A stretch of DNA of 64,000 nt from Woeseiaceae bacterium (lineage in GTDB: Bacteria; Pseudomonadota; Gammaproteobacteria; Steroidobacterales; Woeseiaceae), in NCBI GenBank assembly GCA_013042375.1, contig JABDQH010000028.1, positions 1 through 64,000 on the forward strand, read 5' to 3'. A program made the translations under genes and the position numbers. Positions 1 to 64,000 of the stretch are shown here, one piece after another. How positions within the stretch are numbered: the first letter of the stretch is position 1; the number at the start of each line of letters is the position of its first letter. The notes beneath the pieces were generated by a model that had not been told where the DNA came from, made no database searches, and saw nothing but the letters and a program-made list of their open reading frames with translations.

Positions 1-59
1 TACAGGCGATTTCGCCGTTCAGTAGTTTTTCGACTATCTCAATTCACGGAGACGAAGAG

Positions 60-485
60 ATGAAGAAACAGCAAGGTTTTACACTTATCGAACTCATGAT
101 CGTTGTTGCGATCATCGGCATCCTGGCGGCCATCGCTATTCCTGCTTACCAGGACTACACGATCCGCGCACAGGTTTCTGAAGGTCTGAACCTCGCCGGT
201 GGCGCCAAGGCCGCTGTGTCGGAGTTCCGTATGGACCGCGGCGAATGGCCGACGGACAACACGGCTGCCGGTATCGCCACGACGGCTACGGACATCAATG
301 GCAAGTACGTCACGGGCGTTGCGGTAGCTCAGGGCGTAATCACGGTCACCTACGGTAACGATGCGCACGCCGACATCGAAGACGACACGCTCGAGATGTC
401 GCCTGTCGCACAGACTGGTTCGGTCGTGTGGACCTGCCAGAGTGACGACCTCGCTGACAAGCACCTGCCGGCCGCTTGCCGCTAA
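60..485 (+). CDS. pilA: Type IVa major pilin (prepilin)
   Basis: [38 protein letters not shown]: class III prepilin peptide (G|FTLIE) and hydrophobic helix; two C-terminal Cys; followed by pilin 2 and pilBCD. Confidence 0.95.
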
Positions 486-525
486 GCGATGCAATCTAGA
501 GCTTTTCGCTTTAGAGCAGAAATCG

Positions 526-555
526 AAAAGCCCCGGTTCACCGGGGCTTTTTTTT
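526..555 (+). terminator. Rho-independent terminator after pilA
   Basis: aaaagccccgg-ttca-ccggggctttttttt: 11-bp perfect stem followed by a T-run. Confidence 0.92.
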
Positions 556-683
556 GAAGCGGGCTATTCTATCCCCGTGGCCAACGTGATCCGCGTCACA
601 CCAATGAAACGGGCTGTGACCGCGGACAGGGAATAAGCGCCGAGTTGAGATAGACTTGAGATCCGCAGCGAGAGACGGACCAC

Positions 684-1181
684 ATGAACAAGAAGCAGAC
701 GGGATTCACACTCATCGAGCTCATGATCGTCGTCGCGATCATCGGCATCCTGGCCTCGCTGGCCGTCTCCGCCTACCAGACTTACACGGTGCGCGCCCAG
801 GTGGCAGAAGGCATCAACATGGCGGTCGGGGCCAAAGCGCCAATCATCGATGCCTACAACATGACCGGCGAGCCGCCCGCGGGACGCGAAGAGGCGGGAA
901 TGTCGCCCGACGCGACCGACACGACCGGGAAGTTCGTCTCGAAGGTCGAAATCGTCAACGGCCGCGTCGACGTGACCTACGGTAACGACGCGCATTCCGA
1001 GATCTTCGACCAGACGGTATCGTTTACCCCCTACATGTCCGAAGGCGGCAGTTTCATCTGGCGCTGCGGCAATGCGCCGGTCCCGGGCGATTCCACGCTG
1101 ATGGAAGGAGGCGGCATAGAGGCCGCTCACCAGGCTCCGACGGTGGACAATCGCTACCTGCCATCGTCCTGCCGCGACTAG
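684..1181 (+). CDS. Second type IVa pilin-like protein
   Basis: [39 protein letters not shown]: class III prepilin signal; paralogous to the upstream pilin. Confidence 0.92.
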
Positions 1182-1349
1182 CCAGGAACGCCCCGTTAGC
1201 TCGCAGAATATCGGCGCGCAAAGCCAGATTTTCGCGTTTGACTTAATCGAATTCGATAACTGTGAACCCCCGCACAAAATCCAGTTGAATCGGACACTTG
1301 GATCAGTGAGACTGTAACGCTCACGTATCTTCGACCCCTTAGGAATCGC

Positions 1350-3074
<1,725 letters not shown>

Positions 3075-3110
3075 CTAAATCAGGATATTACGGACCAGCG
3101 GACCTAGAAG

Positions 3111-4331
3111 ATGGCTCAGACAGCAGTGGTAAGCAACACGCCGTTCCTTTGGGAAGGAACCGACCGCAACGGCAAGAAGGTCAAGGGCAAGAGCGTTGCC
3201 AACGACGAAGCGGCAGTACGCGCGGATCTCAGGCGCCAGGGTGTCGTGCCTACGCGCATCCGCAAACAGCGCAAGAGCATGTTCGCCGCGGGCGGCAAGA
3301 TTGCGACGGGCGACATCGCCATTTTCAGTCGTCAGCTGGCCACGATGCTGGCGGCAGGCATCCCGCTCGTACAGGCCTTCGAGATCGTCGGCAACGGCCA
3401 TGAGAACGCGGCCATGCAAAAACTGATTCTCGGCATCAAGGGCGACGTAGAGGGCGGCACGTCCCTCGCCGAGGCTCTGGCCAAGCAGCCGCTGTATTTC
3501 GACGACCTGTTCGTCAACCTCGTCGAGGCGGGCGAGCAGGCCGGTGCGCTCGAGGCCCTGCTCGACAAGGTCGCCACGTACAAGGAAAAGACCGAAGCGC
3601 TGAAGAAGAAGATCAAGAAAGCACTGACGTATCCCGCCGCGGTATTGGTCGTCGCTTTCGTCGTTACAACGATTCTGTTGATCTTTGTCATTCCGTCGTT
3701 CGAGGACCTGTTCCAGGGCTTCGGCGCGGACCTGCCGACGTTTACGCGCATGGTCATCGACCTGTCGAGTTTCGTCCGCACCCAGGGCGCGATAATTGCC
3801 ATCCTGATTGGTGCCGCGATCGGCTCTTTCTTCTACTTCAAGAAGCGCTCGCGCGCCTTTCGCCACTTCCTCGACCGCCTGACGCTCAAGATCCCGGTGA
3901 TCGGCACGATCATGATGAAAGCGTCGATCGCGCGCTACGCACGCACGCTCTCGACGATGTTCGCGGCCGGCGTACCGCTCGTCGAGGCCATGGACTCTGT
4001 CGCGGGTGCCACGGGCAACATCATCTATGAGCAAGGCGTCCTGCAGATTCGCGACGAAGTCGCAACCGGTCAGCGCCTGCAGCAAGCCATGGAGAACACC
4101 GACCTGTTTCCCAACATGGTTATCCAGATGATCGCGGTTGGCGAGGAATCGGGCTCGCTCGACGAGATGTCGGCCAAGGTCGCGGACTTCTACGAAGAGG
4201 AAGTCGACAACGCGGTCGACAACCTGTCGAGCCTGCTGGAACCGATGATCATGGCGATACTCGGCGTCCTGGTCGGCGGTCTCGTCGTCGCCATGTACCT
4301 GCCGATCTTCAAACTCGGCACGGTCGTCTAA
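3111..4331 (+). CDS. pilC: Type IV pilus inner membrane platform protein PilC
   Basis: Two T2SSF domains (FSRQLATMLAAGIPLVQAFEIVG; YARTLSTMFAAGVPLVEAMDSVAGATGN). Confidence 0.97.
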   Translation: MAQTAVVSNTPFLWEGTDRNGKKVKGKSVANDEAAVRADLRRQGVVPTRIRKQRKSMFAAGGKIATGDIAIFSRQLATMLAAGIPLVQAFEIVGNGHENAAMQKLILGIKGDVEGGTSLAEALAKQPLYFDDLFVNLVEAGEQAGALEALLDKVATYKEKTEALKKKIKKALTYPAAVLVVAFVVTTILLIFVIPSFEDLFQGFGADLPTFTRMVIDLSSFVRTQGAIIAILIGAAIGSFFYFKKRSRAFRHFLDRLTLKIPVIGTIMMKASIARYARTLSTMFAAGVPLVEAMDSVAGATGNIIYEQGVLQIRDEVATGQRLQQAMENTDLFPNMVIQMIAVGEESGSLDEMSAKVADFYEEEVDNAVDNLSSLLEPMIMAILGVLVGGLVVAMYLPIFKLGTVV

Positions 4332-4353
4332 GGCTTGCAGAATTGCAAAACGG

Positions 4354-4387
4354 CGGCGTTCGGAGGACACTCCGAACGCCGTTTTTG
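4354..4387 (+). terminator. Rho-independent terminator after pilC
   Basis: cggcgttcggag-gaca-ctccgaacgccg followed by ttttt: 12-bp perfect stem. Confidence 0.93.
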
Positions 4388-4421
4388 TTAACGCCGCCGG
4401 CGCTCCGCACGGAGATAATCG

Positions 4422-5309
4422 ATGCACGAGTTGTTCGCCGAATCCACGATCCTGTTTGTCGCCGTCGTGTTCGCCTTTTGCCTCGTCATCGGCAGCTTCC
4501 TGAACGTCGTCATTCATCGCCTGCCGCTGATGATGGAGCGGGAGTGGCGAGAACAATGCGAGGAACTCGCGCATCACGCGAGCGAACGCGACATGCCCGA
4601 AGGACGGTTCGACCTGATCGCGCCGCGTTCGCGCTGCCCGTCCTGCGGCGCGACGATCAAGGCGTGGCAGAACATCCCCGTCGTCAGCTACCTGTTGCTG
4701 GGCGGCAAGTGCGGCAACTGCGGCGAGTCCATCTCGGCCCGTTACCCGCTCATCGAAGTTGCCACCGCACTGCTTGCGGCGGCGTGCGCCTGGCGTTTCG
4801 GTTTCGGCCTGGAGGCCGTGATGGCGATCGTCCTGACCATCGCGCTGGTACCGATCGCCATGATCGACGCGGAAACGCAGCTGATCCCCGATTCGATCGT
4901 GCTGCCGCTGCTGTGGGTCGGCCTCGCGATGAGTCTTTTTCACCCTGTGGACGGTGCGTCGACGCTGTTTATCGCCCCGCGGGACGCCATCGTCGGCGCC
5001 ATGGCCGGCTACCTGAGCCTCTGGTCGGTTTACCAGCTGTTCAAGCTCGTCACGGGTAAGGAAGGCATGGGATACGGCGACTTCAAGCTGCTTGCCGCGC
5101 TCGGTGCCTGGCTGGGATGGCAGCAGCTGCACCTGATCGTGCTGCTGTCAGCCGTCGTCGGTGCGATCGTCGGCCTGTCGCTCATGGCGTTCCGCCACCA
5201 CGACCGCAGCGTGCCGATCCCCTTCGGACCCTACCTTGCTGCGGCCGGTTGGGTCACGATGATGTGGGGCGACGCAATCCAGAAAGCCTACCTCGACAAG
5301 TTCCTCTAG
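4422..5309 (+). CDS. pilD: Prepilin peptidase / N-methyltransferase PilD
   Basis: Two CxxC pairs (CPSC, CGNC), IGSFLNVVIHRLP, aspartyl motif GYGDFKLLAALGAWLG. Confidence 0.96.
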   Translation: MHELFAESTILFVAVVFAFCLVIGSFLNVVIHRLPLMMEREWREQCEELAHHASERDMPEGRFDLIAPRSRCPSCGATIKAWQNIPVVSYLLLGGKCGNCGESISARYPLIEVATALLAAACAWRFGFGLEAVMAIVLTIALVPIAMIDAETQLIPDSIVLPLLWVGLAMSLFHPVDGASTLFIAPRDAIVGAMAGYLSLWSVYQLFKLVTGKEGMGYGDFKLLAALGAWLGWQQLHLIVLLSAVVGAIVGLSLMAFRHHDRSVPIPFGPYLAAAGWVTMMWGDAIQKAYLDKFL

Positions 5310-5962
5310 TGGGCCGCGACAGGTCCAGGGCGCCGCTGCGTGTCGGCCTGACCGGCGGCATCGCCAGCGGCAAGTCGACGGTTGCGGAGATGTTCGCAAC
5401 GCTCGGCGTACCCGTTATCGACACCGACGTCATCGCGCGCGAGGTCGTCGAGCCGGGCCGGCCCGCGCTCGAGGAAATCCGGGAGCGGTTTGGTGAACAC
5501 ATGATCGATACGCACGGCCGCCTCGACCGGGCAGCCATGCGCAGTGCCGTTTTCTCCGACGACGAGGCGCGCCGGGATCTCGAAGCCATTCTGCATCCGC
5601 GCATCGGCGCGGAGACCCGGCGCCAGGCCGCAGCGGCAGGCGGCGAGTACCAGCTGATCGTCGTACCGCTGCTGGTCGATTCGGCGCTCCGGGAGTTCGT
5701 CGACCGCGTACTCGTCGTCGACTGCGACGAACAGACTCAGCTGGAGCGACTGCTGGAGCGCGACGCCGAGTCGCTCGCACAGGCGCGGCGCATACTTGCC
5801 GCCCAGGCCGGCCGGCAGGAGCGCCTCGACATCGCCGACGACGTCATTGTCAACAGCGGCACCCTCGAGGAAACACGCAACCAGGTCAGGGTGCTTGCGG
5901 ACCGTTACTCGAGCCTTGCTGCGCTTCGATCTCGGCGCGCACGGTCGCCTGGAACTCCCTGA
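5309..5962 (+). CDS. coaE: Dephospho-CoA kinase
   Basis: VGLTGGIASGKSTVAEMFATLGVPVIDTD P-loop. The likely start is the in-frame GTG at 5309, overlapping the pilD stop; the listed ORF is 5' over-extended. Confidence 0.92.
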   Translation: MGRDRSRAPLRVGLTGGIASGKSTVAEMFATLGVPVIDTDVIAREVVEPGRPALEEIRERFGEHMIDTHGRLDRAAMRSAVFSDDEARRDLEAILHPRIGAETRRQAAAAGGEYQLIVVPLLVDSALREFVDRVLVVDCDEQTQLERLLERDAESLAQARRILAAQAGRQERLDIADDVIVNSGTLEETRNQVRVLADRYSSLAALRSRRARSPGTP

Positions 5963-7865
5963 TATCCGCCTCGTTTGCGCGCCGGCCAATCAGCGTCGTG
6001 TTGTTTTCGGTATCGAGCTGCGTCAGGGCAACCTCGGACAGGTACAGGGCCTGCTCGGGATGGCCGGTCGTCGCCAGCAACGCCGCCATCGCCATCGCGT
6101 AGCTCGCCCCGGGGCGGGCGGCCAGCGAATCCTCGAACGCAGCCATCGCCTGCTCGATGTCACCGAGATACAGCTGCACGTAGCCGATCAGGAACTTGAT
6201 GTGCGTGTACTCGATCGACGTCTGTTGGGCGTTCTGCGGCACGTCGAGCATGCGCGTAAACATCGGCAGGACCGTTTGCAGGCCGACCTCGGGGCAGTTG
6301 CCCTGCACGACGGACTTCGCGAACAGGTTGTAAAGCTTCAAAAGCCGGGAATCGAAGACCTTGGTCGAGACGATATCCGAGACTCGCTCCACTTCCGTCG
6401 CATCGAGCTGGCCGAGGTCACATTGCGCAGTCAGCTTGTTGATGCGCAACAGGGGTTTCTCGGCGGGAATGGCTGCGATCGCCTCGTCGAAAACGCGGAA
6501 TGCCTCATCCGGCTGGCCGGCTGCGAGCAGCAGCAGCGCGTATTGCGACTGGGCCCGGGCCGAGGTCGGCGCTTTCATCGCGGACGCCTGCACGATGCCC
6601 GCGGGCGTCTGCCAGATCGTCGCCGAGTACCGGGTGAACCCGCCCAGCATCGCCAACACGGCGAGCGAGAGAAGCGCGAATACGCGCCGATCGAGGCGCG
6701 ACCACAGGGCCGCCGCCAGCGGCAGGAACAACAACGCCGCGGCCAGGTAATTGCGATGCTCGAAGTACAGCTCGAGATTGATAACCGTCGATTCCAGCAG
6801 GTGGTTCGCGTAGAAGAACAGGATCGCCAGGCTCACCAGCGGCCACCTGGCGCGTAAACGGAACCCGGCAAACAGCAGGGCCGCGTGCACCAGGATGCTC
6901 GCCAGCGTCGTTGCCGGCGTCAGCAATCCGGTCGACTTGATCACGTGGTCCTGGTACACGCCCGTCGTGTACAGCTTGGGTATGAACCAGTTCTGCAGGT
7001 AGTCGATGAGGATGCGCGGTTGCGTTAGCAGTCGTTCATAAATCGAGAAATCACGCGGCGGCATCGCCTCGAAGAAGTTAGGGCGGAAGAAGCGCTCGCC
7101 GAGATAGGCGGCGATCACGCCCAGCGGCAGCCACACGAAGACTGCAGCCCAGCGCCGGTCGAGCGCACCGAATCCTGCGCCCTTGCGGGCAAATATCGTC
7201 AGCTCGATGACGCCGACCAGCACGGGCAGGAGGATGCCATTCTCCTTCGAGATCATGGCCAGGAAGGTGAACAGCGGCAATACCAGGGTCATCTGCACGT
7301 AGGCGCGCCGCGGGTCACGCAGCAGCAACATGCGTGCCTGCACCCACGCGAGTATGCCCGCCAGCATGAACAACGTGGCGAGCTGCGCCATCCGCTGCAC
7401 GGGGTACAGGGTCGTCGAGACGAGGAACGGGTGCAGCAGCCACGCGGCGGCACAGAGTAGCGAAATGCCGCGCATGGCACTGCGTTCGTAGCCCAGCGCC
7501 TCGAGAAACTTCGCGATCACCAGGCCGAGCAGGACACCATTCGCCAGGTGAATGACCAGGTTGGTTCGTTTGAACGGATACGGGTCGGTCGGCCAGTTGT
7601 TGCCGTCGATGAGAAAACTCAGCAGGGACAGGGGTCGACCCGTGGGGCCCGACGCTCCGCTGAAGACGAAGGCCCTGAACGTCTCCCAGTTGCGGACGCC
7701 GTCGAAATCGCCGAGCCGGGCGATACTGCTGAAATCGTCGAGTACGAAGGGTCCATGGAGCCCTGGCAGGTAGACGATGATCGTGACGGCAAATAGTAAG
7801 AGCCAGCCGCCGAGATAAAGCAGCCATTTGCCGCGGTCGTCAGCCGTTGAACGTTCACTGGGCAT
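5886..7865 (-). CDS. Multi-TM GT-C-like protein with C-terminal TPR repeats (candidate pilin/protein glycosyltransferase)
   Basis: Many TM helices; early extracytoplasmic-loop motif PFVLDDFSSI typical of GT-C/TMTC-like proteins; C-terminal TPR-like repeats; adjacent to the pilABCD block. Confidence 0.7.
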   Translation of the reverse strand: MPSERSTADDRGKWLLYLGGWLLLFAVTIIVYLPGLHGPFVLDDFSSIARLGDFDGVRNWETFRAFVFSGASGPTGRPLSLLSFLIDGNNWPTDPYPFKRTNLVIHLANGVLLGLVIAKFLEALGYERSAMRGISLLCAAAWLLHPFLVSTTLYPVQRMAQLATLFMLAGILAWVQARMLLLRDPRRAYVQMTLVLPLFTFLAMISKENGILLPVLVGVIELTIFARKGAGFGALDRRWAAVFVWLPLGVIAAYLGERFFRPNFFEAMPPRDFSIYERLLTQPRILIDYLQNWFIPKLYTTGVYQDHVIKSTGLLTPATTLASILVHAALLFAGFRLRARWPLVSLAILFFYANHLLESTVINLELYFEHRNYLAAALLFLPLAAALWSRLDRRVFALLSLAVLAMLGGFTRYSATIWQTPAGIVQASAMKAPTSARAQSQYALLLLAAGQPDEAFRVFDEAIAAIPAEKPLLRINKLTAQCDLGQLDATEVERVSDIVSTKVFDSRLLKLYNLFAKSVVQGNCPEVGLQTVLPMFTRMLDVPQNAQQTSIEYTHIKFLIGYVQLYLGDIEQAMAAFEDSLAARPGASYAMAMAALLATTGHPEQALYLSEVALTQLDTENNTTLIGRRANEADIREFQATVRAEIEAQQGSSNGPQAP

Positions 7866-7958
7866 AGATATCCGGAAATGGGAAAACGCTGCCGAATTCT
7901 ATCCTGTTGATATGCCGGTTGCTGTGCGGCCGATAACATATTTGCCACGAGGGAGGTC

Positions 7959-8777
7959 GTGTCGCAGAATAGCCGCATGGCCAAACCTGCCAGCGATATC
8001 GCGCCACAAACGGCTGCCGCCCAGATGGAGTACGAGCAGCCGTTATCCGAGCGCATGCGGACGTTTCTTCGTCTCGAGTTCCTCTACCAGCAGATGCTTT
8101 ATAACGGCGAGTTGGAGACGGACTGGTCGACGCGTGCGACGATAGCGACCCTGCTCGATATCCTGGCCATCCTGTCGCGCGGCGACGTTCGCAGCGACGT
8201 GCACAAGGAACTCGACCACCAGCTCGGGATTCTGCAGCAGTTCCACAGCCAGCCCGGCGTCGATACCGGCCGCCTCGATACGCTGATTCACAACCTGTCC
8301 GCAAGCCGCGAGGAACTGGGCAGCATCGGCACCGCCTTCCTGCAGCCGCTCAAGGACTCGGAGTTTCTGAGTTCCATCAAGCACCGCAGCTCGATCCCCG
8401 GCGGTACCTGCGAGTTCGACCTGCCAGTCTACAGTCACTGGCTCAGGCAGCCCTACGAACGGCGCTGCCGAGACCTCGAACAGTGGGTCGCGGCTGTGCG
8501 TCCGGTCTGCGACGCCGTCACCGAGTTGCTCTGGCTAATTCGCGAGAGTGCGGAACCGGTGGACAAGACGGCGATCAACGGCATGTACCAGCACAGCATG
8601 CAGAAGGACGCGAAATGCCGGCTGCTGCGCGTCAGCCTCGACGGCGACGGCACGCTGTTTCCCGAGATCAGTGGCAGTCAGCATCGTTTCACAGTCCGCT
8701 TCCTCGAATGGTCGAGCGTCGAGCGACGTGCCGTGCAGACCGGCCACGACGTCCCCTTCCGACTATCGATCTGCTAG
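7959..8777 (+). CDS. zapD: Cell division protein ZapD (true start may be further downstream, near the ATG of MEYEQPLSERMRTF)
   Basis: MEYEQPLSERMRTFLRLEFLYQQ and overall ZapD/DUF1342 pattern; downstream of coaE as in many gammaproteobacteria. Confidence 0.9.
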   Translation: MSQNSRMAKPASDIAPQTAAAQMEYEQPLSERMRTFLRLEFLYQQMLYNGELETDWSTRATIATLLDILAILSRGDVRSDVHKELDHQLGILQQFHSQPGVDTGRLDTLIHNLSASREELGSIGTAFLQPLKDSEFLSSIKHRSSIPGGTCEFDLPVYSHWLRQPYERRCRDLEQWVAAVRPVCDAVTELLWLIRESAEPVDKTAINGMYQHSMQKDAKCRLLRVSLDGDGTLFPEISGSQHRFTVRFLEWSSVERRAVQTGHDVPFRLSIC

Positions 8778-9166
8778 TGATGCTGCCGCAATGCCTCGAC
8801 GACGGGGACGTCGGCCGGCAGCAGCTCGTCGGCATCGAGTTGCTCACGGGGGACCCAGCGTAATTCCTGGCCCTCGCGGCCGACCGGCTCGCTCAACCAG
8901 TCAATGACGATAAAGAACTCGATCGTCACGACGCGATCGTCGTACTCATGCCGGAGGTTCATGAACGACGCGCAGGTCGTTACCTCGATACCCAGCTCTT
9001 CGGCCAGCTCGCGTGACAACGCCTGGACGGGCGTCTCATCATCTCCTATCTTGCCGCCCGGAAATTCCCACAGGCCGTGGAATGGGCCACCGCCCAGGCG
9101 CTCGGCAATCAACACGCGTCCACGGGTATCGCACAGGATTCCCGCGGCGACATGAAAATGATCCAT
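8774..9166 (-). CDS. mutT: Nudix hydrolase, MutT family
   Basis: Nudix box GGKIGDDETPVQALSRELAEELGI. Confidence 0.9.
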   Translation of the reverse strand: MDHFHVAAGILCDTRGRVLIAERLGGGPFHGLWEFPGGKIGDDETPVQALSRELAEELGIEVTTCASFMNLRHEYDDRVVTIEFFIVIDWLSEPVGREGQELRWVPREQLDADELLPADVPVVEALRQHH

Positions 9167-9179
9167 CGACCTCGGTGTC

Positions 9180-12056
9180 TCAGCTCAACTTGCCGTGGCA
9201 CTGCTTGAATTTCTTGCCCGACCCGCACGGGCATGGCTCGTTGCGACCGACCTTGCGCCCATCGCGCACGAACGGGGTCTGGGGCTGCGCCTGCGGCTGC
9301 GCCGGCGTCCCGCCCGAAGCGCCGCCCTCCGCGCCACCGAGCGCCGACGCCTCGGCGTGCTGGAACTTCATCTGCTCTTCCTGGCGACGGCGTGCCTCCA
9401 TCTCGGCAAGATCTTCTTCGCTCTGCACGCGAATGCGTGACAGGATGCTGACCGTGTCGTGTTTCACCTGTTCGATCATCTCACCGAACATCTCGAACGC
9501 CTCGCGCTTGTATTCCTGCTTCGGATTCTTCTGCGCGTACGACCGCAGCCCGATGCCCTGGCGCAGGTGATCCATGGCGGCGAGGTGCTCCTTCCAGTGC
9601 ATGTCGAGCTGCCGCAACATGACCTGCTTTTCCACGCCTCGCATGATGTCGGGGCCGATGTCACCCGCTTTCTTCTCGTAGGCTTTGCTCACCTCGCCGA
9701 CGCAGCGCTCGGCGATGGCTTCGACCGTGAGCGTCGAATCCTCGTGTGCCCAGCGCGCCACGTCCGCGCGCACGCCGAATTCGGCGTCGAGGGCGTGCGA
9801 CAGTCCTTCCGCGTCCCACATCTCGTCGAGCGACCCCGGCGGGATGTACTGGTGCACCGCGTTCTCAACCACCTCTTCGCGAATCGCCGCGATCGAATCC
9901 TCGACTTCGTCGGCCTCCATGAGGTCGTTACGCATCACGTATACGACCTTGCGCTGGTCATTGGCAACATCATCGTACTCGAGCAGATTCTTGCGAATGT
10001 CGAAGTTGTGCGCCTCGACTTTGCGTTGCGCCCGTTCGATCTGCCGCGTCAACAGACGACTCTCGATCGCTTCACCTTCGCGCATGCCCGCGCGCGCCAG
10101 CAGCGCCTTCGTGCGTTCGGGGTCTCCGAAGATACGCATGAGCGAGTCTTCCATCGAAAGGTAAAAACGTGACGAACCCGGGTCGCCCTGGCGCCCCGAC
10201 CGCCCCCTGAGCTGGTTGTCGATACGGCGGGATTCGTGGCGCTCGGTGCCGATGATGTGCAGGCCACCGGCATCCACGACCTGGTTGTGGCGCTCCTGCC
10301 ACTCCTCGCGCACATCGGCCTTGGCGGAATCGTCTTCGACGTCGACAAGCGCCGCGTCGAGGCTTCCCCCGAGCACGATATCGGTGCCGCGGCCGGCCAT
10401 GTTGGTCGCGATCGTGATCGCCCCGGGACGACCTGCGTTCTGCACGATCAGTGCCTCGCGCTCGTGCTGCTTGGCGTTGAGTACCTCGTGCTTGATCTTC
10501 TTGTTCTTCAGGAATTTCGAAAGTAGCTCGGATGCCTCGATCGACGTGGTGCCGACCAGCACGGGCTGGCCGCGTTCCTTGCAATCGACGATGTCCTCGA
10601 CGATCGCATCGTATTTGTCCTTCTCGGTCAGGTAGACAAGGTCGGGCTGGTCGTCGCGAATCATCGGTTTGTGCGTAGGGATGACGACGACCTCGAGACC
10701 ATAGATCGACTGGAACTCGAAGGCCTCGGTATCTGCCGTACCCGTCATGCCCGAAAGCTTGTTGTACAGGCGAAAGTAATTCTGGAACGTGATCGACGCG
10801 ACGGTCTGGTTTTCCTGCCGGATCGACACGCCCTCCTTCGCCTCGACAGCCTGGTGCAGGCCGTCGCCCCAGCGCCGGCCCGGCATGGTACGCCCTGTGA
10901 ATTCGTCGACGATGACGACTTCACCGTCCTTGACGACGTATTCGACGTCGCGGCGGTAGATTGAGTGGGCGCGCAGTGCCGCGTTGAGGTGGTGGAGCAG
11001 GCGAATGTTACCGGGATCGTAGAGGCTCTCGCCTTCGTTCAGCAGGCCGTGCTGCGCCATCAGGGACTCGACTTTGGTATGCCCTTCCTCGGTGATGTGC
11101 GCCTGTTTTGCCTTGAGATCGAGCGTGTAGTCGCCACGCGGCAGCAAGCGGACTTTCGCCGGCTTCTCGTCGCCATCGACGAGCACGATATCGGCATCAT
11201 TGGCCTCGGCCAGCGTCACGGCCTCGTCGAGCGTCATCTCCGCATTGTCGCGGTCCGTCACCACAACGCGATTGGCCCGGACCTCATAGTTGGTCGGCTG
11301 CTCGGTTTCTTCCTGCGCCGTCAGCTTCGGGATCAGCTTGTTGATCTGCGCGTACAGGTCGGTACTGGCCTCGGCCGGGCCCGAGATGATCAGCGGTGTG
11401 CGGGCCTCGTCGATGAGAATCGAGTCCACTTCGTCGACGATGGCGAAATTCAGCGTCCGCTGCGTCTTGTCCGCCGTCGAGAACGCCAGATTGTCGCGCA
11501 GATAATCGAAGCCGAGCTCGTTGTTGGTCGCATAGGTAATGTCGGCGCCGTAGGCCTCCTGTTTCTCTTCGCTGGTCTGTCCGGCCCGGGACACCCCGAC
11601 CGTCAACCCCAGGAACTCATAAATGGGCCGCATCCAGTCGGCGTCACGCTGCGCCAGGTACTCGTTCACCGTGACGATGTGCACGCCCTCGCCACTGATC
11701 GCGTTGAGATAAGCGGGCAGTGTCGACATCAGGGTCTTGCCTTCGCCGGTGCGCATCTCGGCGATATTGCCGTCGTTGAGGACCATGCCGCCGATAAGCT
11801 GGACATCGAACGGCCGCAGGCCCATGGTGCGTACCGACGCCTCGCGCGCGACGGCAAAGCATTCAGGCAGCAGGCTGTCAAGCGATTCGCCGTCAGCGTA
11901 ACGCTTCCTGAATTCGTCTGTCTTGGCCCTGAGTGCGTCGTCGTCGAGCGCCTGCAGGTCTGCCTCGAGGGAATTGATGCGATTGACGATCTTGCCGTAC
12001 TGCCGCAGCAGGCGCTGGTTGCGGCTGCCGAAAATACGGGTCAGGAAATTGGCCAC
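9180..12056 (-). CDS. secA: Preprotein translocase ATPase SecA
   Basis: [56 protein letters not shown]-terminal zinc motif [17 protein letters not shown]. Confidence 0.98.
11127..11297 (-). other. IF3-N-like insertion within SecA (start of the PPXD region)
   Basis: SecA residues ~254-310: [57 protein letters not shown]. Manual alignment to remembered E. coli IF3 gives 16 identities in 48 aligned columns with one length difference. Confidence 0.65.
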
Positions 12057-12189
12057 CGAGGGCTCCCCAGTATGACAAAGGCCGCTATTCTACGGCCAAT
12101 TTGCGGTTGATGTCGTGATTTAGGGGCAGATATTGCGAACACAAGCCCCGGCCGCTGCGGGCCGTGATCGGACTCTCAGATGAGCGGCG

Positions 12190-13122
12190 CTAATCCGCAG
12201 ATTCGCGGATGAAATTGACCGGGTTGACCCTGCGGCCGCCTTGCAGCACCTCGAAGTGCAGGTTCGGTCCTGTCGCGCGGCCCGTCTCGCCCATCAGGGC
12301 AACGACCTGCCCCTTCCTCACCTCGTCGCCGACGGACACGAGGTTCTCGGAATTGTGCGCGTAACGCGTCGCATACCCGTTGCCATGGTTGATCTCGACC
12401 ATGATGCCGTAGCCGTAGCGGTCGCCAGACCAGGACACCACGCCGTCCGCCACCGCGACGATCTCGGCGCCGAGCGTACCGGCGAAGTCGATGCCGGTAT
12501 GGTTGGCAGGCTTGCCCGTGAACGGGTCCGTGCGCTTGCCGAAGTAGGACGACAGCCAGCCTGACTTGACCGGCCGGCCCTGCGGATAGACGCGATCCTT
12601 GAGATTCTGGTTCATGAGTACCGACTCGAGCACATTGAGCTGGGCCTCACGGTTGTCGAGCTGGTAGCCGAGTGCCGTCATGGCCCCGAGTACCTCGGGC
12701 ACGGCGACGTTGGATCCGGCGCTCATCGGCTCTTCCGGACCGCCCAGTGCTGGCTCGGCGTCGAAATTGAACTCGCTGTCGTCGATCTCCGCCATTTCGG
12801 TCAGGCGGCGCCCGACCGCGTCGAGACGGATCAGGCGTGCGTTGAGCTGTGCAATGCGAATGGACAGCGCATCGAGCGTATCCTCGTTACCCTGCCGGAT
12901 GTCCGCGATCGTATCCTTCTGCTCGACAATGCGGTTGGTCAGCTGGCCCAGTTCGTGGTTGCTGACGCCCGACCCGTTGTAGGACGAGAACCAGTAACCG
13001 CCGGCGAATCCTGCCGCGACAACGACGAATCCTGCTGCGGCGGCTGCGAGAGAGGCTTTTGCCCCGGTCAGGCTGACCTGACGGGGCTTCCCGAACCCCT
13101 TGCCGAAAATTACAACGTTCAT
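12190..13122 (-). CDS. M23 family metallopeptidase (membrane-anchored)
   Basis: HTGIDFAGTLGAEIVAVADGVV...GRATGPNLHFEVLQGG: LytM/M23 motifs (HxGxD, HLHFE-like); N-terminal TM. Start chosen at MNVVIFG. Confidence 0.9.
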   Translation of the reverse strand: MNVVIFGKGFGKPRQVSLTGAKASLAAAAAGFVVVAAGFAGGYWFSSYNGSGVSNHELGQLTNRIVEQKDTIADIRQGNEDTLDALSIRIAQLNARLIRLDAVGRRLTEMAEIDDSEFNFDAEPALGGPEEPMSAGSNVAVPEVLGAMTALGYQLDNREAQLNVLESVLMNQNLKDRVYPQGRPVKSGWLSSYFGKRTDPFTGKPANHTGIDFAGTLGAEIVAVADGVVSWSGDRYGYGIMVEINHGNGYATRYAHNSENLVSVGDEVRKGQVVALMGETGRATGPNLHFEVLQGGRRVNPVNFIRESAD

Positions 13123-13428
13123 CGATTGCGCCCCGGGCGTCTTGTCATTGTTGTCTGCTTGTCGCTGCAAGTTCGCGAGCCGGCGGCCACACCACCATGG
13201 TCGCTTTTTGGCGTTATTATGAGCTTGCAGTACCTGGTCACTTCGGAAGCCCCGCTGCCCTGTCGCACAGGGCCGGTGGTTTTGCGTCCCCGCCTCGCAA
13301 CGGGTTTGCCTTTGTCGTGGAGGCCAATATGCATAATGTCCAAAATCATTACAAGGTCTTGAGCACCTCTTAAGACGCAGGTCTCACGAGACTCGACAAA
13401 AAGCGCCGATTACGTCACATTTTCCCGC

Positions 13429-13728
13429 ATGGCCGGAAAACACCTTAAGAACCTGCTAAATCCCTGTTCTGGCGGGGAGTTAGCCAAGATTGTCCGGCGC
13501 GCCCGGGATCTCGGCGCGCTGACGGACACGCTGAGCAATGCGCTGCCGGCCGAGTATGCGGGCGCCATCGTCGCCGCCAACGTGCGTGACGATGGGGATC
13601 TCGTCGTTATCGCCGCCTCGTCGGCATGGGCCAGCCGGCTGCGATACGAGACCGATCGGCTGTTGGCGGCAGCCCGGGAGAGCGGCGTCAGCGCGACGCA
13701 GTGCCGGATTCGGGTGTCCCAGGGATAA
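13429..13728 (+). CDS. dciA: DUF721 / DciA-family protein (replicative helicase operator)
   Basis: Short DUF721-like sequence (SSAWASRLRYETDRLLAAARESG); lies between lpxC and secA as in pseudomonads. Confidence 0.8.
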   Translation: MAGKHLKNLLNPCSGGELAKIVRRARDLGALTDTLSNALPAEYAGAIVAANVRDDGDLVVIAASSAWASRLRYETDRLLAAARESGVSATQCRIRVSQG

Positions 13729-13731
13729 CGA

Positions 13732-14640
13732 TCAGGCGTACGCCGGGGCGGCGTAGGATATGGGCGCCTTGCGCGAATCCTCGAACGTGGTCATTTCCCA
13801 GGCCGATTCGTCTTCGAGCATCGCGCGCAGCAGCTTGTTGTTGAGCTCGTGCCCCGACTTATAGGCGCGCAATTCCCCGATCAGGCCGTGCCCGAGCAGG
13901 TAGGCATCGCCGATGGCGTCGAGGATCTTGTGGATGACGAACTCGTTCGTGTACCGCAGGCCGTCCTCGTTGAGGATGCGGTAGTCGTCCAGCACGATCG
14001 CGTTATCCATGCTGCCGCCGAGCGTCAGGTTACGTTCGCGCAGCGCCTCGACGTCGCGCAGGAAACAGAAGGTGCGCGCACGACTGACTTCCTTGAGAAA
14101 CGAACTCGACGAGAAGTCGATCGTCGCGTGCTGGCTCAGCTTGTTGAATACGGGGTGATTGAAATAAACCTTGAAGTTCACCTTGAAGCCATTGAACGGC
14201 CGAAATTCGGCCCACTTGTCGCCGTCTTCGACGCGCACTTTCTTCTTGATGCGGATGAACTTCTTGGCCGCATTCTGTTCCTCGATGCCGGCCGACTGCA
14301 GCAGGAACACGAAGGGGCCGGCACTGCCGTCCATGATCGGCACTTCGGCCGCAGACAGGTCAACGTAAATATTGTCGATGCCGAGACCGGCCAGGGCCGA
14401 CATCAGGTGCTCGACCGTTGCAACGCGCACACCGTCTTTCACGAGCGTCGTCCCGAGCATCGTTTCGCCGACCAGTTTCGGATCCGCGGGAATGTCGACG
14501 GGATGTTCGAGGTCGACGCGGCGAAACGTGATCCCGGCATTCTCGGCCGCGGGCCGCAGCGTCATGAATACTTTCTCGCCCGAATGCAGGCCGACGCCCG
14601 TGGCGCGTACCGTCGATTTGAGAGTTCGTTGTCTGAGCAT
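13732..14640 (-). CDS. lpxC: UDP-3-O-acyl-N-acetylglucosamine deacetylase
   Basis: [54 protein letters not shown]. Confidence 0.97.
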
Positions 14641-14747
14641 ATCGCGCGCAAGGGTATCACAAGTGGTAAAAAATGCTATCAAATGAGTCTGTTAGCGCAT
14701 TCGTATCATGGAAATTCGAGAACCTGGTCTCAGCGGGAAGGAAAGGG

Positions 14748-14774
14748 GCCGGCCCGGGATCGTCCCGGGCCGGC
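14748..14774 (-). terminator. Strong hairpin between ftsZ and lpxC (probable terminator/attenuator without a strong U-run)
   Basis: gccggcccggga-tcg-tcccgggccggc: 12-bp perfect stem, 3-nt loop. Confidence 0.6.
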
Positions 14775-14830
14775 TTGCGGAGGCTGCACCCGCCGGCGAG
14801 TGAGTAAAGCCGGCGGCGGCGTACTCTGGG

Positions 14831-15973
14831 TTAGTCGGCCTGGCGGCGCAGGAATGCCGGGATGTCGAGCAGCTCTTCCTGCAAACCGGCCCCTTCGAGG
14901 CCATCACCCACGGCACGCTTGCGCTGCACGGTCGGCTTGTCCAGCGTGTGGTAGTTGGGCTCTGCCTGCGCCTGCGTGCGGCGCACGATACGCATCGGTG
15001 ATTCCGCGGCCGCCGCCTGCTGGCCGAGACCCGTCGCGACGACGGTCACGCGAATGCGATCCGTCATGTCGGAATCGATGACCGTTCCGACAACCACGGT
15101 GGCATCGTCCGATGCGAACTCCTTGACCGTGTTGCCCACTTCCTGGAACTCGCCGATCGACATGTCCATGCCGGCCGTGACGTTGACCAGGATGCCGTTG
15201 GCGCCGGCGAGGTTGATGTCCTCGAGCAGCGGGCTCGAGATCGCGGCTTCGGCCGCCTCGCGCGCGCGGTCCTCACCCGCCGAGACGCCCGTGCCCATCA
15301 TCGCCATCCCCATCTCCGACATTACAGTGCGCACGTCGGCGAAGTCGACATTGATCAGACCCGGCCGCGTGATGAGTTCAGCGATGCCCTGCACCGCGCC
15401 CTGCAACACCTGGTTGGCCGCACCGAATGCGTCGAGCAGGGTCGTCTCGCCCCCGAGGACCGTCAGCAACTTCTCGTTGGGAATCGTGATCAGCGAGTCG
15501 ACGAACTTGCCCAGCTCACCGATGCCGTGGTCCGCGATCTGCATGCGCTTGCCGCCTTCCATGAGGAACGGCTTGGTTACGACGGCTACCGTAAGGATAC
15601 CGAGTTCCTTGGCGACCTGCGCAACGACGGGCGCAGCGCCCGTGCCCGTACCGCCGCCCATGCCGGCCGTAATGAACAGCATGTCGGCGCCTTCGATTAC
15701 CTCGTGAATCCGGTCACGATCCTCCATCGCGGCCTGGCGGCCGATGTCGGGATCGGAACCCGCTCCGAGGCCCTTGGTGATGTTGCAGCCGATCTGCAGC
15801 GACGTGCGCACGCGCGATCCCTTGAGCGCCTGCGAGTCGGTGTTGGCGCAAATGAAATCGACGCCCTCGATACCGGTATCCACCATGTGACTGACGGCAT
15901 TCCCGCCGCCGCCGCCGACGCCGATGACCTTGATCACCGCGCTTTGGCTGTGTGCATCCATTAATTCGAACAT
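14831..15973 (-). CDS. ftsZ: Cell division protein FtsZ
   Basis: GGGGGNAVSHMV, GGGTGTGAAPVVAQ tubulin motif, C-terminal DIPAFLRRQAD. Confidence 0.98.
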   Translation of the reverse strand: MFELMDAHSQSAVIKVIGVGGGGGNAVSHMVDTGIEGVDFICANTDSQALKGSRVRTSLQIGCNITKGLGAGSDPDIGRQAAMEDRDRIHEVIEGADMLFITAGMGGGTGTGAAPVVAQVAKELGILTVAVVTKPFLMEGGKRMQIADHGIGELGKFVDSLITIPNEKLLTVLGGETTLLDAFGAANQVLQGAVQGIAELITRPGLINVDFADVRTVMSEMGMAMMGTGVSAGEDRAREAAEAAISSPLLEDINLAGANGILVNVTAGMDMSIGEFQEVGNTVKEFASDDATVVVGTVIDSDMTDRIRVTVVATGLGQQAAAAESPMRIVRRTQAQAEPNYHTLDKPTVQRKRAVGDGLEGAGLQEELLDIPAFLRRQAD

Positions 15974-16040
15974 TGAGTCTTCCTCCGCTTCTCGATTTTC
16001 CCTGTGGGGCACTCACTGAACCCCTGTTAACAACAACTTC

Positions 16041-17279
16041 TTAAAAGTGGCCCTGGAACCAGCTCTTCATGCGGTCCCACACCTCACCCAGGTTTCCGCC
16101 AATCGGCGTACTGCGACGATCGCGGCGGGCGAGATTCTCATATCCGTACAGCAGCAGACCGACGCCCGTCGCATGGATCGGGTTACGCACCACATCCATG
16201 AGACCCTCGACATACTGCGGCGCACCGAGTCGAACAGGCATGTGAAAAACCTCCTCGGCCAGCTCGACTGCACCCTCCATCTTCGCGCTGCCACCCGTGA
16301 TGACGACGCCGGCGGCGATGAGCTCCTCGAAGCCGCTCCGGCGAAGTTCATCGCGTACCAGGCCAAACAGCTCTTCGTAACGGGGCTCGACGATTTCGGC
16401 GAGTGTCTGTCGCGCCAGGCGACGCGGCGGCCGGTCGCCGACGCTCGGCACCTCGATCGTCTCGTCGGGATTGGCAAGCTGCGACAGTGCGCAGGCATAC
16501 TTGATCTTGATTTCCTCGGCGTATTGCGTAGGCGTGCGCATCGACACGGCAATGTCATTTGTCACCTGGTCGCCCGCAATCGGGATCACGGCCGTGTGCT
16601 GGATGGCGCCGCCCAGGAACACCGCGATGTCGGTCGTGCCACCGCCGATGTCGACGATGCAGGATCCCAGTTCCTTTTCGTCGTCGGTCAGCACTGCGTA
16701 ACTGGACGCAAGCTGTTCGAGCACGATGTCGTCGACTTCGAGGCCGCAGCGCTGCACGCACTTGACGATGTTTTGTGCGGCACTCTCGGCGCCCGTCACC
16801 ATGTGGACCTTGGCTTCGAGACGCACGCCCGACATGCCGACGGGTTCGCGAATACCTTCCTGGCTGTCGATGAGAAATTCCTGCGGCAGGATGTGCAGGA
16901 TCTTCTGGTCGGCCGGGATTGCGACGGCGCGCGCCGCGTCGATGACGCGGTCGACATCGCCGGCGCTGACCTCGGAATCACGTATCGCGACGATGCCGTG
17001 CGAGTTCAGGCTGCGCACATGGCTCCCCGCGATGCCCGTGTACACCGAATGGATGTCGCAACCGGCCATGAGTTCGGCCTCTTCGACGGCACGCTGTATC
17101 GAGTGCACGGTGGATTCGATGTTGACGACGACGCCTTTCTTGAGGCCGCGGGACGGGTGCGTACCGATGCCGACGACTTCGATGCTGCCGTCCTCATTGA
17201 CTTCACCGACGATCGCCACGACCTTCGACGTGCCGATATCCAGCCCGACGATCATCTTCCTGTCAGGTCGCTTCGACAT
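16041..17279 (-). CDS. ftsA: Cell division protein FtsA
   Basis: MIVGLDIGTSKVVAIVGEV, IDIGGGTTDIAVF, SHF2-type C-terminal membrane-targeting helix (VWDRMKSWFQGHF). Confidence 0.97.
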   Translation of the reverse strand: MSKRPDRKMIVGLDIGTSKVVAIVGEVNEDGSIEVVGIGTHPSRGLKKGVVVNIESTVHSIQRAVEEAELMAGCDIHSVYTGIAGSHVRSLNSHGIVAIRDSEVSAGDVDRVIDAARAVAIPADQKILHILPQEFLIDSQEGIREPVGMSGVRLEAKVHMVTGAESAAQNIVKCVQRCGLEVDDIVLEQLASSYAVLTDDEKELGSCIVDIGGGTTDIAVFLGGAIQHTAVIPIAGDQVTNDIAVSMRTPTQYAEEIKIKYACALSQLANPDETIEVPSVGDRPPRRLARQTLAEIVEPRYEELFGLVRDELRRSGFEELIAAGVVITGGSAKMEGAVELAEEVFHMPVRLGAPQYVEGLMDVVRNPIHATGVGLLLYGYENLARRDRRSTPIGGNLGEVWDRMKSWFQGHF

Positions 17280-18098
17280 TTACTCCGCTCCCCTGGATGC
17301 GAGCAGCTTTTTCCCTTCGCCTTGTGCATCGCCGACCGGAGTCTGCGGACCGCCTTTCCAGCCGATCGTGAAACCGTTGCCGTAGCGCATGTCGACGTAC
17401 TCGATGTCGGCGGCACGGCCCGAGATGATGCCGGCGACGACGTCGAGAAACAGGTCGGTGCGCTTGCCGACGTTGCGGCGCCCGATGCGCACTTCGATCC
17501 CGTTGCCGAGCGTCATGTTCCAGGCACCACGTGCATCGAGATGGATGCTCCTGAGGTCGAGCCCGGCCGGGATGAGCTTGTCGCGCACGTCGAGATAGCG
17601 CCTCGCGACCCTGGCCGAGCTGCCGTCCGGACCGCTCAGGCGCGGTAACTCGGCCGGGGTATGGCGCGCTGCGGAGACGAACAGGTCGCCACGCGTATTG
17701 AGGAGTCCGCGCTCGCCCCAGATCGCGGCAGGTACCTGCTCGGTCACTGCGATGGTGAGGCGATTCGGCCAGCGGCGTGCGACACGCGCCTGGTCGATCC
17801 ACTGCAGCGCGACGATATCTGCCCGGATGCGGTCGAGGTTGGCGCCGACGAATCCCTTGTCGACCTCGCTGCCGATCGCCTCCTCGATCTGCAGCGCCGT
17901 GACGCGCTGGAATGGTCCGCTGATCTCGATCGCCGCGATGTCGCGATCGAGCAGAAATATCGTGACGTGGTAGGTCGCGACGACGATGCCCACGGCAACG
18001 AGCGGCGCGACGATACGGCCGATACGGATGCGCGGCAACGTGAAGGTCCGTGCCTTCTTCTGTTTCCGGCGTTTTGCCTGTTTACGCCCCACTGGCAC
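17280..18098 (-). CDS. ftsQ: Cell division protein FtsQ
   Basis: Basic N-terminus, TM helix, POTRA domain (RVTALQIEEAI...GFVGANLDRIRADIVALQWIDQARVARRWPNRLTIAVTEQ); dcw position. Confidence 0.93.
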   Translation of the reverse strand: MPVGRKQAKRRKQKKARTFTLPRIRIGRIVAPLVAVGIVVATYHVTIFLLDRDIAAIEISGPFQRVTALQIEEAIGSEVDKGFVGANLDRIRADIVALQWIDQARVARRWPNRLTIAVTEQVPAAIWGERGLLNTRGDLFVSAARHTPAELPRLSGPDGSSARVARRYLDVRDKLIPAGLDLRSIHLDARGAWNMTLGNGIEVRIGRRNVGKRTDLFLDVVAGIISGRAADIEYVDMRYGNGFTIGWKGGPQTPVGDAQGEGKKLLASRGAE

Positions 18099-19074
18099 TC
18101 ACCTCCGCCATGGCGCGGTGTTCGTCCGCGGCCATACTCGTTTCGAGAATCCGCCAGCAGAGTTCGTCGAACTCGATGCCGTCCTGCCGCGCCGCCATCG
18201 GCACCAGGCTGTGGCTGGTCATGCCGGGCACGGTGTTGACCTCGAGCACGAGCGGCTGGTCATCCTGGCCCGTCATGAAATCGACGCGGCCCCATCCCGA
18301 GCAGCCCAGCTCCGCAAACGCGGCAAGCGCGAGCTTCGCGTACACGGCTTCTGCCGCGGCGCTGTCCGTGCCCGGGCAAATGTACTCGGTGCGCTCCGAT
18401 TCGTACTTGGCGCGGTAGTCGTAGAACACGCGCGGCGTCTCGATCCGAATGCTCGGCAGCGCCCGGCCCTGCAGGACACCGACCGTGTATTCCGCCCCCG
18501 TGATACAGGTCTCGACAATCGCCTCATCGCCATAGCGCAATGCCAGATCGACGGCATCGTCGAGTGCGGCGCGATCGAAGACCTTGGCCATGCCAACACT
18601 CGAACCCTCGCCAACCGGTTTCGTTACCAGCGGTAAGCCGAGCTTGTGCGCCGCGCGCGACGCTTCCTCGCGCGAGCTGACGACAGCGTAGTCAGGCGTC
18701 GGGATGCCGGCCGCCCGGAACAGGTGCTTGCTGCGCGCCTTGTCCATCGCGACAGCCGACGCCATGACACCGCTGCCTGTGTAAGGAACCTCGAGCCACT
18801 GCAGTAGTCCCTGCAGCGCGCCGTCTTCGCCGCCCGGTCCGTGCAGCGCGATCCAGGCGCGATCGAAGCCGGCATTCGCGAAGTCACGCATCGGCTGCTG
18901 CGCCGGGTCCCACGCGTGCGCATCAACGCTGCGCTCTGTCAGCGCCGCCAGCACCGCCGCGCCCGTATCCAGTGAAACCTCGCGCTCGCTCGAAAGTCCG
19001 CCCAGGATGACAGCGACGCGCCCGAACTCGGCGGCATTGCCAACCGCACGGCGCTCTTCGACAGGCCGGTTCAT
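18082..19074 (-). CDS. ddl: D-alanine--D-alanine ligase
   Basis: ALHGPGGEDGALQGLLQWLEVPYTGSGVMASAVAMDK; EVNTVPGMTSHSLVP. Confidence 0.97.
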   Translation of the reverse strand: MNRPVEERRAVGNAAEFGRVAVILGGLSSEREVSLDTGAAVLAALTERSVDAHAWDPAQQPMRDFANAGFDRAWIALHGPGGEDGALQGLLQWLEVPYTGSGVMASAVAMDKARSKHLFRAAGIPTPDYAVVSSREEASRAAHKLGLPLVTKPVGEGSSVGMAKVFDRAALDDAVDLALRYGDEAIVETCITGAEYTVGVLQGRALPSIRIETPRVFYDYRAKYESERTEYICPGTDSAAAEAVYAKLALAAFAELGCSGWGRVDFMTGQDDQPLVLEVNTVPGMTSHSLVPMAARQDGIEFDELCWRILETSMAADEHRAMAEVSASGA

Positions 19075-19970
19075 GCGGGCACCTCGCCGACGATGCGTAC
19101 TTCGTGCACGAGTTCGACGCCATGCGCCTCGAAGACGGTTCGCTGAACGTGCTCTATCAGGTCCTCGACGTCGGTCGCCGTCGCGTCCCCCGTATTGATG
19201 ATGAAATTGGCGTGTTTTTCCGACACCTGCGCGCCGCCGATGCTGTGTCCCTTCAGACCCGCCGCCTCGATGAGCCGGGCCGAATAATCGCCCGGCGGAT
19301 TGCGAAACACCGAACCGCAGCTCGGCAGCCCGAGAGGCTGCGTTGCCTTGCGGCGCTCCAGCATGGCGCGCATCGTCTCAAGGCTCGGCGTCACGTCCGG
19401 TTCGAAGCGCAACGTCCCTTCGAGAAACCACTCGTCGGTGGGTCCCGAGACGCTGCGATAGCCGATGCCGTACTCGGCCGGCGTGCGCTCGTGGATTTCC
19501 CCATCACGCGCGATCGTGCGCACCGCGACGACGCGTTCCCAGGTTTCGCCTCCGTGTGCCCCCGCGTTCATCGCCAGCGCACCGCCGACGGTTCCGGGGA
19601 TGCCTGCGAAGAATTCGGATGGGCCCAGGCCCCAGCGGACGCATTGACGCGCGAGCTGTGTGCACGGCAGCCCTGCACCGGCCCGGACCGTGTTTCGGTC
19701 GACGCGCTCGAGATCGCGCAGCATCCGCGATGCGGAAACCACGACTCCGCGGATACCGCCGTCACGTACGAGCAGGTTGGTCCCGACACCGTGCCAGAAG
19801 ACCGGCGTGTCGCGATCGAGTCCGGCGAGGAACGCCGACAGGTCTTCGATGCTCGCGGGCACGAAGAACACGTCTGCCGGGCCGCCGATCCTCCACGACG
19901 TATGACGGCTCATCGGCTCGTCGTAGCGCAGCTCGCCCTGAACGCTCATATCGCTCGCCAGCACCATCAT
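19071..19970 (-). CDS. murB: UDP-N-acetylenolpyruvoylglucosamine reductase
   Basis: [45 protein letters not shown]. Confidence 0.97.
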
Positions 19971-21460
19971 GAATGCACCTGCAGTGACGGCGCGTCGCCA
20001 AGGAGTTGCGGCAAGGACTGCGCATATGCGCCGATATCCCCGGCCCCCATCGTCAGCACGAGGTCACCATCACGCAGGACGCCGCCGAGCACGTCCGCCA
20101 GGTCATCGAGCCGTTCGACGAAGACCGGATCGATGGCGCCGCGGGTTCGCACCGCGCGCGCCAACGTCCGGCCGTCTGCGCCAGAAATCAGTTCTTCGCC
20201 GGCCGCGTACACGTCGAGCAGCACCAGCGCATCGGCATCCGACAAGACGTTGGCGAAGTCGTCCATGAGATCACGTGTGCGCGTGTAGCGATGCGGCTGG
20301 AATACCAGCACGATGCGGCGATCGGGGTACGCGGCCTTGGCTGCCGAGAGCGTCGCGGCGACTTCGGTCGGATGATGCCCGTAGTCGTCGACGATGCGGA
20401 CAGTGCCGGCTTTAATTCGTACTTCGCCGAGACTCTGGAAGCGCCGGTCGATGCCTTCGAAATTCTCTAGCGCGGCGATGACAGCCTTGTCAGCGATCTG
20501 CAGCTCGTCCGCGACGGCGATTGCCGCAAGCGCATTGCGCACATTATGCAGACCCGGCAACCGCAAAGTTACGTGCATAACTGGGGACACACTTCGTGTG
20601 TCCCCGTGCGTACGTTCCACTCCCGTGGAAGGATTCTCCGGGGACACCTGAAAGGTGTCCCCACTGCGCACCACGTCGAACTTGGTGAAGTCTTCGTGGT
20701 ATTCGATCTTGACAGCACGGACGTCGGCATCCTCGTTGGTGCCATAGGTCGTCACCGAGCGACCGATGTCGTCGAGGATGTCGTTCACGCCGGGATCGTC
20801 CGTGCACACGACCGTGAGGCCATAGAACGGCAGGTTGTGCAGGAACTCGATGAAGCCCGACTTGAGCCTCTCGATATCCCCGTCATAGGTCTCCATGTGA
20901 TCGGCGTCGATGTTCGTGACGACGGCGAGCATTGGTTTCAGGTGCACGAAGGACGCATCGCTCTCATCGGCCTCGGCGACGAGGTAATCGCCCTGCCCCA
21001 GCCGCGCATTGGCGTCCGCACTCTTGAGCCGGCCACCGATGACGAACGTCGGATCCAGGCCACCCTCGGCCAGCACGCTGGCGACGAGGCTCGTTGTCGT
21101 GGTCTTGCCGTGGGTGCCGGCGACCGCGATCGAGTAGCGAAAGCGCATGAGCTCGGCCAGCATTTCCGCCCGGCTGACAACCGGCATGCGGCGCTCGCGC
21201 GCGGCCGCGACCTCGGGATTGGTGTCGTCGACCGCGCTGGATACGACGACCGCGTCGGCACCCTCGATGTGGCCGGCCGCATGCCCGATGAACACGGTTG
21301 CACCCTGGCCCTCGAGACGCCGCGTCTGTTTGTTGGCACCGAGATCCGATCCCTGGACGGCATAGCCGAGATTGAGCATAACCTCGGCGATACCCGACAT
21401 ACCCGAGCCGCCGATGCCGACGAAGTGCATGGTCTGGATGCGGCGCATACGCTTGATCAT
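19967..21460 (-). CDS. murC: UDP-N-acetylmuramate--L-alanine ligase, carrying an in-frame repeat-derived insertion
   Basis: [55 protein letters not shown]. The listed ORF (to 21886) is 5' over-extended; MIKRMRR start at 21460. Confidence 0.97.
20583..20662. repeat. REP-like double-hairpin element inside murC
   Basis: ggggacacac-ttc-gtgtgtcccc (20583-20605), ttccac-tccc-gtggaa (20615-20630), ggggacacct-gaa-aggtgtcccc (20640-20662): three perfect stem-loops in 80 bp. Confidence 0.92.
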
Positions 21461-22545
21461 GCGACGCCTCCTGCCTGCGCCAGGCAGATTCCGGCAATGC
21501 GGTCCAACGCATCGGGCTGTGACATGGCACGCGCACGCGCGGCCTTTTGCTGCAACTCGGCGCGCGACTGCAGCCATTCGCGCAGCAGATCGGCGAGATA
21601 CGTCGGCGTGATTTCTCTCTCGGGCACGATCATCGCAGCCCCGGCATCTGCCATTGGCCGCGCGTTGGCGGTCTGGTGATCGTCGACGGCCGCCGGGTAC
21701 GGCACGAACAGGGCCGGCAACCCGACGGCGCAAAGCTCGGCGACAGTCAGGGCGCCCGCGCGGCAGATCACGAGGTCTGCCCACGCGTAGGCCTCGGCCA
21801 TGTCCTCGATGAAGGGCACGAGCTCGACCTCGACGTCGTTGCTGGCATAGGCCTCGCGCGCCGTGTCGAGCGTGCGTTCTCCGCACTGGTGGCGCACGAT
21901 CGGCCGCACATCCTTGTCGAGTTTTGCCAGGGCCGCAGGCACGCTGCGATTCAACGCCAGTGCGCCCTGGCTGCCGCCAAGAACGAGGACGCGCAGCGGC
22001 CCCTTGCGTTCGGTGTAGCGCTCGTGCGGCGGTGGCACGGCGGCAATGTCCTCGCGCACCGGGTTGCCGACGGTTTGCGCGCGAACGCGGGAATTAAAAC
22101 TGCCCGGGAAGGCTTGCAGCACAACCCGGGCAAGACGCGCCAGAAGACGGTTGGTCAGGCCCGCGGCAGCGTTCTGCTCGTGAATGACGAGCGGGCGGCG
22201 CGTCAGCCAGGCGGCGACACCGCCCGGACCGCTGACGAATCCGCCCATGCCGAGAACGGCCGCGGGACGGCGACGAATAATGACGGCAAGCGACTGCAGC
22301 AGCGCCCACCCGACCTGGAACGGCGCCACGACCGCGGCCAGCAGGCCCTTGCGGCGCAGGCCCTTGACGCTGATCCACTCGATATCGATTTCGGCGGCCG
22401 GCACGATGCGGGCCTCGAGGCCGCGCTGAGTCCCCAGCCAGACGACGTCACGCGACGCAGCCTGCAGCGCGCGCGCCACGGCGAGCGCCGGGTAGACGTG
22501 CCCGCCGGTGCCGCCGGCCATGATCATTATGGGTCGCACGCTCAT
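21457..22545 (-). CDS. murG: Lipid II synthase (GlcNAc transferase) MurG
   Basis: [39 protein letters not shown]. Start at [12 protein letters not shown]. Confidence 0.97.
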
Positions 22546-23729
22546 GACTTTCTGCGACCCCGCTTGCGATTGACGGGCCTGGCGTCGACGGTCAGCTCGT
22601 GGTGAATGCGCAGCAGCAGGCCGATGCTGATCATAGTGACGATGAGGCTGCTGCGGCCGTAGCTGATCAGCGGCAGCGTGAGCCCCTTGGTCGGCAGCAG
22701 GCCCATGTTTACGCCAACGTTGATGAACGCCTGCAGTCCCAGCCACGTACCGAGGCCGATGGCCAGGTAGGCTTCGAAATGGCGCTCGGCGTCGTGGGCC
22801 CGGATGCCGAGCCTGAGAATGCGCCACAGGAAGGCCAGGAACAGTGTGATCAGAAGCAGCGAACCGAGCAGGCCGAATTCCTCGGCGAACACGGCGAACA
22901 CGAAGTCGGTGTGCGCCTCGGGCAGGTAAAAGAGCTTCTGCACGCTGTTGCCGAGACCGACGCCAAACCACTCGCCCCGGCCGATCGCGATCAGCGACTG
23001 TATGAGCTGAAAACCCGAATCGAATGGGTCGGACCACGGGTCCATGAATCCCGTCAGGCGCTTCAGACGATACGGCGACATCACGGCGAGCGCCGTCATC
23101 GCGGCGACGGCGGCGAAAAAGAAGACGATGAAGTCGCGAATACGCGCACCCGCGACAAACAGCATGACGAGGGCCGTGGCGAGCAGCACGATGGCACCGC
23201 CGAAATCCGGTTCCGCGAGCAGCAGCAAGCCTGCCAGCGTCAGTACCAGCATCGGCCGCAGGAAGCCCACGAACGCCTCGCGCACGGTCTTGCTGCGCCG
23301 CACGAGATAACCGGCCAGGTACATGATGATGCAGAGTCGCGCGGGCTCGGACACCTGCAGATTCATGATGCCGACACGCAGCCAGCGGCGCGCGCCGTTG
23401 ACTTCGTGGCCGAAGCCGGGAATGAGCACTACGACTAGCAGCGCGAGCCCGAGCAACAGCAACAGCGGCCCGAGACTGCGCCACACCTGCAAGGGAACGA
23501 ACAGGCAGAAACCCGCAGCAGCGGTGCCTATGGCCGCGGCGACGAGCTGTCGCTGCAGGTAGAAGAACGGGTTGCCCGTGGCATTGTCGGACACCGAGAT
23601 GGACGCCGAGGCGAGGATCACGAGCCCGCCGAGCAACAGCGCCAGCGCGATCGTGAGCAGCACGTAGTCGAGCTTGAGCTCGGTCTTGAGGCGTGCCGGA
23701 AACGGCATGGTGGCGGCTCGCGAGGTCAT
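22542..23729 (-). CDS. ftsW: Lipid II polymerase FtsW
   Basis: SEDS family TM protein; [54 protein letters not shown]. Confidence 0.97.
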   Translation of the reverse strand: [395 protein letters not shown]

Positions 23730-25063
23730 GTCTGCAGGCCCTCGACAGCGGCCACGAATGCGTCGCCCCGCGCCATGTAGTTGTCGTACTGGTCGAAGCT
23801 CGCGCAGGCAGGTGCGAGCAATACCGTATCGTCCGATTCGGCGCAGCCGGCTGCCAGGTGCACCGCGGATTCCATGTTCTCGGCAAAATGCACGGGCATG
23901 ACCGTGTCGAGGGCCCGAGCGATCTTGTCTGCGTCCTGGCCGATCAGCACGGCTCCGCGCAGCTTGCCCTCGACGGCCGTGGCCAGGCCGCTAAAATCAC
24001 CGCCCTTGCCTTCTCCGCCGGCAATCAGCACGAGCATGCCGTCGACCGAGTCAATCGACGCGACGGCCGCGGCGACGTTGGTCGCCTTGGAATCGTTGAT
24101 GTAATCGACGGCGCCGATGCGCGCGACGAACTGCATGCGGTGCGGCAAACCCGGGAATTCGACGAGCACCTGCAGCATTGCTGCGCGCTCGAGACCGATC
24201 AGGTCGCCGGCAGCCAGCGCCGCGAGCGCGTTGAGCTGGTTGTGCACCCCGTACAGCGCCAGGTCGCGAATCGCGAGCAACAGCGCCTCGCCGCAGGCCA
24301 GGTACTTCCGGCCCTGCTCTTCGCGAATGCCGTAGTGGTCTTCTTCAGGTTCGTCGAGCCCGAAACTGACGACGCGCCCGCAATGGCTGGTCCGCCGCGC
24401 CGCCTCTTCGTCGGTCCGGTTGATGACGGCCGCGTCGGCGTCATCGAAGATGCGGTACTTGGCCGCCCGATACTCGGCCTCGTCCCGGTGCCAGTCGAGG
24501 TGATCGGGTGTTACGTTCAGCAGCACCGCGACTTCGGCAGGCAGCGTGTGGGTGCGCTGCAGCTGGAAACTCGACAGCTCGAGTACATAGATGTCGGTCT
24601 CGTCATGCTCGAGCAGGTCGAGCGCAGGCTCGCCGAGATTGCCGCCGGCCAGCGCCGCGCGTCCGTCCGCGCAGCACATCTGCCACAACAGTGTCGTCAC
24701 CGTGCTCTTGCCGTTCGAGCCCGTGACGGCCAGGAACGGCTTGTCTGCCGCACGCGCAAATAACTCGATGTCGGAGACCACTTCGATGTCCTCGCCGCGC
24801 GCCTTCTCGAGCAGCGGGTGACAATCGGGCACGCCGGGCGAGACGATCAGGCGCTCGGTCCCGTCCGGAATGTCGTCGTCGGCATGGCGCACTTCGGCGC
24901 CCGGGTAGATCGCTTCGAGGTCTTCGCATCCGGGCGGTTTCTCGCGGCTGTCATAGAAGATCGCGCGCTCGTCGTGGCGTTTGAGGTAGCGCGCGATGGA
25001 AAGACCCGTGGCGCCGAGTCCGACGACGAGGTTCGTGGCGGCGGTGTTCTGCGTGGCACTCAT
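23726..25063 (-). CDS. murD: UDP-N-acetylmuramoylalanine--D-glutamate ligase
   Basis: [50 protein letters not shown]. Confidence 0.97.
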
Positions 25064-26142
25064 CGGATCTTCAGACTCGCAAGGCCGATCAGCACGAGAA
25101 TGACCGTGATGATCCAGAAACGGACGATGACCTTGGGCTCGGCCCACCCCTTGAGCTCGAAGTGGTGGTGGATCGGCGCCATGCGGAAGACGCGCTTGCC
25201 GGTCAGCTTGAACGATGCGACCTGGATCATGACCGACAGCGTTTCGACGACGAAGATGCCGCCCATGATTGCGAGGATGATCTCCTGCCGTACGATCACG
25301 GCGACTGCACCGAGCGCTGCGCCGAGGGACAGTGCGCCGATGTCGCCCATGAAGACCTGTGCCGGGTATGTGTTGAACCACAGGAATCCGAGGCCGGCGC
25401 CCGCAAGCGCCGTGCAGAACACGAGGATCTCCCCGGTGCCTGCGACATAGGGGATACCGAGGTAACCCGAGAAGTTCACGTTGCCGGTGACGTACGCGAA
25501 GATTCCGAGTGCGCCGCCGACGAGGACGGTCGGCATGATCGCGAGACCGTCGAGGCCGTCAGTAAGGTTGACTGCGTTACTGAAGCCGACAATAAAAAAG
25601 TACGTTACGACGACCTGGAACATGCCTAGGGGGATTGCCAGGTCCTTGAAATACGGGATCAACAACGAGGTCTGCACCTCGTCCGTCGCCGTAACGTACA
25701 GGGCGATGGCGGCAATAAGGGCCGCACTGGACTGCCAGAAGAGCTTTTGCTTTGCAGATATCCCGGCGGGATCCTGCAGGATCAGTTTGCGGTAATCGTC
25801 GACATAGCCGATCACGCCGAACGACAGTGTCACGAACAGCACGACCCAGACGTACTTGTTCTCGAGATCGGCCCACAGCAGCGTCGAGATCGCGATAGCC
25901 GCGAGGATCAGCGTGCCACCCATCGTCGGCGTGCCGGCCTTCAGCAGGTGTGTCTCCGGTCCTTCCTCGCGTACCGGCTGGCCGAGCTGGTTGACCTTGA
26001 GGCGGCGAATCAGGCGCGGACCGATGATGAACGAAATGACCAGCGCGGTCAGCGCGCCCATGATGGCGCGCATAGTCAGGTAGTTGAATACGTTGAAGCC
26101 GGATTCGAACTGCGTCAGGTATTGTGCGAGATCGAGTAGCAC
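25060..26142 (-). CDS. mraY: Phospho-N-acetylmuramoyl-pentapeptide-transferase
   Basis: [57 protein letters not shown]. Confidence 0.98.
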
Positions 26143-26144
26143 GG

Positions 26145-27506
26145 TCAGGCCTCCAGTCTCACATCACCGTGCTCGCGCAAGGCGTCGACGACCCGCTCCA
26201 TGTGCATCGAGCGGGACCCCTTGACCAGCACGTTGACGTCGGGCGCCAGGCCGTCGCAGAGTTCGTCGACGAGCGTATCGAGCGATGCGAACCACCGCGC
26301 ATTCTCGCCGAAACCTTCCGCGGCATTGCTCGCGAGGGCGCCGTAGGCGAACAAGCGGTCGACGCCGCTTGCCCGCACGGCTTCTCCAACCTCGCGATGC
26401 AGTTTCTCCGCATCGTCTCCGAGTTCTTTCATGTCACCGAGTACGAACCGGCTCTCGCCCGGCAATGCCGCGAGGAATTCCGCGGCCGCGACGACTGACA
26501 GCGGGTTGGCGTTGTAGCTGTCGTCGAACAGCGTGGCGCCACAGATGCCCTGTACCGCCTGCAAGCGGCCCCCGATCGGGCTGACGGCTTCTAGCCCCCT
26601 GCCTATAGCATCGAGCGGCACATCGAGCGCATGCGAGACGGCCGCGGCCGCGCAGGCGTTACGCACGTTGTGCACACCGGCCAGCGGCAGCGCGATGGCG
26701 AGGCTCCGACCGCCGACGTGCAGGGTGAAACGCGTACCGGCTGCACCGGGCTCGATGTCCTCGGCGCGCACATCCGCTTCGTCGGCAAAGCCAAAACTCA
26801 GATGCCGTACGTCGCCAACCAGCGACGCCCAGTAGCCGTAAAAGCGGTCGTCGGCATTGAGCACTGCGGCCGCAGGCCGTTTGCCATTCTGCAGGATCTC
26901 GCCTTTGGCCTTCGCGACGCCCTCGAGCGAGCCGAATCCCTCGAGATGCGCGGCGCCCGCATTCGTGATTACAACCACGTCCGGGCTGGCAAGCCCGACG
27001 AGGTAGGCGATCTCACCGGCATGGTTCGCACCCATTTCCAGTACGGCGTAGCGGTGCGATGCGTCGATGCGCGCGAGCATCAGCGGCATGCCGATGTCGT
27101 TGTTGAGATTGCCGTGTGTCGCCAGCGTCGGCGCGCATTGCGACAGGCACGATGCGATCATCTCCTTGAGCGTCGTTTTGCCGTTACTGCCCGTCACGCC
27201 AATAACGGTCACGTCCTGTTCGTTGCGCCAGGCCGCGCCGAAGCGCCCCAGTGCGAGCCTCGTGTCATCGACCTCGATCTGGGCGATGCTGTCATTCGTC
27301 TTCTTCGAAACGACGGCGCCAGCGGCGCCTTTTTCGGACGCTGCACCGACATAGTCGCGGCCATCAAAGTTGGGTCCCTGCAACGCGAAGAACAGCTCGT
27401 TAGCAGTGATCGAGCGCGTATCGGTGCTGATGCCGTCGAAGTCGCGGTCATCGCCGCGCAACCGGCCCTGCATGTATTTCGCGGCGCTCGCGAGGGTCGC
27501 AATCAT
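26145..27506 (-). CDS. murF: UDP-N-acetylmuramoyl-tripeptide--D-alanyl-D-alanine ligase
   Basis: [46 protein letters not shown]. Confidence 0.97.
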
Positions 27507-29005
27507 GAAGCACTCCCCCGCGCCGACAGCGCCCGTTGCGCGACCGCGTAATCCGACAATGGAACGCGTCCGGTGCTCGTTTCCTGGTAGGCCTCGTGCC
27601 CTTTACCGGCAACGAGAACGACGTCGTCGCTGGCCGCCTGCCCGACCGCCCAGGCGATGGCGGCGGCGCGATCCTCGATCAGGATGGCCGCTTCCGGGCG
27701 AGCCAACCCCGCCAGGACGTCCGCGATGATCGTTGCCGGATCTTCACTGCGCGGGTTGTCGCTCGTGATGACGACGCAGTCGCTGCCGCGTTCCGCCGCT
27801 TCGCCCATCTGCGGTCGTTTGCCCGCGTCGCGATCGCCGCCGCAGCCGAACACGCACCACAATGTGCCGGCGCAGTGCCCGCGCAGCGCCTGCAGGACGT
27901 TCTCCAGCGCATCTGGCGTATGCGCGTAGTCGACATAAACAGCGGGGCCGTCCATGGCCACGCGCTGCATCCTCCCGGGTGGCGCACTCACCAGCGAGAC
28001 GACCTCGCAGGCCTTGTCGAGCGCGACTCCCTTGTTCAGTAACAGCGCGAGCACGATCGCTGCGTTAGCGACGTTGAAATCACCGGGCATCGTGGTCGCG
28101 AAAGCACCGCTGCCCCAGGCGCTGTCGAAGGTAACGTCCGAACCCCGCGTGCCGGGATCGACAGAGCGCACGAATACGTACGGGCGGCCGTCGGCGATCC
28201 TGTCGACACGGGTGGATACCGTGACGACGTCCGGGCCGCACAGTGCCGCCAGCCGCATCCCGTAGTCGGTGTCGACATTGACGATGCGTTGGCGCGGCCC
28301 GTAATCGAGGAACAACTGCGTCTTGCTGGCGAAGTACTCGTCCATGTCCTGGTGGTAGTCGAGATGGTCGCGCGACAGGTTCGTGAATAACGCCGTGTCG
28401 AAACGCACGCCGTCGACGCGCCGCTGCGACAGCGCATGCGAGGAGACCTCGACCGCCGCGAACTCGGCGCCGTCGTCCACAAACTCGGCCAGCCGGCCGT
28501 GCAGCTCGATCGCGGGCGGTGTCGTCATGCCCGTCGCATCGTGAACTTTGCCCAGGCCTTGCCCCAGCGTGCCGAGGTAGGCGCATGCCCTGCCGAGGAT
28601 GTCGAAGGCCTGCGCGACCATCCATGCCACGGTCGTCTTGCCGTTGGTGCCGGTGACGCCGATGACGCCGAGCCGTTCGGACGGATGGCGGTAATAGCGA
28701 TCGGCAATCTCGCCAAGCTTCGCCGCAAGCCCGTCGACCGCGATTGCCGGGACCCCGATGGTTGGCGGCTCGCTAACCGTCGACGCATCCCAGACGACCG
28801 CGCAGATGCCGGCCGCGCATGCCTGCTCGACATAGTCGAGTCCGTGCGAGCTGTGGCCCTGGACCGCGAAGAAGACGTACCCCTCGCCAAGCTGCCGGGT
28901 ATCGCTCGCGATGCCATGCACGGCAATCGCCGGCGCATCGGCGTAGCCCCGTAACAGGTCGGCCAGCGTCGGCAATGGGTTCACGTGTGCGGCCGGCATA
29001 TTCAT
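27503..29005 (-). CDS. murE: UDP-N-acetylmuramoylalanyl-D-glutamate--2,6-diaminopimelate ligase
   Basis: GVTGTNGKTTVAWMVAQAF; DYAHTPDALENVLQAL; TSDNPRSEDPATII (DNPR motif for meso-DAP). Confidence 0.97.
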   Translation of the reverse strand: MNMPAAHVNPLPTLADLLRGYADAPAIAVHGIASDTRQLGEGYVFFAVQGHSSHGLDYVEQACAAGICAVVWDASTVSEPPTIGVPAIAVDGLAAKLGEIADRYYRHPSERLGVIGVTGTNGKTTVAWMVAQAFDILGRACAYLGTLGQGLGKVHDATGMTTPPAIELHGRLAEFVDDGAEFAAVEVSSHALSQRRVDGVRFDTALFTNLSRDHLDYHQDMDEYFASKTQLFLDYGPRQRIVNVDTDYGMRLAALCGPDVVTVSTRVDRIADGRPYVFVRSVDPGTRGSDVTFDSAWGSGAFATTMPGDFNVANAAIVLALLLNKGVALDKACEVVSLVSAPPGRMQRVAMDGPAVYVDYAHTPDALENVLQALRGHCAGTLWCVFGCGGDRDAGKRPQMGEAAERGSDCVVITSDNPRSEDPATIIADVLAGLARPEAAILIEDRAAAIAWAVGQAASDDVVLVAGKGHEAYQETSTGRVPLSDYAVAQRALSARGSAS

Positions 29006-30744
29006 TGTGTCTCCGGCCGGGTCACCATTGCCTGCATGGCGCTACCCGGATCGCGCACGGGCAACGCATCGGGCGGCACGGCGAGCAGACGCAGCGACTC
29101 GGCCATGACGTCGGCGAAGACGGGCGCCGCAACGTCGCTGCCGTAGTACAGCTCGCCGCCCGGCTCGTCGATGACGACGATAGTCGCGAGGTGCGGGTCG
29201 CTCGCGGGCGCGAGGCCCGCAAAGATGGAAATGTACTTGTCCTGCGAGTAGCCGCCCGTGCCGAATTTCCAGGTCGTGCCGGTCTTGCCGGCAACGCGGT
29301 AGCCGTCGATTGCAGCCTTGGTGCCAGTGCCGCCCGGTTGCACCACCTCTTCGAGCATGTTGCGTATGGTTTCGGCCGTCCCGGTCGACACGATCTGTGC
29401 GCCTTCAGGCGGTGCGTCCAGCGCCACGAGCGAGACCGGGCGCAGCATGCCGCCGTTACCGAGCGCCGCGTAGGCCTGCGCAAGTTGCAGCGGCGTGACT
29501 GAAACGCCGTAGCCGTAGGCCAGCGTCGCCTGGCTGATCGGCCGCCAGTTGCTGAAGTGCGAGAGCATGCCCGCCGACTCGCCCGGGAACCCGCTGCTCG
29601 TCAACGCACCGAGCCCGAATTCCGCCATGGTCTCCCAGAGCTGGTCCGGCTGCAGCGTCATCGCCAGCTTGGTGATACCGACGTTGGAGGAACGCGCCAG
29701 GATCGTCGTCAGGCTGACACGGCCAAGGTTGTCCGCATCCTCGATCTTCTTGGGGCCGACCACGACGAATCCGGGCGCCGTGTCCACGATACTAGACGGT
29801 CCGTACTGGCCGCTCTCGATGGCGGCCGCGGCCACCAGCGGCTTGATGCTCGAGCCGGGCTCGAAGATGTCGGTGATCGCACGATTGCGGTAGCGCTCGG
29901 CGGCGAGCTGCGAGCGGTCGTTCGGGTTATAGGTCGGCTGGTTCACGATGGCCAGCACTTCGCCCGTCTGCACGTCGAGCACGACGATTGATCCCGAGCG
30001 CGCATTGTGCGTCTTGATGGCGCTCTTCAGGGTGCGGTAGGCGAGGTATTGCAGACGCAGGTCGATGCTGGTCCTGAGGTCCTTGCCGTGATGCGGCGGC
30101 CGAATACTGGCGACGTTTTCGATCGGGCGACCGAGCCGATCCTTGAGTACGCGCTTGGCGCCCGATTCACCGGCCAGCCAGTGGTTGAAGGCGAGTTCGA
30201 GGCCTTCCTGGCCCTGGTCGTCAATATCGGTGAAGCCGACCAGGTGCCCGGTCACTTCAGAGGCCGGGTAGTAGCGGCGGTACTCGCGCAAAACATCGAT
30301 GCCGGGCAACTCCAGCGCCAGGACCTCGGCAGCCTGTTCCGGTCTGAGGTGGCGTTTCAGGTACAGGAATTCCTTGTCCATGCTGCGAGTGATGCGCCGC
30401 ATGAGTATCTGCGAATCGACCCCGAGCGCTGTCGCCAGCTTCGGGATGCTGTCCACGGCCGGGGCGAACTGTTTCGGGTTGACCCAGATCGAGTCGACGG
30501 GCGTGCTGATGGCGAGCGGTTCGCCGTGGCGGTCCGTGATCGTGCCGCGGTGGGCCGAGATCTTCTCGGTGCGCAGGTGGCGCGTATCGGCCTGCTCGTT
30601 GAGAAACTCGGTCTTGAGTACCTGCAGGTGTACTGCACGCCCCATGAGCGATGCCGCCACGAGACCGAAAAACGCCGTCACGAGCATCACCCTGCCCGTG
30701 AAACGCCGGGCAGCCTTGTGCTTTGTCTCGGCGCCTCGTCTCAT
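29002..30744 (-). CDS. ftsI: Peptidoglycan D,D-transpeptidase FtsI (PBP3)
   Basis: EPGSSIKPLVAAAAIE (SxxK), SSN motif ARSSNVGI, KTGT (AGKTGTTWK). Confidence 0.97.
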   Translation of the reverse strand: MRRGAETKHKAARRFTGRVMLVTAFFGLVAASLMGRAVHLQVLKTEFLNEQADTRHLRTEKISAHRGTITDRHGEPLAISTPVDSIWVNPKQFAPAVDSIPKLATALGVDSQILMRRITRSMDKEFLYLKRHLRPEQAAEVLALELPGIDVLREYRRYYPASEVTGHLVGFTDIDDQGQEGLELAFNHWLAGESGAKRVLKDRLGRPIENVASIRPPHHGKDLRTSIDLRLQYLAYRTLKSAIKTHNARSGSIVVLDVQTGEVLAIVNQPTYNPNDRSQLAAERYRNRAITDIFEPGSSIKPLVAAAAIESGQYGPSSIVDTAPGFVVVGPKKIEDADNLGRVSLTTILARSSNVGITKLAMTLQPDQLWETMAEFGLGALTSSGFPGESAGMLSHFSNWRPISQATLAYGYGVSVTPLQLAQAYAALGNGGMLRPVSLVALDAPPEGAQIVSTGTAETIRNMLEEVVQPGGTGTKAAIDGYRVAGKTGTTWKFGTGGYSQDKYISIFAGLAPASDPHLATIVVIDEPGGELYYGSDVAAPVFADVMAESLRLLAVPPDALPVRDPGSAMQAMVTRPETQ

Positions 30745-31025
30745 GGCCGCTCGATCACGAAAACTTCTGTGGCGGCCGGGCGCACGAGCGCGAGGTCGTC
30801 CCTCGCAACCTGCTCAATCCGCGCATGCTGGGCCCATGTGCTCTGCTCGATCTGCAGCTGGCCCCATTCGATGTTCAACTCGTCGCGCTCGAGCGTCAGT
30901 CGCTCGAGCTCGACGAACAACTTGCGCGATTCGTGCTTCGTATAGATGAGCGCCATCGCACTCAGAACGCACACCAGCGCGAACACGAATACGAGCAGGA
31001 ACGGCTGACGTCGCGACTGCATCAC
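30741..31025 (-). CDS. ftsL: Cell division protein FtsL
   Basis: Short single-TM coiled-coil protein between rsmH and ftsI. Confidence 0.88.
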   Translation of the reverse strand: MMQSRRQPFLLVFVFALVCVLSAMALIYTKHESRKLFVELERLTLERDELNIEWGQLQIEQSTWAQHARIEQVARDDLALVRPAATEVFVIERP

Positions 31026-31966
31026 AACCGCTCCGCGACCCGCAGACGCGCGCTGCGGGCGCGCCTGTTGGTGGCGACTTCCTGGTCGTTCGCCGTGATC
31101 GGCTTGCCGACGATTGCGAGTCTGGCGCGATGCGCTTCCGGAACATCGGGCATGCCGCGGAATTGCTCGGATTCACGCGATGCGTCGCGCATGAAACGCT
31201 TCACGATACGATCCTCGAGCGAGTGAAAGCTGATGACGCACAGCCGCGCGCCGCGCTTCATGACCACGAGCGATTGCACCAGCGCCGCTTCGAGTTGCCG
31301 CAGCTCGTCATTGATAGCGATGCGGATCGCCTGGAAGGTCCTGGTCGCGGCGTGGATCTTCTCGCTCCGCCCACCCCTGGCCTCCTCGACGATGCGGGCG
31401 AGCTGGGCCGTGCGCGAAATCGGCGACGCCGCCCGCGCCCGCACGATCGCTCGCGCCACGCGTGCCGCCTGCGTCTCTTCGCCGTATCGTTTCAGCACCC
31501 CCCGCAACTCCCGCTCATCGACAGCGGCCAGCCATTCGCTGGCAGACCTGCCGTGCTCCGGGTCCATGCGCATGTCGAGCGGCCCGTCGCGCAGGAAACT
31601 GAAGCCGCGCTGCGCCTCATCCAGCTGCGGCGAGGAAACGCCAAGGTCGAGGAGAAGCCCGTCGACCTCCCCGATGAGAGCGCGTTCGCGAATGATGGTT
31701 TCAAGTTGTGCAATTTCCGCCCTGACCAATTCGAAGCGCAGGTCGTCGACGAGGGAAGCAGGCGCCGATGAGATGGCCTCGGGATCGCGATCGATCGCGA
31801 TCAGGCGGCCTGTGTCACCGAGCAAATTCAGTATCGCCCTGCTGTGTCCCCCGCGACCGAACGTCCCGTCGACGTAACAACCGCCTGGTTTAATATTCAG
31901 CCCTTCAAGGACCGGCCCCAGCAGCACCGGCACATGCACGTCGCTGCCCACGGTCAGAATCCGCAC
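31022..31966 (-). CDS. rsmH: 16S rRNA (cytosine1402-N4)-methyltransferase
   Basis: HVPVLLGPVLEGLNIKPGGCYVDGTFGRGGHSRAIL; ISFHSLEDRIVKRFMR. Confidence 0.97.
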   Translation of the reverse strand: MRILTVGSDVHVPVLLGPVLEGLNIKPGGCYVDGTFGRGGHSRAILNLLGDTGRLIAIDRDPEAISSAPASLVDDLRFELVRAEIAQLETIIRERALIGEVDGLLLDLGVSSPQLDEAQRGFSFLRDGPLDMRMDPEHGRSASEWLAAVDERELRGVLKRYGEETQAARVARAIVRARAASPISRTAQLARIVEEARGGRSEKIHAATRTFQAIRIAINDELRQLEAALVQSLVVMKRGARLCVISFHSLEDRIVKRFMRDASRESEQFRGMPDVPEAHRARLAIVGKPITANDQEVATNRRARSARLRVAERL

Positions 31967-32416
31967 CTAGAACGCGATCGACTCAAGATCCGGCGGCAGT
32001 TCGCCGTCGTCATCCTGGCTGAGCCATGCGTCACGTTTTTCGTTCCAGGTCGCTTCATCCCAAAGTTCAAACTTGTTGCCCTGCCCGATCAGCATTGCCT
32101 GCTTCTCGAGGCTTGCGAATTCCCGCAGCTCTTTCGAGACGAGAATCCGGCCGCTGCCGTCCATGTCGACCTCGGTCGCGTAACCGACCATAATGCGCAC
32201 GATGCGGCGCGCAGCCTTGTTCATGCTGGGCAGCCGCACGAGTTTTCTTTCGAGGTCTTCCCAATCGGGAAGGGGATAAACGAGCAGGCAATGATCCTTG
32301 TCCACCGTAACGACAATCTGGCCGTCACAACGGGCGCTGAGCCGTTCCCGATAACGGGTCGGTATCGCCACACGCCCCTTGGCGTCCAGGGTGACCTTGG
32401 TTGCCCCTCTAAACAC
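31967..32416 (-). CDS. mraZ: Transcriptional regulator MraZ (start uncertain: GTG at 32416, or ATG at 32476)
   Basis: VFRGATKVTLDAKGRVAIPTRYRERL (AbrB-like); dcw first-gene position. Confidence 0.95.
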   Translation of the reverse strand: MFRGATKVTLDAKGRVAIPTRYRERLSARCDGQIVVTVDKDHCLLVYPLPDWEDLERKLVRLPSMNKAARRIVRIMVGYATEVDMDGSGRILVSKELREFASLEKQAMLIGQGNKFELWDEATWNEKRDAWLSQDDDGELPPDLESIAF

Positions 32417-32466
32417 GGCTTGACCGGATGCCGCCGATTTCGCTCTTCTGGCGCGAAAAACGGGCA

Positions 32467-32534
32467 GGCTGCCCATCTCCTCCCACTTTTATCCACTTTT
32501 CAACACTATAGGTAAGCGTCCTCGCAAGCGTCAA
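32467..32534 (-). promoter_or_regulatory. mra promoter plus MraZ operator repeats
   Basis: Minus strand: TTGACG (32529-32534), 18-bp spacer, TATAGT (32505-32510), then GTGTTGAAAA GTGGATAAAA GTGGGAGGAG ATGGGCAGCC, four repeats at exact 10-bp phase. Confidence 0.85.
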
Positions 32535-32735
32535 CACGCAGTAATGAATAATGCTTGTTCTACAGGGACTTAGGGGCGATCGGGTGGCCCAAAAAGGGCA
32601 AATTGTGGCAGGTCTCGCGCGTGAGAAATCAGACGCTTACGGCTACTTCTTAGACAAGTCGTGAAAAATGAGTCGCGAGATGGCGACAGCAGCGGATTCG
32701 GGGCGCGAAAAACGCAAGATTGCGCAACAACGCAT

Positions 32736-32797
32736 GGGGACAGTCACCCTAACTCGTGTCGGTCATTCGACCGACCCGAGATAGGGTGACTGTCCCC
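32736..32797. repeat. REP-like long palindrome downstream of rnpB
   Basis: ggggacagtcaccct (32736-32750) / agggtgactgtcccc (32783-32797), 15-bp perfect arms extending inward with few mismatches to tcggtc-attc-gaccga. Confidence 0.9.
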
Positions 32798-32807
32798 TTA
32801 GAAGAAG

Positions 32808-33209
32808 GTGGGAAAGCCGGAGCCGGCAATAAGCCGGGTTCTGTCGCTGGCAACCATTCATCTGGGATAGCCGTCACCGGCTACCTCGAGCAACCTACCC
32901 GGGAGTCCGTTCGGAACCGACGGCGGGCAGCCGCCCAAACGCCCCTATTGGGGGCGTTGTGCGTTGCCCTACTCCCCTATTTGGTCTTGCTCCGGGCGGG
33001 GTTTACCGTGCCGCGAACTGTTGCCAGTCGCGCGGTGCGCTCTTACCGCACCATTTCACCCTTACCGGACTAAAGCCGGCGGTATATTTTCTGTGGCACT
33101 TTCCGTGGGCTCGCGCCCCCCAGGCGTTACCTGGCGCCCTGTCCGAAGGAGCCCGGACTTTCCTCCATAGCCTCGCTACAGCGGTTGCCTGGCCGACTCC
33201 GGCTTTCCC
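32808..33209 (-). ncRNA. rnpB: RNase P RNA (bacterial class A)
   Basis: Minus strand reads ...GGAGGAAAGTCCGGGCTCC...GCCAGGTAACGCCTGG...GGTAAGGGTGAAATGGTGCGGTAAGAGCGCACCG...GGCAACAGTTCGCGGCACGGTAAACCCC...AGAACCCGGCTTAT; 5' gggaaagccgg pairs with 3' ccggctttccc. Confidence 0.97.
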
Positions 33210-33225
33210 GAAGCCCCATTTTACA

Positions 33226-34068
33226 CTATGACGGGGATTTCTTGCGGATCTCGAGAACCCGGTCGTAAAGCTCGTTCTTCTTCAGTCCCGTGAAGTCCGC
33301 GGCAATGCGCGCAGCTTCCCCGGCGCTGACCTTGTCGACCAGCATTCGCAACAGGCGGTCCGCTTCGGCGAGGGACGTATCGACCCGCTCCGCTCCGGCG
33401 ACGATGATGACAAATTCGCCCTTAACGACGATCGTGCCGTCGTCGATCATCCCTAGCAGGCCATCGAGGGATGCCCGAACGCCCTGTTCGTGCAACTTCG
33501 TCAACTCGCGCCCGACGAACGCCTCTCGTTCGCCGCCGAAGACCTGTGCGAGATCCTCGAGGCAGTCGCGAACCCGGTGCACGGATTCATACAGGACCAG
33601 CGTGCGTTCCTCGTGCGAAAGTGCCTCGAGCCAGGCAAGGCGCGCGGCACGTTTCGCTGGCCCGAATCCCTCGAAACAGAAGCGGTCGGTCGGCAGGCCG
33701 CAGACCGACAGGGCCGCGGTTGCGGCCGAGGCGCCCGGCACGGGTACGACGCGCAAACCCTGCTCATGTGCGGCGCGCACGAGGCGGTAGCCGGGATCGC
33801 TGACGAGCGGTGTCCCGGCGTCGCTGACAAGCGCTACGTCCTTGCCACCCTGCAGTGCAGCAATCACCTTGCGCGCGGCACGTTCCTCGTTGTGATCGTG
33901 CAGTGCCATTACTGTCGGATTTGCCCCGATATGCGATAGCAATCGCCGGGTGTGGCGGGTATCCTCGGCTGCTACGAGATCCACCGACGCGAGCGTTTGG
34001 GCCGCTCGCGGGGTCAGGTCGTCGAGATTTCCGATCGGCGTGGCTGTCACATAGAGTGTGCCGCTCAT
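33226..34068 (-). CDS. rsmI: 16S rRNA (cytidine1402-2'-O)-methyltransferase
   Basis: MSGTLYVTATPIGNLDDLTPRA; LVSDAGTPLVSDPGYRLV; VPGASAATAALSVCGLP. ORF start trimmed to MSGTLY. Confidence 0.96.
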   Translation of the reverse strand: MSGTLYVTATPIGNLDDLTPRAAQTLASVDLVAAEDTRHTRRLLSHIGANPTVMALHDHNEERAARKVIAALQGGKDVALVSDAGTPLVSDPGYRLVRAAHEQGLRVVPVPGASAATAALSVCGLPTDRFCFEGFGPAKRAARLAWLEALSHEERTLVLYESVHRVRDCLEDLAQVFGGEREAFVGRELTKLHEQGVRASLDGLLGMIDDGTIVVKGEFVIIVAGAERVDTSLAEADRLLRMLVDKVSAGEAARIAADFTGLKKNELYDRVLEIRKKSPS

Positions 34069-34101
34069 CTGGCCAGGAATCCGTACTCGCTTGGGAAAGA
34101 C

Positions 34102-36078
34102 ATGATGCAAAAGCCCCAACATCCTGCACGCGAACGCCGTTCGCTGGCAAGCGCCGCCTTCGTCGCCGCCTGCCTGTTGGCGCTCGCCGCGTGCGAGACG
34201 CCGAGTATCGGCGGGTTCGGCGGCTCGGCGGAAGACCGCGCCGAACGCATGGCGCAGAACGGAGACCACGACGACGCCGCCGGTGCGTACATGGGGCTCG
34301 CGGTTGATGCCGCCGGGACCGAGCGCGAGCGCTTTACGCTGCTGGCTGTCGAGCAGTATCTCGATGCCGGCGACGTCTCACGAGCCCGCAGCGCGTTCGG
34401 CAACGTGGCTCGACAGGAGACGGGCAATCTCGCCGCACTGTGGAGCACCAACCGGGCTGCGTTTCACCTTTACAACGGCGAAGCCGACGACGCGCTTGGC
34501 CTGCTCGAGCCCTTGTCACGGCAGCCGCTGACGCAACGCGATCGCCTGCGGGTGGAGGCGCTGCGGGCCGATGCCTGGATCCAGAAACAGGACCCGGCCC
34601 GCGCCGTCGAACTGATGACGCAGCGTGAAACCTGGGTTCAAGACCGGCGCGGCGTAGAACGCAATCGCAATCGCCTGTGGCAGGGGCTGTTGCTCAGCGG
34701 CCCAACCGTGCTGCGCGAAGCGGCCGAAACGGCACCGGACCCCGTTGTGCGCGGCTGGCTGACGATCGGGTCGGTCGCGGTATCGACCGGGCAGCAGGGC
34801 GTCGGCTGGGCCCGAGGCGTGACGCGCTGGCGCGAGCAAAACCCGCAGCATCCGGCCATGTTGATTCTGGGCGACCTCGAGTTGCCCGAACACCTGCTGT
34901 ACGAGTACCCCAAACAGATCGCGTTGCTCCTGCCGCTGACCGGAAACGCCGGTAGCGCCGGTAAGGCCATACAGAATGGCTTCCTCGGCGCGTACTACGC
35001 GGCGGCGTCAGGACTCGACGATCGGCAGGCCGTGAGTATCTACGACGTCAACGCCGAGGGTGGCGCCAATGCGGCTTACGCGGCGGCGGTATCCGCTGGC
35101 GCCGAGTTCGTCGTCGGCCCGTTGCTGAAGAAAAATGTCAGTGACCTCGCGAACGACATCCTGGTACCCATCCCGGTACTGACGCTGAACTACCTGCCAC
35201 AGGACACGCTGGCACCGCCCGGTCTTTACCAGTTCGCACTCGCGCCTGAAGATGAGGCGGTCTCGGCCGCACGGCGTGCACTGCAGGATGGTCACACGCG
35301 CGGTGTCGCGCTCGTGCCCAACAATGACTGGGGTCGCCGCCTGTTGCGAAGCTTCGTGACCGAGTTCGAGGGGCTCGGTGGCACCGTGCTCGACTATCGA
35401 GCCTACACGCCGGGCAAGCAGGACTTTTCCGACGAGATCGAGAACCTCATGGGCCTGAGCGGCAGCGTGCAACGCTACCGGCGACTGCGCGCCAACATCG
35501 AAAGCCCGCTGCAGTTCGACCCACGCCGTCGCCAGGATGCCGAGTTCATCTTCCTGCCGACCGATGCGGCGGCCGGGCGCCTGCTCAAGGCCCAGCTCAA
35601 GTTCCATTACTCGGGTGACCTTCCCGTCTACTCGACTTCCTCGGTGAACGCCCGTGACGGACGCTCCAATGCCGACCTCAACGGCATCATGTTTGCCGAT
35701 ACGCCGTGGGTGATCGATCCGCAGCCCTGGATCACCGATCTGCGCGACGAGTTCGCCGAGTACTGGCCCGAGGAGCGGCGGCTGGCACGACTTCACGCAA
35801 TGGGATACGACGCGTACAACCTGATCGCATCGCTGTATGCGGCGCGCGGCGGCCTGATGGACGAAATCGATGGCGCCACTGGAACGCTGTTCCTCGACAC
35901 CGACGGTCGCGTACACCGGCGGCTTGCCTGGGCGCAATTCCAGCAAGGGGAAGTCGTCGCCCTGCCGATGCCCGACGCAATCGGCGGCCCGATCGAGGAC
36001 CTGACGGATGACGGCGCGGTGCTCGAGCCCGGCGCGGCCGACGAAGCGCCATGGCGCGGCGAAGCACCGGAGCTGTAG
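34102..36078 (+). CDS. lpoA: Penicillin-binding protein activator LpoA/LppC-like lipoprotein
   Basis: Lipobox LLALAAC; periplasmic-binding-like C-terminal domain (IALLLPLTGNAGSAGKAIQNGFLGAYY); next to rsmI and yraN. Confidence 0.9.
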   Translation: MMQKPQHPARERRSLASAAFVAACLLALAACETPSIGGFGGSAEDRAERMAQNGDHDDAAGAYMGLAVDAAGTERERFTLLAVEQYLDAGDVSRARSAFGNVARQETGNLAALWSTNRAAFHLYNGEADDALGLLEPLSRQPLTQRDRLRVEALRADAWIQKQDPARAVELMTQRETWVQDRRGVERNRNRLWQGLLLSGPTVLREAAETAPDPVVRGWLTIGSVAVSTGQQGVGWARGVTRWREQNPQHPAMLILGDLELPEHLLYEYPKQIALLLPLTGNAGSAGKAIQNGFLGAYYAAASGLDDRQAVSIYDVNAEGGANAAYAAAVSAGAEFVVGPLLKKNVSDLANDILVPIPVLTLNYLPQDTLAPPGLYQFALAPEDEAVSAARRALQDGHTRGVALVPNNDWGRRLLRSFVTEFEGLGGTVLDYRAYTPGKQDFSDEIENLMGLSGSVQRYRRLRANIESPLQFDPRRRQDAEFIFLPTDAAAGRLLKAQLKFHYSGDLPVYSTSSVNARDGRSNADLNGIMFADTPWVIDPQPWITDLRDEFAEYWPEERRLARLHAMGYDAYNLIASLYAARGGLMDEIDGATGTLFLDTDGRVHRRLAWAQFQQGEVVALPMPDAIGGPIEDLTDDGAVLEPGAADEAPWRGEAPEL

Positions 36079-36431
36079 GCCGGCGCGCCGAGCGACTCGC
36101 ATGCCGCTATCTCGAGGCCCGCGGATTGCGGCCCGTGGCACAGAATTTCCGCCGGCGCGGCGGTGAAATCGACCTGCTCATGCTCGAAGATGCCTGCCTG
36201 GTCGTCGTCGAGGTTCGCTACCGGAAGTCGAGCGCGTTCATCGACCCGGAACTGACCGTCGATCGTCACAAGCAACGCAGGCTTGTCCATACCGCGGCGC
36301 TGTTTCTCGCGCGGCACCGACATTTTGCGGGCCACGCCATGCGTTTTGACGTCGTGTCGATCGAGGGTCACGACAAACCGCGAGTTCGCTGGATTCGCGA
36401 CGCGTTTCGTCCCGATGACTCGAAGCTCTGA
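36051..36431 (+). CDS. yraN: UPF0102 / YraN family endonuclease-like protein
   Basis: GRRAERLACRYLEARGLRPVAQNFRRRGGEIDLLMLEDACLVVVEVRYR. Confidence 0.93.
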   Translation: MARRSTGAVGRRAERLACRYLEARGLRPVAQNFRRRGGEIDLLMLEDACLVVVEVRYRKSSAFIDPELTVDRHKQRRLVHTAALFLARHRHFAGHAMRFDVVSIEGHDKPRVRWIRDAFRPDDSKL

Positions 36432-36441
36432 GCCCTGCTAG

Positions 36442-37041
<600 letters not shown>

Positions 37042-37067
37042 CCCTGGCCCGGCTGAGCAACTATCAG

Positions 37068-37086
37068 ATAAAAGGTACCTGGTACC
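37068..37086. repeat. Putative degenerate/solo arm of the same REP-like family
   Basis: ataaaaggtacctggtacc matches aaataaggtgactggcacc at 14/19 positions and sits in the diaA/sspB convergent gap. Confidence 0.4.
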
Positions 37087-37089
37087 GGA

Positions 37090-37482
37090 TTACTTGACGA
37101 TCTTGAGATGCGGCCGCGAACGTGGCTGCTCGATGTCGTCGCGGAGCTCGGGCGGCGCGGCCTGGTCTTCCTGGGAGAAGATCATGCCCTGGCCGGTCTC
37201 GCGCGCATAAATGCCGAGTACCGACCGTATTGGCGCCCAGACGTCGTGCGGCACGCCGCCGAAGCGCGCGCGAAAGCTCACGGTATCGTTGGTCAACTTG
37301 AGATTGTGCGCGGCCGACTCGCTGATGTTGAGAATGATCTTGCCATCCTTGACATGCTCGCTCGGCACGGACACGCCATCGAACGAGGTATCCACAACAA
37401 TGTGTGGAGTATGCCGGTTGTCCACCATCCATTCGTGCATGGCACGAATGAGATACGGACGCTTTGAACGATTCGGATAGCT
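37090..37482 (-). CDS. sspB: ClpXP adaptor SspB
   Basis: MSYPNRSKRPYLIRAMHEWMVDNRHTPHIVVD; C-terminal ClpX-binding tail RPHLKIVK. Confidence 0.95.
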   Translation of the reverse strand, partial: SYPNRSKRPYLIRAMHEWMVDNRHTPHIVVDTSFDGVSVPSEHVKDGKIILNISESAAHNLKLTNDTVSFRARFGGVPHDVWAPIRSVLGIYARETGQGMIFSQEDQAAPPELRDDIEQPRSRPHLKIVK

Positions 37483-37596
37483 CATCGATTTGCCTGAGCG
37501 GTCTGTCAACCTGCCCGCTACTTTACCACTGATTCCGGCCGTGTTGGGCAACTCGACATAACCCGCTGAAGAGCTATTGCGTCGCCTGCGACGGCG

Positions 37597-38229
37597 CTAG
37601 AGTCTCATCTCCTGCTCGAGCTCGGTCAGGCTCTGCTGGAACGAACGACGCGCAAACACGCGGTTCATATAGGCCTCAATGGCCTCGGCGTCAGAGCCAA
37701 GATCGATGCCGTACACGGGTAGCCGCCACAGCAACGGCGCAATCGTACAATCGACCAGCGAAAATTCTTCGCTGAGGAAATACGGTTTCGCTGCAAAAAG
37801 CTCTGCGCTCTGCAAGATACTCTCGCGCAACATCTTGCGCGGCTTGGTGCCGAGTTTGCCGTCCACCGTGTTCTCGGCCTCCTCGGCGATCGAATACCAG
37901 TCGGTCTCGATGCGGAACAACGCCAGGCGGAATTGCGCGCGCGTGACGGGGTCGACGGGCATGAGCGGCGGATGCGGGAACCGTTCGTCGAGGTACTCGA
38001 TAATGACGCGCGAGTCATACAGCGTAAGGTCGCGATCAACCAGCGTCGGCACAGTGTGGTATGGATTGAGATCCATAAGGTCTTCGGGCAGGTCGGGCCC
38101 GGCGACGTTGGAGATCTCGATATTGATGTTCTTTTCGGCCAGTACCAGTCGCGCACGGTGACTGTGAATATCGGTCGGCCGCGAGAACAGCGTCATGACA
38201 GAGCGCCTGTTTGCAACGACCGCCATCAT
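37597..38229 (-). CDS. sspA: Stringent starvation protein A (GST-fold)
   Basis: ANRRSVMTLFSRPTDIHSHRARLVLAEK; YLDERFPHPPLMPVDPV. Confidence 0.96.
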   Translation of the reverse strand: MMAVVANRRSVMTLFSRPTDIHSHRARLVLAEKNINIEISNVAGPDLPEDLMDLNPYHTVPTLVDRDLTLYDSRVIIEYLDERFPHPPLMPVDPVTRAQFRLALFRIETDWYSIAEEAENTVDGKLGTKPRKMLRESILQSAELFAAKPYFLSEEFSLVDCTIAPLLWRLPVYGIDLGSDAEAIEAYMNRVFARRSFQQSLTELEQEMRL

Positions 38230-38981
38230 TCGACGTCCTTCCAGATCTGTTTCTTGAGCATTCGCGCGATGATCAGGAAAACGACCAGGTAGATGAGCAC
38301 CCAGACCCCTATCGTGCGGCGGTCCTGGCGGATCGGTTCTGCGATGAAGGCGAGGAAGTTTGTCGTGTCGCGCACGAATTCATCGTACACGTTCGGATCC
38401 ATGGACCCGGCAGACAGCAGCTCGAAACCCTTGAACTCCGACGTGACCGAGCCATCCTCGTTCCTGTGATCCTCGAAACGCGCTTCCTGGTAGCCCTGCA
38501 GCTCCCACAGCACGTGCGGCATGCTGGTCCCGGCGAGCACGAGGTTGTCCACACCGGTCGGGCTCTTCTCTGATACGTAGAAACCCTTGAGGAAGTTATA
38601 GATGTAGTCAGCCCCGCGAGCCCGGGCCATCAGGGACAGGTCGGGAGGCGCCTGCCCGAACCAGCGTTCCGCATCCTTGGTCGGCATGCTCGACCGGATC
38701 GTTTCGAACGTCTTCTCTGCATTGAACATGAGGTTGTCGATGAGTTGTTCCTCGGATAACTCGAGCTGCTTGCCGATCGTGTTGAACCGGACATACTCGG
38801 CCGAATGACAGCCCGAGCAGTAGTTCATGTAATTGCGCGCCCCGCGCTGCAGCGAGGCGACGTTGTCGGGATCGATATCGGCCGGCTCGAGATGACCGCC
38901 ACCGCCCGCCGCCATGGCCTGCGGCGCCATGAAGCACGCGCACAGCACCAGAGCGCTGCCGAATTGTCTGACCTTAATCAT
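38226..38981 (-). CDS. petC: Cytochrome c1 of the bc1 complex
   Basis: CSGCH heme motif; C-terminal TM; downstream of cytochrome b. Confidence 0.95.
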   Translation of the reverse strand: MIKVRQFGSALVLCACFMAPQAMAAGGGGHLEPADIDPDNVASLQRGARNYMNYCSGCHSAEYVRFNTIGKQLELSEEQLIDNLMFNAEKTFETIRSSMPTKDAERWFGQAPPDLSLMARARGADYIYNFLKGFYVSEKSPTGVDNLVLAGTSMPHVLWELQGYQEARFEDHRNEDGSVTSEFKGFELLSAGSMDPNVYDEFVRDTTNFLAFIAEPIRQDRRTIGVWVLIYLVVFLIIARMLKKQIWKDVE

Positions 38982-40224
38982 GGTACACCACCCTGTCCGG
39001 CACCGGCTTTGTCTTGTCTCTTGCCGTGTAGTAAGGCATCAGCAGGAAGAAAGCGAAATACAAAACGGAGAAGATGCGCGCTAACAACACGTAGATGCCC
39101 TCGGCAGGCTGCAGGCCGAGCCACAGCAGCGCGAGGAACGTAACAACGAAAATGGACAATGCCGTCTTGTACATCCAGCCGCGGTAGCGGATCGAGCGCA
39201 CCCGGCTCCGATCCAGCCACGGCAGGAACATCGGCATTAGCACCGAGGCCGCGAACAGCACGAAGCCCCAGAACTTGTCGGGAACCGCACGCAGGATCGA
39301 GTAATACGGCGTGAAGTACCACACCGGTGCGATATGTTCGGGCGTCGCACTCACGTTCGCGGGTTCAAAGTTCGCATGCTCGAGAAAGTAACCGCCCATC
39401 TCGGGCGCGAAGAACACGACCGCCGAGAACACCATCAGGAAAACAACGATCGCGACGAGATCCTTGGACGTGTGGTATGGATGGAACGCAATGCCATCGA
39501 GTGGCACACCGTCCGGGCCCTTGTGCTTCTTGATGTCGATGCCGTCAGGATTGTTCGATCCCACCTCGTGCAGTGCGACGATATGCACGAACACGAGCCC
39601 GATCAAAGCCAGCGGCAGCACGATTACGTGCAGCGCGAAGAACCGATTCAGCGTGATATCCGAGATCGAATAGTCGCCGCGAATGAACTCGACGAGCCCG
39701 TCACCAATGACCGGGATCGCACCGAACAGCGAGATGATGACCTGCGCACCCCAGTAGGACATCTGCCCCCACGGCAACAGGTAACCCGCGAACGCCTCGG
39801 CCATCAGCACCAGCAGGATCAGCATACCGATGATCCAGATCAGCTCGCGCGGTTTCTTGTACGAGCCATACAGCATGGCGCGGAACATGTGCAAATAGAC
39901 GACGATGAAGAAGAACGACGCACCGGTCGAATGCATGTAGCGGATGAGCCAGCCCCACTCGACATCTCGCATGATGTACTCGACAGAGGCAAACGCCTCG
40001 TCGGCCGACGGCTTGTAGTTCATCGTAAGGAATATGCCGGTCAGCAACTGGATGGCAAGTACGACGAATGCCAGGACGCCGAACACGTACCACCAATTGA
40101 AGTTCTTCGAGGCATAGTACTTGGTGACGTGATGCTCCAACGTCTTGGTAAACGGGAAGCGATCGTCGATCCACTTCATCAAGCCGCCCTGCGGCTTGCC
40201 AACTTCTGCTTCGATCCTGGCCAT
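38974..40224 (-). CDS. petB: Cytochrome b of the bc1 complex
   Basis: WWYVFGVLAFVVLAIQLLTGIFLTMNY; PEHIAPVWYFTPYYSILRAVPDK. Confidence 0.97.
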   Translation of the reverse strand: MARIEAEVGKPQGGLMKWIDDRFPFTKTLEHHVTKYYASKNFNWWYVFGVLAFVVLAIQLLTGIFLTMNYKPSADEAFASVEYIMRDVEWGWLIRYMHSTGASFFFIVVYLHMFRAMLYGSYKKPRELIWIIGMLILLVLMAEAFAGYLLPWGQMSYWGAQVIISLFGAIPVIGDGLVEFIRGDYSISDITLNRFFALHVIVLPLALIGLVFVHIVALHEVGSNNPDGIDIKKHKGPDGVPLDGIAFHPYHTSKDLVAIVVFLMVFSAVVFFAPEMGGYFLEHANFEPANVSATPEHIAPVWYFTPYYSILRAVPDKFWGFVLFAASVLMPMFLPWLDRSRVRSIRYRGWMYKTALSIFVVTFLALLWLGLQPAEGIYVLLARIFSVLYFAFFLLMPYYTARDKTKPVPDRVVYHD

Positions 40225-40811
40225 TACGCTGCTCCCGTATCCTGACCGATGAGAATCATGTCATCCCTGACGAATCGGTGCGGCGGAACCCGCAGGTTGG
40301 TCGGCGCCGGAACGCCCTTGAAAACACGCCCCGCGAAGTCGAACTTCGACCCGTGGCAGGGGCAGAAGAAGCCGCCGGGCCAGCCTTCGACCGCACGCGG
40401 CTCGAAATCCTCGAGGGGCGCACATCCGAGGTGCGTACACGATCCCTCGACGACGAGATACTCGGGTTTCACCGACCGCGTCTCATTCGCGGCATAGTCC
40501 GGCTGCTGTTCGACGACCTCCGAATTTGGATCGCGGAGTTCGCCCGCAACCGCACCGAGCGTCGCCAGCATGGTCTCATTGCGGCGTAACACGAACACGA
40601 GCCTGCCCCGCCAGATGACACGCACCATCTCGCCGGGCTGCATGGCCGCCAGCGAAACCTGAACGGGCGCACCCAGCGCCTGCGCACGCGCACTCGGCTT
40701 CAGCGAGGAGAGAAACGGGACCAGGGCCGCCCCAACGCCGACGGCGCCGGTTACTGCGGTGGCAACGGCGAGAAAGTGACGCCTGTTGCTGTCAAGGTCG
40801 TCTTCTGTCAT
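40224..40811 (-). CDS. petA: Rieske iron-sulfur protein (ubiquinol-cytochrome c reductase)
   Basis: CTHLGC...CPCHGSKFD; Tat-like N-terminus NRRHFLAVATAV. Confidence 0.97.
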   Translation of the reverse strand: MTEDDLDSNRRHFLAVATAVTGAVGVGAALVPFLSSLKPSARAQALGAPVQVSLAAMQPGEMVRVIWRGRLVFVLRRNETMLATLGAVAGELRDPNSEVVEQQPDYAANETRSVKPEYLVVEGSCTHLGCAPLEDFEPRAVEGWPGGFFCPCHGSKFDFAGRVFKGVPAPTNLRVPPHRFVRDDMILIGQDTGAA

Positions 40812-40997
40812 CAGGCACTCCCATCCGGCCGCTCAATTCGGCGGCCTTTTCTTCAACGCTTTTTAGCTTTGTTTCGAAACTGGTAGATTTGCAGCAAACC
40901 CGGTTTACCGTCAGGATGACGGGTGCCCCGGACCTAGGTGCGGAACCACTGCATATTATACACGCGGCAAATCCGGATTGGCTAGAAGTGGTCTCAA

Positions 40998-42116
40998 GTG
41001 AGCGGAGCAACCCAGCCTCGAACGGCGAAAATCAGGTCGGCCCTCGTTTTCGTCCTGCAATCAGTCGTCGTCGGCCTGGCCGTCGCGTTCCTGGTGGTGC
41101 TGGTCCGGCCCGACCTGATGCCGGGTGTCGCGTCCGAGCGAGCGGCCCCCGCCAGCTACGCCGACGCCGTGGCACGGAGCGCCCCGTCTGTCGCCAATAT
41201 TTACACGAAACGACTCGTCCAGGAACCCGACAGGCTGACTGACCGCCCGCGATTTCGCATCGACTCGGCCTTCGCCTCCGCGGTCGTGATCGATGCCGAG
41301 GGCTACCTCGTCACGAATTACCATGTATTCGAGACCGAACCGACGGAAATCCGCGTCCAGCTCGCCGACGGCCGCAATATCGAGCCCGAGGTCGTCGGCT
41401 TCGACGCCGAATCCGACCTGGCCCTGCTGCGCGTCAACCTGCCCGACCTGCAGCCCATCACACTGGCTCGCTCGGACGACCTGCGCATAGGCGACGTCGT
41501 TCTCGCGATTGGCAATCCCTACGGCCTGTCGACCTCGGTTACACAGGGCATCGTCAGCGCGACGGGGCGCAATCTCTACCAGCTCGTCACGTTCGCGAAC
41601 TTCATCCAGACCGATGCCGCGATCAACGCCGGCAATTCCGGGGGCGCCCTCGTCAATTCCCAAGGTGACCTGGTCGGGATCAATACGGCCATCCTCGCCC
41701 AGGATTCGACCACGGAGGGCATCGGCTTCGCCATTCCCGTGGATCTCGTGCGCGGCGTCGTCGAGCAAATCAAACTGCATGGACGCGTCATCCGGGGTTA
41801 CATGGGCCTGCTGCCGGACGATATGACCGACGCCGAGCGACGTGCCTGGGGCATCGACAGCGGCACGGGCATCGTGCTCATGGAAGTCTACGAGGGCGGG
41901 CCTGCCGCGGCCGCCGATCTGCGCGCCGGCGACATCATCCTCGCGCTCAACGGGGAACCCGTGTATTCGCGCCGCCAGGCCCTTCTTATTTCGGCCAGCA
42001 CCGCACCCGGCGATGCCGTTGAAGTGCTAGGAATTCGTCAAGGCGAACGATTCACGACGACCGTGACCGCCGGCGAGCGACCACAAGGCCTCTACGACCC
42101 GGCCGTGGAGCAGTAA
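40998..42116 (+). CDS. DegS/AlgW-like periplasmic serine protease with one PDZ
   Basis: N-terminal TM, NYHV His, DLALL Asp, AGNSGGAL Ser, single PDZ. Confidence 0.9.
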   Translation: MSGATQPRTAKIRSALVFVLQSVVVGLAVAFLVVLVRPDLMPGVASERAAPASYADAVARSAPSVANIYTKRLVQEPDRLTDRPRFRIDSAFASAVVIDAEGYLVTNYHVFETEPTEIRVQLADGRNIEPEVVGFDAESDLALLRVNLPDLQPITLARSDDLRIGDVVLAIGNPYGLSTSVTQGIVSATGRNLYQLVTFANFIQTDAAINAGNSGGALVNSQGDLVGINTAILAQDSTTEGIGFAIPVDLVRGVVEQIKLHGRVIRGYMGLLPDDMTDAERRAWGIDSGTGIVLMEVYEGGPAAAADLRAGDIILALNGEPVYSRRQALLISASTAPGDAVEVLGIRQGERFTTTVTAGERPQGLYDPAVEQ

Positions 42117-42124
42117 CGCCGGCG

Positions 42125-42373
42125 CTAGCTTCCGGCCTCGGCCGCGCGCCACTCGGCCGGTGTCAACGCCTTGATCGACAATGCGTGGATCTCGTTCCCG
42201 ACGAGCTTGCCAAGACACTTGTAAACGAGCTGGTGCCGCGCGATTGCTCGCTTTCCATCGAACTCGTCGGCGACGACGAGCGCCTCAAAGTGCGTGTTGT
42301 CGTCACTCATAACCCTGACGAGCGCGTCGTCGAATCCTGCCTCGATCATGGCGGCAATTTCGGTGGGGTCCAT
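42125..42373 (-). CDS. ibaG: BolA family protein (IbaG-like)
   Basis: MDPTEIAAMIEAGFDDALVRVMSDDNTHFEALVVADEFDGKRAIARHQLVYKCLG...EIHALSIKALTPAEW. ORF start trimmed. Confidence 0.9.
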   Translation of the reverse strand: MDPTEIAAMIEAGFDDALVRVMSDDNTHFEALVVADEFDGKRAIARHQLVYKCLGKLVGNEIHALSIKALTPAEWRAAEAGS

Positions 42374-42490
42374 CGGCGGCCAGCTTCCTGTGTATCCGGG
42401 GGCGCGCAGTTTACCCGTATTTCGGGCGCGCCCCAACGCGCCGAGCGTCGAATTGTGTATCATAGCCGGCCTCTTTGACGACGACGGTCC

Positions 42491-43456
42491 ATGCTCGAGT
42501 ACCTTTTCCTTGTCATCGCGGGTCTTATCCTCCTGATCTGGGGAGCGGATCGCTTTGTGCATGGTGCTGCCGCCCTGGCACGCAACCTCGGGGTCGCGCC
42601 GCTCATGATCGGGCTGACCATCGTCGCCTTCGCCACGTCGGCACCCGAGATCCTGGTCTCGGCGGTAGCCTCCTTTCAAGGTCAGCCGGGGCTCGCCTTC
42701 GGCAATGCCATCGGCTCGAACATCGTCAACATCGGCCTCGTACTCGGGCTGACGGCGATGGTGCAGCCGATCAAGCTCGAATCGGCTACGCTGCGCCGCG
42801 AGATGCCGGCCCTGCTGGCTGTAACGCTACTCACGGTATCGCTGTTCCTTGACACGCGCCTGAGCCGTGTCGACGGCATCGTCATGCTGACCGGCCTTAT
42901 CATCGTCATGTTCTGGCTGACGCGCCTCGGGCTGCGCTCCTCGGCGACCGACCCGATCGCGATGGACTACGATGCCGAGATCCCGACCGACGTGACCACA
43001 CCCATGGCCGTTGTCTGGCTCGTCGTCGGACTCGTGACCCTGCTCGTCGGCGCCAAGCTGCTGGTCGCTGGCGCGATCGGTGTCGCGCAGCTGCTCGGCG
43101 TCTCGGAAGTCGTCATCGGCATCACCATCGTCGCCTTCGGCACGAGCCTGCCGGAGCTTGCCGTATCGCTGGCCAGCGCGCTCAAGGGCGAGTATGGCCT
43201 CGCCATCGGCAATATCGTCGGCTCCAACATCTTCAACCTGCTCGCCGTCATCGGCGTGGCCGCCACCATCAGCCCGGCCGCCCTGTCGCCAACCGTGCTG
43301 TCGCTGCACATCTTCGTCATGGTGGCGTTTACGCTGGTCCTGTTCGCCATGACCTACGACTACGACGGCAAGGCGGATTTGTCGCGGCTCGAGGGTGTCG
43401 CCCTGCTCGCCGCGTACCTGGCGTATAGCGGTTACGTCGTGGCGCAAAACATCTAG
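42491..43456 (+). CDS. yrbG: Calcium/sodium antiporter, CaCA family
   Basis: Repeated motifs GLTIVAFATSAPEILVS...GNAIGSNIVNIGL and GITIVAFGTSLPELAVS...GNIVGSNIFNLLAV. Confidence 0.95.
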   Translation: MLEYLFLVIAGLILLIWGADRFVHGAAALARNLGVAPLMIGLTIVAFATSAPEILVSAVASFQGQPGLAFGNAIGSNIVNIGLVLGLTAMVQPIKLESATLRREMPALLAVTLLTVSLFLDTRLSRVDGIVMLTGLIIVMFWLTRLGLRSSATDPIAMDYDAEIPTDVTTPMAVVWLVVGLVTLLVGAKLLVAGAIGVAQLLGVSEVVIGITIVAFGTSLPELAVSLASALKGEYGLAIGNIVGSNIFNLLAVIGVAATISPAALSPTVLSLHIFVMVAFTLVLFAMTYDYDGKADLSRLEGVALLAAYLAYSGYVVAQNI

Positions 43457-43488
43457 AATAGCGGCTACGGCTCAATCCGGGGCGATCA

Positions 43489-44469
43489 TTGCCTGACACA
43501 CTGACAAACGAGGAGTTGCTGGCGCTCGCCGCCAACGTTCTCGACATCGAGGCCCGCGCCGTCAATGCGCTCAAGGACCGGCTCGACGAGGACTTCGTCG
43601 CGGCCTGCGAGCTGTGCATGAACACGCCGGGGCGAATCGTCGTGACGGGCATGGGTAAGTCCGGACATGTGAGCAACAAGATCGCCGCAACGCTCGCCTC
43701 TACGGGAACACCCGCATTCTTCATGCACCCGGCAGAGGCAAGCCATGGCGACCTTGGCATGATCACCTCCCAGGACCTTTTGATCGCGATCTCGTATTCG
43801 GGCGAGACCGCGGAAGTCGTGACGATCCTGCCCGTCGTCAAACGCATGGGGGCGAGACTCCTGTCTATTACCGGCAATCCCAGGTCCACGATGGCCCGCG
43901 CCGCGGACGTGCATATCGACGTCAGCGTCGCCGAGGAGGCCTGCCCGCTCAATCTCGCGCCCACCGCCAGCACGACGGCGATGCTGGCCATGGGGGATGC
44001 CCTGGCCGTGGCGCTGCTGAAGAAGCGCGGTTTTACGGCCGAGGACTTCGCACGCTCGCACCCGAGCGGCACCCTGGGCAAGCGCCTGCTGCTGCGGGTC
44101 GCCGACGTCATGCATGCAGGCGATCGCGTCCCGGCCGTCACGGCCGACGTGACCCTGCGTGACGCCCTGCTGGAGATGACGGCCAAGGGCCTCGGCATGA
44201 CGGCCGTCGTCGACGACGAGCGTCGCATGCTCGGTATTTTTACGGACGGCGATCTCAGGCGCACGCTCGATGCCGGAGCCGACATTCGCGTGACTCGTAT
44301 CAGCGAGGTCATGCATACGAATTGCATCACGGTCGCTCAGGATATTCTCGCCGCCGAGGCACTGCATATTCTGGAAGAGAACAAGATCACAGGGTTGCTC
44401 GTCACGGAAGACGGCGCGCTGGTCGGCGCACTCAATATTCACGACCTGTTTCGTGAGGGCCTGATGTGA
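43489..44469 (+). CDS. kdsD: D-arabinose 5-phosphate isomerase (TTG start)
   Basis: SIS domain GMGKSGHVSNKIAATLASTGTPAFFMHPAEASHGDLGMI; two CBS domains. Confidence 0.96.
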   Translation: MPDTLTNEELLALAANVLDIEARAVNALKDRLDEDFVAACELCMNTPGRIVVTGMGKSGHVSNKIAATLASTGTPAFFMHPAEASHGDLGMITSQDLLIAISYSGETAEVVTILPVVKRMGARLLSITGNPRSTMARAADVHIDVSVAEEACPLNLAPTASTTAMLAMGDALAVALLKKRGFTAEDFARSHPSGTLGKRLLLRVADVMHAGDRVPAVTADVTLRDALLEMTAKGLGMTAVVDDERRMLGIFTDGDLRRTLDAGADIRVTRISEVMHTNCITVAQDILAAEALHILEENKITGLLVTEDGALVGALNIHDLFREGLM

Positions 44470-44960
44470 GTGGCGGACTCGAACGGCTCGCCCAATTGCG
44501 ACTCGTCGCCTTCGACGTCGACGGGGTCTTTACGGACGGTCGCTTCTACCTGTCGGACGACGGCATCGAAACGAAAGCATTCCACACGCAGGACGGCTAT
44601 GGAATCCGCCGGCTGATCGACTCAGGCATCGAAGTCGCGGTAATCAGTGGCCGTAACTCCGGCGCCGTCGAGAAGAGGATGGAAGAACTTGGTGTTGCCC
44701 ACGTCGTACTCGGCTGCAAGGACAAAGTCGCCGCGATGGACGACCTCGCCGCCTCGCTCGGAATTGAGGTGCGCGACTGCGCTTTCGTTGGCGACGATAT
44801 GCCCGACCTGGCGCTGCTCGGACACGTCGGCTTCTCCGTCGCGGTTGCCAACGCCGTACAGGTTGTCCAGGAGCGCTGCGACTACATTACCCGCAAGCCG
44901 GGCGGCGCCGGCGCCGTTCGCGAGGTTTGTGACCTCGTTGTCGCGGCGACCAGCCCATGA
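44466..44960 (+). CDS. kdsC: KDO-8-phosphate phosphatase
   Basis: HAD: FDVDGVFTDGRFYLSDDGIETKAFHTQDGYGI; VGDDMPDLALLGHVGFSVAVANA. Confidence 0.96.
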   Translation: MSGGLERLAQLRLVAFDVDGVFTDGRFYLSDDGIETKAFHTQDGYGIRRLIDSGIEVAVISGRNSGAVEKRMEELGVAHVVLGCKDKVAAMDDLAASLGIEVRDCAFVGDDMPDLALLGHVGFSVAVANAVQVVQERCDYITRKPGGAGAVREVCDLVVAATSP

Positions 44961-45514
44961 GTCCGAGAACTCTCACGCTCATAATCGTGCTATCTATCGC
45001 CGCCGTCGGCAGCTGGTACCTCGCGCGCAGCAAGCAACCGCAGGACGGCGAAACGGTTCCCTACGATCCCGTGCACCAGGGTTACTACCTGAAGTCCGCC
45101 CGTATCCTGGGCACCGGCGAGGACGGCAGGCTGCTCTACGAAATCGAGGCGGAAAACGCCGTACAGGAGGAAAAGAGCCGCATAGAATTCACGGGCGTCC
45201 GAATTCGCTATTCTCCCGGGACCAACGTGCCCTGGATCGTGCACGCCGACGAGGCGACTCTGCGCGAGGGCAGCCCGCGGATCGCATTGCGCGGCCACGT
45301 TCGCGCCGTCGGCACCAGTGGCGCCGACGGCCAGGACACAGAGATCCGGACTCAGTACCTCGAATTCGACCCCGAGCGCTACGTCGTCGAAACCGATGAG
45401 CGCGTGCAAATCCGTGTTGGTGCGCGCAGCCTGACGGCGACAGGCATGCTAGCATCGCTAAACGACAGCAAGGTCGTACTCAAGTCGAACGTCCGCGGGA
45501 AGATCGCGCCCTGA
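44957..45514 (+). CDS. lptC: LPS export protein LptC
   Basis: N-terminal TM plus OstA-like fold; position kdsC-lptC-lptA-lptB. Confidence 0.9.
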   Translation: MSPRTLTLIIVLSIAAVGSWYLARSKQPQDGETVPYDPVHQGYYLKSARILGTGEDGRLLYEIEAENAVQEEKSRIEFTGVRIRYSPGTNVPWIVHADEATLREGSPRIALRGHVRAVGTSGADGQDTEIRTQYLEFDPERYVVETDERVQIRVGARSLTATGMLASLNDSKVVLKSNVRGKIAP

Positions 45515-45515
45515 T

Positions 45516-46169
45516 ATGAGAGCCATGCGCCAGATTCTTTTCGTCATCGCAGCCACGGGCGCACTGTCCGTCGCCGCCCTGCCTGCCGCCGCCCAGAGCG
45601 GCGATTTCGATGCGCGTTTACCGATGGACATCGATGCCGACAACACGGCGATTGACGGCAGGAATGACGTGATCATCTTCAGCGGCCTGCGGCTGACGCA
45701 GGGCCGGGTCAGTATCCAGGCCGACGAGGGACGCGCCCGCCGCATGGAACTGGAGGACAGCACCTGGCATTTCTCGGGCAACGTCGTCATCGACGTCGCG
45801 ACCGGCCGCATAGAATGTGACAGTGCCGAGCTGCTGTTCGACGAATTCCGCCTCCGGCGGGCGATCGTGACGGGTTCACCGGCGATCTATACGCTGCAGC
45901 GCCCCGACAGCGACGAAACCACCCGTGCCGAAGCCGGACGCCTCGCTTACGACGTCGACCAGGGCGTCATCGAGTTTTCGGAGCAGGCGACGATTACCGA
46001 GGGCGGCAACCAGATATCGTCGAATGTACTCGTCTACAACATCACCGAACAGCGCATAAATGCCGACTCGAACGGCGACGACGGCCGCGTCCGGATCACC
46101 TACACACCGGCGAACGGCATCGAACCGCCCGGCGAAGAGACGGACGAGCCCGACGACGAGACTCAATGA
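45516..46169 (+). CDS. lptA: LPS export periplasmic protein LptA
   Basis: Signal peptide; [35 protein letters not shown] OstA motif. Confidence 0.93.
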
Positions 46170-46891
46170 GCATCCTCAGCGTTCAGGATATCTCCAAGAG
46201 CTACAAGCTGCGCAAGGTCGTCAAGGAGCTGTCACTCGAGATCAAGAGCGGCGAGGTCGTGGGTCTCCTTGGTCCCAACGGGGCCGGCAAGACCACGGCG
46301 TTCTACATGATCGTCGGGCTCGTGGCGGCTGACAGTGGCAAGATCCTGCTCGATGGCAAGGACCTGACAGCGCAGCCGATGCATCGCCGCGCACGCCTCG
46401 GCCTCGGTTACCTGCCACAGGAGGCCTCGATATTCCGCAAGCTGACCGTCGAGCAAAATATCCTTGCCATCCTCGAAAACCGCGACGACCTGGACCGTGC
46501 CGGCCGTGAGCAGGAACTCGAGAACCTCCTGGACGAGTTTCACGTCGGCCACGTACGTTCGAGCCTCGGCGTGAGCCTGTCAGGCGGTGAACGGCGGCGC
46601 GTCGAGATTGCGCGCGCGCTGGCCGCAAATCCGTCGTTCGTGCTGCTCGATGAACCATTCGCCGGCGTCGACCCGATTTCGGTGCTCGATATCCAGCGCA
46701 TCATCCGCCACCTTTGTGAGCGCGGCATCGGGGTTCTGATTACTGACCATAATGTCCGGGAAACACTCGGAATCTGCGGTCGTGCTTATATTTTGAGCGA
46801 TGGTAGCCTGATAGCGGCGGGCTCGCCCGAGGAAATCCTCGAAAATCAGCACGTTCGAGAGGTGTATCTCGGACAGGAATTCAAACTCTGA
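46166..46891 (+). CDS. lptB: LPS export ABC transporter ATPase LptB
   Basis: [49 protein letters not shown]. Confidence 0.97.
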
Positions 46892-46953
46892 GGCACACTG
46901 TACAAAGACACATATTGAGCGCCTGCGAGACGCCCATACACTGGTAACAAGGC

Positions 46954-48348
46954 ATGCTGAAACCTACGCTGCAACTAAAACTCGGTCAGACGCTGACCAT
47001 GACGCCGCAATTGCAGCAGGCGATTCGCTTACTGCAGCTCCCCGTCCTCGACCTCAACGCGCAAATCCAGGAAGCGCTCGAGGAAAACATCATGCTCGAG
47101 ATGGAGGACCTGCCGGACGTCCCGAAAACGGACAGCAATACCACGGCCGAAGTCGAGACCATCCGGGCGGACGAGGCCTGGCAGACGCGTGCCGCCGAGC
47201 GTCTCCAGGATGGCGGATGGAACGGCGAAGGCAGGCCGATCACGGAATTTGCCGACGAGTCCGGGCAGTCCCTGCGCGACCACCTGCTCTGGCAGGTCGA
47301 ACTTGAGCAGTTCTCGCCGCGCGAGGAGCTCATTGCCGAGACCATCATCGATTCGATCAATGACGACGGCTATCTCGACGCGGAACTGCAGGAAATCCTC
47401 GAGATCCTCGACGAATCTCCCAAGATCACCGAGCGCGAAGTCGAGAAGACGCTGACCAAGATCCAGCGCCTCGACCCGATTGGCGTGGGCGCGCGATCAC
47501 TGTCCGAGTGCATCATCCTGCAGCTCAGCCAGCTCGACTGGGAGACGCCCGGGCTGCAGCTCGCGATCGAGGTCGCCGGCGAGCACCTGGATCTCGTCGC
47601 CACGCGCGATTATGGAGAGCTGCGCCGAAGCCTGCGGGTTTCCGAGGATGACCTTCACAATGCCCTCGCCCTGATCCGCGGCTGCAATCCTCGTCCGGGC
47701 AACGCCGTGAGCCCGCCCGCGGCCGAATACGTCATTCCCGACGTGTTCGTGCGCAAGGTCGACAACAAGTGGCAGGTCGAGATCAGCCCGACCGGTGTGC
47801 CGCGCCTGTCCGTCAACCAGCAATACGCAAATCTGCTGCGCGGCAGTGGCGAACATACGGTACTCCGATCGCAGCTCCAGGAGGCACGCTGGCTGATCCG
47901 CAGCCTCGAGATCCGCAACGAGACGCTGCTAAAGGTGGCAACCAGCATCGTGACGCGCCAGACCGAGTTCCTCGAGCACGGCGACGAGGCGATGAAACCC
48001 CTGGTCCTGCGCGATGTCGCCGACGAAATCGGCATGCATGAATCGACGATTTCGCGTGTAACCACGAACAAGTACATGCATACGCCACGCGGCGTGTTTG
48101 AGTTCAAGTACTTCTTTTCCTCGCACCTGGCCTCGGACAGCGGTGAGGACCAGTCTTCCACGTCGGTACGCGCGAAAATTCGCAAGCTCATCAATGCCGA
48201 AGAGCCTGCCAAGCCCCTGTCGGACAGCAAGATCACCAACTTACTGAAAGAAGAAGGCATTTCGGTTGCGAGACGGACGGTCGCGAAGTACCGTGAGGCT
48301 ATGAAGATACCTTCGTCGAGCGAACGCAGGAAACGTGAGGCGAGATGA
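46954..48348 (+). CDS. rpoN: RNA polymerase sigma-54 factor
   Basis: LKLGQTLTMTPQLQQAIRLLQL; RpoN box VARRTVAKYREAMKIPSS. Confidence 0.98.
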   Translation: MLKPTLQLKLGQTLTMTPQLQQAIRLLQLPVLDLNAQIQEALEENIMLEMEDLPDVPKTDSNTTAEVETIRADEAWQTRAAERLQDGGWNGEGRPITEFADESGQSLRDHLLWQVELEQFSPREELIAETIIDSINDDGYLDAELQEILEILDESPKITEREVEKTLTKIQRLDPIGVGARSLSECIILQLSQLDWETPGLQLAIEVAGEHLDLVATRDYGELRRSLRVSEDDLHNALALIRGCNPRPGNAVSPPAAEYVIPDVFVRKVDNKWQVEISPTGVPRLSVNQQYANLLRGSGEHTVLRSQLQEARWLIRSLEIRNETLLKVATSIVTRQTEFLEHGDEAMKPLVLRDVADEIGMHESTISRVTTNKYMHTPRGVFEFKYFFSSHLASDSGEDQSSTSVRAKIRKLINAEEPAKPLSDSKITNLLKEEGISVARRTVAKYREAMKIPSSSERRKREAR

Positions 48349-48437
48349 CCCGGCAAGCATCAGACACGGCGTGAAGGAGGACCCCCGCGCTGATACCCTT
48401 AACCGGTAGGCAACAAAACCTGAATCTGGAGAGCACT

Positions 48438-48758
48438 ATGCAGCTGAATGTCTCAGGCCACCATGTCGACGTCACCGATTCAATGAGAGACTACGTCGGT
48501 GTAAAAGTAGAAAAAATTGCTCGTCACTTTGACATCGTGTCTGACGTCAAATGTATTCTGACCGTCGAGAAACTCCAGCACAAAGCGGAAGCGACTGCCA
48601 GCGTCAACGGCGGGACCATCTACTGCGACCATGTGGAAGAGGACATGTATGCCGCCATCGACGGTCTTGTCGACAAGCTCGAACGACGCGTGCGCAAGTA
48701 CAAAGAGAAACTCGTCGATCACCGCGCAAAAGAAAAGCAAAAGAATCGTTACGCCTGA
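48438..48758 (+). CDS. hpf: Short ribosome hibernation promoting factor
   Basis: MQLNVSGHHVDVTDSMRDYVGVKVEKIARHFD; downstream of rpoN. Confidence 0.95.
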   Translation: MQLNVSGHHVDVTDSMRDYVGVKVEKIARHFDIVSDVKCILTVEKLQHKAEATASVNGGTIYCDHVEEDMYAAIDGLVDKLERRVRKYKEKLVDHRAKEKQKNRYA

Positions 48759-48767
48759 TGAACCCGG

Positions 48768-48792
48768 GGCCGGCGCGCAGGTCGCGCCGGCC
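48768..48792 (+). terminator. Hairpin between hpf and ptsN (attenuator/terminator, no U-run)
   Basis: ggccggcgcg-caggt-cgcgccggcc: 10-bp perfect stem. Confidence 0.5.
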
Positions 48793-48817
48793 TAACTACT
48801 CCGACCGATAGAATCCC

Positions 48818-49297
48818 ATGTTGCTGCAAGAGATCATCAAGCCTGATGGCGTCCTCTGCAACGCGATGGCGCGCAGCAAGAAGCACTGCCTCGAGATCCT
48901 CAGCGAACTGCTGGCGCGCCGCTTTCCCGACGTTCCGAGCGACGACGTCTTCGAGGCGCTGGTCGAACGCGAGCGCCTCGGCTGTACCAGCCTGAACAAG
49001 GGCGCGGCATTTCCGCACTGCCGCGTCAAAGGCATCGACATCAGCACCGCCGTGCTGATCAAGCTCTCGGAGCCCGTCGATTTCGATTCGCCCGACGGCG
49101 AACCCGTCGATATCGTGTTCGGCATGATGCTGCCGACGAATATCGACGAAGACGACAAGACAGATATACGTTGCGTCACGGCAGTACTCGGCGACGAGGC
49201 GTTGCGCGCCCGTCTGCGCGCGATGAACAGCAGCAAGGACCTCTACGAAGCACTGATCAGCGGTGCAGAAATGGCATGGCAGGCGAACTGCGCCTGA
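48818..49297 (+). CDS. ptsN: PTS IIA-like nitrogen regulatory protein PtsN
   Basis: EIIA-Ntr fold with active His in GAAFPHCRVKG; position rpoN-hpf-ptsN-rapZ. Confidence 0.93.
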   Translation: MLLQEIIKPDGVLCNAMARSKKHCLEILSELLARRFPDVPSDDVFEALVERERLGCTSLNKGAAFPHCRVKGIDISTAVLIKLSEPVDFDSPDGEPVDIVFGMMLPTNIDEDDKTDIRCVTAVLGDEALRARLRAMNSSKDLYEALISGAEMAWQANCA

Positions 49298-50175
49298 TCA
49301 TCGTCAGCGGGCTGTCCGGTTCGGGTAAATCCGTGGCCCTGCACGTTCTCGAGGATCTCGGTTACTACTGCATCGACAACCTGCCCGCCGGCCTGTTGAT
49401 GGCTGCGGTCGAAGAGGTGCGCCAGGGCGACGACAGCTCACCGCGACACCTGGCAGTCGGCGTCGACGCCCGCAGCCACGCGACGAACCTCGACGAGCTG
49501 CCCGAGCTGTTGCACCAGCTGCAGGAACAGGGCGTAAGCACGGACATCATCTTCCTGCACGCCAGCGACGACATCCTGCTGCAACGCTACGCGGAATCGC
49601 GGCGACGCCATCCGCTCGCGCAACAGGGAACACAGCTGCGATCGGCGATCGAGTCGGAGCGCGCGATCCTCGCCGAGGTAGAACTCTCGGCCAGTCTCGT
49701 CATCGACACTTCGGCGACGAGTATTTATGAGCTGGCCGACATCATTCGATCGCGCGTCGACCAACGCGAGCAGACGACCCTCTCGGTCCTGGTCGAGTCG
49801 TTCGGGTTCAAGTTCGGCATACCGGCCGACGCCGATTTCGTTTTCGACCTGCGCAGCCTTCCGAACCCGTACTGGACGGTCAAACTTCGCGGACTGACGG
49901 GGCTCGACGCCGAGGTCAAGGCTTTCCTCGACGCACAGGAGAAGTTCGTAGAGATGTACGAGGATATCTCGGAGTTCCTCGCGCGATGGATCCCCCACTA
50001 CCAGCAGGCCAACCGCGGCTACATGACGATTGCGATCGGCTGTACCGGCGGCCAGCATCGGTCGGTGCACATGACCGAGAAAGTCGCCGCGCGCCTGCGC
50101 GAACTGCACAAGTCGGTGCAGACCCGCCACATATCCCTGCCCGGGATGCGCGTCAAGGAGAGCCGAAACCGCTGA
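49276..50175 (+). CDS. rapZ: RNase adapter protein RapZ
   Basis: IIVSGLSGSGKSVALHVLEDLGYYCIDNLPAGLL; IGCTGGQHRSVHMTEKVAARL. ORF start trimmed to ATG 49276. Confidence 0.96.
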   Translation: MAGELRLIIVSGLSGSGKSVALHVLEDLGYYCIDNLPAGLLMAAVEEVRQGDDSSPRHLAVGVDARSHATNLDELPELLHQLQEQGVSTDIIFLHASDDILLQRYAESRRRHPLAQQGTQLRSAIESERAILAEVELSASLVIDTSATSIYELADIIRSRVDQREQTTLSVLVESFGFKFGIPADADFVFDLRSLPNPYWTVKLRGLTGLDAEVKAFLDAQEKFVEMYEDISEFLARWIPHYQQANRGYMTIAIGCTGGQHRSVHMTEKVAARLRELHKSVQTRHISLPGMRVKESRNR

Positions 50176-51352
50176 GATCGCGTTTGATCCAGTTCGGTGC
50201 AAACAGGCGCGGCACGTCGCCTCCCGTGACGAAAGCGTGCAACTGGTCCCTGACCTTGATGGCATCGCGGTAGCCCAGCTTCATCAGTTCCCGCGTATAG
50301 GCTCGCTCGAACATCAGGAAACTCAGCAGCTTGTTCTCGCCGCCCACGCCACGCAGCAGTGCGCGAATTGCAAACGGCAGTTCGGCACGATGCTTATCGG
50401 CGATGCTCTGCAGATCTTCGCTCGGTACGATCAGCATCGTGTCGATGCTGCGATAGCGCCTCGACTCCGCGACCGGCTTTGCGTCGGGCATCGAGTCCAG
50501 CAAGTCGTTGACGCGCGTGACGCGCTCGAGATCGGAATACAGGCCATCCATGAACAGCGTATCGAGCATGTAGCCTGCAATCTGTCCGAAACTGGGCGGG
50601 TCTCCCGCCGTCTTCGGTTCGACGCCACCTGTCTCGTCGCGCATGCCGATGACCAGGATCCGATCCGCGCCGAGACGCACGACCGGGCTCAGCGGCGTCG
50701 CCTGGCGCATCGCCCCGTCGCCGAAATACTCGTTGCCGATGCGTACGGGCGGGAAGACCATCGGCACCGCTATGCTGGCCATGAGATGGTCGAGATTGAG
50801 TTCCGTATTCTTGCCCACACGCCGCGTACGCTTCCAGCCGGTTTGCTGCGGCGCCGCCTCGAAAAACGTCGTCGAACGCGCGGACGCGTAGCCGGCGGCC
50901 GTCACCGCCGCCGCCGCGAGATGACCGTCCTCGATCGCATCGCGGATGCGCGGGAAGTGAACGTTGCGGCCGAGAAGGTCCCGCAGCGGGGAATTATCGA
51001 GCAGCGACTTCGGCATGCCGACCAGCCAGCCGCCGAATGCAAGCGCGATCATCCAGTGGAGGCTGCTCTTGAGCATGGTCAGGTGGTCGGTGCGGTAAAC
51101 GTGGTTGCAGCGAAAGTGGCCCCAGACCCGCTCGAGTTCCGCGACGGCGGTGCGGAAGCTGTGCGCGCGCGATGCCAGTACGACTGAATTGACGGCGCCT
51201 GCCGACGTTCCGCTGATAATCTGGAACGGATTCGACGAGTCACGTGGCAGAATCTCGGCGATCGCTTTCAGGACGCCGACCTGGAAAGCGCCACGGGCGC
51301 CACCACCCGGCAAGACGAGCGCTGTTCTCGGCTGGTCCTTCCCTCGCGGCAT
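50153..51352 (-). CDS. Patatin-like phospholipase
   Basis: LVLPGGGARGAFQVGVLKAI oxyanion motif, GTSAGAVN nucleophile, DGA dyad (FGDGAMRQ). Confidence 0.93.
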   Translation of the reverse strand: MPRGKDQPRTALVLPGGGARGAFQVGVLKAIAEILPRDSSNPFQIISGTSAGAVNSVVLASRAHSFRTAVAELERVWGHFRCNHVYRTDHLTMLKSSLHWMIALAFGGWLVGMPKSLLDNSPLRDLLGRNVHFPRIRDAIEDGHLAAAAVTAAGYASARSTTFFEAAPQQTGWKRTRRVGKNTELNLDHLMASIAVPMVFPPVRIGNEYFGDGAMRQATPLSPVVRLGADRILVIGMRDETGGVEPKTAGDPPSFGQIAGYMLDTLFMDGLYSDLERVTRVNDLLDSMPDAKPVAESRRYRSIDTMLIVPSEDLQSIADKHRAELPFAIRALLRGVGGENKLLSFLMFERAYTRELMKLGYRDAIKVRDQLHAFVTGGDVPRLFAPNWIKRDLSGFGSP

Positions 51353-51417
51353 TCCCTGTTCTCCGGAATACGGATGCGCGTCGAAATCCGTATTATACTG
51401 CGCCCTCGCTACCCCGG

Positions 51418-51987
51418 ATGCCGACTATGACACGAAAAACGACTATTGCTCTGTTTGCGCTGGCGCTTATCGCCGTGCTCGGCTTCACGCCGATCGGCGT
51501 TGCCAATGAAGAGATAGCCGTGGGCGGCACCGCGCCGGAGTTCGAACTGTCGGACCAGGACGGCCAGCTGCATTCGCTCGAAGACTACCGCGACCAGTGG
51601 GTGGTGCTGTATTTCTACCCGAAGGACGAGACCCCGGGATGCACGACCGAGGCATGCGAGTTCCGCGACAACATCTTCGCTTTCCGCGACCTCAATGCAC
51701 AGATCCTCGGCGTCAGCCTTGACGACGTCGAATCTCACAAGGCGTTTGCCGAGAATCACGGTCTGCCGTTTCCGCTGCTTGCCGACGTCGACGGCGTCGC
51801 GGCAACGGCCTATGGCGTCAAGACGCGCCGCTTCGGGATGGACCTTGCCAAGCGCCAGACTTTCATCATCGCGCCGGACGGTAAGATCGCCAAGCACTAT
51901 GTCGAGGTGAATCCCGCCGAACACTCGAAACAGGTGCTCACCGACCTCGGCGAGCTGTCGGCGCCGCCAACAGCGGCAGCGAACTAA
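51418..51987 (+). CDS. Exported Bcp/PrxQ-type peroxiredoxin
   Basis: Signal peptide (ALFALALIAVLGFTPIGVANE); YPKDETPGCTTEACEFRDN active site. Confidence 0.92.
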   Translation: MPTMTRKTTIALFALALIAVLGFTPIGVANEEIAVGGTAPEFELSDQDGQLHSLEDYRDQWVVLYFYPKDETPGCTTEACEFRDNIFAFRDLNAQILGVSLDDVESHKAFAENHGLPFPLLADVDGVAATAYGVKTRRFGMDLAKRQTFIIAPDGKIAKHYVEVNPAEHSKQVLTDLGELSAPPTAAAN

Positions 51988-51990
51988 TTG

Positions 51991-52037
51991 GGTGTCAGTC
52001 ACCTTATTTCGAATCCAGAAATAAGGTGACTGACACC
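51991..52037. repeat. REP-like hairpin filling the peroxiredoxin/VWA convergent gap
   Basis: ggtgtcagtcaccttatttc (51991-52010) - gaatcca - gaaataaggtgactgacacc (52018-52037): 20-bp perfect stem, 7-nt loop. Confidence 0.95.
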
Positions 52038-53212
52038 TAGTGCAGTTCGCGGATGGCGTCGTCGAGCCCGGCGATCGTCAGCGGAAACATGCGGTCGTCC
52101 ATTAGTTCCCTCACCAGTTTCGTCGACGGCGTGTAGTCCCACCGCTCGCGCGGCTCAGGGTTGAGCCAGACGGCCTTCGGGTAAGTGCTCAGCAGGCGCT
52201 TGATCCACACGGCGCCCGGTTCCTCGTTCCAGTGCTCGACGCTGCCGCCGGCGTATACGATCTCGTACGGGCTCATGGTCGCATCGCCGACAAGGATGAG
52301 TTTGTAGTCGGACGCGTACTTGTGCGTTATATCCAGAGTCGGCGTTTTCTCGGCATGCCGGCGCCGATTGTCTTTCCACATCGCCTCGTAGATGAAGTTG
52401 TGGAAGTAGAAGTACTCGAGATGCTTGAACTCGCTGCGCGCCGCCGAGAACATCTCCTCGCAGACTTGTACGTGATCATCCATCGAGCCGCCCACATCGA
52501 GACACAGGAGTACCTTGATCGCGTTATGGCGTTCGGGAACCATGCGAATGTCGAGCAACCCGGCATTGCGCGCCGTCTTGTCGATCGTAGCGTCGAGATC
52601 GAGCTGGTCCGCGGCGCCCTCGCGCGCAAACTTGCGCAGGCGTCGCAGCGCGACCTTGATATTGCGCGTGCCGAGATCGACCGAATCGTCGAGGTTGCGA
52701 TACTCGCGCTTGTCCCAGACTTTGACGGCACGGCGGTTGCGTGAGCCCGCCTGCCCGATGCGCACGCCTTCCGGATTGTACCCGTAGGCGCCGAATGGCG
52801 AAGTGCCGGCCGTGCCGATCCACTTGTTGCCGCCTTCGTGCCGCTCCTCCTGTTCCTCGAGGCGCTCCTGCAGCGCGCGCATGAGTTCTTCGAATCCGCC
52901 CAGTGCCTCGATTTGCGCCCTCTCCTCCTCGGTCAGCATCAGCTCCGCCTGGCGTCGCAGCCAATCCTCGGGAATGTCGGCAAACAGGTCCTCGAGTGAA
53001 TCGTCGACGCCCTGAAAGTAGGCGCCGAATATGCGATCGAATCGATCGAGCTCGGACTCGTCCTTGACCAGCGTCGTGCGCGCCAGGTAGTAGAAATCAT
53101 CCACGCTCTGCCCGGCCAGACCCTTCTGCATCGCCTCCAGCAGCGCAAGCCACTCGGTGATGGAAGTCTTCATGCCACCGGTCCGAAGCATGTAGAAGAA
53201 AGTCAGAAGCAT
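52037..53212 (-). CDS. VWA/CoxE-like domain protein
   Basis: VLLCLDVGGSMDDHVQVCEEMFSAARSEFKHLEYFYFHNFIYE: MIDAS-like; paired with MoxR ATPase. Confidence 0.88.
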   Translation of the reverse strand: MLLTFFYMLRTGGMKTSITEWLALLEAMQKGLAGQSVDDFYYLARTTLVKDESELDRFDRIFGAYFQGVDDSLEDLFADIPEDWLRRQAELMLTEEERAQIEALGGFEELMRALQERLEEQEERHEGGNKWIGTAGTSPFGAYGYNPEGVRIGQAGSRNRRAVKVWDKREYRNLDDSVDLGTRNIKVALRRLRKFAREGAADQLDLDATIDKTARNAGLLDIRMVPERHNAIKVLLCLDVGGSMDDHVQVCEEMFSAARSEFKHLEYFYFHNFIYEAMWKDNRRRHAEKTPTLDITHKYASDYKLILVGDATMSPYEIVYAGGSVEHWNEEPGAVWIKRLLSTYPKAVWLNPEPRERWDYTPSTKLVRELMDDRMFPLTIAGLDDAIRELH

Positions 53213-53216
53213 GGCG

Positions 53217-54074
53217 CTACTGCGGGTTGCTGCGCCGGTCGAGGAACACCAGTTGTTCGAACAGGTGCACGTCCTGCTCGTTCTTCAGAAGCGCGCCATA
53301 CAGCGGCGGGATAGCGCTGCGTTTGTCGTCGCCGCGCAGGGCTTCCGGGGGTATGTCCTCAGCGAGCAGCAACTTGATCCAGTCGAGCAACTCGGATGTC
53401 GATGGCTTTTTCTTGAGACCGCGAACGTCGCGCACACGGTAGAACGCGTTGAGCGCTTCGGCGAGCAGCGTCTTCTTGAGACCGGGAAAGTGCACGTTGA
53501 CGATCTCCGTCATCGTCTCCCGCTCCGGGAATTTTATGTAGTGAAAGAAGCAGCGCCTCAGGAACGCATCGGGCAGTTCCTTCTCGTTGTTACTCGTGAT
53601 CACGATGACCGGGCGGTGTTTCGCCTGCACGAGCCGCTGCGTCTCGTAAACGAAGAACTCCATACGATCGAGTTCGCGCAACAGGTCGTTCGGAAACTCG
53701 ATGTCGGCCTTGTCGATCTCGTCGATGAGCAGCACGGGTTGCCGCTCCGACTCGAAAGCCTCCCATATCTTACCGGGTACGATGTAGTTCGAAATATCAT
53801 GGACGCGATCGTCGCCGAGCTGCGAGTCGCGCAGACGTGCGACGGCGTCGTACTCGTACAGGCCTTGCTGCGCCTTGGTCGTCGACTTGATGTGCCACTC
53901 ATACAAGGGCTTGCCGAGCGATTCCGCCACCTCGACGGCAAGTTGCGTCTTGCCCGTGCCGGGTTCGCCTTTGACAAGTATCGGGCGCTCGAGCGTGACC
54001 GACGCATTGACGGCCATCATCAGGTCGTCTGTCGCGATGTACGTGTTCGTGCCCGTGAATTTCCGGTCTGCCAT
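53217..54074 (-). CDS. MoxR family AAA+ ATPase
   Basis: ILVKGEPGTGKTQLAVEVAESLG; LLIDEIDKADIEFPNDLLRELD. Confidence 0.94.
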   Translation of the reverse strand: MADRKFTGTNTYIATDDLMMAVNASVTLERPILVKGEPGTGKTQLAVEVAESLGKPLYEWHIKSTTKAQQGLYEYDAVARLRDSQLGDDRVHDISNYIVPGKIWEAFESERQPVLLIDEIDKADIEFPNDLLRELDRMEFFVYETQRLVQAKHRPVIVITSNNEKELPDAFLRRCFFHYIKFPERETMTEIVNVHFPGLKKTLLAEALNAFYRVRDVRGLKKKPSTSELLDWIKLLLAEDIPPEALRGDDKRSAIPPLYGALLKNEQDVHLFEQLVFLDRRSNPQ

Positions 54075-54106
54075 CCGGGATACCCGCTTGCTAACGAAAG
54101 CCTATT

Positions 54107-56479
54107 TTAGCGCTTGTCCGGCCTCAGCGTCAGTGTGAACGCGGCTGCGCCGGGCAGGAACGGGTTCGGCCTGCCGTCGACCCAGTCGTCGTGGCCGCGG
54201 TCGTAGAAATCCGAGAGCGGGTGTCCGCTCTGGCCGGTCGGCATGTGCAGGATGCTGTTCGCTTCGTCGCCCGGGTACACGGCGTACCGCTGGGATGCTC
54301 CGAAGGTCGGTCCCTGTGCTTTGGGCATATCGAGATCGCCGTTGAGCCTGTCCTCCGGCATGTCCAGCCGCGCGCCCAGCAAGGGTACGTTGCCGCTTAG
54401 CGGATGCCGGATCGACGCCGTATTGCGTTCACCCCAGGTGCGCTCGGCCAGGGGTCCGTCATAATTTCCTCTGAACCAGGCGAGATTTTCCCGGACCGCC
54501 GCGAGCATGAACTCGTCCCAGCTCTGGTAACCGGCCGGCAGCATGTGCATGGGCCGCTCGGTAACCAGCGACCAAAGCGGCCCCTCGAACTGGTTGCTGA
54601 TACGCAGCGTAACCTTGTCGCCGTAGACCTCGCGCGCCGGCGCCGTCAGTGCATGGAACACGCGTTGCTTGATCTCGAGGCGAAACGCCCGCACCAGCCG
54701 GTAGCCGACCGAGTCCGGCGCCGCCCGCGGTTTCCAGTCAAAGACGAGATCACGATACTCGGCCAGTTCGGCATCGCCGCGCACCGCGTCTTCGTCCAGC
54801 AGTCCCAGCAACAGCTCGCGCCAGGGCGCGAGAAACAGCGCGCGATCGTCATACTGGATCGCGAGCATGTCCTCGGGGCTGAAGGTATCGCTGGCGAACA
54901 GCGCATCGCGAATCTGCTGCGCACGTGCACCGAGGTCGTAGCCGCCATCGCCGATCAATCGTAACGCGTCGCCGTCGCTGACGCGCGCATTGGCGGTCCA
55001 TATGCGTCCGCTGTCGGGATTCAGGATACGCGGGTACTCGTGCGGTTCGAGCCAGCCCTGCCAGCCGTGCGCTGCACTCCAGTCCGACGGGAGCATGGCG
55101 TCGAAGCCGCGCTTGCGCGGGATCGCGCCCGCAATCGTCCAGCCGATGTTGCCGGCCGCGTCGCCGGCAACGAAATTCTGCGGCGGCATGGCGATGGTAT
55201 TGGCGATGTCGAGCGCTTCCGCGACCGACGCGGCCGACTCGAGCCGCAGCAGGCCGAGATTGAGCCCCTCGGGCTTGTGCGCGATCCAGCTGACGGCAAT
55301 CTCCCCGTCCGGGTAGTCGACGTCGTCGAGAACGGGGCCCCAGACGGTCTCGCGGATCTCGTACTCGACCGGTTCACCGTCCATGACCTCGATAGTCTCG
55401 GCATGGACGTCGAACTCCAGGTCACCGTCGGGCGTGCGATACGTACCCTCATTCGCGCCCGGCTGCAGGATGACGGCGTCGGTCCAGTCGCCGTAGCTGT
55501 TGGTGTAACCCCAGGCAACCCGCGTATTGCTGCCGCTGACGATAAATGGCGTTCCCGGCAAGCCGACGCCCGTCACATCGATCGGCTGCGGGCCCTCGAC
55601 GCGCAGCCGCGCCTGGTACCAGATATTGGGCGCCGAGTGACCAAGGTGCATGTCGTTGGAGACGAGTGCACGACCGTTCGTGGTCAGGCTCCCGGCAACC
55701 GCCCAGTTGTTGCTGCCGCGCAGCGGGTAGCGGCCGTGCTCCTCTGCAGGCGGTGCGTTATCGGCAACGTGGCGAACCGAGTAGACGTCCGCGGTCGGTA
55801 TCGGCGGGACCTCGCGCGCTGCGCCCATGAGGGGCGCGTCCCATGACGTGCCCTGCGGATACATCCACGCGTACGCCTCGGGCGGCAGGACGCGCTGCAC
55901 CAGACCGCGACGCACCTCTTTCGTCGCTCGCGCATCGTTCAGCGTGACGTACATGGCGTAGACGACGATCAGCGAATCTTCGGTCTGCCATGCCTGCGGT
56001 TCGCTGCCGAGCAGCACGTATTCGAACGGCCTCGCGTCGAGCGAGGCGAGCCCTGCGTTCACGCCGGCCGCGTACGCATCGATGAGCGCCCGGTCGGCGT
56101 CGTTACTGTCAGCGTAGACGCGCTGTGCACGTGCCCTGAAGCGATGAAAACGAAAGCGCTTGTCGATGCCGACGGCGGCTTCGCCCACGAGCGCCGACAG
56201 TTCCCCCGCAGCGCGGCGGCGAATCAGGTCCATCTGGAAGAAGCGGTCCTGCCCGTGCACGTAGCCTGTCGCGAACGCGAGATCCGCGCGACTCGATGCC
56301 GTGATCACGGGGATCCCGTCGCCGTCGCGCTCGATCACAACGTCTGCGTCGATGCCCGCGACAGTCGCCTCGCCATCAATGTCGGGAAGACTGGCCCGCA
56401 TTCCCAGCCATACGAGGACTGCGAGGATGAGCGCGGCGAGCAGCGCCCCGGCCAGGGTTCTCGCGATCACCCTTCTCAA
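54107..56479 (-). CDS. Penicillin acylase family (Ntn hydrolase) protein
   Basis: RDGDGIPVITASSRADLAFATGYVHGQDRFFQMDLIRRRAAGELS; autoprocessing nucleophile RGSNNWAVAG. Confidence 0.92.
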   Translation of the reverse strand: MRRVIARTLAGALLAALILAVLVWLGMRASLPDIDGEATVAGIDADVVIERDGDGIPVITASSRADLAFATGYVHGQDRFFQMDLIRRRAAGELSALVGEAAVGIDKRFRFHRFRARAQRVYADSNDADRALIDAYAAGVNAGLASLDARPFEYVLLGSEPQAWQTEDSLIVVYAMYVTLNDARATKEVRRGLVQRVLPPEAYAWMYPQGTSWDAPLMGAAREVPPIPTADVYSVRHVADNAPPAEEHGRYPLRGSNNWAVAGSLTTNGRALVSNDMHLGHSAPNIWYQARLRVEGPQPIDVTGVGLPGTPFIVSGSNTRVAWGYTNSYGDWTDAVILQPGANEGTYRTPDGDLEFDVHAETIEVMDGEPVEYEIRETVWGPVLDDVDYPDGEIAVSWIAHKPEGLNLGLLRLESAASVAEALDIANTIAMPPQNFVAGDAAGNIGWTIAGAIPRKRGFDAMLPSDWSAAHGWQGWLEPHEYPRILNPDSGRIWTANARVSDGDALRLIGDGGYDLGARAQQIRDALFASDTFSPEDMLAIQYDDRALFLAPWRELLLGLLDEDAVRGDAELAEYRDLVFDWKPRAAPDSVGYRLVRAFRLEIKQRVFHALTAPAREVYGDKVTLRISNQFEGPLWSLVTERPMHMLPAGYQSWDEFMLAAVRENLAWFRGNYDGPLAERTWGERNTASIRHPLSGNVPLLGARLDMPEDRLNGDLDMPKAQGPTFGASQRYAVYPGDEANSILHMPTGQSGHPLSDFYDRGHDDWVDGRPNPFLPGAAAFTLTLRPDKR

Positions 56480-57909
56480 GATGCCTCCGGCACGCGCAGG
56501 ATGATCATGACATTGGTATTGCCCGAGATACCCTGGAGATCGCCCTTGGTGAACACGACGAGCTCACCGACGCTGACGTGTCCGCCGGAAAGCAGCGTCG
56601 CGAAGATATCCTGGTACAGGTACCCGGGTTGGTGCGCGTCGACGTCGAAATCGACGGAGTACACGCCGCGATACAGCGCCACCCGCCGTTTGGTCGCCTT
56701 GTGCGCGGTCAGGGCGTAGATCGGGATATCCGACCGCACCCGGGACATCCAGCGCGTCGTCGAGCCGGATTCGGTCAGGGCGATGATGGCGCCGACGTCC
56801 ATGTGGTTGGCCGTGTACATCGTCGCCATCGCGATGGCCTCGTCGACGCGTGTGAACTGGTCCTCGACGCGCCGCGCCGCACCCTGCGGCGCCTGGTACT
56901 TCTCGGCGCCGACGCAGACCTCGGCCATGGCCTTGATCGCCTTGTTCGGATACTTGCCGACGGCTGTCTCGCCCGACAGCATCACGGCGTCCGTGCCATC
57001 GATCACGGCATTCGCAACGTCCGAGACCTCGGCGCGCGTCGGGATCGGGTTTTCGATCATCGACTCCATCATCTGCGTCGCCGTGATCACGATCTTGTGC
57101 GCCTTGCGCGTCTTCTCGATCAGCGACTTCTGGATACCGGTCAGGCTGGCGTAGCCCATTTCCACGCCGAGATCGCCGCGCGCGACCATGATCACGTCGG
57201 CCGCCTCTATTATGGAATCGATATTGTCGATCGCCTCGGTACGCTCGACCTTGGCGACGATCAGTCCCGTGCCGCCTGCCTCTTCGAACAGGCGCCGGGC
57301 CTCGCGGATATCGTCGCCACTGCGCACGAACGATACGGCGAGGAAGTCGATCTCGAGTTCGGCCGCGAGCTTGATATTCTCACGATCGACATCGGTCAAC
57401 GCATGCGCCGACAGTCCGCCGCCCTTGAGGTTGATGCCCTTATGGTCCGAGAGGATGCCGCCGTCCACCACGGTCGTGTGGACTCGCGTGCCGTCGACGC
57501 GCTTGACACGCAGCGAGATCAGGCCATCGTTCAGAAGCAGGGTATCGCCTTCCCGCACGTCCTCGTGCAGGGTATCCAGCGCGACGCCGACGCCTTCCTT
57601 GGTGCCACTCTCGATACCGAGCGCGCTATCGAGAAAGAACGCGTCGCCTTTGTCCAGGTGCACGCTGCCGTTCTCGAAGCGCATGACGCGGATCTTCGGC
57701 CCCTGCAGGTCGCCGAGGAGGCCGACATCCCGGCCACAATCCTCGGCCGCGTCGCGCAGCTTGCGCGTTCGCGCGCGATGATCATCCGCGGTGCCGTGCG
57801 AGAAATTGAGGCGCGCCACATCGAGACCCGAACGGATCATCTTGCGCAGCGTCTTGCGGCGCCCGGACGCCGGTCCCAGCGTCGCGACAATTTTGGTTCG
57901 TCTCAGCAT
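56476..57909 (-). CDS. pyk: Pyruvate kinase
   Basis: RRTKIVATLGPASG, MVARGDLGVEMGYASL, ATQMMESMIENPIPTRAEVSDVANAV. Confidence 0.97.
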   Translation of the reverse strand: MLRRTKIVATLGPASGRRKTLRKMIRSGLDVARLNFSHGTADDHRARTRKLRDAAEDCGRDVGLLGDLQGPKIRVMRFENGSVHLDKGDAFFLDSALGIESGTKEGVGVALDTLHEDVREGDTLLLNDGLISLRVKRVDGTRVHTTVVDGGILSDHKGINLKGGGLSAHALTDVDRENIKLAAELEIDFLAVSFVRSGDDIREARRLFEEAGGTGLIVAKVERTEAIDNIDSIIEAADVIMVARGDLGVEMGYASLTGIQKSLIEKTRKAHKIVITATQMMESMIENPIPTRAEVSDVANAVIDGTDAVMLSGETAVGKYPNKAIKAMAEVCVGAEKYQAPQGAARRVEDQFTRVDEAIAMATMYTANHMDVGAIIALTESGSTTRWMSRVRSDIPIYALTAHKATKRRVALYRGVYSVDFDVDAHQPGYLYQDIFATLLSGGHVSVGELVVFTKGDLQGISGNTNVMIILRVPEAS

Positions 57910-58025
57910 GCGCGCGATTATTGCATAGCTCGGTTGCCGTAGGCGCCGCGAATTGCGGTGAATAGGTATTTCAGCCGTGACAATCGTCCGTTATGGTGAC
58001 AGGTTGACTCGCAGTTGGACCGAGC

Positions 58026-59405
58026 ATGCTAAATCGCCGACGCTTCCTGCAGGGCATCGTTGCCGCTGCAGCCACACCACCTGTCGTTTACAGCTGCACC
58101 AAGGGTAAGGGCCCGTCGCGCAACGGCCTGGTAGCGGATGCGCGCGGCCTGTTCGACCTGGCGCCGGGCCTCGATTACACAGTCGTATCGAGGTACGGCG
58201 ACCTGATGAGCGACAAGCTCCACGTCCCCGGCGCACACGACGGCATGGCCGCTTTCGCGGCACCGCAGGGCCGGATATCGATCGTCTGTAATCACGAACT
58301 GAGCAGCGGCCGGCGGATGAATAGCGCGCTCGCGGCCCGGTATCCGGAGGCGGACGGGGACCTGCTCGAGAGGTTCTACGATCGCGGCAGCGACAAGTCG
58401 CCGTCTCCCGGCGGCACCACGACGACGATCTACGATCCGGCCTCGCGCCAGGTCGAACGCCAGTTCCTGAGCCTTGCCGGCACCGAGCTCAACTGCGCCG
58501 GCGGACCGACGCCCTGGGGCAGCTGGCTGTCCTGCGAGGAGTGCTTCGAGAATCCGGGCACGGCACGGCTTTTCGGGCCCGGGCATGTGCGCGACCAGAA
58601 GCATGGCTACGTGTTCGAAGTACCGGCCGCGGCGAACGGACTCGTCGACCCGGTGCCGCTCAAAGCCATGGGCCGCTTCGAGCACGAGGCCTGTGCCGTG
58701 CACGCAGCGACCGGCATCGTGTACATGACCGAGGATCGCCATCACAGCCTTTTCTACCGCTTCATCCCGGACGTCCCCGGCGAGCTCGTCAGGGGCGGCA
58801 GATTGCAGGCGCTCGCCGTCGACGGTGCGGCGAGCCTGCCGACGCACAACTGGAGCGATACTCCCTACGTACCGCCGAGGCAACCGCTACGGACTCGCTG
58901 GATCGATCTCGAGGACGTCGACCCGGCCGAGAACAACCTGCGCCTGCGCGGCGCCGCGCTTGGCGCGGCGATGTTCGCCCGTGGCGAAGGACTGTGCGTC
59001 GCAGACGATCGCTTCGCATTCACGTGCACGATCGGGGGGCCGGCGCGCCTCGGCCAGGTGTTTACCTATAAACCAAGCCCGCACGAAGGGACCACGCGCG
59101 AAACCGAAGAACCCGGCGAACTCGAACTTATCGCCGAGGCGGGCACCAACTCGTTGCTGCACCATTGTGACAACCTGACCATGGCGCCCTGGGGTGATCT
59201 CGTTGTGTGTGAAGACACGTCATCGAACTGCGGCATCGTCGGCATCAGACCCGACGGCAGCCAGTATGAGATCGGCAGCAACCCGTATTCGAATTCCGAA
59301 CTCGCGGGCGTCTGTTTCTCGCCCGACGGCAGCATCATGTTCGTCAACGTGCAGTATCCCGGCACGACGCTCGCCATCACGGGCGACTGGAGCGCACTGC
59401 AATAA
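58026..59405 (+). CDS. PhoX-like (DUF839) protein, Tat-exported
   Basis: NRRRFLQGIVAAAA twin-arginine motif; NCAGGPTPWGSWLSCEE PhoX-family motif. Confidence 0.9.
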   Translation: MLNRRRFLQGIVAAAATPPVVYSCTKGKGPSRNGLVADARGLFDLAPGLDYTVVSRYGDLMSDKLHVPGAHDGMAAFAAPQGRISIVCNHELSSGRRMNSALAARYPEADGDLLERFYDRGSDKSPSPGGTTTTIYDPASRQVERQFLSLAGTELNCAGGPTPWGSWLSCEECFENPGTARLFGPGHVRDQKHGYVFEVPAAANGLVDPVPLKAMGRFEHEACAVHAATGIVYMTEDRHHSLFYRFIPDVPGELVRGGRLQALAVDGAASLPTHNWSDTPYVPPRQPLRTRWIDLEDVDPAENNLRLRGAALGAAMFARGEGLCVADDRFAFTCTIGGPARLGQVFTYKPSPHEGTTRETEEPGELELIAEAGTNSLLHHCDNLTMAPWGDLVVCEDTSSNCGIVGIRPDGSQYEIGSNPYSNSELAGVCFSPDGSIMFVNVQYPGTTLAITGDWSALQ

Positions 59406-59493
59406 GGTGCCAGTCACCTTATTTCGTCGATGAAACCGTTTTTGACCGACAGCTCAAGCCGAGATTTAGAATCAAAATAAGGTGACTGGCACC
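59406..59493. repeat. REP-like element filling the PhoX/pgk convergent gap
   Basis: ggtgccagtcaccttattt (59406-59424) / aaataaggtgactggcacc (59475-59493), 19-bp perfect inverted arms around a 50-bp centre. Confidence 0.95.
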
Positions 59494-60669
59494 CTATTCT
59501 GCGGCGCGACGCTCGAGCATCTCGACGGCCGGCAGCGTCTTGCCCTCGACGAACTCGAGGAAGGCCCCACCTCCTGTCGAGATGTAGGATATGCCGTCGC
59601 GGACACCGTACTTGTCGATAGCCGCCAGGGTATCTCCGCCACCGGCCACCGAAAAAGCACTGCTGGCGGCGATCGCGTCTGCCAGCACCCGCGTGCCCTC
59701 GCCGAAACGGTCGAACTCGAACACTCCGACGGGGCCGTTCCAGATGATCGTCCCGGCATCTTCGACAATCGCCGCGAAACGCCTGGCCGTGTCCGGACCG
59801 ATGTCGAGGATCATCTCGCCATCCTGCACCTCGCTCACCGAGCGCGTCGTGGCCTCGGCGTCGGCGGAGAACGCGTCCGCGCAGACCACGTCGTCAGGGA
59901 CCGGGATATCGGCACGGTCGTCCGCATTGGCGGCCAGTTCGCGCGCCGTATCCAGCATATCCGCCTCGTGCAGGGACTTGCCGACACCGTGGCCTGCGGC
60001 CGCGATGAAGGTGTTGGCGATGCCGCCGCCAACGATCAGCGTGTCGACCTTGTCGGCCAGCGCGCCCAGCACGGTCAGCTTGGTCGAGACTTTCGACCCG
60101 CCGACGATGGCAACGAACGGGCGTGCCGGATTGTCGAGCGCCCTGGCAAGCGCATCGAGTTCCGCCGCCAGCAGCGGCCCCGCGCAGGCAACGGCCGCAT
60201 GTTCGCCCGCGCCATAGGTACTGGCCTGGGCGCGATGCGCGGTGCCGAATGCGTCCATGACGTACACGTCGCACAGGGCCGCCATCTTCTTCGCCAGCGC
60301 CTCATCGCACTTCTTCTCGCCTTCGAGGAAGCGGACGTTCTCGAGCAGCACGATGCTGCCGGGATCGACAGCGACGCCGTCGATCCAGTCCCGGGCCAGC
60401 GGCACGTCACGCCCCAGCAGCTCGCCGAGGCGATCCGCGACGGGCTGCAGCGAGAACTTGTCCTCGGGCTGCCCCTCCGTCGGCCGGCCGAGGTGTGACG
60501 TCACCATGACGGCCGCACCGGCCTCGAGCGCCGCCCGGATCGTCGGCACCGCGGCCCGGATACGGGCGTCGCTCGTCACCTTGCCGTCGGCGACCGGGAC
60601 ATTGAGATCTTCACGAATGAATACGCGCTTGCCCGACAAATCAATGTCGGACATCTTGAGGATGGCCAT
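59494..60669 (-). CDS. pgk: Phosphoglycerate kinase
   Basis: [48 protein letters not shown]. Confidence 0.97.
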
Positions 60670-60691
60670 GCCCTGTTCCTTTCGGCTCGTG

Positions 60692-61705
60692 TTACTTCGC
60701 GTTCATCAGCGCGACGGTCGTGTCGAGCATGCGATTCGAGAAGCCCCACTCGTTGTCGTACCAGGCGATTACCTTGGCGCAGGTGCCGTCGATAACCTTG
60801 GTCAGCGTCGAGTCGTACGTTGAAGACGCCGGATTGTGGTTGAAGTCGACGGACACAAGCGGTTCCTCGTTGTACTCGAGGACACCTTTGAGTTCGCCCT
60901 CGCTCGCCTTGCGCAGGATCTCGTTGATCTCGTCGACCGAGGTCGCCCGCTCGGCGACGAACGTCAGGTCGACGGCCGATACATTGATCGTCGGGACGCG
61001 CATCGAGAAGCCGTCCAGCTTGCCATTGAGTTCAGGCAGCACCAGCCCGACGGCCTTGGCCGCACCCGTGCTGGTCGGAATCTGCGACATCGTGCCGGAA
61101 CGGGCACGCCTCAGGTCCTTGTGATAGACGTCCGTCAGGACCTGGTCGTTGGTGTACGCGTGAATCGTCGTCATGATGCCGTGCTTGAGGCCAATGGCTT
61201 CATGCAGAGGCTTGACGAGCGGCGCAAGGCAGTTCGTCGTGCACGAGGCATTCGAGATCACCTTGTCGGACGCTTCCAGCGTGTGGTGGTTGACGCCATA
61301 AACGATTGTCTTTTCGATGCCGGCGCCGCCAGGGGCCGAGAGAATGACCTTCTTGGCGCCACCGTCGATGTGTTTGCCCGCGGTTTCCATCGTGCGGAAC
61401 AGGCCCGTGCACTCGAACACGACCTCGACGCCGAGATCGGCCCAGGGCAGTTTGCCCGGATCGCGTTCGGAGAAGACCTTGATGCGATCGCCGTTAACGA
61501 TAATGTCGCCGCCATCCACTTCGACGGTGCCCCCGAACTTGCCGTGGGCTGTGTCGTAGCGCGTCAGGTGCGCGTTGGTCTCGGGGTCACCGAGGTCGTT
61601 GAGCGCGACGACATCAAACTCGGACGTGCGGCCCGATTCGTGAATAGCGCGCACCACATTGCGTCCGATACGGCCGTAGCCGTTGATACCAATCTTAATT
61701 GTCAT
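60692..61705 (-). CDS. gap: Glyceraldehyde-3-phosphate dehydrogenase
   Basis: [34 protein letters not shown]. Confidence 0.97.
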
Positions 61706-61717
61706 TGTTTACTCCAG

Positions 61718-63748
61718 TTAAGAACCCAGTACGTCTCTGGCGGCCGCCACGACGTGGTCGACCGTAAGTCCATAGTGTTCGAACAGTTCGCCCGCCGGCG
61801 CGGATTCGCCGAAGCGGTCGACGCCGATGACGCGGCCCTGCGGTCCGGCGAAGCGCCACCAGCATTCGGTGACGCCGGCTTCGACGGCAACGCGTGCAGT
61901 CACGGCTGCCGGCAAAACCGACTCGCGGTAATCGTCTTCCTGTGCGTCAAATACGTCGGTGCTCGGCATCGAGACGACGCGCACTTTGACGCCCTCGCCC
62001 GCAAGCGCATCTGCCGCCCCGGCGACGAGTCCGACCTCGGACCCGGTCGCGATCAGCAGCACGTCCGGCGGGCCGTCGCAGTCTATCAGCACATAACCGC
62101 CCCTGGCGATCGCCGCGACCTGCTCGTCGCTGCGCGCCTGGTGCGGCACCCCCTGGCGCGTCAGGACCAGGCTCGTCGGGCCCGTCTCATTCTCCAGCGC
62201 GTGCCGCCATGCGACGGCCGTCTCGACCGCGTCACAGGGACGCCAGACGCTCATGTTTGGCATCAGGCGCAGCGACGCCGTGTGCTCGACAGGCTGGTGT
62301 GTCGGACCGTCCTCGCCCAGACCGATCGAGTCGTGCGTGAACACGAGGATATTCTGGATCTTCATGAGCGCTGCCATGCGCAGCGCATTGCGCGAGTAGT
62401 CCGAGAACGTCAGGAACGTGCCGGAGTACGGGATGAAACCGCCGTGCAGGCGTATACCGTTACAGATGGCGGTCATGCCGAATTCACGTACGCCGAACCA
62501 GACGTAATTGCCGTTGGCATCGCTGCCCGAAATCGGCCTCGACGCGGCATGCTTGGTCAGGTTCGAGCCGGTCAGGTCGGCCGATCCGCCGGCCATCTCC
62601 GGCAGGAACGGTGCGAACGCGTTGAGCGCGCGCAGCGAGGCTTTGCGAGTCGCGATATCGGCGGCCTCACCATTGATCTCGGCAATCGCCGCATCCGCAT
62701 GCTTGCACCAGCCGTGCGGCAGTTTGCCGGCCATGCGCCGGGCAAACTCGGCCGCGAGCTCGGGGTACTCGGCGTTGTAGGCGGCAAAGTCCTCGTTCCA
62801 TGCGCCTTCGGCGGCCGCCCCGCGTTCGCGCGCATCCCACGCAGCGGCAATGTTGGCCGGTACCTCGAACGGCGCGGCCTGCCAGCCGAGTTGTGCGCGC
62901 GCTGCGGCGACTTCGTCGGCGCCGAGCGGCGCACCGTGAGTTGACTCGCTACCCTGCTTGTTCGGTGACCCAAAACCGATGACCGTCTTGCAGCAGATCA
63001 GCGACGGCCGCTGCGCCTCGCCCACGGCCTTGTCGATGGCTGCTGCGACGGCGGTCGGGTCATGACCGTCCACACCGGCAATGACATGCCAGCCGTAGGC
63101 CTCGAACCGCTTGGCGGTATCGTCCGTGAACCAGCCGGCGACATTGCCGTCGATGGAAATATCGTTATCGTCGTAGAGGCAGATCAGCTTGCCGAGCTTG
63201 AGTGTCCCGGCCAGCGAGCACGCCTCGTGCGAAATGCCCTCCATGAGACAGCCATCGCCGAGGAAGACCCAGGTCTTGTGGTCGACGATTTCGTGGCCGG
63301 GGCGATTGAACTCGGCGGCCAGCATCTTCTCCGCCATGGCCATGCCCACGGCATTGGTGATGCCCTGGCCGAGAGGGCCCGTCGTGGTCTCGATCGGCCC
63401 GCCGGCCTCGTACTCGGGATGGCCGGCCGTCTTGTAGCCCAGCTGACGGAAATTCCGGAGTTGCTCGATCGGGAAATCCGCGTAGCCCGTCAGGTGCAGC
63501 AGGCTGTAAAGCAGCATCGAGGCATGACCGTTCGACAGCACGAAGCGGTCGCGGTCGGCCCAGCGCGGGTTGGCCGGGTTGTGCCTGACATAGTCGCGCC
63601 AAAGGACTTCGGCGATATCCGCCATGCCCATCGGTGCGCCGGGATGACCCGAGTTCGCGGCCTGGACGGCATCCATACTCAGCGCTCGGATCGCATTCGC
63701 GAGATCTCGCCGGGCTGGTTGGCCGGCGGCTGTGGATTCATATGACAT
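61718..63748 (-). CDS. tkt: Transketolase
   Basis: [51 protein letters not shown]. Start trimmed to MSYESTAAG. Confidence 0.97.
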
Positions 63749-63884
63749 TGGACTGTTCTGGTGGCTGGGGGGCCTTATTATGTCGCTTGTGATCGCGGTC
63801 ACGACATACGCATTTTCACTGTTATATGGGGCGGCTTCAAGGGTACAATGCGCGACCTTTGCAGAGAGTAAAAGACCGCAAACC

Positions 63885-64000
63885 ATGAGTGACTCTTTCC
63901 TGTTTACCTCGGAATCCGTTTCCGAGGGCCATCCCGACAAGATCGCCGACCAGATCTCGGACGCCATCCTCGACGCCATCATCGCCGAAGACCCGCGAGC
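63885..64000 (+). CDS. metK: S-adenosylmethionine synthase (partial, runs off the window)
   Basis: [37 protein letters not shown]. Confidence 0.96.

Follow-up and report, generated by a model that had tools for sequence, protein, structure and literature searches.

A probable REPIN-like doublet of TIRYT-type terminal repeats between phoX and pgk in a Woeseiaceae bacterium

The gap between the convergent genes phoX and pgk of a Woeseiaceae bacterium, 88 bp long, is wholly filled by an inverted repeat. Very probably this element is non-autonomous and REPIN-like, a doublet of the terminal inverted repeat that a TIRYT-type (TnpA-Y1 subclass 2.1-like) RAYT uses. Among bacterial repeats it is a well-evidenced new example of a kind already known, and not a new kind.

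Inverted doublets in the window

The window (the whole 64,000-nt stretch of DNA that was analyzed) carries the following features.

59401..59498, no strand: whole doublet including the outer AATAA / CCTATT flanks with both stop codons (inverted repeat, fold)
59406..59424, plus: left arm GGTGCCAGTCACCTTATTT, C type; the same C-type arm bounds the C39 RAYT unit
59425..59474, no strand: centre, 50 nt, present once in the genome (best match elsewhere E=0.08)
59466..59470, minus: subterminal TCTAA within TTATTTTGATTCTAA, inward from the right arm; borders both ends of the C39 RAYT unit
59475..59493, minus: right arm, reverse complement of the left arm (sequence pattern)
59403..59405, plus: phoX stop codon TAA, provided by the outer flank of the element
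59494..59496, minus: pgk stop codon TAG, provided by the outer flank of the element
58026..59405, plus: phoX (PF05787), convergent neighbour (Pfam)
59494..60669, minus: pgk (PF00162), convergent neighbour (Pfam)
51991..52037, no strand: second doublet, of T type, with a centre of 7 nt; its neighbours are genes for a peroxiredoxin and a CoxE-like VWA protein
32736..32797, no strand: third doublet, of GGGG type (GGGGACAGTCACCCTA...), whose centre contains a nested hairpin; the doublet folds at -32.1 kcal/mol (z -10.5)

The coordinates agree with an initial annotation of this DNA, according to which the gap between the phoX stop (59405) and the pgk stop (59494) is exactly the element (59406-59493). 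Complementarity of the arms (GGTGCCAGTCACCTTATTT / AAATAAGGTGACTGGCACC) reaches into both stop codons, and the full inverted repeat has 24-nt arms that are 96% complementary with 50 nt between them (59401-59424 with 59475-59498). Both genes now end inside the outer flanks of the element (AATAA and AATAG). As single-stranded DNA, the 59-kb element folds at -24.8 kcal/mol (z -6.6) and the 52-kb element has a z-score of -9.1, so that the doublets tested (59-kb, 52-kb, and GGGG-type window elements) span z -6.6 to -10.5.

The arms of the 52-kb doublet (51991-52010 / 52018-52037) are 100% complementary with 7 nt between them, and its last base belongs to the stop codon of the VWA gene. The sole difference from the 59-kb arms, T for C at arm position 5 and mirrored on both arms, is the paired change that the initial annotation had reported. 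The same annotation held that the two centres differ completely. This stands for the rest of the 50-nt centre, for which a second genomic copy was sought and none was found, and fails for the part adjoining the pgk-side arm, which belongs to an extended terminal motif (TTATTTTGATTCTAA); motifs of this kind also occur at the two ends of the C39 RAYT unit and with several further C-type arms. The third, GGGG-type doublet of the window (32736-32797) is not mentioned there. Judged by eye over 32736-32850, it adjoins a possible RNase P RNA 3' end on the minus strand (AAGCCGGGTTCTGTC).

Genomic copies, arm pairing and insertion sites

Copies were counted in the window's own genome, a 2.76-Mb bin that is 84% complete, and both the RAYT set and the copy number are therefore incomplete. 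The census combined pattern searches with fetched sequence stretches and accepted at most one mismatch in a 13-nt core, a selection that makes the core columns look more invariant than they really are. The arms of the window are not a product of chance, given five arm-like matches within it (0.04 expected), 66 arm half-sites in the genome by pattern against none for the reversed pattern, and the folding z-scores. The other copies supposed by the initial annotation do exist: no fewer than 41 inverted doublets were counted in the genome, besides about 30 arms that stand singly or in tandem. Arms fall into four types, which begin with GGTGC, GGTGA, GGTGT, or GGGGA and continue with CAGTCACC and roughly YTAWTTC, and both arms are of the same type in 37/41 doublets. 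Centres are mostly unrelated and, counted from one 13-nt core to the other, range in length from 8 to 76 nt; it is indeed the arms and not the centre that define the family, as had been proposed. The subterminal TCTAA is present in 9/45 C-type arms, compared to 0.3 in shuffles, and in 0/55 arms of other types. Tandem arm pairs on contig C76 (L208, 6811-6847 and 7742-7778) appear to be inserted in frame in one trp operon, within trpC (GDSHPNEGVSHLIS) and trpF (KVTDTSVRVTDTV), with both reading frames remaining open; a fourth RAYT unit bounded by these tandem arms, which lie 0.9 kb apart, was considered and rejected in favor of two insertions in trp genes.

Covariation between arms was observed in a set of 36 doublets with non-overlapping inner parts, where the expectation came from arms shuffled among elements and the counts are uncorrected for relatedness among copies. 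Arms agreed in 36/36 doublets at position 3 (21.5 expected) and in 32/36 at position 5 (14.6 expected). Within arm types, agreement at inner position 1 reached 26/36 against 16.0 in shuffles (p=0.0008), and above-shuffle agreement was also found at inner 4 (p=0.05), inner 5 (p=0.009), and outer -1 (p=0.006). Pairing between the flanks inside one arm gave no covariation excess, and GGGG-type doublets retain the pairing of arm with arm although their in-arm stem, GGTG/CACC, is broken. Hence, the conserved pairing is that between arms, and in-arm pairing was rejected as the conserved structure. The left arm of the 59-kb element folds by itself at -7.0 kcal/mol, whereas a GGGG-type arm does not (z +0.35).

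What this covariation means for selection is a separate matter. From two copies the initial annotation had concluded that base pairing is maintained; the covariation does extend across the genome, but a single pair of copies is no proof of selection on pairing, since position 5 marks the subfamily and master copying gives an equal pattern. Uncompensated arm substitutions, which had been named as evidence to the contrary, occur in 15/36 testable doublets (at least one mismatch between arms), a minority as decay would give, and 21/36 are perfectly matched over 19 nt. Covariation alone cannot separate selection on pairing from the copying of matched master elements, and either such copying or hairpin-templated repair could give equal arm agreement. 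An account of the covariation in which arms are matched without selection for pairing, through matched subfamily masters or hairpin-templated arm-to-arm repair, is compatible with the main explanation and has, in our estimate, somewhat less than an even chance of being correct. It gains from the fact that arm types follow subfamily and RAYT lineage. The above-shuffle agreement within subfamilies at inner 1, 4, and 5 and outer -1 weakens plain subfamily copying; masters below the subfamily level would still account for it, and templated repair is left unaffected.

The insertion sites can be compared with those of relatives. In 28 same-genus genomes phoX and pgk are convergent, and none of them (0/28) has the element: the two genes overlap in 11, mostly by 4 bp (CTAG or TTAA), and are separated by 4-18 bp in six and by at least 40 bp in 11. 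At the 52-kb junction the element is absent from 27/27 same-genus genomes checked, 13 of which have overlapping genes. Since both junctions are element-free in relatives, often with overlapping stop codons, the window elements are best taken as insertions, and lineage-specific insertion at both junctions is the simplest reading of the sequences. Several of the phoX-pgk gaps of at least 40 bp hold other, unrelated inverted repeats; such elements, differing among themselves, were seen at L177, L190, L167, L178, and L162-L166, with a CACGACCCACAG-like centre common to L177 and L190. The phoX-pgk junction looks like a recurrent landing site.

With gene orientation taken from a home-made codon model, 17 doublets lie in convergent, 20 in unidirectional, and 4 in divergent contexts, and a stop codon falls within -20..+2 of the arm (median -8) in 44 of the 54 flanks that read toward it. 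Placement at gene ends and REP termini that supply stop codons are already known for other REPs (PMC3733652).

RAYT genes and co-divergence with the repeats

Three Y1_Tnp genes are present in the genome. That a RAYT flanked by the same arms might lie elsewhere in it had been anticipated by the initial annotation, and C39 is such a gene, as is C35 with arms of the GGGG/GGTGA/GGTGT types. The C39 RAYT, a single-copy gene adjoining parB, encodes an HUH/Y1 protein of 222 aa (motifs NHIH, WQ, YVECNP) that scores 81 bits against NCBIfam REP_Tyr_transpos, just above the cut-off of 80, and aligns weakly with TnpA-REP 4er8 across the HUH and Tyr motifs; a C-terminal HTH-like domain was sought, and no Pfam C-terminal domain appeared at E<1. 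C-type arms bound the C39 unit at both ends, the parB-side arm providing the parB stop codon. The subterminal TCTAA follows the arm at both unit ends and also follows the pgk-side arm of the 59-kb element. Given the common C-type arms and TCTAA motif, it is a short derivative of the C39 unit that the 59-kb element appears to resemble most. The C35 RAYT (219 aa; NHIH, WQ, YVELNP) is flanked by paired arms, and its outer repeat GGGGACAG fits the consensus GGGGWSAS exactly, while that of C39 (GGTGCCAG) is a variant. A third RAYT, on contig C120, has a flanking inverted repeat of its own (L054, 909-938 and 1741-1770), about AAATGGGGTCAGACCTTTTTAA; this repeat is of a different type and contains GGGGTCAG, which also fits GGGGWSAS.

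Repeats and RAYTs diverge together across relatives. In a set of 82 RAYTs, made up of C39, C35, and 80 that a search found, 40 have GGKGACAGTNNACY-type repeats on both sides, compared to 0 in shuffled controls; the search demanded GG...C(A/G)G, and the other 42 may carry other types. Repeat distance was correlated with RAYT distance (Mantel r=0.47, p=0.0005). The nearest RAYTs come from gammaproteobacterial and Woeseiaceae metagenome bins, which suggests, without proving, the placement of this host. The same-genus genomes G071 (28 arms) and G015 (17 arms) have mainly G-type arms (GGTGGCAGTCACC), and arms of this type also flank their RAYTs; the RAYTs of G002 and G028 have GGTGACAGTGACC. The base at position 5 is a subfamily marker that follows RAYT lineage, being C here and G in G015 and G071. 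In G018, 12 arms were found, mostly C/T-type, and a search for a close RAYT returned a distant one only; these arms are possibly a relict population after RAYT loss, or the RAYT falls in an assembly gap.

Competing explanations and known systems

Under the favored explanation, the C39 RAYT would recognize C-type arms in trans while the element is single-stranded (e.g., on the lagging-strand template), with both arms paired as one long hairpin, and would cut and rejoin at the element ends so that copies reach new sites. Surviving copies would lie mostly just behind stop codons, where insertion is least harmful, and at phoX-pgk the element ends AATAA and AATAG would have come to provide both stop codons. 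We infer that the C39 RAYT moves the element by this single-stranded route and that position 5 mirrors RAYT specificity. Counting against a mobile doublet are the incomplete bin, the single-copy RAYT gene, the target-site signature, which was sought among the doublets and not found, and the G018 arms, which under this explanation need RAYT loss or an assembly gap.

Could the hairpin instead be a host regulatory structure, a bidirectional terminator or mRNA 3'-end stabilizer that was selected at convergent gene ends and is not mobile? A strong hairpin immediately behind both the phoX and the pgk stop, and the clustering of stops within about 20 nt of the arm in toward-reading flanks, are what such a role would give. 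We nevertheless regard it as improbable, as the element is missing from the corresponding junctions of the 28 and 27 relatives, identical arms bound a transposase gene, and a search of 59300-59600 gave no match to an intrinsic-terminator pattern. In Rfam, likewise, every match was sub-threshold and fell in an unrelated family (animal microRNA or SECIS); the best reached 26.9 bits (E=0.002), where the gathering score is 67, and all were taken as generic-hairpin matches. A host role may have been acquired after insertion. Less probable again, and by a good measure, is a MITE of an unrelated insertion sequence (e.g., a TA-duplicating IS630-like element) whose ends resemble those of the RAYT unit by coincidence. 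Long perfect terminal repeats are MITE-like and the outer ends are often bordered by TA or AT (AATArGGTG), but GGGG-type copies, examined by eye, have no consistent flanking duplication, and coincidence sits poorly with the joint divergence of repeat and RAYT seen across 40 RAYTs.

The mobile doublet most resembles two described systems. TIRYTs are RAYT relatives with terminal inverted repeats, some of them GGGGWSAS, whose dispersed copies are moderately abundant and often dimers (Di Nocera 2013, PMC3733652). Most were put in TnpA-Y1 subclass 2.1, near whose genes no REP-like sequences were found (Quentin 2018, PMC6006769), and which corresponds to Bertels group 1 (cited with PMC6006769). The present system shares with TIRYTs/TIRtrons a Y1 transposase between terminal inverted repeats (motifs NHxH, W(Q/E), and Y(V)ExNP), an exact fit of GGGGACAG to the published GGGGWSAS, and dispersed copies that are often dimers. 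It differs in its main types, which are GGTGnCAG and not GGGGACAG, in the number of copies (at least 41 doublets), and in having REP-like copies where Quentin 2018 (PMC6006769) found none near subclass 2.1 genes. Set by eye beside the motifs and length tabulated for that subclass (NHVH or NH[YF]H, W[EQ], YIELNP, median 238 aa; PMC6006769), C39 and C35 fit closely, departing slightly in having I for V and C for L; by motif, not by tree, they would belong to a subclass 2.1-type group.

In organization the closest analogue is the REPINs, likewise inverted doublets of a short repeat with a variable spacer, one long hairpin, dispersed copies, and a same-genome RAYT bounded by the same repeat (here C39 and C35); compensatory changes, too, were already described for them (Bertels and Rainey 2011, PMC3116915). 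Unlike REPINs, the arms here lack a GTAG/GTGG tag, their in-arm hairpin is weak or, in the GGGG type, absent, and the spacer is very variable (8-76 nt between cores). The GTAG-tagged REPs of E. coli and Pseudomonas also have a RAYT gene between two inverted repeats and repeats that diverge with the RAYT (Nunvar 2010, PMC2817692), as well as copies near gene ends with termini able to supply stop codons (Di Nocera 2013, PMC3733652). However, the GT(A/G)G foot is absent at the arm ends here, and the RAYT is distantly related to E. coli TnpA-REP (31 bits). Because in-arm covariation is lacking and the in-arm stem of the GGGG type is broken, the elements stand nearer to TIRYT terminal inverted repeats than to GTAG-tagged REPs. 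Among the papers searched, none tied TIRYT or REPIN elements to Woeseiaceae.

A broader proposal is more tentative, and we think it rather unlikely in full: a group 1 / TIRYT-type RAYT may sustain a large REPIN-like population, with position 5 as a specificity base that shifts with RAYT lineage, and with pairing or hairpin-templated repair holding the two arms in match. A RAYT group that has been little studied, and was described with terminal repeats but no REPs, is now tied to a sizeable doublet population. Element-free sites in related species, together with natural repeat variants paired with RAYT variants, make RAYT-repeat specificity testable. Furthermore, the phoX-pgk element illustrates how a housekeeping gene such as pgk comes to take its stop codon from an element of this sort.
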